The notes under the pieces: model-generated
What the model was told of the DNA's origin: nothing
Seen by the model: the letters and a program-made list of their open reading frames with translations, nothing else
The model's database searches: none
NCBI RefSeq assembly: GCF_020177375.1
Contig: NZ_JAIWHV010000001.1
Location: 558,001-622,000, forward strand
DNA: 64,000 bases
Reading direction: 5' to 3'
Source: Saliphagus infecundisoli
Lineage (GTDB): Archaea > Halobacteriota > Halobacteria > Halobacteriales > Natrialbaceae
Part shown: piece by piece, positions 1-64,000 of the stretch
Layout: the number at the start of each line of letters is the position of its first letter
How positions within the stretch are numbered: the first letter of the stretch is position 1
Made by a program: the position numbers and the translations under genes

Positions 1-174
1 GAGATCCAGATGCTGATGGGCGTCCGCGAGGAGGCCCAGTACGACCTCGCCGCCGACTACCCCGTCTACCAGTACGTCCCTTACGGCGACCGGTGGCTCT
101 CCTATTTCTACCGGCGGCTTGCCGAGAAGACGGGGAACCTCCGCTTTGCCCTGCGGGCGATCCTCGGCCGGTAG
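1..174 (+). CDS. Proline dehydrogenase, C-terminal end (partial)
   Basis: Only the last 57 codons are in the window, open from base 1 to a TAG stop. The peptide contains a QMLMGVREE stretch followed by YVPYGDRWLSYFYRRLAE. This matches the end of the FAD-dependent proline dehydrogenase barrel, where the (V/I)PYG-x-x-W...RRLAE segment closes the active site. The enzyme oxidises proline to pyrroline-5-carboxylate and passes electrons to the respiratory chain. The start, the FAD-binding part and the operon context lie upstream, so monofunctional versus fused organisation cannot be judged. The family call rests on this short conserved tail. Confidence 0.75.
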   Translation, partial: EIQMLMGVREEAQYDLAADYPVYQYVPYGDRWLSYFYRRLAEKTGNLRFALRAILGR

Positions 175-218
175 AAGGGAAGCGCTCATAATCCCGTGGC
201 GTGAGGCTGACGACATAG

Positions 219-992
219 ATGTCCTCGTGGAAGCGGGATTTCGCGAGCGGGCTCGTCGTTCTCGGCCCGATCCTCGTCTCGCTGTACCTCCTCTTCTGGC
301 TCTACGGCTTCGTCGCCGGCTTCACGCCCGCGGTCATCCTCGATGCCGAGGCCCTCCAGTGGTTGGTCCCCGGCAGCGGCGACCAGGCGGCCCAGACCCG
401 CCGACAGCTCGCCCAGTTCGTCCGGGTCACGACGGTTCTCGTCGTCTTCGCCGCGCTCACGCTCTCGATCGGCTACCTGATGCGGACGACCGTCGGCGGG
501 CTGGCCGAGCGGATGGTCGACGACGTCGCAAACCGGGTGCCGGGGCTGCGGGTCGTCTACAACGCCTCGAAGATGGCCGCCGAGACCGCCTTCGGCGAAC
601 AGGACTCGCTGCAGGAACCGGTCAAGCTCGAGGTCTGGGAGGGGCTGCGGATGACCGCCTTCCGGACGGGAAAGACGACCGACGACGACCGCGAAGTGCT
701 CTTCCTGCCGACCTCGCCGAACATCACCACTGGCTACGTCATCGAGGTCGAGCCCGACCGACTCATGGAGATCGACGAGGACGTCGAGGACGCGCTCACC
801 CGGATCCTCTCGGCGGGCTTCGGCGACGCCGACAGACACGGCGGGATGGACGCCGGCGTCCCGATCGACGTCGTCGACGACCGGGAGTCGGCCGCGGCCG
901 TCGCCGACGGCGCGGTACGCGAGGGAACGATCGACGCCGGCGAGAGCACCGATCCCGGCGACGACGGAGGCGGAGGCAGCACCCGAACGTGA
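219..992 (+). CDS. DUF502 family membrane protein
   Basis: This 257-residue protein has two N-terminal hydrophobic segments: about residues 10-32 (VVLGPILVSLYLLFWLYGF) and 68-85. A conserved soluble domain follows, with the phrases RVPGLRVVYNASKM, AFRTG and PTSPNITTGYV. The GxxxYxxxK and PTxPNPxxG/TTGY patterns are typical of DUF502, found in bacteria and archaea and of unknown molecular function. The last 60 residues are a low-complexity acidic and Gly/Asp-rich tail, a common haloarchaeal extension. ATG at 219 is preferred because the hydrophobic region begins directly after it. The gene is convergent with ilvE, with a 12-base gap. Confidence 0.85.
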   Translation: MSSWKRDFASGLVVLGPILVSLYLLFWLYGFVAGFTPAVILDAEALQWLVPGSGDQAAQTRRQLAQFVRVTTVLVVFAALTLSIGYLMRTTVGGLAERMVDDVANRVPGLRVVYNASKMAAETAFGEQDSLQEPVKLEVWEGLRMTAFRTGKTTDDDREVLFLPTSPNITTGYVIEVEPDRLMEIDEDVEDALTRILSAGFGDADRHGGMDAGVPIDVVDDRESAAAVADGAVREGTIDAGESTDPGDDGGGGSTRT

Positions 993-1004
993 CGGCCGGT
1001 CGTC

Positions 1005-1934
1005 TCAGACGTACGTGAACCAGTCGTCGTACCCCTCGGCCTCGCCCTCGACGATCTCGAAGAACCGCTGCTGGATCTCCTCGGTGACCGGGCCGCGGGT
1101 ACCCTCGCCGATGACGACGTTGTCGACCTTCCGGATCGGGGTGACCTCCGCCGCCGAACCCGTAAAGAAGAGTTCGTCGGCGGTGTTGAGCTCGCCCCGC
1201 GAGAGCGAGGCGGTGTCGGAGACGGTGTACCCCAGCTCGCGGGCGATTTCGATCACCGAATCGCGGGTGATGCCGTCGAGGATCGACTCCGAGAGCCCGG
1301 GGGTGTAGATGGTGTCGTCGCGGACGAGAAAGAGGTTCTCGCCGGGGCCTTCCGCGACGTTGCCCTCCTTGTTGAGCACGATCGCCTCGGCGTAGCCGTT
1401 CCGGCGGGCCTCCTCGCCCGCGAGCATGCTGTTGACGTAGAGGCCGGTGGTCTTGGCGTTCGTCGGGATCTGGCTCGAGGCGTGTTTGCGCCAGGATGAG
1501 ACCATCACCTCGATCCCCTCCTCCAACGCCTCCTCGCCGAGGTAGGCGCCCCAGGGCCAGACCGCGATCGCGGTCCGGGTCGGGCAGTCGCCCGGGCTCA
1601 CACCCAGGCTCTCGTAGCCGTAGAAGGCGATCGGGCGGACGTAACAGGATGCGAGGTCCTGGCGCTCGATGAGTTCGGTCGTGGCCTCGGTGAGTTCCTC
1701 GAGGTCGTGATCGATCTCCATCTCGTAGGGTTTGGCCGACTGGAACAGCCGTTCTATATGCTCTTCCCACCGGAAGAGCGCGGGGCCGTCGGCGGTGTCG
1801 TAACAGCGCGCGCCCTCGAAGACCCCCGTGCCGTAGTGGAGCCCGTGGGTGAGGACGTGGATTTGGGCCTCGTCCCAGGGCACGAACTCGCCGTCCATCC
1901 AGATCGTGTCGACGTCCATCTCCTCGAATCCCAT
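1005..1934 (-). CDS. ilvE: Branched-chain amino acid aminotransferase
   Basis: A 309-residue fold-type IV PLP enzyme that interconverts branched-chain amino acids and their 2-oxo acids, the last step of Val/Leu/Ile synthesis. Visible signatures are the N-terminal GLHYGTGVFEGARCY, the PLP-lysine region NAKTTGLYVNSMLA, and EGPGENLFLV and GITRDSV toward the C-terminus. Length equals that of bacterial and archaeal IlvE. The ATG at 1934 is used; an in-frame ATG five codons later (1919) is equally possible because no strong ribosome site separates them. It stands alone between a convergent DUF502 gene and ribB. Confidence 0.93.
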   Translation of the reverse strand: MGFEEMDVDTIWMDGEFVPWDEAQIHVLTHGLHYGTGVFEGARCYDTADGPALFRWEEHIERLFQSAKPYEMEIDHDLEELTEATTELIERQDLASCYVRPIAFYGYESLGVSPGDCPTRTAIAVWPWGAYLGEEALEEGIEVMVSSWRKHASSQIPTNAKTTGLYVNSMLAGEEARRNGYAEAIVLNKEGNVAEGPGENLFLVRDDTIYTPGLSESILDGITRDSVIEIARELGYTVSDTASLSRGELNTADELFFTGSAAEVTPIRKVDNVVIGEGTRGPVTEEIQQRFFEIVEGEAEGYDDWFTYV

Positions 1935-2033
1935 GCTCTAACGGTTCGGGGAGGTCCTCTTTATGATTGCGGGACCGGTCCCCGTGGAGGTCGCTACGGA
2001 GGACTCGCGAGCTCGCGGGCGAGAACGGCCCGT

Positions 2034-2723
2034 CTATCCCAGTCGGTCGGCGATCGTTCGCCCCTCGAGATAGACCAACCCGTGGCGGTCGGCGTACGCG
2101 CGGGCGTCGGCGGGCGCGAGGGCGCCGCCGGTCTGGTCGTCGAGCATCTCGCAGACAACGACCGCGGGCGAAAGGTCGGCGGCCTCGGCGAGGGCGATCC
2201 CGAGTTCGGTGTGGCCCTCGCGTTCGGAGAGCCCGCCGCGGGCCGCCCGCAGCAAGTGGACGTGGCCGGGGGCGCGGAACTCGCTCGCGAACTCGGTCTC
2301 TCGAGGGGCGCTCGCGGCCTCGCCGAGCGCCCGGATCGTCAGCGACCGATCCGTGTCGGTGATCCCGGTGTAGGTGTCGCGGTGGTTGACCGTCAGCGAA
2401 AAGGACGAGCGGTCGTCGTAGGCGACGTCGTGGCCCTCGGTCGCGGGGTGATCCACCGTCTCGCCGTAGAACGGGAGCTCGAAGGCGTCCGCGACGGCAT
2501 CCGAGAGGGCGACACAGATCAGCCCGCCGGCATCGTTTCGCATCCGGGCGACGGCCTCGGGGGTGGTCGCGCCCGCGGGGTAGATCAGGTCGGTCTCGCC
2601 CTCCCGGTCTTCGGCGTCGTGGACGCAGACGGGCTCGCCCGCGGCGAACGCCTCGAGGGCGGCCGCGAGCGGGTCGCCCCCCTCGTGTTCGCCCTCGCCG
2701 ACCTGCCGGTGGCGTCGGGTCAT
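2034..2723 (-). CDS. ribB: 3,4-dihydroxy-2-butanone-4-phosphate synthase
   Basis: This 229-residue enzyme converts ribulose 5-phosphate to formate and 3,4-dihydroxy-2-butanone 4-phosphate for the riboflavin ring. The Mg-binding [12 protein letters not shown] near residue 40 is the family hallmark. It is followed by [12 protein letters not shown], the substrate loop [15 protein letters not shown] and the histidine motif PGHVHLLRA, and the C-terminal [10 protein letters not shown] is also family-typical. The reading frame runs open far upstream, but real coding begins at the ATG at 2723, which overlaps the stop of rbkR as ATGA. Translational coupling of the riboflavin kinase/regulator and this synthase is therefore likely. 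Confidence 0.95.
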
Positions 2724-3454
2724 GGCTCGGCCCCGACGCGGATCGTGAGACGGTCGCCGTCGGCGAGATCGAGTTCCTCGCGGAGCTTCGCGGGGGCGAT
2801 GAGTTCGAGCTGGTCGTCGTCGTGGTGGGTTCGCTCGGGGGCGATCGTGTGGGCGCCCTCGTAGGCCTCGCCGCCGGCGGTTTCGACGCGCGCCGGCCGG
2901 CAGACCGCGGGGCCGTACGTCCGCTCGTCGTCCTCCCAGCCCTCGATCGGGACCGGGTCGAGCCCGCTCTCTGCGCTCCGCCGGCGGACGCTCTCGCTCT
3001 CGAGATCGACGTTTAGCGTGCCGGGAAACGGCTCGTAGCCCAGTTTCTCCTCGAACTGCTCCTGGTAGCCCGGCAGCGAGATGTAGTGGCGGCCCTCGCC
3101 CATCCCGCTCGTGACGACCCCCTCGAGTTCGAGCTCGGGGTCGCGCTCGAAGATCCGCCGGTAGGCCTCGTATTCGCTTCTGAGGCTCCGTTCGCCGCTC
3201 TCGGTGATCGCGACCCACTGGCCGTCGCTTACGGTGTCGCGGTCGATCAGGTCGGCGCCCTCCAGGCGCTGGAGACGCCGGGAGGCGGTCTGGTTGGAGG
3301 CGTCGAGGCGGGAGGCCAGCTCCGAACAGGAGGTCTTGACGTCGCCGGCGAGCCCGCCGTCGAGCGCGAGGAGCTTGAGGACGGCGAGCTCGTCGGGGCC
3401 GACGGCGGCCGCCGCGGTCGCGTTCATGGCCGCGGCTTCGAGCGGGCGTGGCAT
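2720..3454 (-). CDS. rbkR: CTP-dependent riboflavin kinase with N-terminal HTH regulator domain
   Basis: A 244-residue two-domain protein. Residues ~20-95 form a winged helix ([28 protein letters not shown]). Residues ~110-244 are the archaeal DUF120 kinase that makes FMN from riboflavin using CTP, with [28 protein letters not shown] and [20 protein letters not shown]. This fusion matches the RbkR family, known to act both as riboflavin kinase and as transcription factor for flavin genes. An alternative ATG at 3427 would remove nine residues. It sits between twy1 and ribB in one direction and overlaps ribB by four bases. Autoregulation is plausible (see the upstream repeat) but inferred. Confidence 0.92.
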
Positions 3455-3493
3455 AAGCGTACCGGATGTGGGGAGCGTACCGATTATGGGACG
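3455..3493 (-). promoter_or_regulatory. Direct repeat between twy1 and rbkR, possible regulator site
   Basis: The 39-base spacer between the twy1 stop and the rbkR start holds two identical copies of AGCGTACCG, at 3456-3464 and 3474-3482, 18 bases apart. The first touches the rbkR ATG. Since rbkR encodes a DNA-binding domain, an autoregulatory operator is possible. No motif from the literature was matched. Confidence 0.35.
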
Positions 3494-4504
3494 CTACTCG
3501 GCCCAGAACTCGCTTCCCTTCTTCAGCTTCGGAACCCAGGTGTCGGCGGTCTTCGAGAGCAGGGCGACCCGGGACGCGGGGACTTCCTTCACCTCGTCGT
3601 GGTCGGGCATGTGCTCGCCGACCTCCTCGGCGAAGGCGACGACGTCCTCGTGGTCGGGCATCGACGACCGGTCGAGACGGCCCCGGGAGTGGCCGACGTG
3701 CATGTACGCCTTCAGCTCGACGAAATCCGGTTTCGCCCGGCGATAGAAGCCGGCGTACCAGTCGGGGCTGTGCATGTTCTCGCCGTCCACAAGCGTCGTC
3801 CGGAGGACGGTCCGAGTTTCGTCCTTCGCGGCGAGAACGTCCATCGTGTCGATCAGCTTCTCCCAGGCGTCCTCCTCCATCGCGCCGACCACGTCGTCGA
3901 AGGTGTGGCGCTCGGGGGCGTCGACGCTGACGTACAACTGGGTGGGATCGCACTCGGCGAGCATCTCCGGACGGGTGCCGTTCGACACGAGGAAGGTAGT
4001 GATCCCCCGGTCGTGGAACGCCTCGATCAGCTCCGGTAGATGGGGATACAGCGAGGGCTCGCCGTCGAGGCTGATCGCGACGTGGCGGGGTTCCATCGAC
4101 TCCTCGAAGACCTCGCGGGGGACCTCGTCGTTGCCCCCGAAACCCGACAGCAGCTTCTTCTGGAGTTCGAGGGAGGCGTCGACGACGGCTTCGGGGTCGT
4201 CCCACTCCACGCCGTCGAGTTCGTAGGCGTGGCCGTTGTGATCGCGCCAGCAGAAGACACAGCGCTCGTTACAGCGCACGACGGGGGTCATCTGGATGCA
4301 GCGGTGGGACTCGATACCGTACCAGATGTTCTTGTAGCACTTTCCCTCGCCCCGGAGGGCGTTCGCCGTCCAGCCACAGGTCTGGGCCGCGGTGTGGTTC
4401 TCGCTGTGGTAGTCCGGGCTCGAGACCTGGGCCGGCCCGTCCTGGCCGCCGTCGGTGTCCGGGCCGGCTCCCGACCCGGCATCGCGGTCGGCGGAGTCGC
4501 TCAT
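3494..4504 (-). CDS. twy1: 4-demethylwyosine synthase (TYW1/Taw1), radical SAM tRNA-modifying enzyme
   Basis: A 336-residue radical SAM enzyme that joins pyruvate-derived carbons to 1-methylguanosine-37 of tRNA-Phe to form the tricyclic wyosine base. The cluster-binding CNERCVFCWRD (C-x3-C-x2-C) is preceded by TCGWTANALRGEGKCYKNIWYGI, whose cysteines fit the second Fe-S cluster of archaeal TYW1. Later SLDGEPSLYPHL, FLVSNGT, LYVSVDAP and FVELKAYMHVGHSRGRL are family-typical. The ATG at 4504 is chosen because the frame upstream of it lacks family similarity and protein coding character. The N-terminal 30 residues are acidic low complexity. It precedes rbkR by 39 bases. Confidence 0.95.
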   Translation of the reverse strand: MSDSADRDAGSGAGPDTDGGQDGPAQVSSPDYHSENHTAAQTCGWTANALRGEGKCYKNIWYGIESHRCIQMTPVVRCNERCVFCWRDHNGHAYELDGVEWDDPEAVVDASLELQKKLLSGFGGNDEVPREVFEESMEPRHVAISLDGEPSLYPHLPELIEAFHDRGITTFLVSNGTRPEMLAECDPTQLYVSVDAPERHTFDDVVGAMEEDAWEKLIDTMDVLAAKDETRTVLRTTLVDGENMHSPDWYAGFYRRAKPDFVELKAYMHVGHSRGRLDRSSMPDHEDVVAFAEEVGEHMPDHDEVKEVPASRVALLSKTADTWVPKLKKGSEFWAE

Positions 4505-4563
4505 TGGACCCGCTTGCACCGGCGCCGACAAAAGGCGTGTGGTGTGGTCGCCGTCGCTCGCCG

Positions 4564-4869
4564 TCACTCCCCGTTCGAGCCGGGGCCGCCGGGGAGCTCT
4601 CCCGGCTCGGCCGGGCCTTCATCCTCGAGGACGACCTCCCGCTCAAAGCCGTAGAGGACGAGCCCGGTGTTGCCCGTCATGATCACGCCGGTCGTCGGTG
4701 CGGTGGGGACGAACGCGTACAGCGAGACGCCGGCGGCGGCGGTCCCGCCGGCGACGACGGCCCACAGCAGCGGTCGGGGGACGCCCTTCTTCTTCGCGTC
4801 CCGCCGGACGTACCAGAAGAGCGCCACCGACGCCGCGAAGCCGACGAGGGCGACCGCGGTCGATGCCAT
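4564..4869 (-). CDS. Small two-helix membrane protein, unknown function
   Basis: A 101-residue protein with hydrophobic segments at about residues 5-20 (VALVGFAASVALFWYVRR) and 35-57. They are separated by the positively charged KKKGVPRPLLW, which should face the cytoplasm. The C-terminal third (YGFEREVVLEDEGPAEPGELP) is soluble and acidic. The general look fits small haloarchaeal membrane proteins, but I do not recognise a named family. It is 59 bases upstream of twy1 on the same strand and might share its transcript. The start is the only sensible ATG. Confidence 0.7.
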   Translation of the reverse strand: MASTAVALVGFAASVALFWYVRRDAKKKGVPRPLLWAVVAGGTAAAGVSLYAFVPTAPTTGVIMTGNTGLVLYGFEREVVLEDEGPAEPGELPGGPGSNGE

Positions 4870-5000
4870 ACCGGGGGTCGGCGCGCTCGGCGCAAAAGCG
4901 TTCCGCGTGAGGCCGACGCGTCGTCGTCTCCACTCTCTTTCGGGCCCGGCTTTCGTGCGAGGGCAGCCGTTTTTTGCGCCCGGCAGGCCAACGACCGCTC

Positions 5001-5111
5001 ATGCCCGGAAACCACGAGTGCCCTGTCTGTGGCGACGTCCTCGACTCCGAACGCGAACTCGAGGAACACGCACTGGAGGAACACGAGCGCAACCTGAACA
5101 ACAACCGGTAG
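5001..5111 (+). CDS. 36-residue C2H2-type zinc finger protein
   Basis: The very short open frame encodes HECPVCGDVL, followed by an acidic helix ending in HALEEH, giving C-x2-C-x12-H-x4-H spacing. This is a single classical zinc finger and almost the entire protein. Haloarchaeal genomes carry many such mini zinc fingers; a few have been linked to biofilm or other regulation, most are unstudied. Coding is supported by third-position GC bias and by the intact Cys/His set. Asn-Asn-Asn-Arg ends the protein. It sits alone between divergent 4564-4869 and the 5166 gene, preceded by a T6 tract at about 4969-4974. Confidence 0.75.
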   Translation: MPGNHECPVCGDVLDSERELEEHALEEHERNLNNNR

Positions 5112-5165
5112 TCCGCCGGCCGTGCCGGCAGAAGGCGTTTCTCGGTCGGTCGCGAAGGGAACGCG

Positions 5166-5429
5166 ATGAGCGACCGCGACGGGGTGGCGGCGACGGTCGT
5201 CGTCTCCTACGGCCCCGCGGCCGACGGGATCGGGGACGCCCTCGGCGAGCCGAGCTACCGGCGATACCTCCGGCGGGCCCACGAGGGGCGGGTCGCCGCG
5301 GGCGAGGAGTGGCCGGAGTTCGTGAGCCGGGGCTGTGGCTCGAGGGCAGAGGTCGTCCTCCGGATCGAGCGCGTCGAGAGCGGATCGCGGATCGGCGAGG
5401 ACACCGCCGTCGAGTTCGTCCCCCGATAG
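5166..5429 (+). CDS. Conserved-looking small haloarchaeal protein, unknown
   Basis: An 87-residue soluble, mildly acidic protein. The central part (YRRYLRRAHEGRVAAGEEWPEFVSRGCGSRAEV) is charged, and beta-rich edges flank it (ATVVVSYGP, VVLRIERVES). No catalytic or metal motif is evident; there is a single Cys. Third-codon-position GC bias supports coding. It lies 54 bases after the mini zinc finger in the same orientation and is convergent with the phosphoglycolate phosphatase gene. I do not recognise the family. Confidence 0.6.
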   Translation: MSDRDGVAATVVVSYGPAADGIGDALGEPSYRRYLRRAHEGRVAAGEEWPEFVSRGCGSRAEVVLRIERVESGSRIGEDTAVEFVPR

Positions 5430-5441
5430 TCGTCCCCGGGT

Positions 5442-6128
5442 TCACTCCCCGCTCGCGCGAACGCGCTCTACGACGGCGAGGGTGCCGTCGGCGTGTGTCT
5501 CCTCGAGGACCTCGTCGGCCGCCTCGCGGGCGTCAGCGTCGGCGTTTGCGACCGCGAAGCTCCGGGAGACGACCTCGAACGTCGAGACGTCGTTGATCGA
5601 GTCGCCGACCGCGACCGCCTCCGCGACCTCGATACCCGCGGCCTCCCCGAGCGCGAGCAACCCCTGGCCTTTCGTCACCGTGGGATCCTTGACGTGGTAG
5701 GCGTAGCCGGTGTCGATCACCTCGAGGCCGTAGTCGGCGGCGATCGCCTCCAGGGGGTCGCGGGGCTGGTCGCGGTTGATCGCCACCTCGGTCGCCCGCC
5801 AGCGGTTGATCGTGTCGTCGCCGCCCCAGCCGGCGGCGTAGCCCGCCTCCCGGTACTCCTCGAGGACGGCCTGGGCGGCCGCTCGGTCTGCCGTGACGGT
5901 CACCTCCTCGCCGGTGTAGACGACGCCGCCGTTCTCGGCGACGGCGATCTCGGGAATCGCCAGGAAGTGACAGAGCGCGATCGGGTAGGGAAAGGCCTTC
6001 CCGGTTGCGAGCACGACCGGCGCGTCCCATTCGAGGAGGGGGTCGAAGATCCGGGGGTCGATCCCGAACCCCTCGGGGCGGGTGAGCGTGCCGTCGATGT
6101 CGAGGACGAGCGGCGGGTCCGAAGCCAT
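5442..6128 (-). CDS. pgp: Phosphoglycolate phosphatase, archaeal HAD family
   Basis: A 228-residue HAD hydrolase expected to dephosphorylate 2-phosphoglycolate, a product of DNA repair and oxidative side reactions. HAD motif I is LVLDIDGTLTRP near the N-terminus. Motif II corresponds to VVLATGK, motif III to the lysine in VTKGQGLLAL, and motif IV to AVGDSINDVSTF. AENGGVVY and the cap arrangement fit the archaeal TA0175-like class (type IIB cap) rather than sucrose or trehalose phosphatases. ATG 6128 gives the exact family N-terminus; the frame further upstream is spurious. Convergent with the 5166 gene. Confidence 0.88.
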   Translation of the reverse strand: MASDPPLVLDIDGTLTRPEGFGIDPRIFDPLLEWDAPVVLATGKAFPYPIALCHFLAIPEIAVAENGGVVYTGEEVTVTADRAAAQAVLEEYREAGYAAGWGGDDTINRWRATEVAINRDQPRDPLEAIAADYGLEVIDTGYAYHVKDPTVTKGQGLLALGEAAGIEVAEAVAVGDSINDVSTFEVVSRSFAVANADADAREAADEVLEETHADGTLAVVERVRASGE

Positions 6129-6303
6129 TTGCCCCGGGTTCGGTCGCTCGGGCCTAAACCCTCGCGGTCGGCGTCGTACGAACGGCTCTCGCGCCGGCTC
6201 ACTTGTCCCCGCCCGGTCGTTAACCGAAACTGGTATGTATCTCCCGGCGGCGGATAGTTTTTGGTGGTCCGAACGGTATCGGGGGGTAACAAGGACCGGT
6301 GGC

Positions 6304-8385
6304 ATGGTGATCGAATTCGACGGCACGACGGAGCCCGCAGGGCTCGAGATGTACGATCCGATCGAGCAACGGCGACTGCACATCCGAACGCCGGAACCGG
6401 CCACGCCCCGGCCGATCCCGGAGACGGAGTTCTGTTTCCCGGTTGACACGGCCTGTGCGATCGAGACGGAGTCCGTCGTCTTCGACCAGAAGTACTCCGT
6501 CGACGTCCACGACGGCGACGGCCGGTGGGAGAAGGGGTTGAAGGCCGGCGAGACGATCCATCTCGGGGCCGACGAGCAGTTCGTCGGCCTGGGTGGGCCG
6601 ATCAAGGTCTACTGTCGGGTTGCCGGCGACGCCCGGCTCGAGGCCGGGATCAACTCGATCCGTCTCGAGTTCTCCGAGCCGACCGACGTCGAGATCGGCG
6701 CGCGCTCGCTCCATGAGAACCCCCACGGGACGATCACCACGCCCGACGACCCCGAGTCGATGATGAGCGCGGTCTCCGCGTTTTCCTCGGCGCTCAAGAC
6801 GACCTCCCCCGAGCGGTCCTGGCCGACCCTTCGGGGCCACCCTCCGCTGATCGAGCGCGGGCCCGAACTCGACGTCCCCGACCCGATCGAGCCGATCGAG
6901 ACGCCGGTGACGATCGAGGTGCCCGCGACCCACCGGAACGTCTACACCGTCGCACCCCTCGCGTTCTACCTCGGCGCCGACGTCCGGCCCGGCGGCGATC
7001 CCGCGATCGTCACCGACCGCGACCGCTACGAGCTCGGCGTCGGGATCTCCCTCGAGGACGACGTCGCCCGGACGCTCAAACACGTCTTCCTGCTCGACTG
7101 TCTCGTCCGCATGAACGGGCTCTTCCAGTACGACCTCTACGAACGCTCGGCCCTCGACGGGCGGCTCCCCTTCTCGCTCAGTGAGACGTATCGCGCGTCG
7201 CTTACCGAACGGCTCGATCGCTACCTCGACGTTCCCGTCGACCTGCTGGAGCCGTACGTCCCCCGCTGGTCGCTGACCGCCCACGTCCCCTCGATTCCGG
7301 AGGGCATCGAGGTCCTCCCGTTCGTGGTCAACGAACTGGGGATCGTCCGGGAGCCAAGCGGACAGCGCGTCGAGTCGGTCGCAGACCGGCCCGCCGGGGA
7401 GGCCCAGCTCCTCCGCTCTGCGGGCACCGCCCGCGCGCCGGTGTTCACGCCCGGGGAGGACGACGGGCTCGACCTCGTCGAACCCGACGTCACCGGCGAG
7501 TCGATCGAACACGCCTGGTTCGGCTCGCAGGTCCCCCGTGGCGCCTCGAAGGGGACCATCGAGGCGTTTCGAAGCCAGCTCGAGCGCGGCGAGCGCAACC
7601 GCTCGATCGAGATCCTGCTGGTCTGCAACGACGCGCGGATGATCGAGGAACATGACGTCCTGGACGATACCTACGGCGCGCGCGAGACCCTCCCCTTCGA
7701 CGTCCACTCGGAGTTCGGCGTGACGACCGACGAACTCGCCGATCTCTTGACCGACGGCGGCTACGACTTCCTCCACTACATCGGCCACGCGACCCCCAAC
7801 GGCCTCCGGTGTTCCGACGGCGAACTCGACGTTCGGACGCTCCCCTCGATCGACCTCGGCGTCTTCTTCCTCAACGCCTGTCGCTCCTACGAGCAGGGGT
7901 ACGCGATGGCCGAGCGCGGCGCCTTCGGCGGCGTCGCCACCCTCGCCGACGTCGCCAACGAAGGCGCCGTGGAGATGGGCGAGACCATCGCTCGGTTGCT
8001 GAATTTGGGATTCCCGCTTCGTGCGGCCCTTGAACTTGCACGGGAGACAACAGTTTTGGGTAATCGGTACTTGATCGTCGGGGATGGATCTACCGATATT
8101 GCTCAGACCGACGGAGGAGCGCCTACTGTCGTCAAGATAGAAGAGCAAGGTGATGTCTACGATGTTGTCCTTCGGACTTATCCCACCAAAGAACTCCCCG
8201 TCGGAACAGTCAGCAGCCCAAATATTGAATCAAATATCGAAAAACGCCTGACTCCATGCGATATGGAACTTGGGACTATAGAGCATCCGAGGCTCAGCGA
8301 GTATCTTCTGTGGATAGACGTCCCAATCTTACACGGCAACGAGTTGATCTGGAACGAGAACCTTACTTCGATTGATTTCCTGTAG
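6304..8385 (+). CDS. CHAT-domain (caspase-like) protein
   Basis: A 693-residue protein. Residues ~1-450 are a poorly characterised haloarchaeal region. Residues ~440-610 look like a CHAT protease fold: a strand reaching YDFLHYIGHATPNG with the catalytic His (His495, or His491), then GVFFLNACRSYEQGYAM with the nucleophile Cys526, then FGGVATLADVANEGAV. CHAT proteins are caspase-like peptidases, often tied to defence or programmed death in prokaryotes; this one has no obvious partner gene. ATG 6304 is chosen; an in-frame ATG at 6235 would add 23 residues. Base and codon composition changes abruptly at about 7990, from very GC-rich to A/T-rich codons, and the last ~130 residues keep that composition. 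Confidence 0.7.
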   Translation: MVIEFDGTTEPAGLEMYDPIEQRRLHIRTPEPATPRPIPETEFCFPVDTACAIETESVVFDQKYSVDVHDGDGRWEKGLKAGETIHLGADEQFVGLGGPIKVYCRVAGDARLEAGINSIRLEFSEPTDVEIGARSLHENPHGTITTPDDPESMMSAVSAFSSALKTTSPERSWPTLRGHPPLIERGPELDVPDPIEPIETPVTIEVPATHRNVYTVAPLAFYLGADVRPGGDPAIVTDRDRYELGVGISLEDDVARTLKHVFLLDCLVRMNGLFQYDLYERSALDGRLPFSLSETYRASLTERLDRYLDVPVDLLEPYVPRWSLTAHVPSIPEGIEVLPFVVNELGIVREPSGQRVESVADRPAGEAQLLRSAGTARAPVFTPGEDDGLDLVEPDVTGESIEHAWFGSQVPRGASKGTIEAFRSQLERGERNRSIEILLVCNDARMIEEHDVLDDTYGARETLPFDVHSEFGVTTDELADLLTDGGYDFLHYIGHATPNGLRCSDGELDVRTLPSIDLGVFFLNACRSYEQGYAMAERGAFGGVATLADVANEGAVEMGETIARLLNLGFPLRAALELARETTVLGNRYLIVGDGSTDIAQTDGGAPTVVKIEEQGDVYDVVLRTYPTKELPVGTVSSPNIESNIEKRLTPCDMELGTIEHPRLSEYLLWIDVPILHGNELIWNENLTSIDFL

Positions 8386-8424
8386 CAGGCAACCGGCTTC
8401 AACTACCTATCATCTGGCTGATCT

Positions 8425-8562
8425 TCACGGACCGGGATTTGAAGAGACAGCTCCTGCTGCCACCGATCCAGCCTGGCTGAGCAGCAGCATCACGGTGAAC
8501 AGCGCGCCGATCATTCGGGGGTTCGATTCGATGTACGCCTTGAGGTCGTCTTTTGCTTCCAT
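8425..8562 (-). CDS. 45-residue haloarchaeal membrane micro-protein
   Basis: The reverse-strand frame encodes a 45-residue protein with a charged head (MEAKDDLKAYIESNPRMIGA), one hydrophobic helix (LFTVMLLLSQAGSVAAG) and a short tail ending NPGP. This head-NPRMIG-helix pattern matches, from memory, a widespread family of tiny haloarchaeal proteins of unknown role (probably DUF7503). ATG 8562 is the only start. Upstream on the same strand are A/T-rich TATA-like boxes at about 8598-8606 and 8619-8630. It is convergent with the CHAT gene, 39 bases from its stop. Confidence 0.72.
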   Translation of the reverse strand: MEAKDDLKAYIESNPRMIGALFTVMLLLSQAGSVAAGAVSSNPGP

Positions 8563-8866
8563 CGCACTCTAACAATAATTTCCTTTGGTAATCAACTTAT
8601 CTAAAAGTTCCAGAGGGATTATTTAATAATTGTAGGCATAGAGAAGACGATTCGTCACCGGGTTATCGGATTTACTTGCTCTTTCCGTATAATGATTTGG
8701 GGGGATATCGCCGGTCTGGAGCCCTCGCTGTGTACTCTTGCCGTTCGACATCTCCGATGGATCCGACGGCTGGAAAGTCCGTCAATCTGAACCCCTTCGT
8801 ACCAATCCCGCCTGTCGGAGAACGTCGCGCGCGCGGCGGCGGTTCCGACACCGGGTCGTGCGTGGG
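8563..8866. other. Gene-free AT-rich spacer at the edge of the glycan island
   Basis: About 300 bases without a supportable gene. The first half (8563-8700) is markedly A/T-rich for this genome and contains the promoter boxes for the micro-protein. From about 8740 the composition returns to GC-rich. I saw no tRNA, transposase remnant or terminal inverted repeats. Confidence 0.5.
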
Positions 8867-11755
8867 CTACCGCGCCCTCGCCGGCAGCCGGAGGTCGGCG
8901 GTGTCGTCCGCGGAGTCGTTCTCCCCGTCGCCGCTCTCGTTCCCGTCGTCCACGCTCACGCCGACCGGCTCGCCGTCGGCCGTCGTCTCCGCGGTCGGAT
9001 CGGGGACCGTCTCGCCGCCCGCCTCGAGTTCGACGTCGATCCCCTCGCCCTCGACGACGGCGGTCTCGGGAACGGCGGTCTCCCCGACGTAGGCCTGCTC
9101 GACGCTCCCGTTCTCGCCCGCGGTGCCGACGAAGACCTCGTAGTCGCCGGTCGCCTCGACGTTGCTGTTCGTGTAGCCGTCTTCGGTACCGAGTTCGTCG
9201 GTCGTCGCGTAGGGGACCGTCAGCTCGAACGACCCGTTCTCGACCTCCGCCTGCTGGGTGTAGGTGAAGTTTCGGCCCGGGCCGGTCTCGAGTTCGACCG
9301 TCGCGTAGGCTGTCGCGTTCGCCGGGGCGTCGTCGACCGATCCCGTAAGGGTCGCGCCCTCGACGCGCTCGAAGGTCTTCACCGAGGAGACGACGTGGGA
9401 CTCGATCCCGAAATTGGTGGGTTCGCCGGCCACACGGGCCGTGGCGTACCGGTCGTAGAACGAGCGGGTCTGGGCGTTCCACTCGCCCGAAAGCGGCGTG
9501 CCGTCCATGAGCCGGAGGTTGTCGAACCGTTCGGAGTCGAAGTACGTCGAGCCCTCGTAGGCCGTACTCCAGACGGCGTAGTCATTGTTCTCGTAGACCA
9601 GCCGGTAGCCTTCGAGGCCGCTCGCGTCATCGAGATACAGCGAGGCGAGCATCGTGTCGTAGTAGTCGTCGGGCGCCGCGAGCAACCGCTCCTCGCCGTC
9701 GACGGTGTACTCGCCCTGGCCGAAGTAGCTCCCGTAGCTCGGGCCCGCCCACCGGGTGATCGGGCCGAACTTCCCGCCGGCCATCTCGTCGTCGATCATC
9801 ACGTACCGCATCTCCTCGTCGCCCGCCTCCACGGACTCGAGTTCCTCCGTCGGTCGGTCGACGACCGGCTCGCCCGCGGAGATCCCGTCCAGAACCGCCT
9901 CGCCGCGGCGTTCGGACTGGGCGGTCAGGAAGGCGGCAGCCGAGCGCGCGTTCTGCTGGAAGGGGTTCGCGTGGGGGATCCGCTCGCCCTGGACGGTTAT
10001 CAGGTGGCCGTAGTCCCACCACGACATCACGCCGTAGGCGCCCTCCGGGTAGTCGAAGTCGCCGTCGGCGGGGCGGTCGTAGACGCCGTAGTACTCGAGT
10101 TCGTCGGCGTTGCCGGCGCCGCCGTAGTTGCCGGGCTCGGGGCTGTTGCCCTGGAGCCACTCGTTTGCGCCGTCCCAGACCATCGCGTCGGAGTGGGGGC
10201 CGGTGTGGTCGCCGGCCTCCCAGGCCGTCGTGTCCGCGAGCGGCAGCGCGATCGGCGCGAACAGCAGGACGACCACGAGCACGACAGCGATTGCCTGGTA
10301 GGTCTCGATCGACGAGAGGGTCTCCCGGGGGTCGGCGTCGAACTCGACGCGGACCAGGCGAGCGACGTCGGCGACGAGGACGGCGTTGCCCGCCGCGACG
10401 GGCAGGGCGAAGTAGTAGAAAAAGCGGACCTGGGTCATCGCCATGCTCGTCAGGAACGCGGCCCAGACGATCACGAGGGTGTACTCCGCGCGGTAGGGCC
10501 GTCCGGTCAGCGGCCGGGCGAGCAGGAGCGCCAGCCCCGCGAACATGGTGTAAAACGCCGTTCCGAACTCCTCGACCGATCGCTGGCGGAAGTTCTCGGG
10601 GGGCTGGGCCTCCGAGATCGTCAGCGTGCCCGTCGAGGGATCGATCGGGAGCAGCCGACTCGTGAGGTTGCTCACGAGCGTCTCGTAGACGTCGGGGAGG
10701 ACGACCGCGAGCGCGGCCAGCCCCGCGGCGGCCAGCCCCGCGACGGCGACCGGGTAGAGCCGCCGGTCGATCCCCCGACGGTCCCAGCCGCGGGCGAGAG
10801 CGGCGAGGAAGACCGATCCGGCGGCGACCAGCGCGGCGGTGATCGGCTGGAGGTAGCCGAAGCTCGTGATGCTCGTTCCGGGCTCTTCGAGCAGCGCCAG
10901 CGTCCCGACGGCGGCGGTCCCGAGCGCGACGACGCCGACGAAGGCGACGTGGTCGGGGGAGACGCCGCGAACGTAGTCCACGACGAGATGGATGCCGAAG
11001 AAGACCCCGACGATCCCGATCAGGACGATCCCGGAGGGCCAGACCCAGATGTAGCACGTCAGGGCGATCCCGGCGGCGACCGCGTAGAGGGTCGGGGTCC
11101 TGAGCCCCCGCCAGTCCCGATCCAGGAGCTGCTCGTAGACGGGCTTGTGGCGTTCGGCCACCCCGAGGGCGACCATCAGCGCGAGCACCGCGACGGCCAT
11201 GAACAGCACCTCGCCTGCGGTGTGGTCGAGCTGGCCGGCCGTCGTCCGCCGGAAGAACTCGCCCGAAAAGAGCGCGAGCAGGAGCACCGAGACGACGCCG
11301 CCGAGTCGTCCGCCCAGCCGGCGCCCGACGAAGTAGATCGGGACGGCCGTGAGCGCGGCCATCGCGGGAACGATCAGCAACGAGACGAGATACAGCGTCT
11401 CCGTCGAGGGATCGCCCAGCCCGGCGACCATCGCGACGGTGACGATGATCTGGTCGAACAGCGTCCCGAACTGGCCGACGTACCGGCCGGTGGGAAAGCC
11501 GGTCCAGACCTCGAACGGCATCGTATGCGGGTAGTGTTCGGCGGTCCACTGCACCGTCCGCCAGTGGTACCACGGATCGATCCCCGCGAGAGCGGGCTCG
11601 CCGTCGTTCGTCAGGAACCGTTCGTACGAGCGAGCCCGCGAGCGAAACATGAAGCCCATCGCGAGCGCGACGACGATCAGCGGATACTCCTCGAGCACGT
11701 CCACGATCCCCGCACGGACGGATCGCCCGTCCGTGCGGTCGGCGTCGCCACCCAT
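8867..11755 (-). CDS. aglB: Dolichyl-phosphooligosaccharide-protein glycotransferase AglB (archaeal STT3)
   Basis: A 962-residue membrane enzyme that transfers the lipid-linked glycan onto Asn of N-x-S/T sites on exported proteins, the central step of archaeal N-glycosylation. The N-terminal half has about 13 hydrophobic segments. A DxD-like acidic motif, AGIDPWYHWR (Asp60), lies in the first external loop. The catalytic signature SWWDYGH falls near residues 578-584, followed by a large external domain and a basic end. ATG 11755 is preferred over a GTG three codons upstream. It is divergent from an AglG-like glycosyltransferase and anchors the island running to 25.2 kb. Length matches haloarchaeal AglB. 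Confidence 0.96.
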   Translation of the reverse strand: MGGDADRTDGRSVRAGIVDVLEEYPLIVVALAMGFMFRSRARSYERFLTNDGEPALAGIDPWYHWRTVQWTAEHYPHTMPFEVWTGFPTGRYVGQFGTLFDQIIVTVAMVAGLGDPSTETLYLVSLLIVPAMAALTAVPIYFVGRRLGGRLGGVVSVLLLALFSGEFFRRTTAGQLDHTAGEVLFMAVAVLALMVALGVAERHKPVYEQLLDRDWRGLRTPTLYAVAAGIALTCYIWVWPSGIVLIGIVGVFFGIHLVVDYVRGVSPDHVAFVGVVALGTAAVGTLALLEEPGTSITSFGYLQPITAALVAAGSVFLAALARGWDRRGIDRRLYPVAVAGLAAAGLAALAVVLPDVYETLVSNLTSRLLPIDPSTGTLTISEAQPPENFRQRSVEEFGTAFYTMFAGLALLLARPLTGRPYRAEYTLVIVWAAFLTSMAMTQVRFFYYFALPVAAGNAVLVADVARLVRVEFDADPRETLSSIETYQAIAVVLVVVLLFAPIALPLADTTAWEAGDHTGPHSDAMVWDGANEWLQGNSPEPGNYGGAGNADELEYYGVYDRPADGDFDYPEGAYGVMSWWDYGHLITVQGERIPHANPFQQNARSAAAFLTAQSERRGEAVLDGISAGEPVVDRPTEELESVEAGDEEMRYVMIDDEMAGGKFGPITRWAGPSYGSYFGQGEYTVDGEERLLAAPDDYYDTMLASLYLDDASGLEGYRLVYENNDYAVWSTAYEGSTYFDSERFDNLRLMDGTPLSGEWNAQTRSFYDRYATARVAGEPTNFGIESHVVSSVKTFERVEGATLTGSVDDAPANATAYATVELETGPGRNFTYTQQAEVENGSFELTVPYATTDELGTEDGYTNSNVEATGDYEVFVGTAGENGSVEQAYVGETAVPETAVVEGEGIDVELEAGGETVPDPTAETTADGEPVGVSVDDGNESGDGENDSADDTADLRLPARAR

Positions 11756-11841
11756 TGGGGCCACACAGCCCCACGCCGAGAATAAGTCTTCCCATACGCC
11801 GACGGAAACGCTTATTCCTGCCCTCTGGCAATCGCCAGTCG
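11756..11841. promoter_or_regulatory. Divergent aglB / glycosyltransferase promoter region
   Basis: The 86-base spacer carries CTTATTC in each direction: at about 11779-11788 read on the minus strand (for aglB) and at 11810-11817 on the plus strand (for the GT2 gene). Each lies about 25-30 bases before its start codon, as expected for haloarchaeal TATA boxes with short or no leaders. This suggests coordinated expression from one small region. Confidence 0.5.
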
Positions 11842-12777
11842 ATGGAAGTCTCCGTCGTCGTCTGTACGCACACGATGGAGCGCTACGACGTCTTCGCCGA
11901 CTGCCTCGAGAGCGTGCTCGCCCAGACGTACGAGCCCCTCGAGGTGATCGTCGTCGTCGACGGCAACGAGGCGGTCTACGAGCGCGCCCGCGAGGAGTTC
12001 GGCGGGCGCGAGGGACTCTCGATCCACCGGAACGAGGAGACCCGCGGCGTCTCCTACAGCCGGACGCGGGGCGCCGAACTCGCCTCCGGGGAGGTCGTCG
12101 CCTTCATCGACGACGACGCGGTCGCAGAACCCGACTGGATCGCCGAACTCGCCCGGGTGTACGACGAGGGGACCGTCGCCGTCGGCGGACGGGTCGTCCC
12201 CGACTGGGTGGAGGGAAAACCCGACTTCTTCCCCGCGGAGTTCTACTGGCTCGTCGGCTGTGACGAACGCGGGATGGGCGAGCACATGGAGGAACTTCGC
12301 AACACCTACGGCTCGAACATCTCCTTTCGGCGCGAGGCCTTCCTCGCCGTCGGCGGCTACGACGGCAACACCGGACGGAAGGGCGACCGTCACATCCAGG
12401 CCCACGAGGCCCCGGTCTGTATCCGGCTCCGGGAGGCGACCGGCCGGGGCGTGATCTACAACACGCACGCGAGGGTCAACCACACCCTCTTTCCGTATCG
12501 TGGGGACTTCCGCTGGCTCGTCGCCCGCTCGTTCTGGCAGGGGTACTCCAAACGGATCATGGACCTCCTGCTCCCCCAGGCCGCCGGCGACAAGGGTGAC
12601 TACCTCCGCCAGCTCCTTGGCCGGTTCGTCCCGATGCGTGTCCGGGACCTCCTGGAGGAGCCCACGGTCCCGAAGCTAAAACAGCTGGTCGCGATCCTCG
12701 TGTTCACGGCGGCGGTCGGCTTCGGCTACCTGTACGGGCTCCTCCGGGCGAGCGACTCGCTCGTCGGCGAGGACTAA
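11842..12777 (+). CDS. aglG: GT2 glycosyltransferase, AglG/AglI-like
   Basis: A 311-residue family-2 glycosyltransferase. The N-terminal VSVVVCTHTMERYDVF and the LAQTYEPLEVIVVVDGNE segment closely resemble Haloferax AglG, which adds a hexuronic acid to the dolichol-phosphate-linked glycan. Nucleotide-sugar binding is marked by FIDDDAVAEPDW. ETRGVSYSRTRGAELASGEVV and EAPVCIRLREATG follow. A C-terminal hydrophobic helix (about residues 283-302) anchors it in the membrane. The start at 11842 fits the conserved N-terminus and the upstream TATA-like box. Divergent from aglB; an AglI-like role (third or fourth sugar) cannot be excluded. Confidence 0.85.
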   Translation: MEVSVVVCTHTMERYDVFADCLESVLAQTYEPLEVIVVVDGNEAVYERAREEFGGREGLSIHRNEETRGVSYSRTRGAELASGEVVAFIDDDAVAEPDWIAELARVYDEGTVAVGGRVVPDWVEGKPDFFPAEFYWLVGCDERGMGEHMEELRNTYGSNISFRREAFLAVGGYDGNTGRKGDRHIQAHEAPVCIRLREATGRGVIYNTHARVNHTLFPYRGDFRWLVARSFWQGYSKRIMDLLLPQAAGDKGDYLRQLLGRFVPMRVRDLLEEPTVPKLKQLVAILVFTAAVGFGYLYGLLRASDSLVGED

Positions 12778-13685
12778 CGGGAGTCGAGTTCGGGCGGCCC
12801 GGACCGCGAGCCCTCCCCCGAGTCCCGGCGGGCGGCGAGGTACTCCCGACCGTAGCCCAGTCCCCTGACGCCGACCATCGCCTTCGCGAGCGCGCCGAAG
12901 GCCAGGCGGTCCTCGAGGGGCAGACTCCGATCCGGTGACTTGACGCCCGTCGGTCGGGGCGGAACGCCCGGGGTACCGTAGCGCTCGGGATGGTAGCGCT
13001 GGAGCTGACAGAGCCCGCGGCCGACGCGGAAGTCCTTCCGTACGAGGGCTGGAAGGGAGTCCCGGACGGGGTGGAACATCGTGACGTCGCTCGCGAAGTG
13101 CATCTCGTAGCCTGCGTCGTGGACCCGGTTTCCGAACTCCTTGTCGCCCCCGGAGATCAGCCGGTGGTCGAAGAGGCCGACGTCCTCGAACACCTCTCGG
13201 CGGACGAACAGACAGCAGGTCGGGGCGAACCCCTGACGTTCGACGTACTGCTCGACCGGGAACCCCGTATGGTGGTCGTAGCGGGCCACGAGCGAGGGGG
13301 TTTCCGGGAGCGTGAGTTCGACGGTACAGCCCATGTAGTCGGCGTCCGCAGACCGGAACGTAGCGAGCGCCGATTCGAGCCAGCCCTCGGGCACCGTCAT
13401 ATCGGCGTCGACGAACGCGAGCACCTCGCTTTCGGTGTTCCGGACGGCGGCGTTTCGGGCCGCGTACGACGACTGGATGCGGTCCTCGCGGAGGTGTGTG
13501 ACCGACCCCTCGGAGGCGTACCGGCGGATCACGTCCGGGGTCTCGTCCGTCGAGGCGTTGTCGACGACGCAGAGAGGCGCTCCCCGGTCGTCGGTCTGGG
13601 GGCGCAGCGACTCGACCGTCGTCCGTACTCCCTCGGGATCGTTGTAGACGGGAACGCAGACGGCGACCGATGGTTCGTGATCCAT
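12774..13685 (-). CDS. GT2 family glycosyltransferase
   Basis: A 303-residue soluble GT-A glycosyltransferase. The N-terminus AVCVPVYNDPEGVRTTVESL and the CVVDNASTDETP segment are classical. The metal-binding DxD is in VLAFVDADMTVPEGWL, the acceptor region contains FDHRLISGGDKEFGNRVHDAG, and HPVRDSLPALVRKDFRVGRGL is typical of rhamnosyl- and mannosyl-transferase-like enzymes. The sugar is unknown. Its stop overlaps that of the upstream AglG-like gene by four bases (convergent), and it is divergent from the nucleotidyltransferase at 13769. The longer frame upstream of 13685 is non-coding. Confidence 0.88.
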   Translation of the reverse strand: MDHEPSVAVCVPVYNDPEGVRTTVESLRPQTDDRGAPLCVVDNASTDETPDVIRRYASEGSVTHLREDRIQSSYAARNAAVRNTESEVLAFVDADMTVPEGWLESALATFRSADADYMGCTVELTLPETPSLVARYDHHTGFPVEQYVERQGFAPTCCLFVRREVFEDVGLFDHRLISGGDKEFGNRVHDAGYEMHFASDVTMFHPVRDSLPALVRKDFRVGRGLCQLQRYHPERYGTPGVPPRPTGVKSPDRSLPLEDRLAFGALAKAMVGVRGLGYGREYLAARRDSGEGSRSGPPELDSR

Positions 13686-13768
13686 ACGACGATTCACCCG
13701 TCGAGAGCACGGCCTCATCAAAAAGCCCATTGGTAGCTGCCTCGAAGACGGAGAGAACCCCTCTCTCA

Positions 13769-14491
13769 ATGAAACAGATCATACTCGCGGCCGGGAAAGG
13801 CACCCGGCTCCGGCCGCTGACCGCCGACGACCCGAAACCGCTCGTCACGGTTTCCGACGGGGACTCGATCTTCGACCTCACCATGGACGCATCCGAACGC
13901 GTCGGATCGATCCGGGAGGCCGTTGTCGTCGTCGGCTACGAGGCCGATTGCTTTCGCTCGGCCGTCGGCGCCCGCTCCGGGGACGTCCCCATCTCGCTCG
14001 TCGAGAACGAACGCTACGACTCCACGGGGCCGGTCCACTCGCTCTCGCGGGGGATCGAGGCGGCCGGCGACGGCGACTTCGTCGTCCAGAACGGCGACAC
14101 CATCTACGGCCCCGACGCCCTGCGCGCGGTCACGGACTCCGACGCCGACGGAATCTACCTCGCCGTCTCCCCGGCCGAGGAGTTCTCGCCCGACGACATG
14201 AACCTGACAATAGAGGATGGCCGCCTTGCGGAGGTCGGCAAGACGATCTCGGGCGAGCCGGTCGCCAAGTCCGCCGGCCTCGTCGCCGTCCGCGGGGCCG
14301 CCTCCCGCGAGGCGTTCGACGACGCGGTCGAGACCCTCCTCAAGAGCGAGTCGCGGGTCTACTGGCACGACGTGTTGAACGAACTGACCGCTCGAGGGAT
14401 CGGGGTCGAGACCGTCGAGGTCGATGCCGACTCCTGGTCGGAGATCGACACGGTCGAGGATCTTGAGCGGGCGCGGACGATCCATGGCTGA
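13769..14491 (+). CDS. LicC-like nucleotidyltransferase (CDP-alcohol or NDP-sugar synthesis)
   Basis: A 240-residue nucleotidyltransferase. IILAAGKGTRLRPLTADDPKPLV is the phosphate-binding signature, and FVVQNGDTIYGPDAL holds the metal-binding Asp. NERYDSTGPVHSLSRGIE and SWSEIDTVEDLERA resemble LicC-type phosphocholine/polyol cytidylyltransferases more than glucose-1-phosphate enzymes, being short and lacking the hexapeptide domain. It overlaps the next gene by eight bases, and that gene encodes a CDP-glycerol-type transferase. Making its CDP-activated polyol donor is therefore the simplest inference. Substrate is not proven; GDP- or UDP-sugars remain possible. Confidence 0.82.
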   Translation: MKQIILAAGKGTRLRPLTADDPKPLVTVSDGDSIFDLTMDASERVGSIREAVVVVGYEADCFRSAVGARSGDVPISLVENERYDSTGPVHSLSRGIEAAGDGDFVVQNGDTIYGPDALRAVTDSDADGIYLAVSPAEEFSPDDMNLTIEDGRLAEVGKTISGEPVAKSAGLVAVRGAASREAFDDAVETLLKSESRVYWHDVLNELTARGIGVETVEVDADSWSEIDTVEDLERARTIHG

Positions 14492-15728
14492 CCCGATCGA
14501 CCGGCTGACCGGGAGCCGGACGGTCGGCCGCGCCGGCCGGGCCGCCACGACCGGAGCCGCCCGGCTGGCAGGGAGCCGCGAGGACCTGTACGTCTTCGGC
14601 TCGAACGCGGGGGAGTTCTACGCCGACAATGCCAAGTACCTCTACGAGTGGGTGCTGGCGAACGAACCCGACGTCGAGGCGGTCTGGATGACGAAGAACC
14701 GGCGGGTGTACGACGACCTCCGGGCGGCGGGCAAACCGGTCGAGATGGTCCTCTCGCGGACGGGGATCTCGACGCTGCTCCGGGCGGACACCGGCTTTTT
14801 CACCCACTCGACGGCGGACATCGCCCCCGACACCGCCCTCGTTCCCGATTCGCTTCGCCTGGTCAACCTCAGACACGGCGAGTCGGTCAAGAACACCCAG
14901 CTCTGCCCGTCGAACCCCGAACTGGTCTCGCCGGAGAAGGTCGCCCAGTCGCGGCGGTGGCGGGCGAGCGGGGTCACGATCGCCGCGACCTCGCCGTTCG
15001 TCGCGGACGTCCAGCGGCGGTGTCTGGGCGTCTCCGAGGACCAGCCCGTCGTCACCGGCTACCCGCGCCACGACCCACTCTGGACCGGCGGCGACCGGGG
15101 GGCCTCGGCGCGGCTCGCCGACCAGGCGGGCTTCGATCGCGAACGGACCGACGAGACCGTTCTCTACGCGCCGACGTGGCGCCAGTACGATCCGGTCCGT
15201 GCGAAGGACTGTTACACCGAGTTCCTCCCCTTCGAGGACCTCGCCGCCGACGACCTCTCCTCGCTGCTCGAGCGCCACCGTGCGGAGCTATTGTTCCGGC
15301 CCCATCCCCACGACCTGGCGAGCGACCGCGTCCACCGCCGCCTGGCCGAGATCGAGGGGGAGGTCCCCCGCGCGAGCGTGCTCGGTCCCGACGACGTAAA
15401 CGACGTCTACGAGATCCTCCCCGCGGTCGACGTCCTGGTGACCGACTACTCCTCGCTGTACCACGACTACCTCCCCCTGGATCGGCCGATCGTCCTCGTT
15501 CCCTACGACGTCGAAACCTTCGCCGAGGAGGTCGGCTTCGTCTACGACTACGAGGAGCGGGCGCCCGGTCCGCGGGCCACGACGTGGGCGGCGTTCGAAC
15601 GAGCCCTCGACGACGCCCTGTCGGGCGAGGACGGCTACGGCCCCCGGCGGGAGGACCTGCGGGATCTCCTCTACGAACACCAGGACGGGGAGGCGTGTCG
15701 CCGGTTGATCGACCGACTCCGTTCCTGA
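14484..15728 (+). CDS. CDP-glycerol/ribitol-type polyol-phosphotransferase (TagB/TagF family)
   Basis: A 414-residue GT-B-like enzyme. Residues ~30-140 (DLYVFGSNAGEFYADNAKYLYEWVL, VWMTKNRRVYDDL) match the start of the TagF/TagB catalytic core. TVLYAPTWRQYDP, LLFRPHPHDL and DVLVTDYSSLYHDYLPLDRPIVLVPYD are its substrate-binding motifs. In Gram-positive bacteria these enzymes move glycerol- or ribitol-phosphate from CDP-polyols onto a carrier or glycan. The gene begins inside the upstream nucleotidyltransferase, which strongly suggests coupled expression. No N-terminal membrane helix is seen, so membrane association would be peripheral. Role in haloarchaea is inferred. Confidence 0.88.
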   Translation: MADPIDRLTGSRTVGRAGRAATTGAARLAGSREDLYVFGSNAGEFYADNAKYLYEWVLANEPDVEAVWMTKNRRVYDDLRAAGKPVEMVLSRTGISTLLRADTGFFTHSTADIAPDTALVPDSLRLVNLRHGESVKNTQLCPSNPELVSPEKVAQSRRWRASGVTIAATSPFVADVQRRCLGVSEDQPVVTGYPRHDPLWTGGDRGASARLADQAGFDRERTDETVLYAPTWRQYDPVRAKDCYTEFLPFEDLAADDLSSLLERHRAELLFRPHPHDLASDRVHRRLAEIEGEVPRASVLGPDDVNDVYEILPAVDVLVTDYSSLYHDYLPLDRPIVLVPYDVETFAEEVGFVYDYEERAPGPRATTWAAFERALDDALSGEDGYGPRREDLRDLLYEHQDGEACRRLIDRLRS

Positions 15729-15757
15729 CTCCGATGACGGGTCGGTTTCGACCCGCG

Positions 15758-17182
15758 TTATGCGTATCCCAGCGATTCGAGCCGCCCCATCGCGTCCTCG
15801 GAGATTTCGTCTTCGATCTCGGACGACCGGTCCTCGGCCACCGCCCGCTCCTTGACGGCGGTGATCTCCTCGGAGAAGTGCTCGAGCGCCCAGCCGGGAA
15901 CCTCGACGTCGGTCTCGAGTTCGGTCTGCGAACTCGGGGCGTCCGGGTCGATCTCGAACCGTCGGCTCCGTCCCTGCGAGTCCCACTCGACCTTCTCGGT
16001 CCCCCGGTAGGCACACCGGATCATCCGGTCCCAGTACTCCAGGTCCTCCTCTTCAAGGTTGCCCCGGTGGGACGAACAGATCCCGACCGTCTCGGCCGCG
16101 ATCGACTCCCGGAAGACGTCGGGCGTCTCGCCGTTGGCCAGCCCGCAGATTAGCCGCCGGAGATCGACGTGGGAGAACAGTCCCTCCTCGATCCGGTCGT
16201 AGCCCGCAGGCGGATTGACGAGCACGAACGGGACGTGGAGCAGTCCCTCCGAGAGGCTGCTCGTGTGTTTGTAGAGGCCGTCCTCGGACGGGTAGCCGAC
16301 GTTCTCGCCGTGGTCGGCGGTGACGATCACCGTCGTCTCCCGGTCGGTCGATTCCCGGAGGTGGTCGATGTATCCGCCGATCACCCGGTCGGTGTACTCG
16401 ACCTCCGCGGCCATGAGCCGCCGAAGGTCGCGGAACTCCGCCTCGAACCGTTCGGGATCGTCGGCGAGGTTGACCTCCCAGTCGTCGAGGCCGAACGACC
16501 AGTCGGCGGGGAGGCCGTGGATCGACTCGTCATAGGGAAGCCGCGGGGACCGGGGGCCGTGGGTGTCCATCACGTTCGCGAAGAGGAAGAACGGCTCGTC
16601 GGCGTCCTCGAGGAGCCGTTTCGTGCTCCGTGCGATCGCGCGGGCGCCGTCGTCGAGCGGGCTGGCGATCCCGACCCGCGGGAGCGCGTAGTGGACCTGG
16701 TTTGCGACGCCGTTGGCGAGGCTCTTTGCGGGGTGGTCGTGGCCGGCGACCGTCCGCGCGAACGCGAGGTACTTCCGGACGCCCTCGCGGTCCTCCCGGT
16801 CGTGCCAGGCAGGGACGTCGAGCCCCTCGTTGAACACCGTTCCCCTGCTCACGTCGATGAAGGAGTCGAACAGCCGGTCGAACCCGAACTCCGATCGCGC
16901 GTAGGCGTTCGCGGAGACGCCGATCGCGGTGTGGTCGGGGAGGTCGCCGATCACGGTCTCCGCGCGATCGAGCCCGAAAAACGAGGGGTTGTGCGAGTGG
17001 ATGCCGTGTTCGGAGGGGAGCGTTCCCGTGAACATGCTCGCGTGGCTCGGCACGCTCCAGCAACTCGCCGCCCGGGCCCCCTCGAAGGAGACGTCGGCCC
17101 GGCGCCGGATCTCGCGTGCGTACTCGTCGAACAGGTCCTTTCGGGCCGTGTCGAGACAGACGAGGACGACGTTCCGGCTCAT
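15758..17182 (-). CDS. Sulfatase/alkaline-phosphatase superfamily protein 1
   Basis: A 474-residue member of the alkaline phosphatase fold. The first metal motif is VVLVCLDTARKD (Asp11). The nucleophile region is SCWSVPSHASMFTG, where Ser43 sits at the place of the sulfatase Cys and His47 replaces the conserved Arg. The second metal site is TADHGENVGYP. It ends in LESLGYA. Without Cys/Ser-x-P-x-Arg it is unlikely to be a classic formylglycine sulfatase; a phosphotransferase or phosphodiesterase acting on the surface glycan is an alternative. No signal peptide is seen, so it may be cytoplasmic. Convergent with the TagB/F-like gene (29-base gap). Confidence 0.8.
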   Translation of the reverse strand: MSRNVVLVCLDTARKDLFDEYAREIRRRADVSFEGARAASCWSVPSHASMFTGTLPSEHGIHSHNPSFFGLDRAETVIGDLPDHTAIGVSANAYARSEFGFDRLFDSFIDVSRGTVFNEGLDVPAWHDREDREGVRKYLAFARTVAGHDHPAKSLANGVANQVHYALPRVGIASPLDDGARAIARSTKRLLEDADEPFFLFANVMDTHGPRSPRLPYDESIHGLPADWSFGLDDWEVNLADDPERFEAEFRDLRRLMAAEVEYTDRVIGGYIDHLRESTDRETTVIVTADHGENVGYPSEDGLYKHTSSLSEGLLHVPFVLVNPPAGYDRIEEGLFSHVDLRRLICGLANGETPDVFRESIAAETVGICSSHRGNLEEEDLEYWDRMIRCAYRGTEKVEWDSQGRSRRFEIDPDAPSSQTELETDVEVPGWALEHFSEEITAVKERAVAEDRSSEIEDEISEDAMGRLESLGYA

Positions 17183-17323
17183 ACCGGGACGTGGCCCCGA
17201 GAATCCAAATAGACCACGGTCGCGTCCTCACTCCGCGGGATCGCTCGAGGGCGTGCTCCGTGCGGGCCGAAGCCGAGCGAACCCAAACCAGTTATGGGCC
17301 CGTACGCCGATGAGCAGTAGACG

Positions 17324-18403
17324 ATGGGCCACGTCGCAGTGTTTCTGACTTCGATGGGGATCGGCGGCGCCCAGCGCGTCGCGTTCAACCTCTGTTCGGG
17401 TCTCGTTCAGAACGGCCACACGGTCGATCTCGTTCTCGTCTCCGCCGAGGGGGACCTTCTCGAGGAACTCCCCCCGGAAATCTCGGTCGTCGGGCTCGAC
17501 GCCTCGCGGGTGACGACCAGTGCCCTCCCGCTCCGGCGATACCTCCGGGCGCGGGAGCCCGACGTCCTCTACGCGATGATGACCGAGATCAACGTCGCCG
17601 CAGTCGCCGCACACCGACTCGCCGGGGTCGGGACGCGGCTGGTGGTCAGCGAGCACAACATGCCCTCGGCGAGCGCGGACGGGATCAAAGACCGGCTCGC
17701 GCTCCGGCTGGCGGCTCTGGCGTACCCCTACGCCGACCGGACGGTCGCGGTCTCACGCGGGGTCCGCGAGGACCTCCGCCGGGTCGTCGGCGTGGAGGCC
17801 ACGGTGATCCACAACCCCGTCGACGTCGAGCGGATCAGGCGCCGCGCCGGCGAGCCCATGGACCACGACTGGTTCGCAGACCCCTCCCTCTCGGTGGTGA
17901 CGAGCGCCGGCAGACACGTCCCCCAGAAGGGGTTCGACACGCTCCTTCGCGCGTTCGCCGCCCTCGCTGACGACGACGCCCGGCTCGTCCTCCTGGGCGA
18001 GGGCGAGCAACGGGCGGCGCTCCGGCGGCTGGCCGACGACCTCGCAGTCGGTGAACGGGTCGCGTTTCCCGGCTTCGTCGACAACCCCTTCAAATATATG
18101 GGACGGGCCGACGCGTTCGTCCTCTCGTCGTGGTACGAGGGGTTCGGGAACGTCCTCATCGAGGCGATGGCCTGTGGGACCCCCGTCGTCTCGACGGACT
18201 GTCCGAGCGGCCCGAGCGAGATACTCGAAAACGGCACCTACGGTCCACTGGTCCCCGTGAAGGATCCCGACCGGATGGCGGGGGCGATCGACGAGGTGCT
18301 CTCCGACCCGCCCGACTCCGAGGCGCTCTCGATGCGCGCCGACGAGTTCTCGATCCCGGTGGTGACGGCGGCCTACGAGGACGTGTTCTTCGGCGAGGAG
18401 TAG
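17324..18403 (+). CDS. GT4 family glycosyltransferase
   Basis: A 359-residue GT-B glycosyltransferase. The N-terminal half starts AVFLTSMGIGGAQRVAFNL (glycine-rich loop) and contains LVVSEHNMPS. The C-terminal half begins VTSAGRHVPQKGFDTLLRAF, continues with the LVLLGEGEQRAALRRLA nucleotide-binding turn, and has the E-x7-E motif in EGFGNVLIEAMACGTPVVST. Retaining sugar transfer from a nucleotide sugar is expected; the sugar is unknown. The length is normal. It is followed by a sulfatase-superfamily gene 105 bases downstream in the same direction. Confidence 0.9.
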   Translation: MGHVAVFLTSMGIGGAQRVAFNLCSGLVQNGHTVDLVLVSAEGDLLEELPPEISVVGLDASRVTTSALPLRRYLRAREPDVLYAMMTEINVAAVAAHRLAGVGTRLVVSEHNMPSASADGIKDRLALRLAALAYPYADRTVAVSRGVREDLRRVVGVEATVIHNPVDVERIRRRAGEPMDHDWFADPSLSVVTSAGRHVPQKGFDTLLRAFAALADDDARLVLLGEGEQRAALRRLADDLAVGERVAFPGFVDNPFKYMGRADAFVLSSWYEGFGNVLIEAMACGTPVVSTDCPSGPSEILENGTYGPLVPVKDPDRMAGAIDEVLSDPPDSEALSMRADEFSIPVVTAAYEDVFFGEE

Positions 18404-18508
18404 CCCCGTCGGCCGTCTCGGGGCCATCGAACCGGATTCGTGATTCTGGCGGGACTCGCCCCCGCCTCGAGTGGTGGGCTTTTTGCGCCCCGGCGCGTGC
18501 GATGGGCC

Positions 18509-19933
18509 ATGGAGCGGCCCAACGTCCTCTGGATCACCCTCGAGAGCGTCCGTGCGGACCACACGCCGCTGTACGGCTACGGCCGGAACACGACTCCGTA
18601 CCTCCACTCGCTGTGCGAGCGCGAGGACGCGACCCTGTTCGAGAACGGGATCGCCGCCTCCATCTGGACGCCGCCGTCGTCGGCGTCGATGCTGACCGGA
18701 ACCCACCTCTCGACGCACGACCTGGGAACCGACGGGAAAGCCGGGTACAAGATTCCCGACGGCCTTGAGACGCTGCCCGAACGCCTTTCCGAGGCGGGCT
18801 ACGAGACGGCGCTGTTCTCCTCGAACTCGTTTCTCTCGGCGGCGACGGGTCTCGATCGGGGCTTCGACTACTCGAAATTCGTCCGGATGACGCCCTCGAA
18901 CTTCGCCGGGATCGACGAGGTGGCCAGGGATAGCTGGCGCTGTCTGTTCGATCGGGTCCTCGCGAACCCGACGCTCGATCTGGGGAGGCTCCGGCAGGAC
19001 GTCCGCGACGGAAAGAACGACCTGGTCCGGGATCAGGCGAGGCGCTGGCTGAAGCGTCGGTGGTCGGGCACCTCCCCTTTCTTCGCGTACGCCCACGTCT
19101 TCTCGCCCCACCACCCCTACCTCCCGCCCAGCCGGTATCTGGACGCGTATCCCTCCGACGCCCCTCTGGACGTCGAGGAGGCGTGTTCGCTCGTCTCCGA
19201 CCTCTATGCGGACGGCGAGGAGATGACCCGGCGGGTCGCGACCGGTCTCGACCTCACCGACGGCGAGTGGGAGGCGATCCGGTCGCTGTACGACGCCGAG
19301 ATCCGCTTCGCCGATCGGACGACCCACGAGATCATCGAGACGGCCCGGTCGCGTTCGGATCGCGATCTCGTGATCGTGGTCACGGCGGACCACGGCGACC
19401 TGTTCGGCGAGTACGGACTCCTCAGCCACGACCTCGTCTGTCACGACGGGCTGGTCAAGGTCCCGATGGTCACGGCGGGAATCGACGACATCGCCGACGG
19501 ACCCAACGAACTCTCACAGCACGTCGACCTCTCCTATACGATCGGCGCGCTCGCCGGTGCATCCACCGAGGGGTTCGAGGGCCGCGACCTGCGGGAACCG
19601 GGTCGACGGTACGCGATCAGCCAGCGCGGTGTCGCGGACCTCGAGGCCTACCGGGAGCACGACCCCGACTTCGGCTCCGAGTTCTTCGAGGACCCGATCA
19701 CGGCCGTCCGGACGACGGAGCACAAGTACGTCACCGACGGGCGATCCGAGCGGCTGTATCGGTTGCCCGACGAGTCCCAGGACCGACTGGCCGACGAGCC
19801 CGAAACGGCGAGCGAGCTCGCGGCCGTCCTCGAGCGGGAGGGAATCGAGTGGTCCCGGGGCGACGACGGCGAGCGATCGGAGTTCGACGACGAGACGAGA
19901 GGCCGGCTCCGCGACCTCGGATACATACAGTAG
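18509..19933 (+). CDS. Sulfatase/alkaline-phosphatase superfamily protein 2
   Basis: A 474-residue member of the same superfamily as the genes at 15758 and 20857. The first metal motif reads WITLESVRADH, with Glu12 where Asp is usual. The nucleophile region is SIWTPPSSASMLTG, putting Thr54 in the nucleophile place and Ser58 in place of Arg. The second site is VVTADHGDLFGEYG, followed by SHDLVCHDGLVKVPMV. Its end is RLRDLGYIQ, the LGY terminus shared by all three. Thr as nucleophile is usual in phosphoethanolamine transferases and lipoteichoic acid synthases, so group transfer is an attractive alternative to sulfate removal. ATG 18509 fits the family N-terminus. Confidence 0.8.
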   Translation: MERPNVLWITLESVRADHTPLYGYGRNTTPYLHSLCEREDATLFENGIAASIWTPPSSASMLTGTHLSTHDLGTDGKAGYKIPDGLETLPERLSEAGYETALFSSNSFLSAATGLDRGFDYSKFVRMTPSNFAGIDEVARDSWRCLFDRVLANPTLDLGRLRQDVRDGKNDLVRDQARRWLKRRWSGTSPFFAYAHVFSPHHPYLPPSRYLDAYPSDAPLDVEEACSLVSDLYADGEEMTRRVATGLDLTDGEWEAIRSLYDAEIRFADRTTHEIIETARSRSDRDLVIVVTADHGDLFGEYGLLSHDLVCHDGLVKVPMVTAGIDDIADGPNELSQHVDLSYTIGALAGASTEGFEGRDLREPGRRYAISQRGVADLEAYREHDPDFGSEFFEDPITAVRTTEHKYVTDGRSERLYRLPDESQDRLADEPETASELAAVLEREGIEWSRGDDGERSEFDDETRGRLRDLGYIQ

Positions 19934-20000
19934 GTCCCGGGCCGGCCGACCGACGCCAGCGACCGGAGCCGTCGATCGGCGTCCTCCGGCCGACCGAGCC

Positions 20001-20795
20001 CTACTCCCCTCCCTTCGACGCCCGGAGAAACGGCTGGCTCCCCCGCACTTCCATTGGTTCGATCGCGAACCCGGCGTCCTCGAGGCGGCTCTCGACGCCC
20101 GCGAGGGAGACGCCGTGTTGGGGATGGACCTCGACGTAGACGAGGCGTGCGCCCTCGAGTGCCCTTTCGGCACCCTCGAGGACCTGGTCTTCGGCCCCCT
20201 CGACGTCGATCTTGAGCACATCCGGCCACCGGAGGCCGCGTTCCTCGATATAGGCGTCCAACCGCTCGGCGTCGACGGGGATCGACGACCCGCCGTTGTC
20301 GAGGACGTTGTGGGTTCCCTTTCCGACGATGCTCCCGCCGACGGCGAGCGAGACGGTCCCGGAGTCGTCCGAGACGGCGACCCGGTGGATCCGCGTCACC
20401 CCCCTGTCGCCCGTCTCGCGGACGTTGTCGGCGAGGCGGGCGGCGTTCTCCGGGTGGGGTTCGAACGCGTGGACCCGACCCTCGGTGACGACCTGCTGTG
20501 CGAAGCAGGTGTACGTTCCGACGTTGGCCCCGACGTCGTAGACGACGTCCTCGGGCTCCAGATCGGCGAGAAAGCGCTCGAGGACTGCCCGCTCGCCGCC
20601 GAGGTCGTCCATCCAGAAGTTTCGGACGTGGGCGTACTCGGGGGCGCTTTCGGTGTGAAACCTCGCGGTGAGGCCGCCGACCTCGGTGGCGAGCGTCGCG
20701 CCGTTTCGGTACCGGAGTACGGAGTTGTACGCACGACTCGTCGGCTCGAGCAGTCCGGCCCGGTCCAGGGCCCGTTCGAGGTAGGCGGCTCCCAT
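20001..20795 (-). CDS. FkbM family methyltransferase
   Basis: A 264-residue SAM-dependent methyltransferase. The SAM-binding motif is VVYDVGANVGTYTCFAQQ near residue 95, followed by the acidic VHAFEPHPENAARLADNV and, later, LRWPDVLKIDVEGAEDQVLEGA and VYVEVHPQHG, all hallmarks of FkbM. This family commonly O-methylates sugars in surface glycans, which fits its place between two sulfatase-superfamily genes. In Haloferax, the AglP methyltransferase methylates a hexuronic acid; an equivalent role is possible but AglP similarity was not tested. The start gives a normal N-terminus. Confidence 0.88.
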   Translation of the reverse strand: MGAAYLERALDRAGLLEPTSRAYNSVLRYRNGATLATEVGGLTARFHTESAPEYAHVRNFWMDDLGGERAVLERFLADLEPEDVVYDVGANVGTYTCFAQQVVTEGRVHAFEPHPENAARLADNVRETGDRGVTRIHRVAVSDDSGTVSLAVGGSIVGKGTHNVLDNGGSSIPVDAERLDAYIEERGLRWPDVLKIDVEGAEDQVLEGAERALEGARLVYVEVHPQHGVSLAGVESRLEDAGFAIEPMEVRGSQPFLRASKGGE

Positions 20796-20856
20796 CCGCG
20801 AGGTTCCGACGGCCAGCCGGTTATGCGCGGGCCTTCCATGTGACGGCCCTCCTTTT

Positions 20857-22131
20857 TCACTGGTAGCCCAGGGCCTCCAACCGCCGCTTCCGTTCGGCCT
20901 CCTCGACCCCCTTTACCGTTCCGCCTGTGGTCTCGACGGCGGGGAACTCGGCTTCCTCGAGTCGCTCCCGTCCCTCCTCGGAGACCTCCTCGATCCCGCT
21001 TTCGGTCCCGTCCCGTCGGACGAACGCGACGCCGTCGGGTTCGGTGAGCCGGATCGAGGTGTTCGACTTCGAGATCACCCGTCTCGGATCGGTCTCGGTC
21101 AACGGATGGGCGGTCTCCGGAATCGCCGGCGACGAGATTCCCGTTACTCGAGCGATCGTCGCCAGGACGTCCGCGTGCTGGACGAGGTGGTCGAACGTCT
21201 CCCCGGCGTGGGCCCCGCCGGGATACTTCACGAGCAGCGGCGTCCGCACGAGCTCGTCGACCGGATCGACGTCCATCGGGTGGAACATCAGCCCGTGTTC
21301 GCCGAACAGTTCGCCGTGGTCTCCGACGACGACGATCAGCGCGTCGTCGTAGACGCCCCGCTCGCGCATGGTTTCGAACAAGCGTGCCAGCTCCCGGTCG
21401 AGGTACCGTATGTTCGAGTCGTACAGCGACTCCAGAAACGCCATGTCGTCCTCGTTGACGGGATCTCTCGTGTGCTCGTAGGAGTTCAGGTGCTCGATCT
21501 CCTCGTAGGAGCGGTCGATCTCGGGGCCGTCGACGGCCTGGTCGGGGTGAAACGGCTTGTGGGGGTCCATGTAGTGACCCCAGACGAAGTCGTCGGCCTT
21601 GCCGAGCCGGCGCACGACGAACTCGGTGACGACGTCGGCCGTCGTCTTCGGGTTCGGGAACGGGTGGACGACGCCCTCCTCCCCGTTCGATTTCGCCGCG
21701 TCCCGGAGCCTGCGCAACAGCCGGTAGGCTTTGACGACCGTCTCCGAGTCGCGGAGAGCCTCGATGCGCTTGAGCCGTTCGACGGGCGACCGGGAGTCCG
21801 GCGGCGAGAGGTCGTGAAAGCGGTCGAACCCGCGATCGTACCCCCGTTCGGCGGTCAGATGCGCGTTGTTCGAGAACCCGGAACTGGCTCCCCCCAGTAT
21901 CTCCGCGATCGTCGTCGCTTCCGACCGGAACTCGCCGTTGCCGACGACGGGGTAGCCCGTCACGATCCCCGGGAACGCGTGTGGCGTGGCGTTGCCGTGA
22001 GAGATCGCGGACGTGAACCGTGCGAACTCCCGTTCGAAGAGCGGGAACGACTCCGGGAAACAGTCGGGCGTCAATCGATCCGCCCGGAGCGTGTCCACCG
22101 TGAGCAGTACGACCGGCCCGTCGAGGTTCAT
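20857..22131 (-). CDS. Sulfatase/alkaline-phosphatase superfamily protein 3
   Basis: A 424-residue protein beginning VVLLTVDTLRADRLTPD, the first metal motif. The nucleophile region is ISHGNATPHAFPGIVTG: Thr49 is the likely nucleophile and the sulfatase Cys/Arg pair is absent. The second site is VVVGDHGELFGEHGLMFHPMD. GHYMDPHKPFHP and LVRTPLLVKYPGG are superfamily-typical, and it ends RRLEALGYQ. The very long open frame continuing upstream of 22131 is a high-GC artefact opposite the flippase and dehydrogenase genes. It lies 61 bases downstream of the FkbM gene start on the same strand, so the two may be co-transcribed. Confidence 0.8.
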   Translation of the reverse strand: MNLDGPVVLLTVDTLRADRLTPDCFPESFPLFEREFARFTSAISHGNATPHAFPGIVTGYPVVGNGEFRSEATTIAEILGGASSGFSNNAHLTAERGYDRGFDRFHDLSPPDSRSPVERLKRIEALRDSETVVKAYRLLRRLRDAAKSNGEEGVVHPFPNPKTTADVVTEFVVRRLGKADDFVWGHYMDPHKPFHPDQAVDGPEIDRSYEEIEHLNSYEHTRDPVNEDDMAFLESLYDSNIRYLDRELARLFETMRERGVYDDALIVVVGDHGELFGEHGLMFHPMDVDPVDELVRTPLLVKYPGGAHAGETFDHLVQHADVLATIARVTGISSPAIPETAHPLTETDPRRVISKSNTSIRLTEPDGVAFVRRDGTESGIEEVSEEGRERLEEAEFPAVETTGGTVKGVEEAERKRRLEALGYQ

Positions 22132-22311
22132 ACCTCCGCTTTCTGGCTGGGCGTGAAAACGGTGGCGTCTCGACCGCTCGGCGTCGCTCGACGGCGACGG
22201 CGGTCGTCCGAGCGAACTCGCGGGATCCGCTCGCGTGGGGCCACCGAAACCGCGTGATGACAAGCGATAAGTCCGTTCGCCGCGCCCGATACGGCAGGTA
22301 GTCTTCGAGGA

Positions 22312-23754
22312 ATGCGTCTCGGCCAAACGTCGATCGTCTATCTCGTCTCGAAAGTCGTCGGCTCGCTGCTGGGGTTCGTCGCGACGGTCTACTTCGCGCG
22401 ACTCCTGGGCGAGGAGGTGCTCGGCTACTACTCGATCACGCTCGCGCTCGTCGCGTGGCTCGCGATCGCCGGGAAGATCGGTATTACCGGTGCGATCGTC
22501 AAGCGCGTGAGCGAGGGCGAAGAGCGGGCGTCGTACATCACCGCCGGCGGGCTGATGATGGGGGGTGTGTTCGTCGTCATCGCCCTGGCGACGCTGGCCT
22601 TCCGGGGAGCGATCGACCGCTACGTCGGCGCGCCGGTCGCGGTGTTCGTCGTCCTCCTCGTCTTCGCCGAACTGCTCCGGTCGTTTGCCTTCTCCTCGCT
22701 CCAGGGCCACCACCTCGTCCACGTCTACGCGCTGCTCGCGACCGTCAAGATGGGTCTGCGAAGCCTCGCACAGATCGGGCTCGTCGTGGCCGGCTGGGCG
22801 CTGAGCGGGATGCTGGTCGGGTACGCCGCCGGCGCCATCGTCGTCGGCATCGCCTCGCTGTGGATCCTCGGGTTCAGGCCCGCGATGCCGCGCCGGGAGC
22901 ACTTCGGGCGGCTGGTCGAGTTCGCGAAGTTCTCCTGGCTCGGAAACATGCGCGCGAAGACGTTCGACTCGGTCGACATCATCGTGCTCGGCTTTTTCGT
23001 CCCCGCGGGGCTGGTCGGGATCTACTCGGTCGTCTGGTCGATCACACAGTTCCTGAACATCTTCGGGAGCGCCATCAGCACGACGCTGTTCCCCGAGATC
23101 AGCAAGGAGGCCGCCGAGGACAACTCTCGGGCCGTCTCGAACCTCGTCGAGAACGCCCTCGCGTACGCCGGCCTGCTCCTGATCCCCGGCCTGATCGGCG
23201 GGGGGCTTCTGGGGGATCGACTGCTGCTCATCTACGGCGAGGGGTTCGTCGAGGGAACGAGCGTGCTCGTGATCCTCGTCGCCGCGCTTCTGGCCTATAC
23301 GTACACGATGCAACTGCTCAACACGCTCGGAGCCGTCGACCGCCCCGATCTGGCCTTCCGTGCCAACGCCGTCTTCATCGTCTCGAACCTCCTGCTCAAT
23401 TTCGCGCTCGTTCCCACCGTCGGCTGGGTCGGGGCCGCGGTCGCGACCTTCCTCTCGGCGACCGTCGGGCTCTCGCTTTCGTTTCGGTACGCCCGAACCC
23501 TCGTCGACTTCGCGGTTCCCTACGCCGAGATCGGCCGCCAGTGGATCGCCGCGGCGGCGATGGGCGGGGTCGTCTACGCCGCGCGGGGGGTCGGGGAAAC
23601 GTATTGGATCGCCGACTACAACGCGCCGTTCGTCGTCTCGCTCGTGGGGGTCGGCGCGGGCGCGTACATCTGCGTGCTGTTGGTCATCTCGACGCGGTTC
23701 CGGACGACCGTGACGGACAACCTCCCCTTCGACGTTCCAGTGGTTGGGGGCTGA
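22312..23754 (+). CDS. Polysaccharide/oligosaccharide flippase (Wzx/MATE-like)
   Basis: A 480-residue integral membrane protein with about 14 predicted helices. The N-terminus TSIVYLVSKVVGSLLGFVATVYFARLLGEEVLGYYS is the polysaccharide biosynthesis/export signature. LVEFAKFSWLGNMRAKTFDSVDIIVLGFF opens the second half. Such proteins flip lipid-linked glycans across the membrane; Haloferax AglR belongs here. Its place just upstream of the UDP-glucose dehydrogenase and in the aglB island supports flipping dolichol-linked glycan or a separate surface polymer. ATG 22312 directly precedes the first helix. Confidence 0.9.
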   Translation: MRLGQTSIVYLVSKVVGSLLGFVATVYFARLLGEEVLGYYSITLALVAWLAIAGKIGITGAIVKRVSEGEERASYITAGGLMMGGVFVVIALATLAFRGAIDRYVGAPVAVFVVLLVFAELLRSFAFSSLQGHHLVHVYALLATVKMGLRSLAQIGLVVAGWALSGMLVGYAAGAIVVGIASLWILGFRPAMPRREHFGRLVEFAKFSWLGNMRAKTFDSVDIIVLGFFVPAGLVGIYSVVWSITQFLNIFGSAISTTLFPEISKEAAEDNSRAVSNLVENALAYAGLLLIPGLIGGGLLGDRLLLIYGEGFVEGTSVLVILVAALLAYTYTMQLLNTLGAVDRPDLAFRANAVFIVSNLLLNFALVPTVGWVGAAVATFLSATVGLSLSFRYARTLVDFAVPYAEIGRQWIAAAAMGGVVYAARGVGETYWIADYNAPFVVSLVGVGAGAYICVLLVISTRFRTTVTDNLPFDVPVVGG

Positions 23755-23868
23755 CGGGGTCGTTCCGGCCGCCGACGGCTCGAGATCCCGGCCGGTCGGT
23801 ACGATCGCGACCCGCCCACGCCGTCCGAACCCAAAAACCACTAACCCCCACCCGTTCTCTCTCCGGCC

Positions 23869-25158
23869 ATGAACGTCTCCATCATCGGCAGCGGCTACGT
23901 CGGGACGACGATCGCCGCCTGCCTCGCCGACCTGGGCCACGACGTCGTCAACGTCGAGATCGACGAGGACATCGTCGAGACGATCAACGCCGGCGAGGCG
24001 CCGATCCACGAGGCCGGCCTCGCCGAACGGATCGCCGCCCACGCCGGCGACGGGCTCCGGGCGACGACCGACTACGGGGCCGTCCGCGATACCGACCTCA
24101 CCCTGCTCTGTCTGCCCACGCCCCAGAACGACGACGGCAGCCTCGATCTCGCGATCATGCGTGCGGCCTCCGAGTCGCTGGGCGACGCCCTCGCGGAGAA
24201 AGAGGGCGACCACGTCGTCGTCGTCAAGAGCACGGTCCTGCCGGGGACGACGGAGGGCGTCGTCGGCCCCATCGTTCAAGAGCGCTCGGGCAAGCGCGTC
24301 GGCGGCGACCTCCACCTCGCGATGAACCCCGAGTTCCTCCGGATGAGCACCGCAGTGGCGGACTTCCTCGAACCGGACAAGGTCGTCGTCGGCACCGACA
24401 GCTCGGTCGCGAGGGGCGCGGTCCGGGAACTGTACGAGCCGATCGTCGCACGCGAGGAGACCCATCTCGTCGAGACCGGGGTTCGCGAGGCCGAACTCAT
24501 CAAGTACGCCAACAACGCCTTCCTCGCGGCGAAGGTCTCCCTGGTGAACGAACTCGGCAACATCTCGAAAGCGTACGGCGCCGACGCCTACGAGGTCCTG
24601 GATGCCGTCGGCCTCGACGACCGGATCTCCGACCGGTTCCTCCGCTCGGGACTGGGCTGGGGTGGCTCCTGTTTCCCCAAGGACGTCAACGCGATCCGCG
24701 CGGGCGCCCGCGAACAGGGGTACGACCCCTCTCTGCTCGATGCCGTCGTCGAGGTCAACGACAAACAGCCCCGGAAACTGGTCGATCTGCTCGAGGCGGA
24801 GGTTCCCCTCGAGGGTGCCCGGATCGCGGTGCTCGGCCTCTCGTTCAAACCCGACACCGACGACGTCCGGAAATCGCGCGCGCTCGACGTGATCGACTAT
24901 CTCACGGAGCGCGGCGCCGACGTCGTCGCCTACGACCCCGTCGCAAGCGAGAACGTCCGGCCCGACTACCCCCACGTCGAGTACGCCGACTCCGCGAGCG
25001 AAGCCCTCGCGGGTGCCGACGGCGCGGTCGTCGCGACCGACTGGGCGGAGTTCGACGATCTGGACTTCTCGGGGATGAACCGCCGGGTGCTCGTGGACGG
25101 TCGCCGGATCGCCGTCGACGAGGGGGGACTCGAGGTCTACGAGGGGCTGACCTGGTAG
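23869..25158 (+). CDS. aglM: UDP-glucose 6-dehydrogenase, AglM-like
   Basis: A 429-residue nucleotide-sugar dehydrogenase, oxidising UDP-glucose twice to UDP-glucuronate. The Rossmann motif is SIIGSGYVGTTIAACLADLGH, substrate contacts include STVLPGTT and EFLRMSTAVADF, and the catalytic cysteine is Cys268 in GWGGSCFPKDVNAI. The C-terminal UDP-binding domain has AVLGLSFKPDTDDVRKS. In Haloferax, AglM supplies the hexuronic acids used by AglG and AglI, which fits the AglG-like gene in this island. It follows the flippase by 114 bases. Other UDP-sugars (e.g. UDP-ManNAc) are possible substrates. Confidence 0.9.
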   Translation: MNVSIIGSGYVGTTIAACLADLGHDVVNVEIDEDIVETINAGEAPIHEAGLAERIAAHAGDGLRATTDYGAVRDTDLTLLCLPTPQNDDGSLDLAIMRAASESLGDALAEKEGDHVVVVKSTVLPGTTEGVVGPIVQERSGKRVGGDLHLAMNPEFLRMSTAVADFLEPDKVVVGTDSSVARGAVRELYEPIVAREETHLVETGVREAELIKYANNAFLAAKVSLVNELGNISKAYGADAYEVLDAVGLDDRISDRFLRSGLGWGGSCFPKDVNAIRAGAREQGYDPSLLDAVVEVNDKQPRKLVDLLEAEVPLEGARIAVLGLSFKPDTDDVRKSRALDVIDYLTERGADVVAYDPVASENVRPDYPHVEYADSASEALAGADGAVVATDWAEFDDLDFSGMNRRVLVDGRRIAVDEGGLEVYEGLTW

Positions 25159-25320
25159 CGCGTCGGAGATCGGACGGCCCGGATCGGGACGGTCCTGGGT
25201 CCATCGAGCAGTGGACGGGATTGATTTCGTAGAACGTTCGACGGGTTTTCCACTCGGAATATGAATCTATCTTGATGAACCCCAGGAATTTATCAACTGA
25301 AGGATAACAATTCTTTTTAC

Positions 25321-25638
25321 ATGGGACAATCCAACTCTACGACAGTTGGTGTCAAAATCGTGTCCGTCTACTGCCTTCTCATCGGAGTTGGTAGTCTCCT
25401 GCTGGCTGTTCAGGGGTCACCGTTACATTGGATTCTCACTCCCGTTTCCTTCGCTGCTGCGTATGGATTGTGGACGCTCTCGTTGCGGGGATTGGTGGCT
25501 GCAATGGTTCTATTCTTCGTCGAAGCGCTCCGGGGTGGGATTGATGTACTTGGTGGTGACACTGGTGCCATGATCACCGTTGTACTTTCTCTCCTTCTCA
25601 CGATCTATCTGTATAGTCAACGGAACCGCTTCGAGTAG
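25321..25638 (+). CDS. Small multi-helix membrane protein in AT-rich DNA, unknown
   Basis: A 105-residue hydrophobic protein with about four helices: residues 10-30 (VKIVSVYCLLIGVGSLLLAV), 35-55, 57-70 and 80-98. A short charged C-terminus (YSQRNRFE) follows. The sequence around and within it is far richer in A and T than its neighbours, with codons such as ttt, tat and att; this suggests recent acquisition or weak selection. A T-rich run ends at its ATG (TTCTTTTTAC at 25311-25320). No family recognised. It marks the downstream edge of the glycan island. Confidence 0.65.
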   Translation: MGQSNSTTVGVKIVSVYCLLIGVGSLLLAVQGSPLHWILTPVSFAAAYGLWTLSLRGLVAAMVLFFVEALRGGIDVLGGDTGAMITVVLSLLLTIYLYSQRNRFE

Positions 25639-25777
25639 CTCCGTCACCCTCCTCTCATACCGAAGACAGGAGCCGTAGGGGAACAGTTGTACGGCATCCT
25701 TGTGGTCGCCCGTACCTGCTCCCGAGAGCTTCCCAACGGGTCGCGGGTGTTCCGGAAGTGACGTACCGCGGTCCATC

Positions 25778-27919
25778 TCAGTCGTCCTCGTCGCTATCGT
25801 CTCCGTTCTCGTCCTTGCCGTCCTCCAGCCGCCCGTGGATGTCTTCGCTTTCTTCCTCGACCGCGGGATCGTGACGGCAGTACCACGCCAGCACCTCCTC
25901 CAGCCGGTGGATCGCCCGCTCTGGGGTGCCGACGTTGTGGTGTTCGTCGGGATACAGTACGAGGCGGGCCTCGCCCGCCGACTTCTTGGCGGCGACGTAG
26001 AACTGTTCGGACTGGGAGGGCGGACACCGCCAGTCCTCCTGTCCGGCGGTGATCAGGAGGGGGGTCTCGATCTCGCCGGCGTCGAGGATCGCCGAAGAGG
26101 CATCGAATTTGTCGCTCTCCTCCCACGGAAGCCCGTACTCGTTTTCCATCCAGTTGTGGGAATCGTCGGTGCCGTAGGAGGATCGAAGATCGTAGATGCC
26201 GTGTTCGGGCGCCGCGGCGGCAAACAGGTCGGGCCGTTGGGTGACGAGAAAGCCCTGGGCGATCCCGCCGTACGAGAAGCCGTAGCCGAACACGCGATCG
26301 GGGTCGGCGATCCCCTCCTCGACGGCGAACTCGACGCCGGCGGCGATGTCCTCGACCTCGACGGTGCCCCACCGCCCGCGAAGGGTCTCGGCGAACTTCC
26401 GGCCCCGCGAGGAGCCTCCGCGGTAGTTCGGGCGGAGGACGGCGTATCCTCGGGAGGTGAGCGCCGCGTGGGCGAAGCTAAACATCGGCTCGTCGTAGGA
26501 GATCGGGCCGCCATGGATCGCGACCACGAGCGGCGCGGGCCCGTCCTCGGCGGCGTCGAACTCCGGCGGGGTGTAGAGGACGCCGTCGATCGTCCAGCCG
26601 TCGCTCTCCCACTTGACGCGCTCGGCGGCCGGCATCTCGTACTCCCCGATCAGCTCCTCGTTGGCGTTCGAGAGCCGGGTCAGGGAGTCGGGCTCCTCGT
26701 CGGCGTCCAGGTCTCCGACGCCGACGCTATAGACGTCCTGGCCGTCGGCCGGATCGGAGAGGACGATGGCCGCGCGGTCGCTCTCGGGGTCGGCGTGAAA
26801 TCCCGCGAGCGCGCGGTCGTCGCCCTGGGCCTCGAAGACGCGTTCCGGATCGTCGCTCTCGCCGTCCCCACTACCGCTACCTCCGACGCCGTCGATCCGG
26901 AGCAGTCGCGTCCGGGAGTCGTCGGCGATCGGGATGTAGATCGTCTCCTCGTCGGTCCACTGGGGTCCTCCGGTGCGGGCGACCGACCGGTCCAGATCGG
27001 GGGTCAGCGACTCGTAGCCCTCTCCGTCGTGGACGTAGACCTCGCTGGGTTTACACCAGTTCTCGGGATCGCCGGCGGCAAAGGCCAGCCGGTCGCCCGA
27101 CGGCGACCAGGTGGGAGCTCCACAGCCGAGGTCCCCGTCGGTCAACCGTTTCAGGTCCGAGCCGTCGGGGTCGATCGTGTAGACGTCGGCGACCATCGTG
27201 TCGTCGGGCTCGTCGGTCCGCGTCGAGAGGAAGGCGATCCGGTCGCCCGCGCCCCACGTGGGCTGGAGCCCCCGGAGGCCCTCCATCGCCCCGCCGCCGT
27301 AGGCGTCGTCGAGCCGGTCGGGCTCTCCCTCCTCCCCGACGCTCACGACGAACAAGTAGGTCGTGACGGTGTCGGTGTAGCCGACGCCGTCGAGTTTGTG
27401 CTGGAGCCGTTCGGTCTCGATCGGGGCGCCCTCCTCGCGGCGACCCTCGAGATACGCCTCCTCGGCCTCGTCGGGGTCCCGTGCCGAGACCACCAAGCGG
27501 TCGGCCTCGGGGCTCCAGTCGAACTCGCGGACTCCTTCGTCGAACTCGGTGAGCTGAGTGGCGTCGCCGCCCAGCGCGAGGTCGAACAGCCAGACCTGGC
27601 TCTTGGGGTCGTCACCTCCATTTTCCTCGTCCTCGTCGTCCCGGCCCACGCGCCGTTCGGTGTCTTCCTCGCGGCCGGCGAGGAAGGCGAGCCGGTCGCC
27701 CTCGGGCCCCCATTTGGGCGAGCCGGCGCCGGGGAGCCGGGTCAGGCGGTGTGGCTCCCGCGAGCCGTCGGCGGGCGCGACGAACAGCGAGGCGACCGGC
27801 TCGTCCTCGTCGGGATCGTACTCGGTGGTCGTAAAGGCGACCCGATCGCCGTCGGGCGAGACGGCGACCTCGCCGACCTGGGTCAGATCGTAGTAGGTCT
27901 CGAGGGGCAGTTCCGACAT
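25778..27919 (-). CDS. S9 family serine peptidase (prolyl oligopeptidase / acylaminoacyl-peptidase type)
   Basis: A 713-residue cytoplasmic peptidase. The N-terminal ~430 residues form a beta-propeller of WD40/TolB-like repeats (AVSPDGDRVAF, APTWSPSGDRLAFAAG and similar). The C-terminal alpha/beta hydrolase begins near residue 460. It has the oxyanion GGPISYDEPMF, LRPNYRGGSSRGRKF, nucleophile Ser549 in GYGFSYGGIAQGF and the catalytic His in DEHHNVG (660 or 661). These enzymes cleave short peptides or release N-acylated residues. The last 25 residues are an acidic low-complexity tail. The gene is alone, 95 bases from the next minus-strand gene. Confidence 0.93.
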   Translation of the reverse strand: MSELPLETYYDLTQVGEVAVSPDGDRVAFTTTEYDPDEDEPVASLFVAPADGSREPHRLTRLPGAGSPKWGPEGDRLAFLAGREEDTERRVGRDDEDEENGGDDPKSQVWLFDLALGGDATQLTEFDEGVREFDWSPEADRLVVSARDPDEAEEAYLEGRREEGAPIETERLQHKLDGVGYTDTVTTYLFVVSVGEEGEPDRLDDAYGGGAMEGLRGLQPTWGAGDRIAFLSTRTDEPDDTMVADVYTIDPDGSDLKRLTDGDLGCGAPTWSPSGDRLAFAAGDPENWCKPSEVYVHDGEGYESLTPDLDRSVARTGGPQWTDEETIYIPIADDSRTRLLRIDGVGGSGSGDGESDDPERVFEAQGDDRALAGFHADPESDRAAIVLSDPADGQDVYSVGVGDLDADEEPDSLTRLSNANEELIGEYEMPAAERVKWESDGWTIDGVLYTPPEFDAAEDGPAPLVVAIHGGPISYDEPMFSFAHAALTSRGYAVLRPNYRGGSSRGRKFAETLRGRWGTVEVEDIAAGVEFAVEEGIADPDRVFGYGFSYGGIAQGFLVTQRPDLFAAAAPEHGIYDLRSSYGTDDSHNWMENEYGLPWEESDKFDASSAILDAGEIETPLLITAGQEDWRCPPSQSEQFYVAAKKSAGEARLVLYPDEHHNVGTPERAIHRLEEVLAWYCRHDPAVEEESEDIHGRLEDGKDENGDDSDEDD

Positions 27920-28014
27920 GCCCTCTCCTGTCGACCGGACGACTATATACTTTCGGCGCCCACGTGAACCAGTCCGCAGAAGCCGTTCCGCCGCGATCGC
28001 ACGGATCAGCCCGT

Positions 28015-29034
28015 CTACAGCTCGATCCGTTCGCCGGTCTCCGAGGAGTCGTAGGCCGCGAGGATCGTGTCGACGGCCACGCGGGCCTCGCGGGCGGGCA
28101 CCTCCGGCTCGCGTCCCGTTCGGATCGCCTCGACGAAGTCCCGGACGACGCCGACGTGGCCCGCACCGCAGTCGTGGGCCACGCCCTCGACCTCAAGGGA
28201 CTCGGTTTCGGCACCGTAGTAACTCTCCTCGCCCGTGCCGACCTCGATCGAGAGCTCGCCGCCCTCGATCTCGAGGGTGCCCTCGGTGGCGTTCACTTCC
28301 GTCCGCCGGGAGCCGCCCTTGGTCGCCGTCGTCGCCTGAATCGTACCGAGCGCGCCGCTTTCGAACCGGACGGCGATGGCGGCGGTGTCCTCGCTCTCCA
28401 TCTCGCGGGCGAGCGTGTCGGTCATCGCACTCACGCTCTCGACGCCGCCCAGCAGCCATTGGAGGCGGTCGATGGCGTGGATCGCCTGGTTCAGCAGGAC
28501 GCCGCCGTCCATCGAGCGGGTGCCCCGCCACTCCCCGGAGTCGTAGTAGGGCTGGGAGCGAAACCAGTCGACCGTCAGCGACGCGGAGACGGGGTCGCCG
28601 AGTTCGCCCTCCTCGATCGCCCGCTTGGCCCGCCGGGCGTGGGGCTCGAACCGTTTCTGGTAGACGCCCGCGAGGGTGACGCCCTCCCGCTTGCAGGTGT
28701 CGATCATCCGGTCGATCCGGTCGCGGTAGACGTCGAGGGGTTTCTCACAGAGGACGTGGGCGCCGGCCTCGGCGGCCTCGCAGGCGACGTCGGCGTGGGT
28801 GCCACTCGGGGTGCAGACGCTGACCGCCTCGACGTCGCTCTCGCGGACCATCTCCCCCGCCTCCGCGTGGGTTTCGGCGTCGGGGGCGTGCTCGGCGACG
28901 AACTCCCTCGCCGCGTCCTCGTTTACGTCCGCGCAGGCGACGAGGTCGGCGTCCTCGACGTCCGCGATGGCCTCGGCGTGCGTGTTCCCGATCCCGGCAC
29001 AGCCGACGATTCCGTATCGGAGGGAGTCGTCCAT
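28015..29034 (-). CDS. Gfo/Idh/MocA family oxidoreductase
   Basis: A 339-residue NAD(P)-dependent dehydrogenase. The Rossmann start is YGIVGCAGIGNTHAEAI, and the family signature EKPLDVYRDRIDRMID follows VSVCTPSGTHADVACEAAE. The C-terminal substrate domain has SMDGGVLLNQAIHAIDRLQWLLGGV, typical of sugar or inositol dehydrogenases. Substrate is unknown; a link to the upstream glycan genes is possible but it is separated from them by the S9 peptidase. ATG 29034 fits the conserved N-terminus; a GC-rich frame extends nine codons further upstream. Confidence 0.9.
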   Translation of the reverse strand: MDDSLRYGIVGCAGIGNTHAEAIADVEDADLVACADVNEDAAREFVAEHAPDAETHAEAGEMVRESDVEAVSVCTPSGTHADVACEAAEAGAHVLCEKPLDVYRDRIDRMIDTCKREGVTLAGVYQKRFEPHARRAKRAIEEGELGDPVSASLTVDWFRSQPYYDSGEWRGTRSMDGGVLLNQAIHAIDRLQWLLGGVESVSAMTDTLAREMESEDTAAIAVRFESGALGTIQATTATKGGSRRTEVNATEGTLEIEGGELSIEVGTGEESYYGAETESLEVEGVAHDCGAGHVGVVRDFVEAIRTGREPEVPAREARVAVDTILAAYDSSETGERIEL

Positions 29035-29088
29035 ACGCCGGGGGCGCCCTCCGGGATTCAATAGTTTGGGGTCGCCCCCCGATCTCGC

Positions 29089-29316
29089 CTATTCGCGGTT
29101 GGTCTCGGCCCAGGAACACTCCTGGCACTTGTAGCCGGAGACGAACTCCGTGACCGTGGGCATGTAGCCGACCGTCAAGACGTCGCCGCCACAGTCGGGA
29201 CACTCGCGGTCGGCGTCCTCGATCGCCTCCGCCTCGAGGACCGACTCGCCCTCGATCAGTTCGGCGAGTTTCTCCGCTGTCACCATCCGTCCCTCGACGA
29301 CGCGGTTCTCTGGCAT
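29089..29316 (-). CDS. Small zinc-ribbon haloarchaeal protein (probably DUF5795)
   Basis: A 75-residue protein. The C-terminal part has a two-pair zinc ribbon, ECPDCGGDV ... YKCQECSW. The N-terminal part (NRVVEGRMVTAEKLAELIEGES) is helical. From memory this matches DUF5795, a conserved haloarchaeal family without known function. Such ribbons often bind nucleic acids or proteins. It is 54 bases upstream of the oxidoreductase gene on the same strand. Confidence 0.75.
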   Translation of the reverse strand: MPENRVVEGRMVTAEKLAELIEGESVLEAEAIEDADRECPDCGGDVLTVGYMPTVTEFVSGYKCQECSWAETNRE

Positions 29317-29465
29317 CGGGTCGACTGGGGGTCCGGCCCTCCCTAAACGTTTCTCCGGCAGCGTCGATAGCGTCGATAGCGTCGGTCCCGGAGGCCGACG
29401 GGAGGTCGCGCGGTGGGTGTCTCCGGTGTCGATACGCCTATCCCGGTGGCTCCGAACTACGGGGT

Positions 29466-29873
29466 ATGGACGACATCTTCGTCGCGCGGCTCATGTCCGC
29501 GGAGGTCCAGTCGGTGACCGCCGACACGCTGGTCGAGACGGCCGCCGAGGCGATGATCGAGGACGGGATCGGTTCGCTCGTCGTCGTCGACGACGCGGGC
29601 AGGGTCGAGGGGATCCTGACGACGACGGACTTCGTCGGCATCGTCGCCGAGAGCCAGCCGAAAGCCGAGACGACCGTCGAGCGCTACATGTCGACCGACG
29701 TCGTCACGATCGGCCCGCAGGCGTCGATCCGGGACGCCGCGGACACGATGATCGAACACGGCTTCCATCACCTCCCCGTCGTCGACGACGACGAGGGGGT
29801 CATCGGGATGCTGACGACGGTGGACCTAGCGGCCTATCTCTCCCACGTCCAGACGCCTTCCCCGTCGAAGTAG
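29466..29873 (+). CDS. Two-CBS-domain protein
   Basis: A 135-residue protein made of two CBS domains back to back. The first is VARLMSAEVQSVTADTLVETAAEAMIEDGIGSLVVVDDAGRVEGILTTTDF; the second repeats the pattern with STDVVTIGPQASIRDAADTMIEHGFHHLPVVDDDEGVIGMLTTVD. A CBS pair binds adenine nucleotides and senses energy state; stand-alone pairs regulate partner proteins. It is followed 47 bases later by a universal stress protein gene in the same orientation, a frequent haloarchaeal pairing that suggests a shared energy or stress-sensing role. Confidence 0.93.
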   Translation: MDDIFVARLMSAEVQSVTADTLVETAAEAMIEDGIGSLVVVDDAGRVEGILTTTDFVGIVAESQPKAETTVERYMSTDVVTIGPQASIRDAADTMIEHGFHHLPVVDDDEGVIGMLTTVDLAAYLSHVQTPSPSK

Positions 29874-29920
29874 CCGCCCGAAAGCCCAGCGTATTAGCGT
29901 CCCGGCCGCCACCACCCCCC

Positions 29921-30340
29921 ATGGATCAGCGGATACTCGTTCCCTTCGACGGATCGAAGCCATCGACGGTCGCGCTCACTCACGCCCTCGAGGTCCACCC
30001 GGGCTCTGCGATTACGGCCCTCTACGTCGCGGACGCGAACGGGTTGGGCCCGATGGAGGGAGACCGTGCCGAGATCCCCGAGGAGGAGGCCGATCGCGCC
30101 TCGGAGGTCTTCGAGGAGGTCCGCAGCCGCGCGGAGGTCTACGAGGCGACGGTCACCACGGACGTCCGGGCCGGCGATCCCGCCGAAACGATCGTCGAAT
30201 ACGCCGACGCGGAGTCGATGGATCAGATCGTCATGGGCAGTCACGGCCGGTCGGGGCTCTCGCGGATCCTGACCGGCAGCGTCGCCGAGGAGGTCGTCCG
30301 CGAGGCGCCCGTCTCGGTCACCCTCGCCCGCTCGCGCTAG
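29921..30340 (+). CDS. Universal stress protein (UspA family)
   Basis: A 139-residue UspA fold protein. It begins QRILVPFDGSKPSTVAL and ends with the ATP-binding signature MGSHGRSGLSRILTGSVAEEV then PVSVTLARSR, matching G-2x-G-9x-G(S/T). ATP binding is therefore likely. ATG 29921 gives the standard family N-terminus; an open frame further upstream is not related. It overlaps the end of the small membrane gene on the opposite strand by four bases. Confidence 0.93.
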   Translation: MDQRILVPFDGSKPSTVALTHALEVHPGSAITALYVADANGLGPMEGDRAEIPEEEADRASEVFEEVRSRAEVYEATVTTDVRAGDPAETIVEYADAESMDQIVMGSHGRSGLSRILTGSVAEEVVREAPVSVTLARSR

Positions 30341-30561
30341 TCCCGAAACCCCTTGGGCTGGTATCGTCGCTCGAGGCGTGCGAAGACGATCCCGGTCGAG
30401 AGCGCGGCGACGGTGGCGAACGCGGGGTCGCCGATCGCGCCGCCGGTCGCGGCGACGTAGAGGGTGTAGAGAGCGAGCACCGGGGCCGCGAGCCAGGCGA
30501 GTGAGGAGACGAGGCTCAACGCGAGGGCGGCGTAGAACGTCGGTTCCCGCTCCTCTGCCAT
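30337..30561 (-). CDS. Small two-helix membrane protein, unknown
   Basis: A 74-residue protein with hydrophobic segments at about residues 9-32 (FYAALALSLVSSLAWLAAPVLALYTLYV) and 40-57. It ends in a basic tail (RLERRYQPKGFRD). ATG 30561 is preferred because residues upstream look non-coding. Convergent with the universal stress protein gene. The family is not recognised, although the general pattern is common in haloarchaea. Confidence 0.65.
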   Translation of the reverse strand: MAEEREPTFYAALALSLVSSLAWLAAPVLALYTLYVAATGGAIGDPAFATVAALSTGIVFARLERRYQPKGFRD

Positions 30562-30638
30562 CGCCGGGGGTCGGGGCCCGTTCGGAATAATCCTGCCGGT
30601 TGCCAACCTCTTTGGCGACCCCGCCCGTCGGCGTCGCT

Positions 30639-31835
30639 ATGAGCCACGGGTCGTCGGGAGACCGGATCTCCGCGCGGGCCGCCGCCATCGGCCCCCAGCG
30701 GATCCGCGCGATGTTCGACCGGGCCGCCCGACTCGAGAGCGAGGACGACCGGGACCTCGTCCACCTCGAACTCGGCGAACCCGACTTCGACACTCCCGCC
30801 CACGTCGTCCGGGCGGCCGACGAGGCCGCCAGGGCGGGCCGGACGAACTACACCGCGAACGCCGGCCTGTTCGAACTCCGGGAAGCGATCGCCGACTCGC
30901 GGGAGCCCCGGCCCGACCCCGCAAGCGAGGTGATCGTCACGAACGGCGGCGTCGAGGCCTTCCACCTCGCACTCGAGACGGTCTGTGATCCGGGCGACGA
31001 AGTCGTGGTTTCGACGCCGGCCTGGCCGAACCCGATCTCGCAGGCGAGGATGGCGGGCGCGGAGCCGATCGAGGTTCCGATGCCCGCCGCGGAGGGGTTT
31101 TCGCCCGATCCCGACCGGATCGTCGCAGCGATCGGGCCGGAGACCGCAGCAGTGATACTCACCTCGCCCGCGAACCCGACGGGGCGGACGTTCGGAGCGG
31201 AGGGGATCCGGCGAGTTCTGGGGGCTGCGGCCGACCACTCGGCGTTCGTGATCGCCGACGAAGTGTATCGAGGACTGACCTACACCGACGTCCCGCCGCC
31301 GGCCGCGGCGATCGCCGACGACGACCTCCGAAAATGGCTGCTCACGGTCGACTCGTGTTCGAAGCGGTACGCGATGACCGGCTGGCGGGTCGGCTGGCTC
31401 GTCGGGTCCGGGGACGTCGTGGGCGCGATGACGAGACTCCGGGAACACACCACCTCCTCGACGAACGCGCCGGCCCAGTACGCCGCGATCGCCGCACTGA
31501 CGGGTCCCGAGGAGCCGATCGAGGAGATGGCGCGGGCGTTCGCGCGCCGCCGGGACCTGGTCTGCGATCGGGTCGACGAGATCCCGGGAGTCTCGCTCGC
31601 CCCGCCAGAGGGCGCGTTCTACGCCTTCCTCGACGTGAGCGACTTGGAGGGCGAAAGTCAGGCCGTCGCCGACCGGCTCTTGGAGGAGTACGGCGTCGTC
31701 ACCGCGCCGGGGACCGCCTTCGGGGCGGGCGGCGAGGGCCACCTTCGGCTGAGCTTCGCGGCGGGGATCGATCGGTTGGAGGAAGGTCTCGATCGCCTCG
31801 AACGAACGGTCCGCGACGAGCGCGGGGCGGGGTGA
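30639..31835 (+). CDS. Class I/II PLP aminotransferase (aspartate aminotransferase family)
   Basis: A 398-residue fold-type I aminotransferase. Conserved blocks are LELGEPDFDTPAHV, NYTANAGLFELREAIA, EVIVTNGGVEAFHLAL, LTSPANPTGRTF, FVIADEVYRGLTY and the PLP-lysine region SCSKRYAMTGWRVGW (Lys242). PEGAFYAFLD near the end is typical. It transfers amino groups between amino and oxo acids; substrate (aspartate, aromatic or other) cannot be set by eye. ATG 30639 gives the expected N-terminus. Stands between a small membrane gene (divergent) and sod. Confidence 0.92.
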   Translation: MSHGSSGDRISARAAAIGPQRIRAMFDRAARLESEDDRDLVHLELGEPDFDTPAHVVRAADEAARAGRTNYTANAGLFELREAIADSREPRPDPASEVIVTNGGVEAFHLALETVCDPGDEVVVSTPAWPNPISQARMAGAEPIEVPMPAAEGFSPDPDRIVAAIGPETAAVILTSPANPTGRTFGAEGIRRVLGAAADHSAFVIADEVYRGLTYTDVPPPAAAIADDDLRKWLLTVDSCSKRYAMTGWRVGWLVGSGDVVGAMTRLREHTTSSTNAPAQYAAIAALTGPEEPIEEMARAFARRRDLVCDRVDEIPGVSLAPPEGAFYAFLDVSDLEGESQAVADRLLEEYGVVTAPGTAFGAGGEGHLRLSFAAGIDRLEEGLDRLERTVRDERGAG

Positions 31836-31920
31836 TCGGCGAGTGGGCCGCGCGGACTCGAGGCGGGTTGACCGCGGGAAGGCGGGCTTCTATGGGAAAT
31901 GCTATCATCGTACTCCTCAA

Positions 31921-31966
31921 CCTTTAACACCTGAGACAGTGATAGTAGGCCTAGAGGTGTCACACA
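31921..31966 (+). promoter_or_regulatory. sod promoter with inverted repeat
   Basis: Just before the sod ATG, CCTTTAACAC (31921-31930) can serve as a TATA box. An inverted pair ACACCT (31927-31932) and AGGTGT (31955-31960), 22 bases apart, brackets the probable transcription start. The arrangement would suit a repressor; no regulator is identified. Confidence 0.4.
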
Positions 31967-32569
31967 ATGACTGAACACGAACTTCCGGAGCTGCCGTACG
32001 ATTACGACGCGCTCGAACCGTCGATCTCCGAACAGGTCGTCACCTGGCATCACGATACCCACCATCAGGGGTACGTGAACGGGTTGAACAGCGCCGAGGA
32101 GACCCTGGCCGAGAACCGCGAGTCCGGCGACTACGGCTCGACGGCCGGCGCGCTGGGGAACGTCACCCACAACGGCTGTGGACACTACCTCCACACGCTG
32201 TTCTGGGAGAACATGTCCCCCGACGGCGGCGGCGAACCCGAGGGCGAGCTGGCCGACCGCATCGAGGAGGACTTCGGCTCCTACGAGGGCTGGAAAGGCG
32301 AGTTCGAGGCCGCCGCGAGCGCCGCCGGCGGCTGGGCGCTGCTGGTCTACGACCCCGTTTCGAAGCAGCTTCGCAACGTCAAGGTCGACAAACACGACCA
32401 GGGCGCGCTCTGGGGCGCTCACCCGATCCTGGCGCTGGACGTCTGGGAACACTCCTACTACTACGACTACGGTCCCGACCGCGGCGACTTCGTTTCGGGC
32501 TTCTTCGAGGTCGTCAACTGGGACTCGGTCGCAGAGGAGTACCAGACCTGCCTGGATCACTTCGAGTAG
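31967..32569 (+). CDS. sod: Superoxide dismutase (Mn/Fe)
   Basis: A 200-residue Mn/Fe superoxide dismutase. The metal ligands are visible: His in SEQVVTWHHDTHHQGYVNG, His in NGCGHYLHTLFWENMSP, and the Asp/His pair in LDVWEHSYYYDYGPDRGDF. Gly-rich EAAASAAGGWALLVYDP is also typical. The enzyme converts superoxide to oxygen and peroxide in the cytoplasm, important in sun-exposed brines. Haloarchaeal enzymes are Mn-type, which is likely here from the family, not from the sequence. The start is set by the conserved ELPELPYDYDALEP. Confidence 0.98.
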   Translation: MTEHELPELPYDYDALEPSISEQVVTWHHDTHHQGYVNGLNSAEETLAENRESGDYGSTAGALGNVTHNGCGHYLHTLFWENMSPDGGGEPEGELADRIEEDFGSYEGWKGEFEAAASAAGGWALLVYDPVSKQLRNVKVDKHDQGALWGAHPILALDVWEHSYYYDYGPDRGDFVSGFFEVVNWDSVAEEYQTCLDHFE

Positions 32570-32669
32570 ACGACTCGGTCGCTACATCACCGATTTCTTT
32601 CGACGCCTCCCGATCAGCCACGGCTCTACGATCCACACCGTTTTTCCGTTCCGTCGAGTAGATCCGGCC

Positions 32670-32945
32670 ATGCCCGTCGCACGATCAGAGTTCGACGAGA
32701 TCGTTCCCTGCGAGTTCTACGACCCTGCCGACCTCTTAGAGTCAGACGAGCTGTACTCGGTCTATGAGATCGCCCGACTCCTCCAGGGGTTAGATCCCGA
32801 CGCCGAGATCGAAGTCGAGACCGAGGAGGTCCTGCTCGACTGGGCGATCCCGTGGGTGATGGTCAACGCCGACGACCTGGCCGTCGCCGAGCCGAGAAGC
32901 GACGACGAACCCGGCTACTACGGGCTCCGCGACGGCGAAGAATGA
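32670..32945 (+). CDS. Small conserved haloarchaeal protein (probably DUF5827)
   Basis: A 91-residue acidic protein starting ARSEFDEIVPCEFYDPADLL and containing YSVYEIARLLQGLDPDAEIE and LLDWAIPWVMVNADDLAVAEP. From memory this matches DUF5827, a haloarchaeal family without known function. Its stop overlaps the start of the next gene as ATGA, so it is probably translationally coupled to the P-loop ATPase. Confidence 0.72.
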   Translation: MPVARSEFDEIVPCEFYDPADLLESDELYSVYEIARLLQGLDPDAEIEVETEEVLLDWAIPWVMVNADDLAVAEPRSDDEPGYYGLRDGEE

Positions 32946-33751
32946 CGGCGACGGTCCTCGTCGTCGGCGCCGATCGGGTCGACGCGGGGAAGACGACGTT
33001 TTCGACCGGCCTGCTCGCCCGGACCGGCGGGCGGGGGTACAAACCCCGAGCGGGAAACGACTACTGGTTCGACCACGACGACTGTCTCGCTTCGCTCGCG
33101 GAGGGCCGCCTCCACGGGAAGGACGCCGCCGCTCTCGCCGACGCCGAGAGGGGCGATCGAACCCCCGAGGAACTGAACCCGATCCACCGGCTGTGGCGGC
33201 CCGCACCGGCGGGTGGATCGGGGCTGCTCGGCCGGAGCGACCGCGAGTTCGTCGTCGACCGCGTCGGCGAGCGGTTCGTCGTCAACGCCGAGGCGTCGGT
33301 CCCCGATCGGGTCGCCGAGGCCCTGGCCCTCGAGGACGCCCCCCGGGTCGGCTCCGTTCGAGAGTTGAACGAGCTGACCGAGGCGCGGTATCTCCCGCTG
33401 TTCGACGAACTCGCCCGCGAGGTCCGGTCGGCGGAGTTCGCTGTCGTCGAGTCCTACGGCGAGGTCGCCCTACCCCTCGATTGTGAGCCAGCCGCGGTGG
33501 CCGCCGTCGAGCCGGGCCGGGTCCGGCTCTATCGGGGCGACCGCTACCTGCGGGCCTGCGAGGTGGCGACTTCCGCCCCGCGAGAGGGGCGGATGGAACG
33601 GCGGGTCGGGGACGTCGTCGACTACATCGACCCCGTCGGGAGCCGGCGGCTCCCGGCGCTTTCCTCTCGCGAGCGGGCCGATCCGGAGCGGGTCGCGGAC
33701 GCCTACGGGGAGGTGTACGACGCGCTCCTCGAACTCCTCGAGGGGAGATAA
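32942..33751 (+). CDS. Predicted archaeal P-loop ATPase
   Basis: A 269-residue protein with an N-terminal Walker A, VLVVGADRVDAGKTTFSTGLLA. It is followed by the conserved YKPRAGNDYWFDHDD and the alpha-helical ALADAERG...PEELNPIHRLWRPAP. VVESYGEVALPL is a candidate Walker B-like strand. It resembles archaeal P-loop ATPases in the wider dethiobiotin synthetase/MinD-type class; precise function is unknown. Start overlaps the stop of the DUF5827-like gene, and its own stop abuts a convergent MBL gene. Confidence 0.8.
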   Translation: MTATVLVVGADRVDAGKTTFSTGLLARTGGRGYKPRAGNDYWFDHDDCLASLAEGRLHGKDAAALADAERGDRTPEELNPIHRLWRPAPAGGSGLLGRSDREFVVDRVGERFVVNAEASVPDRVAEALALEDAPRVGSVRELNELTEARYLPLFDELAREVRSAEFAVVESYGEVALPLDCEPAAVAAVEPGRVRLYRGDRYLRACEVATSAPREGRMERRVGDVVDYIDPVGSRRLPALSSRERADPERVADAYGEVYDALLELLEGR

Positions 33752-34318
33752 CTACTGGCGGGCCATCCGCCCGGCGAGTTCGATCGTCCCGGAGGGATCG
33801 TCGGTCACGCTCGGGCCGTGTCCGGGGTGGAGTTCCCGGAGGTCGGGGCCGACGCGGTCGGCGAGGCGGTCGATGCTCTCGACGAGCGTCGCCCGGTCGC
33901 CCTCGGGGAGGTCCGTCCGGCCGAACCCGCGCTCGAAGACGAGATCGCCCGCGAAGCAGATCCCCGGCTTGGGGGCATACAGACAGACGTGGTCATCCTT
34001 GTGGCCCGGCGTGTAGAGGACCTCGTAGTCGTGGTCGCCGATGGCGAGGGCCTCGCCGTCGTCGAGTTCTCCGTCCCCCGCGTCGGGGTCGTAGGCGAGG
34101 ACCTCGGGGTCGAACGCCTCCCGGAGTGCCCCCAGATTGCCGACGTGGTCGGGGTGGGTGTGGGTCAGCACGATCCGTTCGGGCTCGATCCCGCGCTCCT
34201 CGACGGCGGCGACGGCGTCGAAGTTCGCGCCGGTATCGACCAGCGTCGGGCGGTCGCCGGCGACCAGGAAGGCGTTGCTCGTAAAGGTATCGACGCCGTC
34301 CGCGAGGTTCGAGATCAT
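33752..34318 (-). CDS. MBL-fold metallo-hydrolase (glyoxalase II-like)
   Basis: A 188-residue metallo-beta-lactamase fold protein. The metal motif is VLTHTHPDHVGNLGAL (HxHxDH). VDTGANFD, the second His in VLYTPGHKDDHV and LVFERGFGRTDLPEGDRATLVESI complete the site; HPGHGPS near the end is typical of hydroxyacylglutathione-hydrolase-like enzymes. Substrate may be a thioester such as a gamma-glutamylcysteine adduct, since haloarchaea use that thiol, but this is inferred. It ends directly against the ATPase gene. Confidence 0.9.
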   Translation of the reverse strand: MISNLADGVDTFTSNAFLVAGDRPTLVDTGANFDAVAAVEERGIEPERIVLTHTHPDHVGNLGALREAFDPEVLAYDPDAGDGELDDGEALAIGDHDYEVLYTPGHKDDHVCLYAPKPGICFAGDLVFERGFGRTDLPEGDRATLVESIDRLADRVGPDLRELHPGHGPSVTDDPSGTIELAGRMARQ

Positions 34319-34414
34319 GCCCGGCCTTCGGCGACCGGCCGTTTGTGCGTGTCGGGTTCTATCAGGACCCCGGATTCACAAGCTCTTTTAGCTACGGGAC
34401 GTACTGTAGGACGA

Positions 34415-35653
34415 ATGTCCCGGTCGGCCGCCGTTGCGCTCGTCGTCGCCGTCGTCGTCCTCGGCGCGTGTGGTCTCGTCGTCGCGGATGGCCCCGGCCA
34501 AACCAGTTCGGGATCCGACGATTCGGCGGTTTCGGAGTCAGCTACCGGACCCCTCGAGAGCGACACCGCGGTCGAACGGCCGGCGACCGTCGTCGCCCCC
34601 GACGAGTTCGATACGACCCGGTTCGAGGTCGTCGTCTACGAGAACGGGACGGTGACCTGGACCCACCGCCACGAACGCCAGCTCGACAACCAAGAGGTCG
34701 AGGAGTTCAAGTCGTTCGCCGAGAACTTCGAGGAGGACGAGGAGAGCCCGCTGTACACCCGCTTTACCGAACAGGCGGGGGCGCTGATCGGCACCGGGAG
34801 CGAGCAGACCGACCGCGAGATGGAGAGCAGGAACTTCAATCGCTCGGCGGACGTCGAGTACCGTCCCGGTCCGATGGGCGTCGTCGAAATGCGCTTTACC
34901 TGGACGAACTTCGCCGAGGTCGAGGACGACGGCACCGTCGTCGTCGGCGACGTCTTCGACGGCGGGCTCTACATCGGCGAGAGCCAGTCCCTCGAGCTCG
35001 TCGCCGGCGAGGACCTCGAGTTCCGCGAGGCCCGACCCGAACCCGAGTATCCGGGCACCTCCCTGGAGGCGGCCTCGTCGGTGACCTGGTCCGGCGAACA
35101 CGAGTTCCTCGACGGCCGGCCCTACGCGGTCCTTGAGGATCCCGACGAGGCCGCGGCCGGAGCCAACGAGGGCACCGAGGGCCTGCTCACACCCGTAGAG
35201 GGATCGACATGGCTGGTCGCGGGCGGCTTGCTGGTCGCCCTCGGGATCGGAGCCGTCGTCGCCCTCGCCTGGTATCGGTCGTCGGAGGGGGCCGCCGAAG
35301 AGCGAAGAGGGACGGACACCCCCGAACCGAGCGGGGAGCCGGCCACCAACGGCGCGGGGACCACCACGGCGGCCGAGGGTGCCGGCGCGGCCCCCGGTGA
35401 GCCTGACCCGATCCCCGAGTCCGAGCTGATGACCGACGAGGACCGGGTCGTCCGGCTGATCCGGGAGAACGGCGGTCGGATGAAACAGGTCAACATCGTC
35501 GAGGAGACCGGCTGGTCGAAGTCGAAGGTCAGCATGCTGCTCTCGGAGATGGAAGACCAGGGAACGGTGAGCAAGCTCCGGGTCGGCCGCGAGAACATCG
35601 TCAGCCTCGAGGGGTTCGAACCCGAGGCGACGAAGTCGCCGTTCGAGGAGTGA
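34415..35653 (+). CDS. Exported, membrane-anchored protein with cytoplasmic winged helix
   Basis: A 412-residue protein with four parts. The N-terminus is a signal peptide (SAAVALVVAVVVLGACGLVVADG). Residues ~50-240 are an external beta-rich domain (TRFEVVVYENGTVTWTHRHERQL, VVEMRFTWTNFAEVE). A transmembrane helix lies at about 266-287 (WLVAGGLLVALGIGAVVALAWY), followed by an acidic linker. A C-terminal winged helix occupies 340-405 (DEDRVVRLIRENGGRMKQVNIVEETGWSKSKVSMLLSEM). The topology places a sensor outside and a DNA-binding domain inside, an architecture common in haloarchaea (DUF7345/DUF7343 from memory). Target genes unknown. Confidence 0.82.
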   Translation: MSRSAAVALVVAVVVLGACGLVVADGPGQTSSGSDDSAVSESATGPLESDTAVERPATVVAPDEFDTTRFEVVVYENGTVTWTHRHERQLDNQEVEEFKSFAENFEEDEESPLYTRFTEQAGALIGTGSEQTDREMESRNFNRSADVEYRPGPMGVVEMRFTWTNFAEVEDDGTVVVGDVFDGGLYIGESQSLELVAGEDLEFREARPEPEYPGTSLEAASSVTWSGEHEFLDGRPYAVLEDPDEAAAGANEGTEGLLTPVEGSTWLVAGGLLVALGIGAVVALAWYRSSEGAAEERRGTDTPEPSGEPATNGAGTTTAAEGAGAAPGEPDPIPESELMTDEDRVVRLIRENGGRMKQVNIVEETGWSKSKVSMLLSEMEDQGTVSKLRVGRENIVSLEGFEPEATKSPFEE

Positions 35654-35739
35654 TCCGGCCGTTCGAGCGTGTGCCAGACCGGGCCACTGGGGGCTCGAAA
35701 CGGAACGCTTAAACACGATACGGAGCAACGATAGGACAG

Positions 35740-35814
35740 GCTCCGTTGGTGTAGTCCGGCCAATCATCTTGCCCTCTCACGGCAAGGACCAGGGTTCGAA
35801 TCCCTGACGGAGCA
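35740..35814 (+). tRNA. tRNA-Glu (anticodon CTC)
   Basis: Acceptor arms GCTCCGT and ACGGAGC pair fully, with discriminator A at 35814. The anticodon stem TTGCC/GGCAA holds loop CTCTCAC with anticodon CTC, reading GAG. The T arm has CCAGGGTTCGAATCCCTG. No intron and no encoded CCA. A TATA-like GCTTAAAC at 35707-35714 lies at the right distance upstream. Confidence 0.97.
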
Positions 35815-35832
35815 CTTCTTCCGATCCGCGTT

Positions 35833-36363
35833 TCAGACGTCTCTCGTCTCGGATCCGGCCTCTACGTCCTCGGTCGCTCGTGCTTGGGCCGCGTCGTAGG
35901 AACTCCCCAGCGAGATCAGAAAGCCGATCATCGCGGTGATCAACGCGATCGTGCCGACCCCGACGACCGCGGCCGCGAGGAGCGCCCCGCCCAGAAGCCG
36001 TGCCGACGTCAGCAGCGAGACTGCGGTGACGGCCGCGATGAGCGTGAACAGGCGGGCGAACCGGCCCGTGTCGAACCCCTCGCGGTCGGTCTCCGTTTCG
36101 GCCGGATCGCCATCGTCGCGCAGTTCGGCCAGGACGCCGACGTACTCGCCGCCGCCCTGGACGTGTCCCAGCGAGTGGATCGAGTGGGCGACCCAGAGCC
36201 CGCCTGTGAAGTTGACGAGCGCGACGAACGACACCAGTCCAAACTGGCCCTCGACGAACAGTCCCGCGAGGACGGCGCCGAGGAACGTCACCACCATCAG
36301 CCCGTGGGTCACGAGCGAACGGGTTCCGAACTCCTCGAGTCTGTGTACGTGTGGCACCCTCAT
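35833..36363 (-). CDS. Four-helix membrane protein, unknown
   Basis: A 176-residue membrane protein. Helices at about 18-38 (LVTHGLMVVTFLGAVLAGLF), 41-62, 98-118 and 128-150 are visible; between them lies an acidic, soluble loop (LRDDGDPAETETDREGFDTG). The start LEEFGTRS suggests a cytoplasmic N-terminus. The start ATG 36363 follows a TATA-like ATTATACTC on the minus strand (about 36382-36390). Convergent with tRNA-Glu. Family not recognised. Confidence 0.72.
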   Translation of the reverse strand: MRVPHVHRLEEFGTRSLVTHGLMVVTFLGAVLAGLFVEGQFGLVSFVALVNFTGGLWVAHSIHSLGHVQGGGEYVGVLAELRDDGDPAETETDREGFDTGRFARLFTLIAAVTAVSLLTSARLLGGALLAAAVVGVGTIALITAMIGFLISLGSSYDAAQARATEDVEAGSETRDV

Positions 36364-36481
36364 ATGGGATGTTCGACCCCGACGAGTATAATTCGATGGC
36401 CAAACGAGCCCCCGTGGCGACTGCCGGGACCCATCAGGGTGCACACCTGCCCGACGCTCCCGGCCGGTGAGCGGGAACCGG

Positions 36482-37819
36482 CTACCCGGCGTCGTCGATC
36501 GACTCGGCCAGCAGGTCGCTCGCGAGGGCTATCTCGCGGGTCGTGACGTCGAGCGGTGGAAGCAGGCGGAGGGTCTTGTGGCCACAGCCCAGCGTGAGCA
36601 GGCCGTTTCGGAGCGCGGCCTCGACGACCGCCTCCCGGCGCTCCTTGGTGTCGAACTCGACGGCGAGCATGAGGCCGAGCCCGCGGACGTCGATCACCGA
36701 TTCGCGCCCGTCGGCCATTTCCTCCAATCGTGTACGGAACTGCTCGCCCCGGTCGCGGACGTTCTCGAGGAGCCCCTCCTCGCGGATGACGTCGATCGTG
36801 AGCGCGCCCTGCATCGCCCCGAGGATATCGCCGGCGCCCCACGTCGAGGAGAGGCGGGCCTGTTCGTCGGGGAAGATCTCGGATCGGGAGACCGTCGCCC
36901 CCACGCGAAGGCCCTTCGCGCTCGTGATCACGTCCGGCGTGAGGTCGTAGTGGTCGATCCCCCAGAGTTCGCCGGTGCGACCGAGCCCCGACTGGATCTC
37001 GTCGGCGACGATCCGGAGACCGAAGCGTTCGCGGAGGGCCGCGAGGTCCTCTATGAACGCGGGATGGGCGGGCCGGTAGCCGCCCTCGCCCTGGACCGGC
37101 TCGACGATCAGGAAGGCGACCTCGTCGGGATCGACGGTGCCCTGCTCGGGGTCGAGTTTGTCGGCAAGGACGTTGCCGCCGGGGCCGTCGGTCTTCCACC
37201 GGCGCTCGTACTCCTCGGAGCTCGAGGGGAAGGGGATTTCCATGACGCCGGGAACCTCCGGGTAGCCCTTCCGGTGGACGGCTTTCGAGCGGTTGAGCGA
37301 GAGGGCACCGAGCGTCCGGCCGTGGAAGCCCCCCTCGCAGGTGACGGCGCGATGTCTCCCGGAGGCATAACAGATCTTGATCCCGTTCTCGACGGCTTCG
37401 GCCCCGGAGTTCGAGAGAAACACCCGATCCATGCCGTAGTGGTCGGTGATCTCGACGAGCTGTTCCATGAGCTGTGTGGGGCCGGGAAAGTCGGGGGAGT
37501 CGACGGGGCCGCCGGGGCTGACGTAGAAGTCCTGGCCGGCGATCTTCGAGGGGTCGGGGAGGTCGAACTCGTCGAACCGGTCGGAAATCGCGGGGTGATT
37601 GTAACCCAGCGGCGCGGAGGCGACGTGGCTCGTGAAGTCCATCAGGACGTTGCCGTCGACGTCGGTACAGAACGGGCCGACGGCGGGCTCCCCGGCGTCC
37701 CAGACGAACTCGTAGACGTAGGTGCTCGGCGCGGCGACGGCGTGGTGGGCCTCGACCCACTCGCTGGCCCGGTCGCCGGGAACGTGCTCGACCCGCGGCT
37801 CGGTCGTCTCTCGGTCCAT
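36482..37819 (-). CDS. Class III PLP aminotransferase (acetylornithine / 4-aminobutyrate type)
   Basis: A 445-residue fold-type I aminotransferase of class III. Blocks seen: LMDFTSHVASAPLGYNHPAI, FLSNSGAEAVENGIKICYASGRHRAVTCEGGFHGRTLGALSLN, FLIVEPVQGEGGYRPAHPAF, RFGLRIVADEIQSGLGRTGELWGIDHYDLTPDVITSAKGL (PLP Lys at the end), and STWGAGDILGAM. Substrates may be N-acetylornithine, GABA or another omega-amine. The start is the ATG at 37819; a TTG three codons upstream is also open. No biosynthetic neighbours help to fix the substrate. Confidence 0.92.
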   Translation of the reverse strand: MDRETTEPRVEHVPGDRASEWVEAHHAVAAPSTYVYEFVWDAGEPAVGPFCTDVDGNVLMDFTSHVASAPLGYNHPAISDRFDEFDLPDPSKIAGQDFYVSPGGPVDSPDFPGPTQLMEQLVEITDHYGMDRVFLSNSGAEAVENGIKICYASGRHRAVTCEGGFHGRTLGALSLNRSKAVHRKGYPEVPGVMEIPFPSSSEEYERRWKTDGPGGNVLADKLDPEQGTVDPDEVAFLIVEPVQGEGGYRPAHPAFIEDLAALRERFGLRIVADEIQSGLGRTGELWGIDHYDLTPDVITSAKGLRVGATVSRSEIFPDEQARLSSTWGAGDILGAMQGALTIDVIREEGLLENVRDRGEQFRTRLEEMADGRESVIDVRGLGLMLAVEFDTKERREAVVEAALRNGLLTLGCGHKTLRLLPPLDVTTREIALASDLLAESIDDAG

Positions 37820-37857
37820 GCCCTCCAATCGGGGCCGTCGGGATTAACCCTTGGTGG

Positions 37858-39192
37858 TCAGAGCACGACGAGAAGCGAGGCGAGCCCGCCCCCGATCAGG
37901 AGGACGGCGCTGTAGGCCGCGACCCGGTTTCGAAACCGGGTGTTCGAGGACGTCGCCGTGAGCACCGCCTTGACGACGATGCTCGAGACCGTCGCGAGCA
38001 GGATCGCGACCGTGGCCTCCGGCGCGGCGAGCTGGCCCCCGCGGTAGAGGACGACCGCGGACGTCGTCGCGCCGGCACTGGAGACGAGCCCGCTCGCCAC
38101 CGCGGTCGCGTAGAAGCCGAGCGTGCCGAACCAGACCTCGGCGACCGAGCCGAAGACGAGGACGACCAGGAAGACGGCGCCGAACGCGAGGGCGTTCTTC
38201 AGCGAGAAGGGGCTCTCGAGGTCCATCGGGGTCGACTCCGACCAGTCGGCGGTCACCCCCGCGATCAGCACGGAGAGGACGATGACCGCTCCCAGCGGAA
38301 CGATCGCCTCGACGAGCGGCGAGACGCCACTGCCGACGGTGAAGGCGACGGCGATCGCCAGGTTGCGCACGGCCATCGCGGCGTCGGCGAGCAGGATCGC
38401 GGCGACGGCGTAGGAGGCGGCCTCCGAGCGCTGGTTGACGTGATCGAGCATCGTCCCCACGACGGCAGTCGAGGACGCGAGCCCGCCGAAGAAGCCGGTG
38501 ACGGCGATCCCTCGGCCGCCGTAGGTCGAGACGATCGCGTAGTTGACGATCCCGATGCCGGCGACGGCGACGACCATCAGCCAGATCACCTGGGGCTCGA
38601 GCTCGATCGTGGTGACGCCGAGGTCGAGGGGGTACGTCGAGGGCAACAGCGGGTAGACGACGAACGCGAGGATCGCGAACTCCGTCGTCGAGCGCATCTC
38701 CTGGCGGGTGAGTCCCCACGCGAACTCGTGGAGCTCGCGTTTCAAAACGAGCAACAGCGAGGAGAGGACGGCGACGGTCACTCCCTCGATGACGAAGTCG
38801 GCGGCGACCAGGGCGCCGACGCCGTAGGCGACGAGCATCGAGACCGAGGTCGTAAGCGAGAGGCCGCTTCCCTCGTCGTCGTCCAACAGCCCCTGGACCG
38901 CCAGCAGGATTCCCTGGACGATGACCAACAGCCCTCCGAGAAGGAGCAGGCTCTCGCCGGCGTCGGCCTCGAGGACGAGCACCATGAACACCGCTCCCAG
39001 TAAGCTGATCAGCGAGAACGTCCGGATCCCCGCGGACTTCTGGGACCACTCGCGCTCGAGCCCCAGGAACATCCCCAGGGCACCCGCCAGCGCGATCCTG
39101 ACGACGGACTCCTCCAGGGGAGCTTCCGCGATCTGCAAGACGACGGCGGGGACGGCCTCGTTCACCCCACGACGTAGCAGCGTGGGGGTCAT
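37858..39192 (-). CDS. MgtC/DUF4010 family membrane protein
   Basis: A 444-residue integral membrane protein of about 13 helices. The N-terminal MgtC/SapB-like part has ALAGALGMFLGLEREWSQKSAGIRTFSLISLLGAVFMVL. The C-terminal part, from about residue 210, fits DUF4010 (GFFGGLASSTAVVGTMLDH ... FGTLGFYATAVASGLVSSAGATTSAVVLY). MgtC proteins are linked to magnesium homeostasis and membrane potential in bacteria, but the role of the archaeal fusion is unknown. It is 38 bases from the aminotransferase gene on the same strand. Confidence 0.9.
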   Translation of the reverse strand: MTPTLLRRGVNEAVPAVVLQIAEAPLEESVVRIALAGALGMFLGLEREWSQKSAGIRTFSLISLLGAVFMVLVLEADAGESLLLLGGLLVIVQGILLAVQGLLDDDEGSGLSLTTSVSMLVAYGVGALVAADFVIEGVTVAVLSSLLLVLKRELHEFAWGLTRQEMRSTTEFAILAFVVYPLLPSTYPLDLGVTTIELEPQVIWLMVVAVAGIGIVNYAIVSTYGGRGIAVTGFFGGLASSTAVVGTMLDHVNQRSEAASYAVAAILLADAAMAVRNLAIAVAFTVGSGVSPLVEAIVPLGAVIVLSVLIAGVTADWSESTPMDLESPFSLKNALAFGAVFLVVLVFGSVAEVWFGTLGFYATAVASGLVSSAGATTSAVVLYRGGQLAAPEATVAILLATVSSIVVKAVLTATSSNTRFRNRVAAYSAVLLIGGGLASLLVVL

Positions 39193-39249
39193 AAACGGCT
39201 CGTTACCCGATGGGGCCGCCCGAGACGCTCACGGACTCACCGGATCCGG

Positions 39250-39549
39250 CTACACCTCGACGTACTGGCCCTCCCACTCCCGGCGGGCCTCGATCTCTCG
39301 ACGTCCCCGACGGGTGAGCGTGTAGACGTTGGTCCGGCGGTCCTTCTGGCCTTTCTCGACCAGCCCCTTGTCGACGACGGTGTCCAAGTTGGGGTAGAGC
39401 CGCCCGTGGTGGATCTCGCTCTCGTAGTACTTCTCGAGTTCCTCCTTGATCGCCAGCCCGTGTGGCTCCCCTTCGCCCGCGATCACGTACAGCAGGTCAC
39501 GCTGGAATCCTGTCAGGTCGTACATTGGGTAGGTCTCGTTCACACTCAT
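39250..39549 (-). CDS. PadR family transcriptional regulator
   Basis: A 99-residue winged-helix protein. LTGFQRDLLYVIAGEGEPHGLAIKEELEKYYESEIHHGRLYPNLDTVVDKGLVEKGQKDRRTNVYTLTRRGRREI shows the full PadR fold; only the C-terminal dimer helix of longer PadR proteins is short. Such proteins are usually repressors, but the ligand is unknown. ATG 39549 lies about 10-20 bases from a TATA-like box, suggesting a leaderless transcript; an ATG at 39525 is an alternative. Haloarchaeal genomes carry many copies of this minimal PadR type. Confidence 0.9.
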   Translation of the reverse strand: MSVNETYPMYDLTGFQRDLLYVIAGEGEPHGLAIKEELEKYYESEIHHGRLYPNLDTVVDKGLVEKGQKDRRTNVYTLTRRGRREIEARREWEGQYVEV

Positions 39550-39556
39550 TACCGAA

Positions 39557-39568
39557 CTATAATAAGTA
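39557..39568 (-). promoter_or_regulatory. PadR gene TATA box
   Basis: CTATAATAAGTA on the plus strand reads TACTTATTATAG on the minus strand and lies just upstream of the PadR ATG. It is the best TATA-like box in this otherwise GC-rich spacer and implies a leaderless or nearly leaderless mRNA. Confidence 0.5.
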
Positions 39569-39599
39569 TTCCGAGACAGCCGAGAACCGGTGTCATCGT

Positions 39600-39855
39600 C
39601 TCCGAGAACCGACCCTGGCCGGTTCCGAACCGGTCACGAACTCGAGGAGCGACCGACTCCGGATGCGCGGGTTCGGAGCCGTATACGGTTCCGTGTCGTC
39701 CGGGCGGGGGCGTCGCTTTCGGTCGTGTGGATCGAACAGGAATGCGACCCGCGGGGCGTGAAAAAGGCCACGCGGGTCGCGTGCCGCCCTGAATTGGTCC
39801 CCGCTGACGCTTCGGCCCTCCAAGCGAAGCGTCACCTGACCAAATTCGGGGGAAC
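39600..39855. other. Non-coding stretch dense in perfect inverted repeats (candidate structured RNA)
   Basis: No convincing gene fills 39550-39917, but four dyads follow each other. CCGGTT(CCG)AACCGG is at 39619-39633. A 20-base imperfect palindrome around CCGTATACGG is at 39674-39693. GCGACCCGCG/CGCGGGTCGC, 10 bp perfect with a 17-base loop, is at 39744-39780. At 39787-39851 a nested hairpin has inner arms TGACGCTTCG/CGAAGCGTCA (10 bp perfect, 39805-39834) and outer arms GAATTGGTC/GACCAAATTC plus flanking C/G pairs. Long stems of this kind are more than expected by chance in a 260-base piece. A small structured RNA, a long leader or a protein-binding region are all possible; strand is unknown. 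Confidence 0.5.
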
Positions 39856-39917
39856 GACTTAAAGCTACCGGCAATCTCCGAGAAGCCAACGGTGCTCCCT
39901 CCGAGTCCGCGACCGGT

Positions 39918-40064
39918 CTACATGTGTTCCTCCTCGAGGACCCACCCCAGCGCCCGCTTGTAGTGGGTGAACAGTTCTCGGACGCCGTCGTGGCGCATCT
40001 CCTCGCTCTCGAGTTGGTCGGCCAGGTATTCGTACTGTTCGCGGATCTCCTCTTGGTCTCGCAT
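39918..40064 (-). CDS. 48-residue conserved-looking haloarchaeal protein
   Basis: A reverse-strand frame with ATG 40064 and TAG at 39918 encodes a 48-residue, highly charged helical protein (MRDQEEIREQYEYLADQLES ... ELFTHYKRALGWVLEEEHM). The codon bias is strong and the sequence is fully compatible with a soluble helical hairpin. I recall similar small haloarchaeal proteins, but no function is known. Confidence 0.7.
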   Translation of the reverse strand: MRDQEEIREQYEYLADQLESEEMRHDGVRELFTHYKRALGWVLEEEHM

Positions 40065-40103
40065 ACGCCGGTTACCCGGCGGAGCCGGAAAAGCTGACTG
40101 CCC

Positions 40104-40490
40104 TCATCCGTCCCGGTCCTCTCGCTTCCGGGCGCACAGGGGCTGGCGCCCGACCAGCCGACAGGGAAAGGCCGGGTGTTCGGCGAAGTGGTGGACGAGC
40201 ATGTGGCGCCGTCGTCCGGTGACGCCGGGCCACTCCACGTCGGCCGCCACGAACGTCGCCGGCAGCGCGTCGAAACACGCCCGACAGTCGGCGAACGACT
40301 CGAAGACCTTGCGGTGGCCCGCCGCGGTGCCGCGGCGTTCGACGACGTAGGCGCCGTCCTCGCGGCGGCGGCCGACCGTCCGGAGGAAGTCCCGGTCGGA
40401 AGCCGTCGTGGTGCCGTCGGGAGCCGGTCGGGGCGTGCGTCTCTCGCTACCGCCGGGGGATTTCCCGATCAGGAGTTCGATCGCTCCGGG
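40104..40490 (-). CDS. Small basic protein gene lacking a usual start codon
   Basis: The minus-strand frame ending at 40104 (TGA) is open for 128 codons up to a TGA at 40491-40493. Its C-terminal 80 residues look like a real protein: AYVVERRGTAAGHRKVFESF, CRACFDALPATFVAADVEWP, GVTGRRRHMLVHHFAEHPAF, ending in KREDRDG. No ATG, GTG or TTG is available before the Met in RRRHMLV. A second frame shifted by one base starts with ATG at 40494 and stops after 15 codons, so a single-base indel could have separated the start from the body. It may be a frameshifted gene, use a rare start, or reflect a sequence error. Confidence 0.45.
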   Translation of the reverse strand, partial: PGAIELLIGKSPGGSERRTPRPAPDGTTTASDRDFLRTVGRRREDGAYVVERRGTAAGHRKVFESFADCRACFDALPATFVAADVEWPGVTGRRRHMLVHHFAEHPAFPCRLVGRQPLCARKREDRDG

Positions 40491-40625
40491 TCATGTGACC
40501 TGCTACGACCGATCGGAGGAAAGCGGTTGGGGTGGTGTGGTCCGTTCTCACAGGCTGACGCGTGGCTGGCCAGTCACCGGTAAACGAAAATTGGGAGACT
40601 CGACCGGCAGTGGGTGCGGCGGGCG

Positions 40626-41075
40626 TTACTCGTCGGAGTCGTTGCCGAGGCCGGTGTCGTTGTCCTCGGTATCGTTCATGCCGGAGTCGTTGCCGAGGCC
40701 GGTGTCGTTGTCCTCGGTATCGTTCATGCCGGAGTCGTTGCCGAGACCGGTGTCGTTGTCCTCGGTGTCGTTCATACCGGTGTCGTTGTCCTCGGTGTCG
40801 TTCATACCGGTGTCGTTCTCGTCATCGCCGAGACCGGTGTCGTTGTCCTCGGTGTCGTTCATACCGGTGTCGTTGTCCTCGCCCATCCCGGTATCGTTCT
40901 CCTCTTCGGTCTCGGTTTCCTCCTCCGTTTCGGTCTCCTCTTCGGTCTCGTTTTCGGTGTCGTTTCCGTTGCCGTTGCCGTTACCACCGCCGTCGCTACA
41001 GCCCGCGAGGGTCAGCGCACCGACGGTACCTGCGACGGTCACGAACCTGCGTCGACTGAATCGGTCTTCGGTCAT
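40626..41075 (-). CDS. TAT lipoprotein composed of N-glycosylation-sequon repeats
   Basis: A 149-residue protein. The first 27 residues are a TAT lipoprotein signal: SRRRFVTVAGTVGALTLAGC (twin Arg, lipobox LAGC). The rest has no hydrophobic core and consists of Asn, Asp, Thr, Glu and Gly. I count 18 Asn-X-Thr/Ser sites (Asn-Asp-Thr, Asn-Asp-Ser and Asn-Glu-Thr) in about 120 residues, with units such as GNDSGMNDTEDNDTGL repeated. After lipid anchoring it would be a flexible, acidic, potentially heavily glycosylated rod on the cell surface. ATG 41075 starts the signal. No domain recognised. It lies 32 kb from aglB. Confidence 0.8.
   Translation of the reverse strand: MTEDRFSRRRFVTVAGTVGALTLAGCSDGGGNGNGNGNDTENETEEETETEEETETEEENDTGMGEDNDTGMNDTEDNDTGLGDDENDTGMNDTEDNDTGMNDTEDNDTGLGNDSGMNDTEDNDTGLGNDSGMNDTEDNDTGLGNDSDE
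40633..40870 (-). repeat. 48-bp tandem repeat (with 30-bp partial units) inside the lipoprotein gene
   Basis: Three near-identical 48-base units run from about 40633 to 40776, each coding 16 residues (GNDSGMNDTEDNDTGL type), followed by shorter 27-30-base units to 40863. Differences are mainly synonymous third-base changes such as gtatcg/gtgtcg and gaggcc/gagacc. All units are multiples of three, so changes in copy number keep the reading frame and could vary glycan acceptor number between strains. Confidence 0.85.
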
Positions 41076-41414
41076 ACACTCACCCGCTATGCCTGTCCTG
41101 TTGGTTCCAATGGGGCCTGCAGTTGCCGCACCTTCATAACGGAGTGGATATTCGTTGTGAAACGGTGGCATAAGTAGAAAGAGGGGGTCTCGCTCGCCCC
41201 CGAACAGTCCCTCACCCGCGCGTGGTCGAGAGTCTTCTCGTCACGAACGTCCCGTGGCCGGGCTCGAATCCGCGGTCCGCCGAAACCAGCGTGGCCCTGT
41301 TCCGTCGAACGTCTCGACCCGTCTCGACCCTCGCTAAGCGGCCGATGGGTTCGCCGCCGAGCAGGGCGGACGGCGAACGGAGGGTCTTTCCCCGCGTCCG
41401 GCCTACGCCCGCGC
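41076..41414. other. Intergenic region upstream of the lipoprotein gene
   Basis: 338 bases without a supported gene. A CTACTTATG box (minus strand, about 41162-41170) could be the lipoprotein promoter. The remaining sequence up to the 41415 gene is GC-rich with no clear hairpin or RNA. Confidence 0.4.
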
Positions 41415-42140
41415 ATGAAGATCCGGGGCGAACGCGAGTGCACCGACTGTGGCACCCGCTGGTCGTACTACGAGACCGGCAGCGTCGGCTGTCCGGCCTG
41501 TAGCAGCCTCCGGAGCGTCGGCACGGGCGAGCGGACCGAACACACCGACCTCGACGCCGCCCTCGAGCTGACCGAGGTCCGGGGGCTGATCGACGACGCC
41601 CCCCTCGAGGAGGTCGCCGAGCGCGCGGCCGAGGAGGCCCGATCCTACGTCAGACGCCGGGGGTTCGTCCGTGGCGGGGACCTGATCGATCTCGACGAGT
41701 CGTATCTCGCGGCCGCCGAGTTGCGCTACGTCGCCGACGTCCTCGCCCGGACTCCCTCCCACGAGCGGACCGACGAGGGGGAGCTGTACTTCGTCTCGCT
41801 CCTCCGGGACGCCGACGGCGGCGAGCGCCCGCCCGTCGCGGAGGTTCCCCACGGCCTCGCGATGGCCCGCGGGCTCGCCTACGCCGAGGCCGTCCGGGAG
41901 TATCGTCGGGACGTCCGGAGTTGGCTCGAGGGCCGCGAGCTCGCCCCCGACGAACGCGGCGCCCTCGACTCGCTCGGCGAGCACGTCACCCGGATCCGGA
42001 TGCTCGACGGCGACGTCTCCCCGCAGATTGCGGAACGGCTCGTGGAGACGGCCCGGGACCTGGGGAGAGCACTCCGGGACGGCGACGAGGTCGCGCTCGC
42101 GCGCGCAGAAGACCGTCTCGAGGCGCTCGACGACGTTTAG
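41415..42140 (+). CDS. Zinc-ribbon protein, haloarchaeal (possibly DUF7117)
   Basis: A 241-residue protein. The N-terminal ~25 residues form a zinc ribbon, RECTDCGTRWSYYE ... GCPACSSL (two CxxC pairs). The remainder is all-helical and acidic (LEEVAERAAEEARSYVRRRGFVRGGDLIDLDESYLAAAELRYVADVL). From memory this matches a haloarchaeal family of TFIIB-like-ribbon proteins without known function (DUF7117). It ends in a four-base overlap with folD on the opposite strand (convergent). Confidence 0.72.
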   Translation: MKIRGERECTDCGTRWSYYETGSVGCPACSSLRSVGTGERTEHTDLDAALELTEVRGLIDDAPLEEVAERAAEEARSYVRRRGFVRGGDLIDLDESYLAAAELRYVADVLARTPSHERTDEGELYFVSLLRDADGGERPPVAEVPHGLAMARGLAYAEAVREYRRDVRSWLEGRELAPDERGALDSLGEHVTRIRMLDGDVSPQIAERLVETARDLGRALRDGDEVALARAEDRLEALDDV

Positions 42141-43012
42141 GGGAGGGAGACATCGGTCCCCGACTGGATGCTCGCGGCCTTGACGGTGTTGTAGAGGAGC
42201 ATCGCGCGGGTCATCGGGCCGACGCCGCCGGGGACGGGCGTGATGGCACCCGCCGTCTCGCGGGCGCTCTCGAAGGCGACGTCGCCGACGGCCTCGCCGT
42301 CGACGTGATTGTAGCCGACGTCGATCACCGTCGCCCCCTCGGCAAGCATCGAGCCGTCGATCAGTTCGGGGACGCCCGCGGCGGCGACGACGATGTCGGC
42401 TCCACGGGTCTTTTCGGCGAGGTCGTCGGTCCGGGAGTGACAGACGGTGACGGTGGCGTTGCCGTCGGGCGCCTTCCGCAAGAGGAGGTTCGCCAGGGGC
42501 TTGCCGACGAGGTTCGAGCGCCCGACGACGACGGCGTCGGCGCCCTCGGTCTCGACGCCGGCGGCGTCCAGCAACTTCTGGACGCCGTGGGGGGTACAGG
42601 GCCGATAGCGCGGGTCGCCCCGGACGAGCCGGCCGACGTTTTCGGGATGGAAACCGTCGACGTCCTTCAGGGGAGTGACGCTGCGGAGCGCGCGCTCGGA
42701 ATCCACCTGGTCGGGGAGGGGCGTCTGGACCAGGACCCCGTGGACGTCCGCGCGCTCGTTGAGGTCGGCGACGACGGCCATCAGCTCCTCGGTGTCGGCT
42801 CCCGAATCGACGTCGCGATGGAAGTCCTCGATGCCGACCTCTCGGCAGTCCTCGCGTTTCATCGAGACGTAGGTCTCGCTCGCGGGGTCGTCGCTCATCA
42901 ACACCGTCGCCAGCCCCGGCTGGACGCCCGCGTCCGCCAGCTCTTCGATCGACTCGGCTAACTCCTCCCGGAGGGAGGCGGCGACCGCGTCGCCGTCGAT
43001 GATCTCGGTCAT
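42137..43012 (-). CDS. folD: Methylenetetrahydrofolate dehydrogenase / methenyltetrahydrofolate cyclohydrolase
   Basis: A 291-residue bifunctional enzyme that converts methylene-THF to formyl-THF in one-carbon metabolism. Conserved blocks: PGLATVLMSDDPASETYVSMKREDC (catalytic Tyr-x3-Lys in YVSMK), HGVLVQTPLPDQVD, the PCTPHGVQKLLD substrate loop, VVVGRSNLVGKPLANLLL (NADP binding), ATVTVCHSRTDDL and PVPGGVGPMTRAMLLYNTV. ATG 43012 matches the family start. It is 93 bases from the 43106 gene on the same strand, with glyA further upstream, so the two folate-linked genes are near each other. Confidence 0.97.
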   Translation of the reverse strand: MTEIIDGDAVAASLREELAESIEELADAGVQPGLATVLMSDDPASETYVSMKREDCREVGIEDFHRDVDSGADTEELMAVVADLNERADVHGVLVQTPLPDQVDSERALRSVTPLKDVDGFHPENVGRLVRGDPRYRPCTPHGVQKLLDAAGVETEGADAVVVGRSNLVGKPLANLLLRKAPDGNATVTVCHSRTDDLAEKTRGADIVVAAAGVPELIDGSMLAEGATVIDVGYNHVDGEAVGDVAFESARETAGAITPVPGGVGPMTRAMLLYNTVKAASIQSGTDVSLP

Positions 43013-43105
43013 GGTCGAGAGGGCGACGGCGACACCCTTCAAACCTCGGATCCGTGCCTATCTCGCCTGGCTACCCGGGAATTGTATCCACGAACGTGGG
43101 TATCG

Positions 43106-44017
43106 CTACGCTCGCCGCGACAGCGCGCGGGCGAGACGGTCCTCGGCGGTCGAGAGGTCGGCGAGCACCCGCGCCCCCTCCCGCAGGACGGGGTGGGTCG
43201 TCGGGATCGACTGGTAGAAGTACGCGTACATCGTCCATGGGTCCGGGAACCCGCCTCGGAGGGCGTGTCCCGACTGGATCTCGTCCTGGCGGTCGGCGAG
43301 GACCTCCCCGAGCTCCGTTCGCAGCCGATCCACCTCCCGCCACCGCTCCCGGAGCTCGTCGAACGACTGCCCGGGAAGGGGCCGGTCGTCGAGCCGGTCG
43401 AGCGAGCGCTCGAGCCCCGATAGCGTCTCACCGTAGCTCTCAAGGGAGGCGATCTCGGCGTCGAGGGCGTCGACGAGGTCCTCGCGGCCCTCGCGGGCGT
43501 CGGTCGCGGCCTGGACGAGCGCGCGCTCGACCTGGGGCGTGAGGCGGTCGCCGGAGGCGAGGGCGGCCGCGGCGTCGGGGTCGAACTCCGCGGCGACGTT
43601 TTCGGCGAGTGGTTCGTCGTACTCCTCCTCGTAGTGGGGGACGGCCATCACCGTCTCGCGGTAGGCCTCCCGGACGTCACGTATTCCGTCGCCCGTCGCG
43701 TCGGGCGGGCGGAGGAGCGTTTTGGTCCGTGGGCCCGCCGCGGGTTCGCGGACGGTCGTCTCCGGAGAGGCGGTGTCGATCCGGTCGATCCGGCGGGCGA
43801 ACCGGTCGAACGCCCGGGCCTCGGTTCGGGTTCGCTCGCGCTCGCTCTCGCAGGCCTCTCGAGCTTTGGGGAGGAAGACGAGTCCCAGGACGGCCAGCGC
43901 GGCGAGCCCGACCCAGAGGAAGACGAGGGTGTGGTCGATGGCGCTCGCGGCCACACACTCGAGTCCCGAGCAGCCGGTCTCGAAGTCGTACGGTCGTTGT
44001 GAGTAATGCGTCGGCAT
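43106..44017 (-). CDS. Single-helix membrane protein with long helical cytoplasmic part (possibly DUF7260)
   Basis: A 303-residue protein. One hydrophobic segment lies at residues ~28-49 (HTLVFLWVGLAALAVLGLVFLP). The rest is charged, helical, coiled-coil-like (ACESERERTRTEARAFDRFARRIDRI; LESYGETLSGLERSLDRLDDR). From memory it resembles the haloarchaeal DUF7260 group, with no known function. It lies between folD and glyA in the same orientation, but no folate role is suggested by its sequence. Confidence 0.7.
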   Translation of the reverse strand: MPTHYSQRPYDFETGCSGLECVAASAIDHTLVFLWVGLAALAVLGLVFLPKAREACESERERTRTEARAFDRFARRIDRIDTASPETTVREPAAGPRTKTLLRPPDATGDGIRDVREAYRETVMAVPHYEEEYDEPLAENVAAEFDPDAAAALASGDRLTPQVERALVQAATDAREGREDLVDALDAEIASLESYGETLSGLERSLDRLDDRPLPGQSFDELRERWREVDRLRTELGEVLADRQDEIQSGHALRGGFPDPWTMYAYFYQSIPTTHPVLREGARVLADLSTAEDRLARALSRRA

Positions 44018-44088
44018 CGGTCGTTGTCAACCGATATCACAGCTACCACGTCAATAACCGTTTCCCCTCTCCCGAAGGGATGCCAGTT

Positions 44089-45336
44089 CTACTCGTAGAG
44101 GGGGTTTTCCGCACAGAGCTCTGCGACCTCCTCGCGGACCGCCTCGCGGACGTCCCCGTCGTCGGGCGCGTCGATCACGCGTGCGATCAGGTCCGCGACG
44201 GTCTCCATGTCCTCGGTATCGAACCCGCGGGTCGTGAGCGCGGGGGTGCCCGCGCGGATCCCGCTGGGGTCGAAGGCCGAACGGGTCTCGCCGGGGACCG
44301 TGTTCCCGTTGAGGACGACGTCGGCCGCCTCGAGAGCCTCCTCGGCGTCGCCGCCGGTCGTGTCGGGGTTGGAGGGCCGGAGGTCGACGAGCACGAGGTG
44401 GTTGTCGGTCCCCCCCGAGACGACCTCGAAGCCGCGTTTGGCGAGGCCGTCGGCGAGGGCCTCGGCGTTTTCGACCGTCCGTTCGGCGTACTCCTCGAAC
44501 TCGGATTCTAAGGCCTCGCCGAAGCCGACGGCCTTCCCCGCGACGTTGTGCATCAGCGGGCCGCCCTGGCCGCCCGGGAACACCGCCGAATCGATGTCGT
44601 CTGCGTACTCGTCGTCACACATCACGATCCCGCCCCGACCCGACCGGATCGTCTTGTGGGTCGAGCCGGTGACGAAGTCGGCGACGCCCACGGGGGAGGG
44701 GTGGACGCCCGCCGCGACGAGACCCGTGATGTGGGCGATGTCGGCGAGGTGGAGCGCGTCGGCGTCCTCGGCCGTCTCCTGGATGCGCTCCCACTCGACC
44801 TCGCGGGGGTACGCGGAGTACCCCGAGACGACGATATCGGGCTCGAACTCGGCGGCGTGGTCGGCGAGGCCGTCGTAGTCGAGATAGCCCGTCTCGGGGT
44901 CTACCTCGTACTGTTCGACCTCGTAGAGCTGGCCGGTGAAGTTCGCGGGGTGGCCATGAGAGAGGTGGCCGCCGTGGGTCAGATCCAGCGAGAGGACCTT
45001 ATCGCCCGGCTCGAGCATGGCGAAGTAGACGGCCTGGTTGGCTTGCGTACCGGAGTGGGGCTGGACGTTGACGTGGTCGGCGCCGAACAGCTCCGTGGCG
45101 CGTTCGATCGCCAGCTCCTCGACCTCGTCGGCGAACTCACAGCCGCCGTAGTACCGGGAGCCGGGATACCCCTCGGCGTACTTGTTGGTGAGCACGCTGC
45201 TCTGGGCGTCGAGCACCGCCCGGCTGACGTGGTTCTCGCTCGCGATCATCTGGAGGCTCGACTCCTGACGATCGATCTCGCCCTCCAATGCGTCGGCGAC
45301 GGCCGGATCGACGGCTCTGACGCGGTCGTGGTTCAT
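44089..45336 (-). CDS. glyA: Serine hydroxymethyltransferase
   Basis: A 415-residue PLP enzyme converting serine and THF to glycine and methylene-THF. Conserved sequence includes SLQMIASENHVSRAVLDAQSSVLTNKYAEGYPGSRYYGGCE, LTHGGHLSHGH, the PLP-lysine region TGSTHKTIRSGRGG (Lys228) and the NTVPGE/SGIRAGTPALTTRGF blocks. ATG 45336 matches the haloarchaeal N-terminus (MNHDRVRAVDPAVADAL); an in-frame ATG at 45363 would overlap the TATA-like ACACTTATG (minus strand, 45362-45370), so the shorter start is preferred. Length is standard. Confidence 0.97.
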   Translation of the reverse strand: MNHDRVRAVDPAVADALEGEIDRQESSLQMIASENHVSRAVLDAQSSVLTNKYAEGYPGSRYYGGCEFADEVEELAIERATELFGADHVNVQPHSGTQANQAVYFAMLEPGDKVLSLDLTHGGHLSHGHPANFTGQLYEVEQYEVDPETGYLDYDGLADHAAEFEPDIVVSGYSAYPREVEWERIQETAEDADALHLADIAHITGLVAAGVHPSPVGVADFVTGSTHKTIRSGRGGIVMCDDEYADDIDSAVFPGGQGGPLMHNVAGKAVGFGEALESEFEEYAERTVENAEALADGLAKRGFEVVSGGTDNHLVLVDLRPSNPDTTGGDAEEALEAADVVLNGNTVPGETRSAFDPSGIRAGTPALTTRGFDTEDMETVADLIARVIDAPDDGDVREAVREEVAELCAENPLYE

Positions 45337-45647
45337 GTTCGAATCGTATCCTGGCTCGGCCATAAGTGTACCTTTCACCCGAAGATCGACCGATGAAAGC
45401 CCCTCGTTGGCACGACTCACGGGACCGCTTCTCGATTAATTCCGATGGATATATCCACACCTCATAGCTAATAATATCAGGATCTTCGGACCTAAACCAG
45501 CTCGAAAGATCGATGATATAGCCTCGATCGGAGAGAAATGACGAAAGAACGGACAAAAATTACCGGTAAGGTGGTCCGACTATAAGTTGAGGCGAACGAA
45601 CGGCCGACAAAATTAAGTAAGTAGCGGACTTTTAGTTGACCAGTAAG
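45337..45647. promoter_or_regulatory. glyA / tbsP divergent intergenic region with palindrome
   Basis: About 310 bases, A/T-rich for this genome. Boxes for glyA (minus, 45362-45370) and tbsP (ACTATAAGTTG at about 45579-45589; AAATTAAGTA at about 45609-45618) can be seen. A perfect 10-base palindrome TTACCGGTAA lies at 45560-45569, just upstream of the first tbsP box, and is a candidate operator. The region near 45450-45480 is very A/T-rich. No small gene is supported. Confidence 0.45.
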
Positions 45648-46466
45648 ATGAGCTCAAATTTACTCGATAGCGGGATCGACGAGGTCCTCTCTGCGGTCCT
45701 CGCCGAGGCGAGCGGGGAGATCTACATGGTCAACCCCTCCCGCGAGGGCGTCGAGTCGTTCGTCGCCGTCGCGACCGAGTTCGACGAGGAACTCCCCTTG
45801 GTCCGACTGCTCGCCGACGAGCGGACCCTGAAGGACGTGATGGAGGACTTCATCGTCGCGAGCAACGCCGCCGACCTGGTCGCCGACGGCTCGCTCTCCT
45901 TCCGGACGCTCGACGAGAGCCCCGAGAACTCGCTTCTGATCACCGGCGACCGGGTGGTCGCGGTCGTCGCCGCCGGCGACCGCGTCGGCGGGCTCGCGAC
46001 CGACGACGAGGGGTTTGTCGAGGCCGCCACCGAGGCCTACGCCGATCGCTGGGACGCAGCCGAGGAGTTCACCCTCCGGACGCCGCCGATCTCGCGGGTC
46101 CGGGAGACCCTGGCCGAGGAGATCTCCGAGGAGGCCGAGGCCGACTTCGTCGCGATCCTCGACTCGTTGGAGACCGCCCGCGGCGACGGCGAGGGGTTGG
46201 ATGAGGTCACCATCTCGCTGCTCGTCGCGGCGAAAAACGACGCCCTGCTGTACGATATCAGCAAGTGGGGCGAGGACGTCGGCATCGCCTCCAAAGCCAC
46301 TTTCTCCCGGACGAAGACCCGCCTCGAGGAGATGGGTCTCATCGACACCGAGAAGGTCCCGATCGACGTCGGCCGGCCCCGACTCCGGCTGAAGATCGGC
46401 GACGACCGGCTCCGGGACGCCGAGGGCGGGGACCTCGCCGCCAGCGCGACGGACGTTCTGGGCTGA
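45648..46466 (+). CDS. tbsP: Transcriptional regulator TbsP
   Basis: A 272-residue protein. N-terminal DEVLSAVLAEASGEIYMVNPSREGVESFVAVATEFDEELPLVRLLADERTLKDVMEDFIVASNAADLV and C-terminal ISLLVAAKNDALLYDISKWGEDVGIASKATFSRTKTRLEEMGLIDTEKVPIDVGRPRLRLKI match the haloarchaeal DUF5821/TbsP family. In Haloferax, TbsP is a repressor that works with the sugar regulator TrmB in control of glycolysis and gluconeogenesis. The C-terminal part is a winged helix that binds DNA. ATG 45648 is preferred over an upstream in-frame TTG. It precedes a sugar dehydrogenase gene by eight bases. Confidence 0.88.
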   Translation: MSSNLLDSGIDEVLSAVLAEASGEIYMVNPSREGVESFVAVATEFDEELPLVRLLADERTLKDVMEDFIVASNAADLVADGSLSFRTLDESPENSLLITGDRVVAVVAAGDRVGGLATDDEGFVEAATEAYADRWDAAEEFTLRTPPISRVRETLAEEISEEAEADFVAILDSLETARGDGEGLDEVTISLLVAAKNDALLYDISKWGEDVGIASKATFSRTKTRLEEMGLIDTEKVPIDVGRPRLRLKIGDDRLRDAEGGDLAASATDVLG

Positions 46467-46474
46467 TCGGTCGG

Positions 46475-47962
46475 ATGACCCGTCGCTCCCGCCGCCGGGT
46501 TCTCGCGACGGCGGGAAGCCTCGTGCTCGCCGGCTGTACGTTCTCGCGGTCCGACGGTGATGAGAGCGGAGAGGACACTGGCGAGACGCCGGAGGTAACC
46601 GATACGCCGACAGGATCGCCCGAGGGGAACGATACCGACGAGAGCAACGCGAGCGACGGAAACGGATCGGACGAAGGGTCCGCGACCGACGACCTCGAGA
46701 CGGAAACCGAGCCTACTGACGAGTCGGGGACCGACACGGAGACCGGGTCCACCGACGGGGAGGCCGGCGGTGAACCCGAAACGGAGACGAACGGGACGGA
46801 GGCAGACGGCGAGGACGACGGAGACGACGGCGAGGACGGCGACGACCCCGAGCCGCCGACCGACGCCCCGGCGCTATCGGTCGATCGGAAGCCGCTCGTG
46901 ACGGGCCTGGAAGTCCCCTGGGACCTCGCGTTCGCGCGGGAGGAAGCCTTCCTGACCGAACGCGGGGGCCATCTCACGCGGATCGACACCGAGCGACTGC
47001 TCTCGGGCGAGCCGATCGACGCGGCCGACTTCGAGGGCCGCCGCGAGTGGCCGGCCGAGAGCCTGCTCGGTGTCGCGGTCCATCCCGAGGAGCGGTGGGT
47101 GTACGTCGCCGCCCACGCCGACGGCGAGACCAGAGTCGAGCGGTTCGACCCCGATACCCCCGGCGACCGCGAGCCGATCCTCGAGGGGATCGTCGGCGAC
47201 CACACGATCGGGACGGGGCTCGCGTTCGGTCCCGGGGGCGATCTCTGGGTCACTGCCGGCACCGCCGAGCGCGACCCGGCCCGGGATCCCTCGACGCTCG
47301 GGGGGACGATCCTGCGGCTCCGGCCCGACGGAACGCCCTCCCCGGCGAACCCGGGGCTTGCGGACCCGCGGGTGTTCAGCTACGGCCACCGCAACCCCCA
47401 GGGAGTGGGGTTCCTCCCCGACGGGACGCCGGTCGCGACCGACCACGGGCCCGAGGGGCGAGACGAGATCCGCCGGCTCCGCCCCGGCGACGACGCGGGC
47501 TGGCCGGTCGCCCGCGGGGGACCCGACGATCCGGAGTACGAGGCCTACGGCGAGGAGTACGCGCCACCCCTGGTCAACACCGGCGAGGAGACGTGGGCAC
47601 CGGGGGGCTGTACGGTCTACGACGGCGGGGCGATCCCCTCCTGGCGGGGCCGGCTGCTGGTCGCGACCCTCTCTGGACGGCACCTCGACGTCGTCACGCT
47701 GACCCCGCCCGGGGCCGACCTCCCGCCGGTCGGCGACCGCGGCCGCCGGTTCGACGCCGACTGGCTCGACGACGCCTACACGGCGACGGCCCACCGGGTC
47801 CTTGAGGACGAACTCGGTCGGCTGCGGGGCGTCGTGGCGGCTCCCGACGGAACCCCCCTCGTGCTCACGTCGAACCGCGACGGGATGACCCGCGCGGACG
47901 AGCCGTTCCCTCGCGAGCGCGACGACGCGGTCGTCCGGCTCCGGCGTTCTAGTCGCCAGTGA
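46475..47962 (+). CDS. TAT lipoprotein, PQQ-dependent sugar dehydrogenase-like beta-propeller
   Basis: A 495-residue exported protein. The first ~22 residues are a TAT lipoprotein signal (RRSRRRVLATAGSLVLAGC). A long acidic linker (~115 residues) rich in Thr, Ser, Glu, Asp and Gly follows, with several Asn-X-Ser/Thr sites. Then comes a glucose/sorbosone dehydrogenase propeller: ALSVDRKPLVTGLEVPWDLAF, LLGVAVHPEERWVYVAAH, GTILRLRPDGTPSPANPG, FSYGHRNPQGVGFLPDGTPVATDHGPEGRDEIRRLRPG. Family members oxidise aldoses at the cell surface with PQQ; haloarchaeal cofactor use is not proven. It follows tbsP closely, so control by that regulator is plausible. Confidence 0.9.
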   Translation: MTRRSRRRVLATAGSLVLAGCTFSRSDGDESGEDTGETPEVTDTPTGSPEGNDTDESNASDGNGSDEGSATDDLETETEPTDESGTDTETGSTDGEAGGEPETETNGTEADGEDDGDDGEDGDDPEPPTDAPALSVDRKPLVTGLEVPWDLAFAREEAFLTERGGHLTRIDTERLLSGEPIDAADFEGRREWPAESLLGVAVHPEERWVYVAAHADGETRVERFDPDTPGDREPILEGIVGDHTIGTGLAFGPGGDLWVTAGTAERDPARDPSTLGGTILRLRPDGTPSPANPGLADPRVFSYGHRNPQGVGFLPDGTPVATDHGPEGRDEIRRLRPGDDAGWPVARGGPDDPEYEAYGEEYAPPLVNTGEETWAPGGCTVYDGGAIPSWRGRLLVATLSGRHLDVVTLTPPGADLPPVGDRGRRFDADWLDDAYTATAHRVLEDELGRLRGVVAAPDGTPLVLTSNRDGMTRADEPFPRERDDAVVRLRRSSRQ

Positions 47963-48007
47963 GCGACAATCACAACCCCCAAGTCCGCGGTCCCCCCTCT
48001 TCGGGGC

Positions 48008-48709
48008 ATGTACGAGGCCGTCCATTCCGGCGCCGACGGCGAGTGCGCCGACCGGCTCGTCGGGACCGCGGCCGACTACGGCTTCGAGGGGGTCGTCCTG
48101 TGGCTCGACCCGGACGCTGAGTCCGGGATCGACCCGGAGGCCCTCGCCGCCGAGCACGGGATCGACGTCGTCGCCGGCGTCGAGATCCGGGCGGGGAGTC
48201 CGGGCGAGGCCGACGGACGCGTGAACGCCCTCCGCGAGGAGCGGACGGTCCTCGCGGTCCGTGGCGGAACCGACACGATGAACCGCTTTGCCGTCGAGCG
48301 CCCCGAAGTCGACGTGCTCGCCCGCCCGATGGCCGGCGACGGCGACGTCAACCACGTGCTCGCGAAGGCGGCCGTCGAGAACGGCGTCCGGCTCGAGTTC
48401 TCCCTGTCGCCCGTCCTCCGGCAGAGCGGCGGCCGCCGCGTGCGGGCGCTCCAGTCGCTTCGCAAACTCCGGGAGGTCGTCGGCTACTACGACGCACCCG
48501 TCGTCGTGAGCGCCGATCCCGAATCCCGGTTCGAGCTCCGGGCGCCCCGGGAACTGGCCGCGGTCGGCGAGGCGATCGGCTTCGACCGGGAGACCATCGA
48601 GGACGGGCTGGCGGAGTGGGGCCGGCTGGCCGAGCGAAACCGACGGATCGACTCCGAGGCGTTCATTGAGCCCGGGGTCCAAGCGGGACGGTATGACGAA
48701 GACCGTTGA
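48008..48709 (+). CDS. rnp3: Ribonuclease P protein component 3 (Rpp30)
   Basis: A 233-residue protein with the Rpp30 TIM-barrel pattern: YEAVHSGADGECADRLVGTAADYGFEGVVLWLD, IDVVAGVEIRAGSP, VLAVRGGTDTMNRFAVERPEVDVLARPM, NHVLAKAAVENGVRLEFSLSPVLRQSGGRRVRALQSLRKL. It is a subunit of the archaeal RNase P that removes tRNA 5' leaders. It overlaps the next methyltransferase gene by 17 bases, and rnp2 lies just after that, so two RNase P proteins are in one operon. Confidence 0.93.
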   Translation: MYEAVHSGADGECADRLVGTAADYGFEGVVLWLDPDAESGIDPEALAAEHGIDVVAGVEIRAGSPGEADGRVNALREERTVLAVRGGTDTMNRFAVERPEVDVLARPMAGDGDVNHVLAKAAVENGVRLEFSLSPVLRQSGGRRVRALQSLRKLREVVGYYDAPVVVSADPESRFELRAPRELAAVGEAIGFDRETIEDGLAEWGRLAERNRRIDSEAFIEPGVQAGRYDEDR

Positions 48710-49298
48710 CGACCACGCGGCACGCTTCGACGAGAAAGCCGACGAGTACGACGACGGCGGCTCTCCCGAGTATCTGGAGTGTCGCGATCTGGTGATCGAG
48801 CACGCCGACCCCGGCCCCGACGACGTCGTCCTCGATCTGGGTACCGGAACGGGTGCGATCGCGCTCGCGCTCGCCGACCGGGCGGATCGGGTCGTCGGCC
48901 GGGACGTCAGCGAGGGGATGCTCGCGGAGGCGGAGCGGAAGGCCGCGGAGGCGGGGATCGAGAACGCCGCGTTCGGGATCGGCCGCTTTCGCGAACCCGA
49001 CTACGACGGTCCCGTCGATATCGTCACCACGAACTTCGCGCTCCACCACCTCGCCGACGAGGAGAAACGGGAGGCGATCGAGCGGATCGTCGAACTCGGT
49101 CCGCGGCGGTTCGTGCTGGGCGACGTGATGTTCTTCGGCGAACCCGACCCCGACGAGCCGTTCTACTCGCCCGAGGTGGACGACCCCGCGACCGTCGGGA
49201 TGCTCGCGGACGCGCTCACGGATGCCGGCTTCTCGCTGACCGCCGTCGAGCGCGTCGCCGACCAGGTCGGCGTGCTCGTCGCCGAACGCCGGGTATGA
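48693..49298 (+). CDS. Class I SAM-dependent methyltransferase in the RNase P operon
   Basis: A 201-residue Rossmann methyltransferase: motif I is VVLDLGTGTGAIALALADRA, followed by VVGRDVSEGMLAEAERKA and DIVTTNFALHHLADEEKREAIERIVEL. The substrate is unknown. It overlaps rnp3 at its start and rnp2 at its end (ATGA), which is tight co-translation. A role in RNA or protein modification in the tRNA-processing pathway is possible but not demonstrable; it may be a conserved haloarchaeal operon member. Confidence 0.88.
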   Translation: MTKTVDDHAARFDEKADEYDDGGSPEYLECRDLVIEHADPGPDDVVLDLGTGTGAIALALADRADRVVGRDVSEGMLAEAERKAAEAGIENAAFGIGRFREPDYDGPVDIVTTNFALHHLADEEKREAIERIVELGPRRFVLGDVMFFGEPDPDEPFYSPEVDDPATVGMLADALTDAGFSLTAVERVADQVGVLVAERRV

Positions 49299-49639
49299 AA
49301 CATCTCCCGAAACACCTCCGCCCACGGTGGCGGTATCTCGCGGTCCGGATCGACCTGCCCGCCGGGGAGACGGTCGGCCGGCGGGCGTTCCAGCGCGAAC
49401 TGTGGTACGCCGGCCAGAACCTGCTGGGCGACCCCGGCAGCGCCGACGCCGTGCTCTCGGTCGTCCGGTTTTCGGTCTCTCCGGGCGGCGGGTCGGCGGT
49501 CGTCAAGGCCCGCCGCGGCGAGGAGGGGCCGGCGAGGGCGGCGCTGGCCTGCGTCGATACCGTCGAGGGGACGCCCGTCGGGCTCTCCGTCGGGGGAATC
49601 GGCGGGACGATCCGGGCGACGGCGGAGAACCACCTTTGA
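49295..49639 (+). CDS. rnp2: Ribonuclease P protein component 2 (Pop5)
   Basis: A 114-residue protein with LRPRWRYLAVRIDLPAGE, RAFQRELWYAGQNLLGDPGSADAVLSVVRF and AALACVDTVEGTPVGLSVGGIGGTIRA, matching archaeal Pop5. Pop5 and Rpp30 form the catalytic-domain-binding protein pair of RNase P. Its start overlaps the methyltransferase stop by four bases. The next gene is psmA, after a spacer of 192 bases. Confidence 0.92.
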   Translation: MKHLPKHLRPRWRYLAVRIDLPAGETVGRRAFQRELWYAGQNLLGDPGSADAVLSVVRFSVSPGGGSAVVKARRGEEGPARAALACVDTVEGTPVGLSVGGIGGTIRATAENHL

Positions 49640-49698
49640 GGCCGCCGACTCACCACGTTTGAACCTTTGTATCGGGGAGCCCGACGGGCGGGAAGAAA

Positions 49699-49708
49699 AG
49701 TATTTAGG
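49699..49708 (+). promoter_or_regulatory. Probable psmA TATA box
   Basis: AGTATTTAGG lies in the spacer between rnp2 and psmA, about 125 bases before the psmA ATG. It predicts a leader of roughly 100 bases, long for haloarchaea, and an internal promoter in the cluster. Confidence 0.4.
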
Positions 49709-49831
49709 ACGCCGTCGGCAAGGTTCGGGAGAGAGAAACGTCGTGTTCGATACTGCCGAGCGGGTCGTCGCGCACGCGAGTCGATCCGCGGGCGCCGGTG
49801 TACGTATCCACGACAGACCTCGGATCTAACT

Positions 49832-50602
49832 ATGCAGGGACAACAACAACAGCAGGCCTACGACCGTGGGATCACGATCTTCTCGCCGGACGGACGGCTC
49901 TACCAGGTGGAGTACGCCCGGGAGGCGGTCAAACGCGGCACCGCCAGCATCGGGGTTCGGACGGCCGACGGCGTCGTACTCGCCGTCGACAAGCGCGTCC
50001 CTTCCCCGCTTCTGGAGGACTCGAGCGTCGAGAAGATCCACAAGGCAGACGACCACGTCGGCATCGCGAGCGCCGGCCACGTCGCCGACGCCCGCCAGCT
50101 GATCGACTTCGCGCGCCGCCAGGCCCAGGTCAACCAGCTTCGCTACGGCGAGCCGATCGGCGTCGAGGGGCTCACGAAGGAGATCACCGACCACATCCAG
50201 CAGTACACCCAGGTCGGGGGCGCACGTCCGTTCGGCGTCGCCCTGATCGTCGGCGGCATCGAGAACGGCGAGCCCCGCCTGTTCGAGACTGATCCCTCGG
50301 GAACCCCCTACGAGTGGCAGGCCCTGGCGGTCGGCGCTGACCGGGGCGAACTCCAGACGTACCTCGAGGACAACTACGACGAGGAGGCCGACCTCGCGGG
50401 CGGCATCGCGCTCGCGCTCGACGCGCTGGCCTCGGTCAACGACGGCTCGTTGCTCCCCAAGGAACTGGGCCTCGCGACGGTCGACGTCGAGACCGAACAG
50501 TTCGACATGTACGACGAGGAACGCATCGAGGCCGAACTCGAGGAGAACGACCTGCTCGACGACGGCGAGGACGACGAGAGCGACGAGGACGGCGAGGAGT
50601 AG
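49832..50602 (+). CDS. psmA: Proteasome subunit alpha
   Basis: A 256-residue 20S proteasome alpha subunit. The N-terminal YDRGITIFSPDGRLYQVEYAREAVKRGTASIGVRT carries the family signature, followed by VVLAVDKRVPSPLLEDSSVEKIHKADDHVG. Haloarchaea usually have two alpha types, and this one has a glutamine-rich beginning (MQGQQQQQ) and a very acidic C-terminal tail. Alpha rings gate the catalytic chamber and dock ATPases. It sits between rnp2 and SBDS, the known archaeal superoperon order. ATG 49832 fits the family start. Confidence 0.97.
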   Translation: MQGQQQQQAYDRGITIFSPDGRLYQVEYAREAVKRGTASIGVRTADGVVLAVDKRVPSPLLEDSSVEKIHKADDHVGIASAGHVADARQLIDFARRQAQVNQLRYGEPIGVEGLTKEITDHIQQYTQVGGARPFGVALIVGGIENGEPRLFETDPSGTPYEWQALAVGADRGELQTYLEDNYDEEADLAGGIALALDALASVNDGSLLPKELGLATVDVETEQFDMYDEERIEAELEENDLLDDGEDDESDEDGEE

Positions 50603-50645
50603 TCGGCAGGAAAGTTCTTTTAGGCACCCTCCGCTAGCTCCGGGC

Positions 50646-51371
50646 ATGATCTCGCTCGACGAGGCGGTGACCGCGCGTCTGGAGTCCCACGGCGCGCGCT
50701 TCGAGGTGCTGGTGGATCCCGACGCGGCGCTGTCGATCAGACGCGGGGAGTTCGAGGGCGACTTGGAGGAGGTGATCGCCGCCGAGGACGTCTTCGAGGA
50801 CGCTTCCCGGGGGGATCGCCCCGCCGAGAGCGACCTCGAGGACGTGTTCGGAACGACCGAACCCCTCGAGGTGATCCCCCAAGTGATCCGCGAGGGCGAG
50901 ATCCAGATCACGGCCGAGCAGCGCCGGGAGATGCAAGAACAGAAGCGCCGCCAGCTGATCGACCGGATCGCCCGGAACGCGGTCAACCCCCAGATGGACA
51001 ACGCGCCCCATCCCCCGGAGCGCATCGAGAACGCCCTGGAGGAGGCGGGGTTTACGGTCGATCCGATGGAGCCCGTCGAGAACCAGGTCGACGATGCTCT
51101 GGACGACCTCCGCCCGCTCATCCCGATCCGGTTCGAGGAGGTGACGGTCGCGGTTCAGATCCCCGCCGAGTACGCAGGTAGTGCCCAGGCGAAGATCCGC
51201 CAGTACGGCGACCTAGAGCGCGAGGAGTGGCAGCCCGACGGCTCCTGGATCGGCGTCGTCACCTTCCCGGCGGGCCTCCAGAACGACTTCTACGACGTGG
51301 TCAACGAGAACACCAGCGGCGAGGCCGAGACCCAACTCGTCAGCGACAAAGACGAGTTGAGTACCCGGTAA
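50646..51371 (+). CDS. Ribosome assembly factor SBDS
   Basis: A 241-residue SBDS protein: N-terminal domain ISLDEAVTARLESHGARFEVLVDPDAAL, ASRGDRPAESDLEDVFGTTEPLEVIPQVIREGEIQITAEQRREMQEQKRRQLIDRIARNAVNPQ is the diagnostic middle, and the C-terminal ferredoxin-like domain follows. It helps release the anti-association factor aIF6 from the large ribosomal subunit. A CTTTTAGG box at 50614-50621 suggests its own promoter 24 bases before the start. In other archaea exosome genes come next; here a glutaredoxin follows. Confidence 0.95.
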   Translation: MISLDEAVTARLESHGARFEVLVDPDAALSIRRGEFEGDLEEVIAAEDVFEDASRGDRPAESDLEDVFGTTEPLEVIPQVIREGEIQITAEQRREMQEQKRRQLIDRIARNAVNPQMDNAPHPPERIENALEEAGFTVDPMEPVENQVDDALDDLRPLIPIRFEEVTVAVQIPAEYAGSAQAKIRQYGDLEREEWQPDGSWIGVVTFPAGLQNDFYDVVNENTSGEAETQLVSDKDELSTR

Positions 51372-51411
51372 GGGCGCAAGGACTATCCGGATCACTCCCG
51401 TATTGGAAGGC

Positions 51412-51750
51412 ATGACGTTCCAACCGAACGCCGGCCTCGACCAGTCGGAGGTCGACGATCGCGTCGAGCGTGCGATCGAGGAGAACGAGGTCGTCCTCTT
51501 CATGAAGGGCTCTCCAATGATGCCCCAGTGTGGCTACTCCCAGCGCGCCTTAGAGCTCATCGGGAGCCACCGCGAGGAGTACGAGACGGTGGATACCCTC
51601 GAATCCCTCGAGGAGTACCGGGCTGCCCTCTCCGAACACAGCGGCTGGGAGACGATCCCCCAGACGTACGTCGACGGCGAGTTCGTCGGCGGCAGCGACG
51701 TCTTAGCGGAGCTCGACGAACGCGGCGAGCTGGCGGAGACCCTCGGGTGA
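51412..51750 (+). CDS. Monothiol glutaredoxin family protein (Grx4-like)
   Basis: A 112-residue protein. RVERAIEENEVVLFMKGSPMMPQCGYSQRALELIG has the monothiol active-site CGYS (CGFS in most Grx4 proteins). WETIPQTYVDGEFVGGSDVLAEL completes the thioredoxin fold. Family members handle Fe-S clusters; haloarchaea use gamma-glutamylcysteine instead of glutathione, so its thiol partner may differ. The ATG at 51412 is chosen over a TTG three codons upstream. Same orientation as SBDS, 40 bases apart. Confidence 0.92.
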   Translation: MTFQPNAGLDQSEVDDRVERAIEENEVVLFMKGSPMMPQCGYSQRALELIGSHREEYETVDTLESLEEYRAALSEHSGWETIPQTYVDGEFVGGSDVLAELDERGELAETLG

Positions 51751-51813
51751 CCGCTTTCCGGGCCGACACGCAGGACCGATCGGTCCGGAACCCAATAGCA
51801 GGTCATATAAATC

Positions 51814-51821
51814 ACGCACGC
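51814..51821 (+). promoter_or_regulatory. TATA box of the 51859 gene
   Basis: CATATAAA is a textbook archaeal TATA element 38 bases before the ATG at 51859; transcription would start about 15 bases before the gene. Confidence 0.6.
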
Positions 51822-51858
51822 GTACTACCCCCCAAGGCTGCCGACACCTCCCCCCATC

Positions 51859-52434
51859 ATGTCAACTGAGGAATCCGGCCACGTGTATCGGCTCCACTCG
51901 ACGCTCGAGTTGCCACTAGAAGAGCTCCACGAACACTTCGAGGACGCCTCGTTGCCTCCGGCGATCACCGACGTCGAGATCACCCGCCGGAACAACACGC
52001 TGATCCTGAAGGCGGTCTCCGACGACGAGACGGTCAGCAAGTACACGCCATCGGCCCAGCTCAAGGCCAGCGTCACCGAGAACCGGGTCTACGAGGAGGA
52101 CCCCGACGAGCGGCGCAACTCCTTTCGGTGGGACGAGGAAGAAGAGGAGATCGAGTCCGAACTCGTCGAGTTCGCCGCGTTCAAGGGCGACCGCGAGACC
52201 GTCCTCCAGAACTCCCTGTTGCAGTACGAGATGTTCCGCGTCCTCTGTGGGATCGCAGAGGAGTGCGAGAAGGGAACGCTGACCGCGATCTCCGAGCGCG
52301 ACGGCGACTTAGAGGCGACCCGGATCGTCGACGGCGAGGTCCGCCCCGCCGACGTCGAGGTCGTCGAGGGCCCACGCGACCGGGGTTCCTCCCAGAACGG
52401 CGTCGACTGGCGGGACAACAAGTTCATCAGTTGA
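51859..52434 (+). CDS. Conserved haloarchaeal protein (possibly DUF7110), unknown
   Basis: A 191-residue acidic protein. HVYRLHSTLELPLEELHEHFEDASLPPAITDVEITRRNNTLILKAV is a likely beta-alpha-beta fold. FAAFKGDRETVLQNSLLQYEMFRVLCGIAEECEKGTLTAI is helical. It ends RGSSQNGVDWRDNKFIS, a C-terminus I recall from haloarchaeal proteins of unknown function (DUF7110). No enzymatic signature. The strong TATA box suggests good expression. Confidence 0.72.
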   Translation: MSTEESGHVYRLHSTLELPLEELHEHFEDASLPPAITDVEITRRNNTLILKAVSDDETVSKYTPSAQLKASVTENRVYEEDPDERRNSFRWDEEEEEIESELVEFAAFKGDRETVLQNSLLQYEMFRVLCGIAEECEKGTLTAISERDGDLEATRIVDGEVRPADVEVVEGPRDRGSSQNGVDWRDNKFIS

Positions 52435-52524
52435 TTCCGGTCTCCTCGCGGTTCGTGGGACGTGGCCCTCTCGAGTGATTCCCACCCCACGGATTTAGGG
52501 TCCAACACGGGGTACGGTAGTCGT

Positions 52525-52800
52525 ATGCCGGAGCCAGAGCTACCGATGTTGCCCGACGGCACCACGCTCAGATGGACGTACCTCGAGCGCGGACCCTACG
52601 CGGACGTCGTGATCTTCGCGACCGTCGAGGACGGACGGATCCAGTTTCAGGGCGACTCCCGGAGCCCCTCGGGGGCGACCCGCGAGTTCGACCAACTGAT
52701 CCGGGGCGAGGAGGGCTACACATGGGACTACCCCTGGGAGGAGTGGGAGTGGCACACCGGAACCGAGTGGGTCCCGATCTCGCGGCTAACGGAGGAGTGA
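52525..52800 (+). CDS. Small acidic protein, unknown
   Basis: A 91-residue protein with a beta-rich middle (TTLRWTYLERGPYADVVIFATVEDGRIQF) and a Trp-rich end (GYTWDYPWEEWEWHTGTEWVP). The Trp/Tyr/Glu-rich tail is unusual. ATG 52525 follows a GC-rich spacer; the open frame extends further, but the residues there look non-coding. No family recognised. Confidence 0.62.
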   Translation: MPEPELPMLPDGTTLRWTYLERGPYADVVIFATVEDGRIQFQGDSRSPSGATREFDQLIRGEEGYTWDYPWEEWEWHTGTEWVPISRLTEE

Positions 52801-52846
52801 ACAGGGTCCTTGGCCGGGCAACCCCAACTCGCGCTCGGGCGTCCCT

Positions 52847-53245
52847 TCAGCCGAGCGGAACCTCGACCTCGAGTTCGACCAGCAACGCCTCGGTGGGAAG
52901 GCCGTCGACCCCGAGGACGGTGTGACACGGGTACGGTTCAGCCAGAAAGACCTCGCGGTAGACGGCGTGGAACGGCTCGTAGGTTCGCCTGACGTCGACG
53001 AGGTAGCTCGTCAGCTTGATGACGTCGTCGAGGCCGTAGCCGGAGCCGACGTCAGCGAGGAGGGTTTCGACGTTCGCAAAGGCCTGGCGGCTCTGGGAGG
53101 CGACGTCGTCGCCGGCGGGCTCCCCGTCGGCGGTAACCCCGACCTGACCGGAGACGTACAGCCGCCCGTCGGCGACCGTCGCGGGCGTGAAGTGGTGGGG
53201 TCTGGAGTCGGCGAGCCCGTCGGGGTGGATCTCGGTACGGTCCAT
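52847..53245 (-). CDS. RidA family protein (YjgF/YER057c/UK114)
   Basis: A 132-residue RidA protein. RLYVSGQVGVTADGEPAGDDVASQSRQAFANVETLLADVGSG, DVIKLTSYLVDVRRTYEPFHAVYREVF and CHTVLGVDGLPTEALLVELEVEV are family blocks. Classic RidA enzymes deaminate reactive enamine/imine intermediates and need an Arg in CxRxxxxV; here the matching segment reads TVLGVDGLPTEALL with no such Arg, so this may be a member without imine deaminase activity. ATG 53245 matches the family start. Confidence 0.85.
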   Translation of the reverse strand: MDRTEIHPDGLADSRPHHFTPATVADGRLYVSGQVGVTADGEPAGDDVASQSRQAFANVETLLADVGSGYGLDDVIKLTSYLVDVRRTYEPFHAVYREVFLAEPYPCHTVLGVDGLPTEALLVELEVEVPLG

Positions 53246-53326
53246 GGAGGTCCCTCGTGGCGCCGTTCGATAACCGTTCGGTCGGACCGACAGGTTCTTA
53301 CTCGACTCGCGGGTACGCCGGAGTGC

Positions 53327-53411
53327 GCGCGGGTAGCCAAGCCAGGCCAACGGCGCAGCGCTTAGGACGCTGTCCCGTAGGGGTCCGCCGGTTCGAATCC
53401 GGTCCCGCGCA
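53327..53411 (+). tRNA. tRNA-Leu (anticodon TAG)
   Basis: Acceptor arms GCGCGGG and CCCGCGC pair, with discriminator A. The anticodon arm CAGCG-CTTAGGA-CGCTG has anticodon TAG (codon CTA). A long variable arm (type II tRNA) is present, consistent with leucine. The T arm is CCGGTTCGAATCCGG. A TATA-like TTCTTACTC lies about 30 bases upstream. Its 3' end is repeated downstream (see the repeat entry). Confidence 0.95.
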
Positions 53412-53648
53412 TACTTCTCCGGGCATCTCCGCGAGGAGAAGCATCGTGAGGAGGATTCGAATCAGGGAGTGGCGCGAATGACGTGAGCAGAACGACCGTG
53501 GTTCGAATCCGGTCCCGCGCATACTGCCTCGAATGCCCATGAGAGGTATGTATGCGCAATGATCGGAGAGATCCCTGCGAGTCACAGCCCGGAAGCGCAG
53601 CGAAGCGAGCACGTCTTCGCGTGTGGTTCGAATCCGTTCTCGCGCATA
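53390..53648 (+). repeat. Repeated tRNA-Leu 3' ends, likely integration attachment scars
   Basis: The 26 bases covering the T arm, acceptor end and first bases after tRNA-Leu (53390-53415) recur identically at 53500-53525, and a 24-base copy with two mismatches is at 53625-53648. A more decayed copy (GATTCGAATCAGG...) is at about 53453-53479. The spacing is about 110 and 125 bases. No integrase gene is nearby. This is the pattern left when elements insert at the tRNA 3' end and are lost. The rest of 53412-53744 has no supported gene. Confidence 0.8.
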
Positions 53649-53744
53649 GTTCCCCGAGCCTCTCCGAGAACTCACACGAAGAGTTATCCGTGGCGGTGCA
53701 GACTACCCGTCTGTCTTCACACGTGTGATGTGGGGGCAGTCATC

Positions 53745-54824
53745 ATGGAACTTACACGGCAGACCCGCCGGCGGGTCCTGCAGACCGCCGGCGTCGCGAT
53801 CGGCAGCGGTATCGTGATGGGGACGGCGAGCGCGGACCACGAGGAGACGTGGATCTTCCAAGCCGAGTTGACGGGGGAGGCGGAAACCCACGACGTCGAG
53901 ACGACCGCGAGCGGCCACGCGACCTTCGAGATCCCGCCCGACGACCACCGGATCCACTACTCGATCGACGCCGAGTGGCTCTGTCACGCCACCCAGGCCC
54001 ACATCCACCTCGGCGAGGTGGACGAGGACGGCCCGGTCGTCGTCTGGCTCTATCCCGAGGAGGCTCAGGAACCAGAACCGATCGAGGGTCGCTTCGACGG
54101 CACCCTCGCCGAGGGCACTTTCACCGCCGACGACCTCGTCGGGCCACTCGAGGGCGCCGACGCAGACGAAATCGTCACGGCGCTGATCGAGGAAAACGCC
54201 TACGTTAACGTCCATACCGAGGCCTATCCCGCCGGAGAGATCCGGGGTCAGATCCGCCCCGACGCCGACACCGAGGATGCGATCACGGAAGCCAGGGGCG
54301 GGGAGAACCAAGAGGGGGAGGAGGCGGGTGAAGGCGAAGGCTCCGGGGACGAGGACGGGGGAATAGATGATCAAGACGAGGTCGTGACCGACGCCGCGGA
54401 CGCCGACCTCTCGCTCGGAGCGATCAACGTTGCCGACAAGGGCGACGACGAGTTCGCCGGGCTGTTCGTCATGATCGAAAACGACGGCGACGCCGCTATC
54501 GATTTCACGGGCTGGACGATGCGGGACCGGCGCGAGGACGGGGTGGTGGGTTCTCCTGACGGGCCATCGCCGTTTCGCTTCCCGGACGGATTCACGCTGG
54601 ACGCCGGCGAATTCGTCCGGATCCATACCGGCGGCGACGAGAGCCAGGACAGGGACGACACGCTCCACTGGGGGCTCCGGACCCAGGTCTGGGACGAGAC
54701 CGGAGACACCGTGATCGTTGAGGACGCCGAAGGCGACGTGGCCCTCGAAGAATCCTACGACAACGGAGATCGGAGGGCCACAACGCGCAGGTTCGTCAGC
54801 CGGCGCTCCTCGCAGTTCATCTAA
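53745..54824 (+). CDS. TAT-secreted protein with CHRD and lamin-tail domains
   Basis: A 359-residue exported protein. The first ~30 residues are a TAT signal (RQTRRRVLQTAGVAIGSGIVMGTASA). Residues ~35-170 form a CHRD domain (FQAELTGEAETHDVETTASGHATFEI, AHIHLGEVDEDGPVVVWLY, AYVNVHTEAYPAGEIRGQI). An acidic linker follows, then a lamin-tail domain at ~225-345 (LFVMIENDGDAAIDFTGWTMRDR, GEFVRIHTGGDESQ, HWGLRTQVWDETGDTVIV). The final 17 residues turn abruptly basic (RRATTRRFVSRRSSQFI), which may be a frameshifted end. A surface or matrix role is likely. Confidence 0.82.
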   Translation: MELTRQTRRRVLQTAGVAIGSGIVMGTASADHEETWIFQAELTGEAETHDVETTASGHATFEIPPDDHRIHYSIDAEWLCHATQAHIHLGEVDEDGPVVVWLYPEEAQEPEPIEGRFDGTLAEGTFTADDLVGPLEGADADEIVTALIEENAYVNVHTEAYPAGEIRGQIRPDADTEDAITEARGGENQEGEEAGEGEGSGDEDGGIDDQDEVVTDAADADLSLGAINVADKGDDEFAGLFVMIENDGDAAIDFTGWTMRDRREDGVVGSPDGPSPFRFPDGFTLDAGEFVRIHTGGDESQDRDDTLHWGLRTQVWDETGDTVIVEDAEGDVALEESYDNGDRRATTRRFVSRRSSQFI

Positions 54825-55172
54825 GGCCTACCCCGTTCTTTTCGGCGTTCTGTAACCTCCGGATCGGGCGTCGTTCGCCGGAACGACGAACCTTCGATTT
54901 CGCGCCGCCTGCTCGCGTGTCACACCCGTTCGCGCTGATCGGGGGCCACTGAATCAACGAGAGACGCACCGTGCGAACATCGCGCTTGCTCCGTCTTCGG
55001 ACGGTGAAACCGCGCGAAGGTCTGCGAACCCTTCGGTTTTGCCCTACTCGAGTCAACCAAATCTCCTTTCAGTCCGTCAGGACAGCGTCTGCATCGCCGG
55101 CGAGAATCCGGTTTTCAAAGGCGGGAGTTCGCTTGCCATCGCCCTTTTCACTCCGTCGAGCCAATCCCTATC
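54825..55172. other. Intergenic region with a perfect hairpin
   Basis: 348 bases with no supported gene. An 8-bp perfect hairpin CGTCGTTC(GCCG)GAACGACG lies at 54869-54888, about 45 bases after the CHRD gene, possibly involved in 3' end formation. The remainder has no clear RNA or repeat. Confidence 0.45.
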
Positions 55173-55484
55173 ATGGACCTCATCGACACCGACGAGGCCG
55201 AGGGCTTTTTCACCGTGGTCGGGGGCACCGAGCGCTCGGACGCGGCGACGATGATCTTGGAGTCCGGCCAGTCCACGGGCGGGCCATCGAACCGCCACCC
55301 CGACAGCGATCAGTGGCTCTACGTCAAATCCGGGGTGGGGGAGGTGACCCTTGAGGGCGAGACCCACGAGATCGGACCGGGCGACCTCTTCCTGATCGAG
55401 GCCGGAGAGACCCACGAGATCGCAAACGGCGGCGAGGACGACCTCGAGACGGTGAGCGTCTATGCGCCCGCGGAATACACCTAA
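55173..55484 (+). CDS. Cupin-domain protein
   Basis: A 103-residue single cupin barrel. The metal motifs are partly seen: NRHPDSDQWLYVKSGVGEVTLEGETHEIGPGDLFLIEAGETHEI (first G-x-H-x-H-like motif degenerate, second H intact). Small cupins bind metals or small ligands. Function unknown. It overlaps the fttA stop by four bases (convergent). Confidence 0.88.
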   Translation: MDLIDTDEAEGFFTVVGGTERSDAATMILESGQSTGGPSNRHPDSDQWLYVKSGVGEVTLEGETHEIGPGDLFLIEAGETHEIANGGEDDLETVSVYAPAEYT

Positions 55485-57388
55485 AGGAAGCGAAAGGTTT
55501 CCAGGTTCTTCGGCGCGAACGTCCGCACGTTGTGGTCGTGGTAGAGTCCCGAGGAGAGGTCCTGGACCGAGCGTTCGTCGCCGTGGACACAGAGGACCTT
55601 CTCGGGGCGGGGGCTCATCGTCTTGACGTAGTTCTCGAGGCCGGCGCGGTCGGCGTGGCCCGAGAAGCCGTCGACGGTCTCGACGTCCATGTTCACGGAG
55701 ACGGTGTCCCGGCCGTCGCCGACGGCGACGTCCCGCCGGCCGTTCTGGATGCGCCGGCCGAGCGTGCCCTGGGCCTGGTAGCCGACGAACAGCAGCGTCG
55801 AGTCCGAGTCCGGGCCGAGCAACTCGAGCCAGGACATGACCGGGCCGCCGGTCATCATTCCCGATGTCGAGAGGACGATGGCGGGGTCGCCGTCGGCGAC
55901 CTCCTGGCGTTCCTCGCCGCTCTCGATGTGGTTGAACTCGTCGGCGAGGAAGGGGTTGTCCTCGCCGTGGAAGATCCGGCTACGGAGGTCGTCCCGGAGG
56001 TATTCGGGATAGGTGGTGTGGATTGCGGTCGCCTCCCAGATCATCCCGTCCAAGTGGACGGGCATCGAGGGGATCTCGCCCTCGCGCATCGCCTCCTCGA
56101 TGACGAGCATGATCTCCTGGGAGCGGCCCACGGCGAACGCGGGGATCAGGACCTTCCCGCCCTTCTCGTGGGCCTCCCGGATGAGTCGCTTGAGCTTGCG
56201 TTCGGAGTCGTCCTGGTCGGTCTGGTAGTCGTTTCGCCCGCCGTAGGTCGATTCCATCACGAGCGTCTCCACTCTGGGAAAGTCGTTGACCGCGCCGTCG
56301 AACAGCCGGGTGTCGCCGTAGTGGATGTCGCCGGTGAAGGCGACGTTGTAGAGGCCGTCGCCGACGTGGAAGTGGGCGACCGACGAACCGAGGATGTGGC
56401 CGGCGTTGTGCAGCGTGAGTTTGACGTCGGGTGCGATGTCGGTGACGTCGCCGTACTCGAGGGGGATCGTATGCTTGATCGCCTCCCGGACCATCGCCGA
56501 CTCGTACGGTGGGGTCCGGCCCTCCTTGGCGGCGACGTCTAAGTAGTCGAGGGTGAGCAGACCCATCAGGTCCCGCGTCGGCTCGGTGGTGTAGATCGGG
56601 CCGTCGTAGCCGTACTTGAACAGGAGCGGGATCAGTGCGGAGTGATCGAGGTGGGCGTGGGTGAGCACGACCGCGTCGATGTTCTGGGGACCGGCGCCCA
56701 GGGCCTCGGGGGCCTGGAGGTAGGGGACCTCGCCCTCCGCGCCGGGTTTGTCGCCACAGTCGACGAGCACGCGGGTTTCCGGCGTCGAGAGGATGAACGA
56801 GGCCCGGCCCACCTCGCGACAACACCCCAGGGTCGTGATCCGGACGTATTCGTCGTCGGACATCTCCTCGCGGTGGATCTGGCGCCCGACTCGCTCTAGG
56901 ATCTCTCGGCGTTCCTCGCGTTCCTGTTTGAGGAAGTTCCGGACGTTGGTGACCGTCGAGGACTCGATGGGCGGGGTCCGCACCACTTCGGGGGTCCACC
57001 CCACCGTTTTCGTGATCTCTCTGAGGGTCGCGCCGCCGCGCCCGATGACCATCCCCGGCTTCTGGGCCTCGATGACGACCTCGCCGGTGTCGGCGTGGAA
57101 GTCGAGGTCGGTGACGCCCGCTTCCTCGGGGACGACGTCCATGATCTCCTCGCGGGCCCGCTCTGGCTGGGAGAGCACGCTCGGGTCGGGCCGCACGGTG
57201 ATCCGTTTCCGGAGCCGGCTCGCCAGGCCGCGCACGAGGTCGTCCTCCTGGGCGAACCGCTTTGGATCCCGGGTGTAGACGACCAGCTCGGGGCCCTCGT
57301 AGGCGACCGATGTGACCGAGACGCCGGCGGGGAGTTCGTCGGTGATCGTTGCTTCCAGTTCGTCGAGTTGCTGCTCTACAGTACTCAT
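55481..57388 (-). CDS. fttA: aCPSF1/FttA, beta-CASP ribonuclease and transcription termination factor
   Basis: A 635-residue protein. Two KH domains at ~1-150 include VIGRGGATLREI. The MBL core has LTHAHLDHS (His244, His246, Asp248, His249), and the beta-CASP domain has VLIPAFAVGRSQEIMLVI, MMTGGPVMSWLELL and SGHADR. Archaeal aCPSF1 cleaves nascent RNA at U-rich sites and terminates transcription. The ATG at 57388 gives the canonical start; the frame further upstream is not homologous. It has a spacer of 347 bases before its divergent neighbour. Essential in species tested. Confidence 0.97.
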   Translation of the reverse strand: MSTVEQQLDELEATITDELPAGVSVTSVAYEGPELVVYTRDPKRFAQEDDLVRGLASRLRKRITVRPDPSVLSQPERAREEIMDVVPEEAGVTDLDFHADTGEVVIEAQKPGMVIGRGGATLREITKTVGWTPEVVRTPPIESSTVTNVRNFLKQEREERREILERVGRQIHREEMSDDEYVRITTLGCCREVGRASFILSTPETRVLVDCGDKPGAEGEVPYLQAPEALGAGPQNIDAVVLTHAHLDHSALIPLLFKYGYDGPIYTTEPTRDLMGLLTLDYLDVAAKEGRTPPYESAMVREAIKHTIPLEYGDVTDIAPDVKLTLHNAGHILGSSVAHFHVGDGLYNVAFTGDIHYGDTRLFDGAVNDFPRVETLVMESTYGGRNDYQTDQDDSERKLKRLIREAHEKGGKVLIPAFAVGRSQEIMLVIEEAMREGEIPSMPVHLDGMIWEATAIHTTYPEYLRDDLRSRIFHGEDNPFLADEFNHIESGEERQEVADGDPAIVLSTSGMMTGGPVMSWLELLGPDSDSTLLFVGYQAQGTLGRRIQNGRRDVAVGDGRDTVSVNMDVETVDGFSGHADRAGLENYVKTMSPRPEKVLCVHGDERSVQDLSSGLYHDHNVRTFAPKNLETFRFL

Positions 57389-57735
57389 AGTCGACAGAGG
57401 GTCGTCGGCGTCCGCGTCCACGGCGTCCCGGCATCCATCCCGGATCCGACCGGTGTGGCCCGATCGATCGGGTGGGAGACGCGTCGGGACGGGGTCCGGG
57501 AGGAGGGCCACGGCTCGCACGCCTCGCCCGTGGAGGGCCGGGCCCGTGCCGTGAACCGTCTGCTATCCCGAATCATCGTGACAGTAGTCCGTGGTATCAT
57601 CGACGGGCGCGCACGTATGGCCGCACCCGTCTCGGGCGGGACGATTTTCGGAGAGAACCCGCTTGGACGTAGGTAGTTGCCGGTGCATATAAAAGCCTTC
57701 GCAAACCCCAGAACCCCGGGCGTCGAAGGGGACGT
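57389..57735. promoter_or_regulatory. fttA / 57736 divergent region, TATA box and possible long fttA leader
   Basis: The best promoter element in this 347-base spacer is ATATAAAA at 57687-57694, 42 bases before the 57736 gene. Read on the minus strand it is TTTTATAT, so it could also serve fttA, giving a leader of about 270 bases. No small gene is supported in between. I see no strong hairpin. Confidence 0.45.
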
Positions 57736-58230
57736 ATGGACCCACGCCTCGAGCTTACCCCCGCCCGGGTCGCCGCCGAACGCAATCGGATCCGCGACCG
57801 CGGCGAGCGCGTCGTCCCCCTCATCAACGACGTTCGCGGGGAACTCGGCGAGCGGTTCGGGATCGACGTCGCGCCGGTCGACCGGGCGGCCTACCGCGAG
57901 GAGGTCGACGCGGTGTTCGCCGACGGCGATCTCGCGGTCAACGTCGCCGCTCTCGCCTCTCTCCTCCGCGGACTCGACGTGGAGGGTGATTATCCCGGCT
58001 TCGTCGTCGACGAGCTGCTCGGCCGGGAGCTCGCGGCGACGATCGCGGGAACCCAGCCCCTGCGGACGCTCGGCGAGGCGACCTTCCACTACGCCGATAT
58101 CCACGTCCACGGCTCGCCCGGTGAGGCGGCCGGCGTCGACGACCTCGAGGCCGCACTGGCGGCCGGCTTCGGCGAGCGGCTGTCGGGTTGGAGGTGGCCC
58201 GACGAGGAGAGTCCGTTCGCAGTGGAGTGA
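57736..58230 (+). CDS. Conserved-looking haloarchaeal protein, unknown
   Basis: A 164-residue soluble acidic protein, mostly helical: LELTPARVAAERNRIRDRGERVVPLINDVRGELGERFGID, then DGDLAVNVAALASLLRGLDVEGDYPGFVVDELLGREL and a beta-like part (FHYADIHVHGSPGE). No known motif is visible. The start follows the TATA box by the usual distance. Its stop abuts the convergent lipoprotein gene at 58231. Confidence 0.68.
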   Translation: MDPRLELTPARVAAERNRIRDRGERVVPLINDVRGELGERFGIDVAPVDRAAYREEVDAVFADGDLAVNVAALASLLRGLDVEGDYPGFVVDELLGRELAATIAGTQPLRTLGEATFHYADIHVHGSPGEAAGVDDLEAALAAGFGERLSGWRWPDEESPFAVE

Positions 58231-58992
58231 TCAGTTCCCGCCCGTCGCCGCACCCGCCGACTCGTTGTCTCCCGTGGAGCCGTTCGCGGCACCCTCCTCG
58301 CCCGCGGAGTCGTTGCCTTCCGTGGTCCCGTTTGCGGTCGGCACGTCGGCTCCCGCCGACTCGTTGCCTTCGGTCGTCCCGTCGTCTGCGGTCGCGTTGC
58401 CGACGGTCGTTTCGTTATCGCCGGTCGCGTTACCTTCCGTCGAACCGCTCCCGCCCGCTCCCGCCGACTCGTTCGCGGCCGGTCCTCCCGTGGCTCCTGT
58501 GGCCTGCTGGCTGATCTCCACGAACCGCCCGCCGGGGAGCAGGCCGTCCATTTCGCCGGCGTTCAGCGCCTCCCGGATCACTGCCGGATCGCCGTCGATC
58601 AGGAGCACTCCCGCCTGAACGATCGTCTCCTCGACGGTCAGCCCGTCCGTGTCGGCGGCGTATTCCTCTACGGCCTCGACCTCCTCGGTGACGAGCTCGA
58701 GTTGGCGCTGGCGGAGTTCGCGCTGGGCTTCCATCTGGCTGGTCTCGTTGTTCTCGATGCGTCCCCTGAGCTCCTCCTGGATCGCCCGGACCTCCTCCTG
58801 GTCGGGCTCGACGAACGCGGTCACCGCCGACTCGGGAACGTCGGCGTCCTCGACCTCCGGCGGCGGTTCCGGGGTGTCGCCGGTGTCGTCGGTGCCGTCG
58901 CCGCCCGAAAGCGCCGAACAGCCCGCGAGCGCGACCGCGGCGCCCGCCCCCGCGAGCCGCAGAACCCGTCGTCGGTTGTGGTCCTCGCTCAT
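58231..58992 (-). CDS. TAT lipoprotein with sequon-rich C-terminal tail
   Basis: A 253-residue protein. Residues 1-25 are a TAT lipoprotein signal (NRRRVLRLAGAGAAVALAGC). An acidic linker is followed by a helical part at ~50-165 (VEPDQEEVRAIQEELRGRIENNETSQMEAQRELRQRQLELV). The last ~85 residues are Gly/Ala/Thr/Asn-rich, with nine Asn-X-Ser/Thr sites (ANES, GNAT, DNET, GNAT, GNES, ANGT, GNDS, ANGS, DNES), plus one more in the helical part. A tail of this kind would be extended and can be N- and O-glycosylated. Function unknown. Confidence 0.8.
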   Translation of the reverse strand: MSEDHNRRRVLRLAGAGAAVALAGCSALSGGDGTDDTGDTPEPPPEVEDADVPESAVTAFVEPDQEEVRAIQEELRGRIENNETSQMEAQRELRQRQLELVTEEVEAVEEYAADTDGLTVEETIVQAGVLLIDGDPAVIREALNAGEMDGLLPGGRFVEISQQATGATGGPAANESAGAGGSGSTEGNATGDNETTVGNATADDGTTEGNESAGADVPTANGTTEGNDSAGEEGAANGSTGDNESAGAATGGN

Positions 58993-59081
58993 GCCCGAAG
59001 ACGGGCGCCGGAGGCGGATACGCCCTCCGATCTCCCCGCCGGACCGACCGCCTTTTGGCGGTCCGGTCGCTATCCCTCGGC

Positions 59082-59831
59082 GTGAATCGGGACGGAGCCG
59101 AACCCGTAGACGTCGCTCGCACTCTCCGGGAGCCGGCGCCGGCGGCCGCCCGCGAGGCGATCGAGCGCGGGATCGACCGCGAGGCGCTCGTGACCGTCGT
59201 CGGCCGCTGTACCGTCGAGTACGACGGCCGAGCGGCGAGCCGCCTGGAGCCCGGTGACCGGCACGTCATGCTCAAGCCCGACGGCGCGACCCTGGTCCAC
59301 ACCGACGAGGGCCAACAGCCGGTCAACTGGCAACCGCCCGGCTGCGACCACGGCGTCTCGCTTTCCGACGGCGCCCTCCGGATCGAGAGCCTGCGCTCGA
59401 CGCCCGCCGAGCGTCTCGCGGTCACGTTCGAGCGGATCGACCAGGTCTCGGCCTTCGTTCTCGCCGACGAGCGCGAACTCGCCGTCGTCGGCACCGAGGA
59501 GGACCTCCGCGAGCGGATCTTAGAGGAGCCCGCGCTGGTCGAACCCGGGTTCACCCCGCTCGCGACCGAACGCGACACGCCCGCGGGCGCGGTCGATATC
59601 TACGGCGAGGATAGCGAGGGCCGCGCCGTGGTCGTCGAGCTCAAGCGCCGCCGGGTGGGTCCCGACGCCGTCGGCCAGCTCCGCCGGTACGTCGATGCTC
59701 TGGAGCGAGACCTCCACGCCGACGCCACGGTTCGGGGAATCCTCGTCGCGCCCTCTGTGACAGACCGGGCCGAGCGCCTGCTCGCCGAGCACGGCCTCGA
59801 GTTCGTCGCGGCGGAGCCGCCCGAGCGCTGA
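59082..59831 (+). CDS. nucS: Endonuclease NucS (EndoMS), mismatch-specific
   Basis: A 249-residue protein. The N-terminal half has the NucS DNA-binding signature RDALVTVVGRCTVEY-like text (EALVTVVGRCTVEYDGRAAS) and HVMLKPDGATLVHTDEGQQPVNWQPPG. The C-terminal nuclease has AGAVDIYGEDSEGRAVVVELKRRRVGPDAVGQLRRYV (Asp...Glu-x-Lys). NucS cuts both strands at mismatches in archaea. There is no ATG start; GTG 59082 is chosen, and a TTG at 59055 would add nine residues. mutS is 1.6 kb away. Confidence 0.93.
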   Translation: MNRDGAEPVDVARTLREPAPAAAREAIERGIDREALVTVVGRCTVEYDGRAASRLEPGDRHVMLKPDGATLVHTDEGQQPVNWQPPGCDHGVSLSDGALRIESLRSTPAERLAVTFERIDQVSAFVLADERELAVVGTEEDLRERILEEPALVEPGFTPLATERDTPAGAVDIYGEDSEGRAVVVELKRRRVGPDAVGQLRRYVDALERDLHADATVRGILVAPSVTDRAERLLAEHGLEFVAAEPPER

Positions 59832-59837
59832 TCGGGG

Positions 59838-61214
59838 TTACGCCAGTGGGAAGACCGTCGAGACGACCATGGTGACGACGAACCCGGTGATCGCGACGAT
59901 GGTCGTCAGCGCGGTCCAGATCTTGAACGTCTCCTCCTGGGTCAGCCCGCCGATCTCCTTGACGATCCAGAACCCGCTGTCGTTGTACCACGAGAAGATC
60001 GTCCCGCCGGAGCCGATCGTCATCACGAGGTAGACGGGGTTGACCGAGAGGTCGCCGATCAGCGGCGCCATGATCCCCGCGGTCGTCAGCAAGGCGACGG
60101 TCGCAGAGCCCTGGGCGATCCGGATCGTCGCCGCGATCACGAACCCCGCGACCAGAAGCGGGATGCCAAGCCCCTCGAGGGCGGTCGCGATGTAGTCGCC
60201 GATCCCCGAGGCCGCGAGCATGGCCCCGAACGCGCCGCCGGCGGCGGTGATCGCCGCGATGTGGCCGCCGCTCTGGAGCGAATCGACGAGTTCGTCCGAC
60301 CAGGTGTCCCGGTCTATGGCCTCCGTCCGGAGGTAGGTCGCCGCCGCGGCGAGGGCGGCGGCGGTCAGCGCGATGTTGGCGTCGCCGACGAAACTCGCCG
60401 TGACGTCGGCGGTCCCGCCTTCTACGAGGAATCCGGCGTCGATCAGCGAATCGACGGTCGTGTTCGAGGCGATCAACACGACCGCAAGCAGGATCGGAAG
60501 CGAGGCCTCGACCATGCCGGGCAGCGCCGACGTCGGCCGGTCGGCGAGTTCCTCGACGCGCTCGACCGACGATCCCATCGTCTCCCGGAGCGGGACCTCG
60601 ATCCGGCTGTTGATCCACTTGCCGTAGAGCACGCCGGAGACGAACACCGTCGGGATCGCGACGACGATCCCGACCAGCATTGTGTATCCGAGGTCGACGC
60701 CGAGTTCGAGGGCGACCGCGAGCGGGCCGGGCGTCGGCGGGACGAAGCCGTGGGCGGTGACGCCGGCCGCGCCGACGATGGTGATGAACAGCGCGTAGTC
60801 TCTGCCGGTCCGGGCGCGCATCGACCGGGCGAGGGGCGCAAGTAGAAAGAAGACGTTGTCGAAGAAGACCGGAATCGCGAGGACGCCGCTTGCGCCACCG
60901 AGCGAGAGGTAGGATCGTTCCTCGGAGGTAAACGACTGGAACCAGCGGACGATCCGTTCGGCGGCGCCGCTTTCCATCATCGTCTTCCCGATGACGGCGG
61001 CCATCAGGATCGGGATCCCGACGCCGGTCATCGTCTCGCCGAACCCCGCCGCCGTCTCGGCGGGGACCTCGTTCAGCGGGACTTCGGCGGTCGCGGCGCC
61101 GACGACCAGCGTCGCGATCACCAGTCCGATGAACGCCGGGATACGAAGCCAGACCAACAGGGCGACGACCGCGACGAGTCCGATACCGAACACGATCACC
61201 GGGTTCTCGAACAT
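59838..61214 (-). CDS. GntP family permease (gluconate/organic acid:H+ symporter)
   Basis: A 458-residue membrane protein of about 12-14 helices. MFENPVIVFGIGLVAVVALLVWLRIPAFIGLVIATLVVG is the GntP start; ILMAAVIGKTMMESGAAERIV, FFDNVFFLLAPLARSMRARTGRDYALFITIVGAAGVTAHGFVPPTPGPLAVALELGVDLG is the diagnostic central block. Substrates in the family include gluconate and other hydroxy acids; not resolved here. ATG 61214 matches the family start. Convergent with nucS (seven-base gap). Confidence 0.93.
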   Translation of the reverse strand: MFENPVIVFGIGLVAVVALLVWLRIPAFIGLVIATLVVGAATAEVPLNEVPAETAAGFGETMTGVGIPILMAAVIGKTMMESGAAERIVRWFQSFTSEERSYLSLGGASGVLAIPVFFDNVFFLLAPLARSMRARTGRDYALFITIVGAAGVTAHGFVPPTPGPLAVALELGVDLGYTMLVGIVVAIPTVFVSGVLYGKWINSRIEVPLRETMGSSVERVEELADRPTSALPGMVEASLPILLAVVLIASNTTVDSLIDAGFLVEGGTADVTASFVGDANIALTAAALAAAATYLRTEAIDRDTWSDELVDSLQSGGHIAAITAAGGAFGAMLAASGIGDYIATALEGLGIPLLVAGFVIAATIRIAQGSATVALLTTAGIMAPLIGDLSVNPVYLVMTIGSGGTIFSWYNDSGFWIVKEIGGLTQEETFKIWTALTTIVAITGFVVTMVVSTVFPLA

Positions 61215-61278
61215 GGCTCGACCAACCCATCGCCGCTTCAAATACCCTTGTATTCATCGTTACCGATTAATGGTCTTT

Positions 61279-61310
61279 CGAACGGAAACGTGGATAAAAA
61301 CGTCCGTTCG
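61279..61310 (-). terminator. Hairpin with T-run after mutS
   Basis: CGAACGG/CCGTTCG (7 bp) extended by ACG/CGT after a two-base bulge encloses a loop that reads, on the minus strand, with TTTTTATCC. Placed 87 bases beyond the mutS stop and upstream of the GntP gene, it may end the mutS transcript. Archaeal terminators rely on T-tracts, which is present here, while the hairpin could be incidental. Confidence 0.4.
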
Positions 61311-61396
61311 AGCCGTCACCGATCCGTGACGGTGAGAACCGGACAGTCCGAATCCGAGCAGCACCGACCGCGTGACGCTCCCGAACAGTGGCCTGC

Positions 61397-64000
61397 TCAC
61401 TCCTCGAGCAACCCCTTCAGCCGATCGAGTTCCGTCAGTGCTTCGACGGGCGTGAGGTGAGCGAGGTCCAGCGCGCGGAGTTCGGCCGCGACGTCGTCCG
61501 GGAGGTCCGACGAATCCGGCGTGGATCGCGAACCGGAAGGTCGCTCGCCGCCATCGGCGGTCGCCGTGGCGGTCGTTGCCGACCGTCTCTCGCCGGTGGG
61601 GTGTGCATCGGTTCCGGCGTCGTTCTCGCCCGATCCGCGTTCGGCCGCGGTCGCGACCAGTTCCCGGGAGCGCTCGACGACGTCCTCGGGGACGCCCGCG
61701 GCGGCCGCGACCTCGATTCCGTACGATCCCTCGGCGGCACCGGGTTCGATCTCGTGGGAGAAGACGACCTCGCCGTCGTCCTCGCCGGCCTCGAAGTGGA
61801 GTCGCTTGGCACCCTCTAACGCCGCCGCGAGTTCGGTCAGCGGGTGGTGGTGGGTCGCAAAGAGGGTCAGTACCTCCTCGGCGTGGAGGCGCTCGACGAT
61901 CGCCCGCGCAATGGCGAGCCCGTCGGCCGTGGAGGTGCCCCGTCCGACCTCGTCCAGGAGGACCAGCGACCGGCCGTCCGCCTCCTGGAGGATCGTCGCC
62001 AACTCCTCCATCTCGACCATGAACGTCGAGCGCCCGCCCGCGATGTCGTCGCTCGCCCCGACCCGGGTAAAGATCCGCTCGAGGGGCGCCAGCCGGGCGC
62101 TGCGAGCGGGGACGAAACTCCCCATCTGGGCGAGGACGGCGATGCAGGCGACCTGGCGCATGTACGTCGACTTCCCGGACATGTTCGGGCCGGTGATGAC
62201 CGCGAGCCGGCGTTCCTCGTCGAGGCGGGCGCCGTTGGGGACGAACGATTCCCGGGTGCGCTCGACGACGGGGTGGCGCCCGCCCTCGATCTCGATCACG
62301 GGATCGTCCGCAACGACCTCGGGCCGACAGTAGTCGTACCGGGCGGCGACGGTCGCCAGAGAGACGAGCGCGTCGACGGTCGCCAGTGCGTCGGCGAGGT
62401 CCTGGACGCGCTCGACCTCCTCTGCGACCTCCCGGCGAATTTCACGGAAGAGTTCGTACTCCCGGTCGTCGGCCCGCCCCTCCGCGCGAACGATCTCGCC
62501 CTCGCGCTCGCGGAGTTCGGGCGTGACGAACCGTTCCGAATTCTTCAGCGTCTGGCGGCGCTCGTAGTCCTCGGGCACCGAGTCGAGGTTCGGGTTCGTC
62601 ACCTCGATGTAGTAGCCGTGGACGGAGCTGTGATCGACCTTCAGCGAGTCGATACCGGTCCGCTCGCGTTCGCGCTCGGCCAGATCGTCGATCCACACTT
62701 TTCCCTCGCGCGCGGTCGCCCGCAGATCGTCGAGATGCTCGTCGTAGCCCTCGGCGACGACGCCGCCCTCGGTGATCTCGACGGGCGGCTCCGCGGCGAT
62801 CGCGCTCTCGATCAGCTTCCGGACGTCCGCCAGGGGGTCGAGGGCGGCGTGCAGTCCCCGAAGACGGTCGCAGTCGGCGTCGGCCAGCGACTCTCGGATC
62901 TCGGGCACCGCCTCCAAGGTCGTCCGCAGCGACTGGAGGTCCCGCGCGTCGGCCCGTCCCCGCGAGATCCGTCCGATCAGGCGTTCGAGATCGTAGATCG
63001 CCGCGAGGTCCTCGTGGAGCCGTTCGCGAGCCCTGACGCCGCCGGCGAGTTCGGAGACCGCATCCAGTCGTGACTCGATCCGGTCGGGTTCCAGCAGGGG
63101 TCGGCGCAGCCAGTCCCTCAATTTGCGGCCGCCCAGCGCGCTCGCGGTCTCGTCGATCACCCCGATCAGGGTCGCGTCCTCGCGGCCGTGGACCGCGCGC
63201 GGCTCGAACAGCTCGAGGCTTCGGAGGGCGACGGCATCGAGAAGGAGGTACTCCCGAGGGTCGTAGCGGGTGACGTGGGTGATGTACTCGAGTCGGGTCC
63301 CCTCCTCCGGGTCGTCGGGCGAGCCGTCGCCCTCTCCATCGGATGCACCCTCGTCTACACCCCCGCGGGCGTACTCGGCGTACGAGAGGAGGGCCCCGCA
63401 GGCCCGGATCTCGGCGTCGCCCCCGAGAACCCGGTTGGGGTCGCCGAAATATGCCTCGACCCGTTCTCCGGCCCGCTCGCGGTCGAACGCGCGACTCTCG
63501 TAGGAGGTCATCATGCAGTCGCGGTCGGCGGGAAGGAGCTCCGGCGAGATGTCGGGGCCGACGACGGCCTCGGCGGGGGCAAAGCGGCTGATCTCGTCGG
63601 CGATCGCCGCCTCGGAGCTCGAGCCGGTCGTCAGGAAGTCGCCCGTCGAGACGTCGAGGAAGGCGACCGCGAGGCGCTCGCCAGAGCGCGCGAGCGCGGC
63701 CACGAAGGTGTTGTCCTCGCCGGCGAGCAGTTCGTCCTCGGTGAGCGTCCCGGGGGTGACGACGCGAGTGACCGCGCGCTCGACGACCCCCGGGCTCTCG
63801 CCGGGTTCTTCGACCTGGTCGGCGACCGCCACCCGATATCCGGCCTCGAGGAGGGTCTCGATGTAACTCTCGGCGTTGTCGATCGGAATGCCGGCCATCG
63901 GGTACTCGCCGGTCGAGTCCTCGCGGCTCGTGAGCGCGATCTCGAGTATGCGGGCACAGCGTTCGGCGGCCTCACAGAACGCCTCGTAGAAGTCCCCGAC
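61397..64000 (-). CDS. mutS: DNA mismatch repair protein MutS (N-terminus beyond the window)
   Basis: 867 codons are visible and the frame continues past base 64000; MutS normally starts a few dozen residues earlier. The first visible residues (VGDFYEAF) belong to the mismatch-recognition domain, though the Phe-x-Glu motif itself is outside. Connector and lever domains follow. The ATPase has [13 protein letters not shown] (Walker A), [17 protein letters not shown] (Walker B) and [13 protein letters not shown] long polar linker ([16 protein letters not shown]...) precedes the C-terminal helix-turn-helix ([19 protein letters not shown]). Bacterial-type MutS is known in halophiles. Confidence 0.97.

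Follow-up and report, generated by a model that had tools for sequence, protein, structure and literature searches.

The window analyzed here, a 64,000-nucleotide stretch of the Saliphagus infecundisoli genome, encodes a small domain-less lipoprotein that is probably exported by Tat and anchored through Cys26, and whose disordered acidic chain probably serves as a dense N-glycan acceptor array for AglB, forming a tether or brush of glycans that is hydrated and polyanionic. As judged from locus and sequence, the gene is no isolated novelty but codes for an orthologous lipoprotein in its domain-less form.

The lipoprotein gene and its repeat array

The reading frame is intact, running on the minus strand from an ATG at 41075 to a TAA stop at 40626-40628 and specifying a product of 149 amino acids (MTEDRFSRRRFVTVAGTVGALTLAGC). 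The strand and frame proposed in the earlier note agree with start, stop, Tat signal, lipobox, and codon score, which was best for this minus frame (80.9, versus 20.2 for the best antisense frame). A longer variant of the ORF, which adds 32 residues ahead of the Tat motif, is unlikely. Residues 7-26 contain the SRRRFV...LTLAGC pattern of a Tat lipoprotein, (nearly) invariant among homologs by sequence and alignment, with M1, S7, R8, R9, F11, V12, L23, A24, G25, and C26 invariant in the alignment of six homologs. The features of the gene are listed below together with AglB, which the earlier note had correctly placed on the same genome piece.

40626..41075, minus strand: CDS of the 149-aa, domain-less, sequon-tract Tat lipoprotein (ORF, sequon shuffles, codon score)
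41001..41075, minus strand: Tat signal peptide, residues 1-25, MTEDRFSRRRFVTVAGTVGALTLAG, with SRRRFV at 41040-41057 (sequence, homolog alignment)
40998..41000, minus strand: lipobox cysteine Cys26 of LAGC, predicted lipid anchor (sequence, alignment)
40899..40997, minus strand: linker of Gly/Asn and Glu/Thr, residues 27-59, two sequons (sequence)
40629..40898, minus strand: sequon array, residues 60-149, 16 sequons, commonest spacing 5 residues (sequence)
40634..40875, minus strand: 48-bp tandem repeat, 5.2 copies (Tandem Repeats Finder)
8867..11764, minus strand: AglB oligosaccharyltransferase, 965 aa, WWDYG (only STT3 match of this genome)

The mature part, counted from Cys26, comprises 124 residues, including 48 Asp/Glu, no Lys or Arg, no Pro, and 23 Ser+Thr. 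It contains exactly the 18 N-X-S/T sequons that had been claimed (14 NDT, three NDS, and one NET), against 3.8 +/- 1.6 expected, with a maximum of 11, when the mature part was shuffled 10,000 times at constant composition. The description of nearly every residue as belonging to sequon units was overstated: the triplets account for 54 of the 124 residues, and the remainder consists of D/E, G, and M/L spacers and a TEEETETEEE linker. The reported 48-base period with shorter in-frame units was recovered by Tandem Repeats Finder, with 80% matches over the array and sub-periods of 15, 18, and 30 bp, all multiples of three. The array is young, its 18 sequons being encoded by only four different 9-mers; in L108, eight sequons are encoded by eight, and array age by this measure (9-mer diversity per sequon) differs between sequon-only lipoproteins. 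A Pfam search of the protein at E 0.1 returned neither a domain nor a repeat family.

A second Tat lipoprotein of 253 aa is encoded in the window at 58231-58992 on the minus strand; it has a sequon-rich C-terminal tail (NESAG, NATGDNETTVGNATA, NGTTEGNDSAG) with a 48-bp repeat of its own. The C-terminus of AglB itself, encoded at 8867-8980 on the minus strand, is an acidic tail with sequons (NESGDGENDSADD).

A conserved slot with a modular lipoprotein

The gene occupies a slot in a conserved gene order, FolD / zinc-ribbon gene / lipoprotein / PadR / MgtC-like, defined in the window by the following neighbors.

37858..39192, minus strand: MgtC/SapB-like membrane protein gene, conserved flank (synteny)
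39250..39549, minus strand: PadR-family regulator on the far side of the slot, 83-88% identical at syntenic loci (PadR by NCBIfam)
41415..42140, plus strand: zinc-ribbon protein gene, divergent neighbor and slot marker, in 123 of 125 family genomes (synteny)
42137..43042, minus strand: FolD gene, conserved flank (NCBIfam E 9e-149; synteny)

A lipoprotein fills the slot in 48 of the 74 genomes sampled, and the slot is empty in the other 26. In most slot lipoproteins, a domain of the carboxypeptidase-regulatory-like type (PF13620, which matched the G009 ortholog at E 6e-11) is accompanied by disordered tracts ahead of it, within a loop, and at the tail. Those of G017 (L218) and G101 (L261) instead have, between tracts of these kinds and following the same signal peptide, a domain that reads as cupredoxin-like; judged from sequence, this appears to be a domain swap. 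The window protein shares with the PF13620 proteins the locus, a similar signal peptide, and sequon units, which in those proteins lie in linker, loop, and tail, but it has no PF13620-like domain. The domain is likewise absent from the slot lipoproteins of genus g25 (L103, L166, L167). The repeat unit differs wholly between these syntenic orthologs and the window protein, and sequons dominate both. The flank tree is compatible with the domain-less form having arisen once, although its deep forks are weak. Because it shares the slot with domain-bearing lipoproteins, the window protein is taken as the domain-less member of an orthologous modular lipoprotein. The earlier view of a purpose-built glycan carrier therefore survives in part: an acceptor role is likely, given the direction bias described below and the sequons kept during repeat remodeling, but the gene does not stand alone.

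Searching named genomes with the window protein alone as query gave no relatives, and the domain-less forms, once aligned, varied too much for the alignment to serve as a query. A paralog of 178 aa with 19 sequons is encoded on a different contig of the same genome, with the unit DNESGM where the window copy has NDTGM. Small Tat lipoproteins of the sequon-only type were also found in related genera, as well as in another family of the order. Across 15 domain-less relatives, sequons take in 175 of the 195 Asn and 175 of the 208 Ser/Thr, an acidic residue (Glu or Asp) occupies X in 169 of these 175 sequons, and the mature part is devoid of Lys, Arg, and His in every case. Most relatives have Glu in place of the Asp at X and retain the Asn and Ser/Thr. 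Repeat number varies between species, from 9 to 14 sequons in one family at a conserved locus, as anticipated from the in-frame repeat. PadR was rejected as a functional partner of the domain-less lipoproteins: paralogs lie near three of the families, but each of 14 genomes searched has 7-32 PadR copies. In four species, one family of sequon-only lipoproteins has, within 3 kb, a gene for a secreted protein that contains roughly 26-32 sequons and repeats resembling NVTIENATIEEL (L101:967-2016, L105:2013-3155, L106:1000-2112, L109:8052-9302).

Sequon direction and the alternation with poly-acid segments

Since shuffling a single repetitive protein proves little, sequon direction was tested. A DNA pattern for three N-[DE]-[ST] units matched 55 times in the whole genome, and among the other tract ORFs that were read, 20 of 20 had an export signal and 17 of 20 a lipobox. 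The plain backward pattern (0 matches) is not codon-meaningful, so a reversed-codon pattern was used instead; it matched once in the genome, a comparison that is not strict as its first codon was fixed as ACC. To avoid selection bias, an unbiased sample of 800 kb of the genome, with 674 genes called by codon bias, was also used. In this sample, the ratio of N-x-[ST] to [ST]-x-N was 129:45 in 20 lipoproteins and 60:23 in single-membrane-span or secreted proteins, versus 283:338 in cytosolic proteins (Fisher 2e-11 for lipoproteins against cytosolic proteins), and N[DE][ST] against its reverse stood at 80:11 in lipoproteins and 42:37 in cytosolic proteins. As the bias is seen in exported and not in cytosolic proteins, the sequon direction is favored only where AglB can act.

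Three segments of the slot lipoproteins consist of N-[DE]-[ST] units in 30 genomes (7-22 sequons) and of Asp/Glu runs in 14 (0-2 sequons), with 4 genomes intermediate. The two states can part close relatives: genus g3 is split between G008, with 15 sequons, and G007, with none, and genus g24 contains both. The state of the slot matches that of the whole genome, revealing an unexpected genome-wide alternation between sequon and poly-acid. The triple pattern has 0-8 matches in poly-acid genomes versus 12-55 in sequon-state genomes, and, with the slot locus removed, 0-8 versus 10-47. Within tracts, Asn tracks Ser/Thr content (Spearman 0.68; 0.79 over 19 genus means); the two rise and fall together, which fits their maintenance as a pair, but Gly tracks Asn too (0.74), so the covariation is not conclusive alone. 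The best flank tree implies at least eight state changes; good branch support is available for only three contrasts, which all agree (sign test p 0.25). A comparison of 200 kb each from one poly-acid and one sequon genome yielded three lipoproteins apiece, too few to be informative. In genus g25, genome-wide tract counts are 1-3 or 28-36, setting G111, G114, and G118 against G112, G113, and G115.

In named genomes, 30 such loci were located, 29 of which yielded a readable ortholog. Sequon counts are 4-21 in the orthologs from Natrinema, Haloterrigena, Halopiger, and Halovivax, compared with 0-1 in those from Natronorubrum, Natronococcus, Natronolimnohabitans, Natrarchaeobius, Natronoglomus, Natrialba swarupiae, and Halobiforma nitratireducens; the Halobiforma haloterrestris ortholog has two. 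The named poly-acid species are mostly soda-lake alkaliphiles. With the split genus Halobiforma excluded, and with pH labels drawn mainly from names and general knowledge, the genera divide 4:0 versus 0:6 (Fisher 0.005). These labels are only approximate, because the emended Haloterrigena/Natrinema group is described as alkaliphilic or neutrophilic (PMC8530250). Natronoglomus mannanivorans, with an optimum at pH 9-9.2, has Halovivax and Saliphagus as its closest relatives by 16S rRNA (PMC10963439).

The absence of sequons does not reflect loss of the enzyme, since an STT3 match is present in every poly-acid genome compared. Some apparent absences of STT3 were profile misses, recovered with an AglB protein query (G030, G177, G298, G337, and a fragment in G116). 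In G068 (100% complete, 8 contigs; L179, L243), neither profile nor protein search found AglB/STT3, and this genome retains 21 tract matches and a slot protein with 14 sequons. The G068 result may reflect a recent loss or an assembly gap, or it may be a sign that the genome can do without the sequons. The idea that missing tracts result from loss of AglB was thus rejected, both on the poly-acid genomes that keep STT3 and on G068. Tentatively, Natrialbaceae could have two interchangeable builds of disordered lipoprotein parts, arrays of N-glycan sites and poly-Asp/Glu, between which lineages switch across the surface proteome, with AglB kept and alkaliphily driving sequon loss through Asn instability at high pH or a need for glycan-independent charge.

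A proposed glycosylated tether, rival readings, and significance

Tat would export the window lipoprotein, as its signal predicts, and the lipid on Cys26 of the lipobox would then anchor it in the membrane. Many of its Asn would be glycosylated by AglB; the sites and the selection on them are seen in the sequence, and occupancy is predicted from them. The product could be a hydrated polyanionic tether or brush running from the membrane to the S-layer, beneath or through it, built here from N-glycosylated repeats and, in alkaliphiles, possibly from acidic side chains.

In having an excess of N-X-S/T sites, an export signal, and a genomic oligosaccharyltransferase, the protein resembles the AglB-dependent N-glycoproteins of Haloferax volcanii (the S-layer glycoprotein, HVO_2160, and lipobox proteins such as HVO_1624), with glycan attachment itself predicted. 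The Haloferax set, with 1-19 confirmed sites per protein, extends from secreted forms to multi-pass membrane proteins, HVO_2160 (19) being the largest Haloferax protein, and it includes Tat lipobox proteins, as the window protein is; lipobox proteins of Haloferax are N-glycosylated (PMC8241124). Unlike that set, the window protein has 18 predicted sites in 124 residues and no domain. N274 and N279 of the Haloferax S-layer protein, five residues apart, are both occupied (PMC8241124), and occupancy of neighboring sites in the window array is plausible because this spacing is also the commonest here. The concern that Asp at X lowers use by AglB is weakened, since little X preference except exclusion of Pro has been reported for archaeal sites (PMC8342417). 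The mature chain lacks Lys and Arg and is therefore invisible to trypsin proteomics, and proteins below 13 kDa are poorly detected (PMC7305310); these two points may explain why nothing of this kind appeared in one glycoproteomics study. Eukaryotic mucins and mannoprotein stalks are likewise tandem-repeat, disordered, acceptor-dense surface stalks, by analogy only and without homology. A mucin-like identity was rejected, as the Pro/Thr/Ser-rich O-glycosylation repeat of mucins is missing: the acceptor here is Asn and the chain is strongly acidic.

The sequons could instead be incidental and unused, with NDT units of an acidic disordered linker arising from halophilic composition and repeat slippage. 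Orthologs place pure D/E runs in the same segments, X is almost always acidic even though sequon recognition does not require it, and the AglB-less G068 retains tracts. We nevertheless consider this explanation unlikely, because the direction bias is confined to exported proteins, the tract genes read are exported without exception, Asn and Ser/Thr appear and vanish jointly, and domain-less orthologs rebuilt their spacers while the sequons stayed.

The absent domain, the young and homogeneous array, and the empty slots elsewhere could also describe a decaying remnant, a leftover linker that grows by neutral slippage after domain loss. This is quite improbable given an intact frame with conserved Tat and lipobox motifs, a second genus (L103, L166, L167) that keeps the domain-less form with a different repeat, and intact sequons in other domain-less families and in the second copy in this genome. 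Regularly spaced Asp in D-N-D-T-G-M and the strong acidity of the chain would suit a repeat that binds calcium or magnesium, with D-N-D-T as a ligand loop and not a sequon; such a repeat is very improbable, as there was no Pfam repeat family at E 0.1, and the change from Asp to Glu at X in most relatives leaves N and S/T unchanged. The calcium-binding acidic repeats RTX and thrombospondin type 3 were rejected on the same profile search.

The glycosylated tether thus remains the preferred reading, with the qualification that glycans are not indispensable to the segment: haloalkaliphilic Natrialbaceae have orthologous segments at the same positions in which D/E runs with 0-2 sequons replace the N-[DE]-[ST] units, and in these poly-acid orthologs the segments function without sequons. 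Such replacement in lineages giving up sequons, mostly alkaliphiles, suggests that the shared function is negative charge and hydration. Haloarchaeal N-glycans are known to contain uronic acids or sulfate (PMC2952790), and because of this acidity glycan arrays and poly-Asp/Glu would both be possible sources of charge.

The window protein points to a class of archaeal lipoproteins, predicted to be densely N-glycosylated, that is invisible to routine trypsin proteomics. Orthologs at one locus with either sequons or poly-acid offer a natural experiment on whether the role of archaeal N-glycans in disordered surface segments is one of charge and hydration or is sugar-specific. If the genome-wide switch does follow pH, N-glycan density would be a measurable trait of adaptation.
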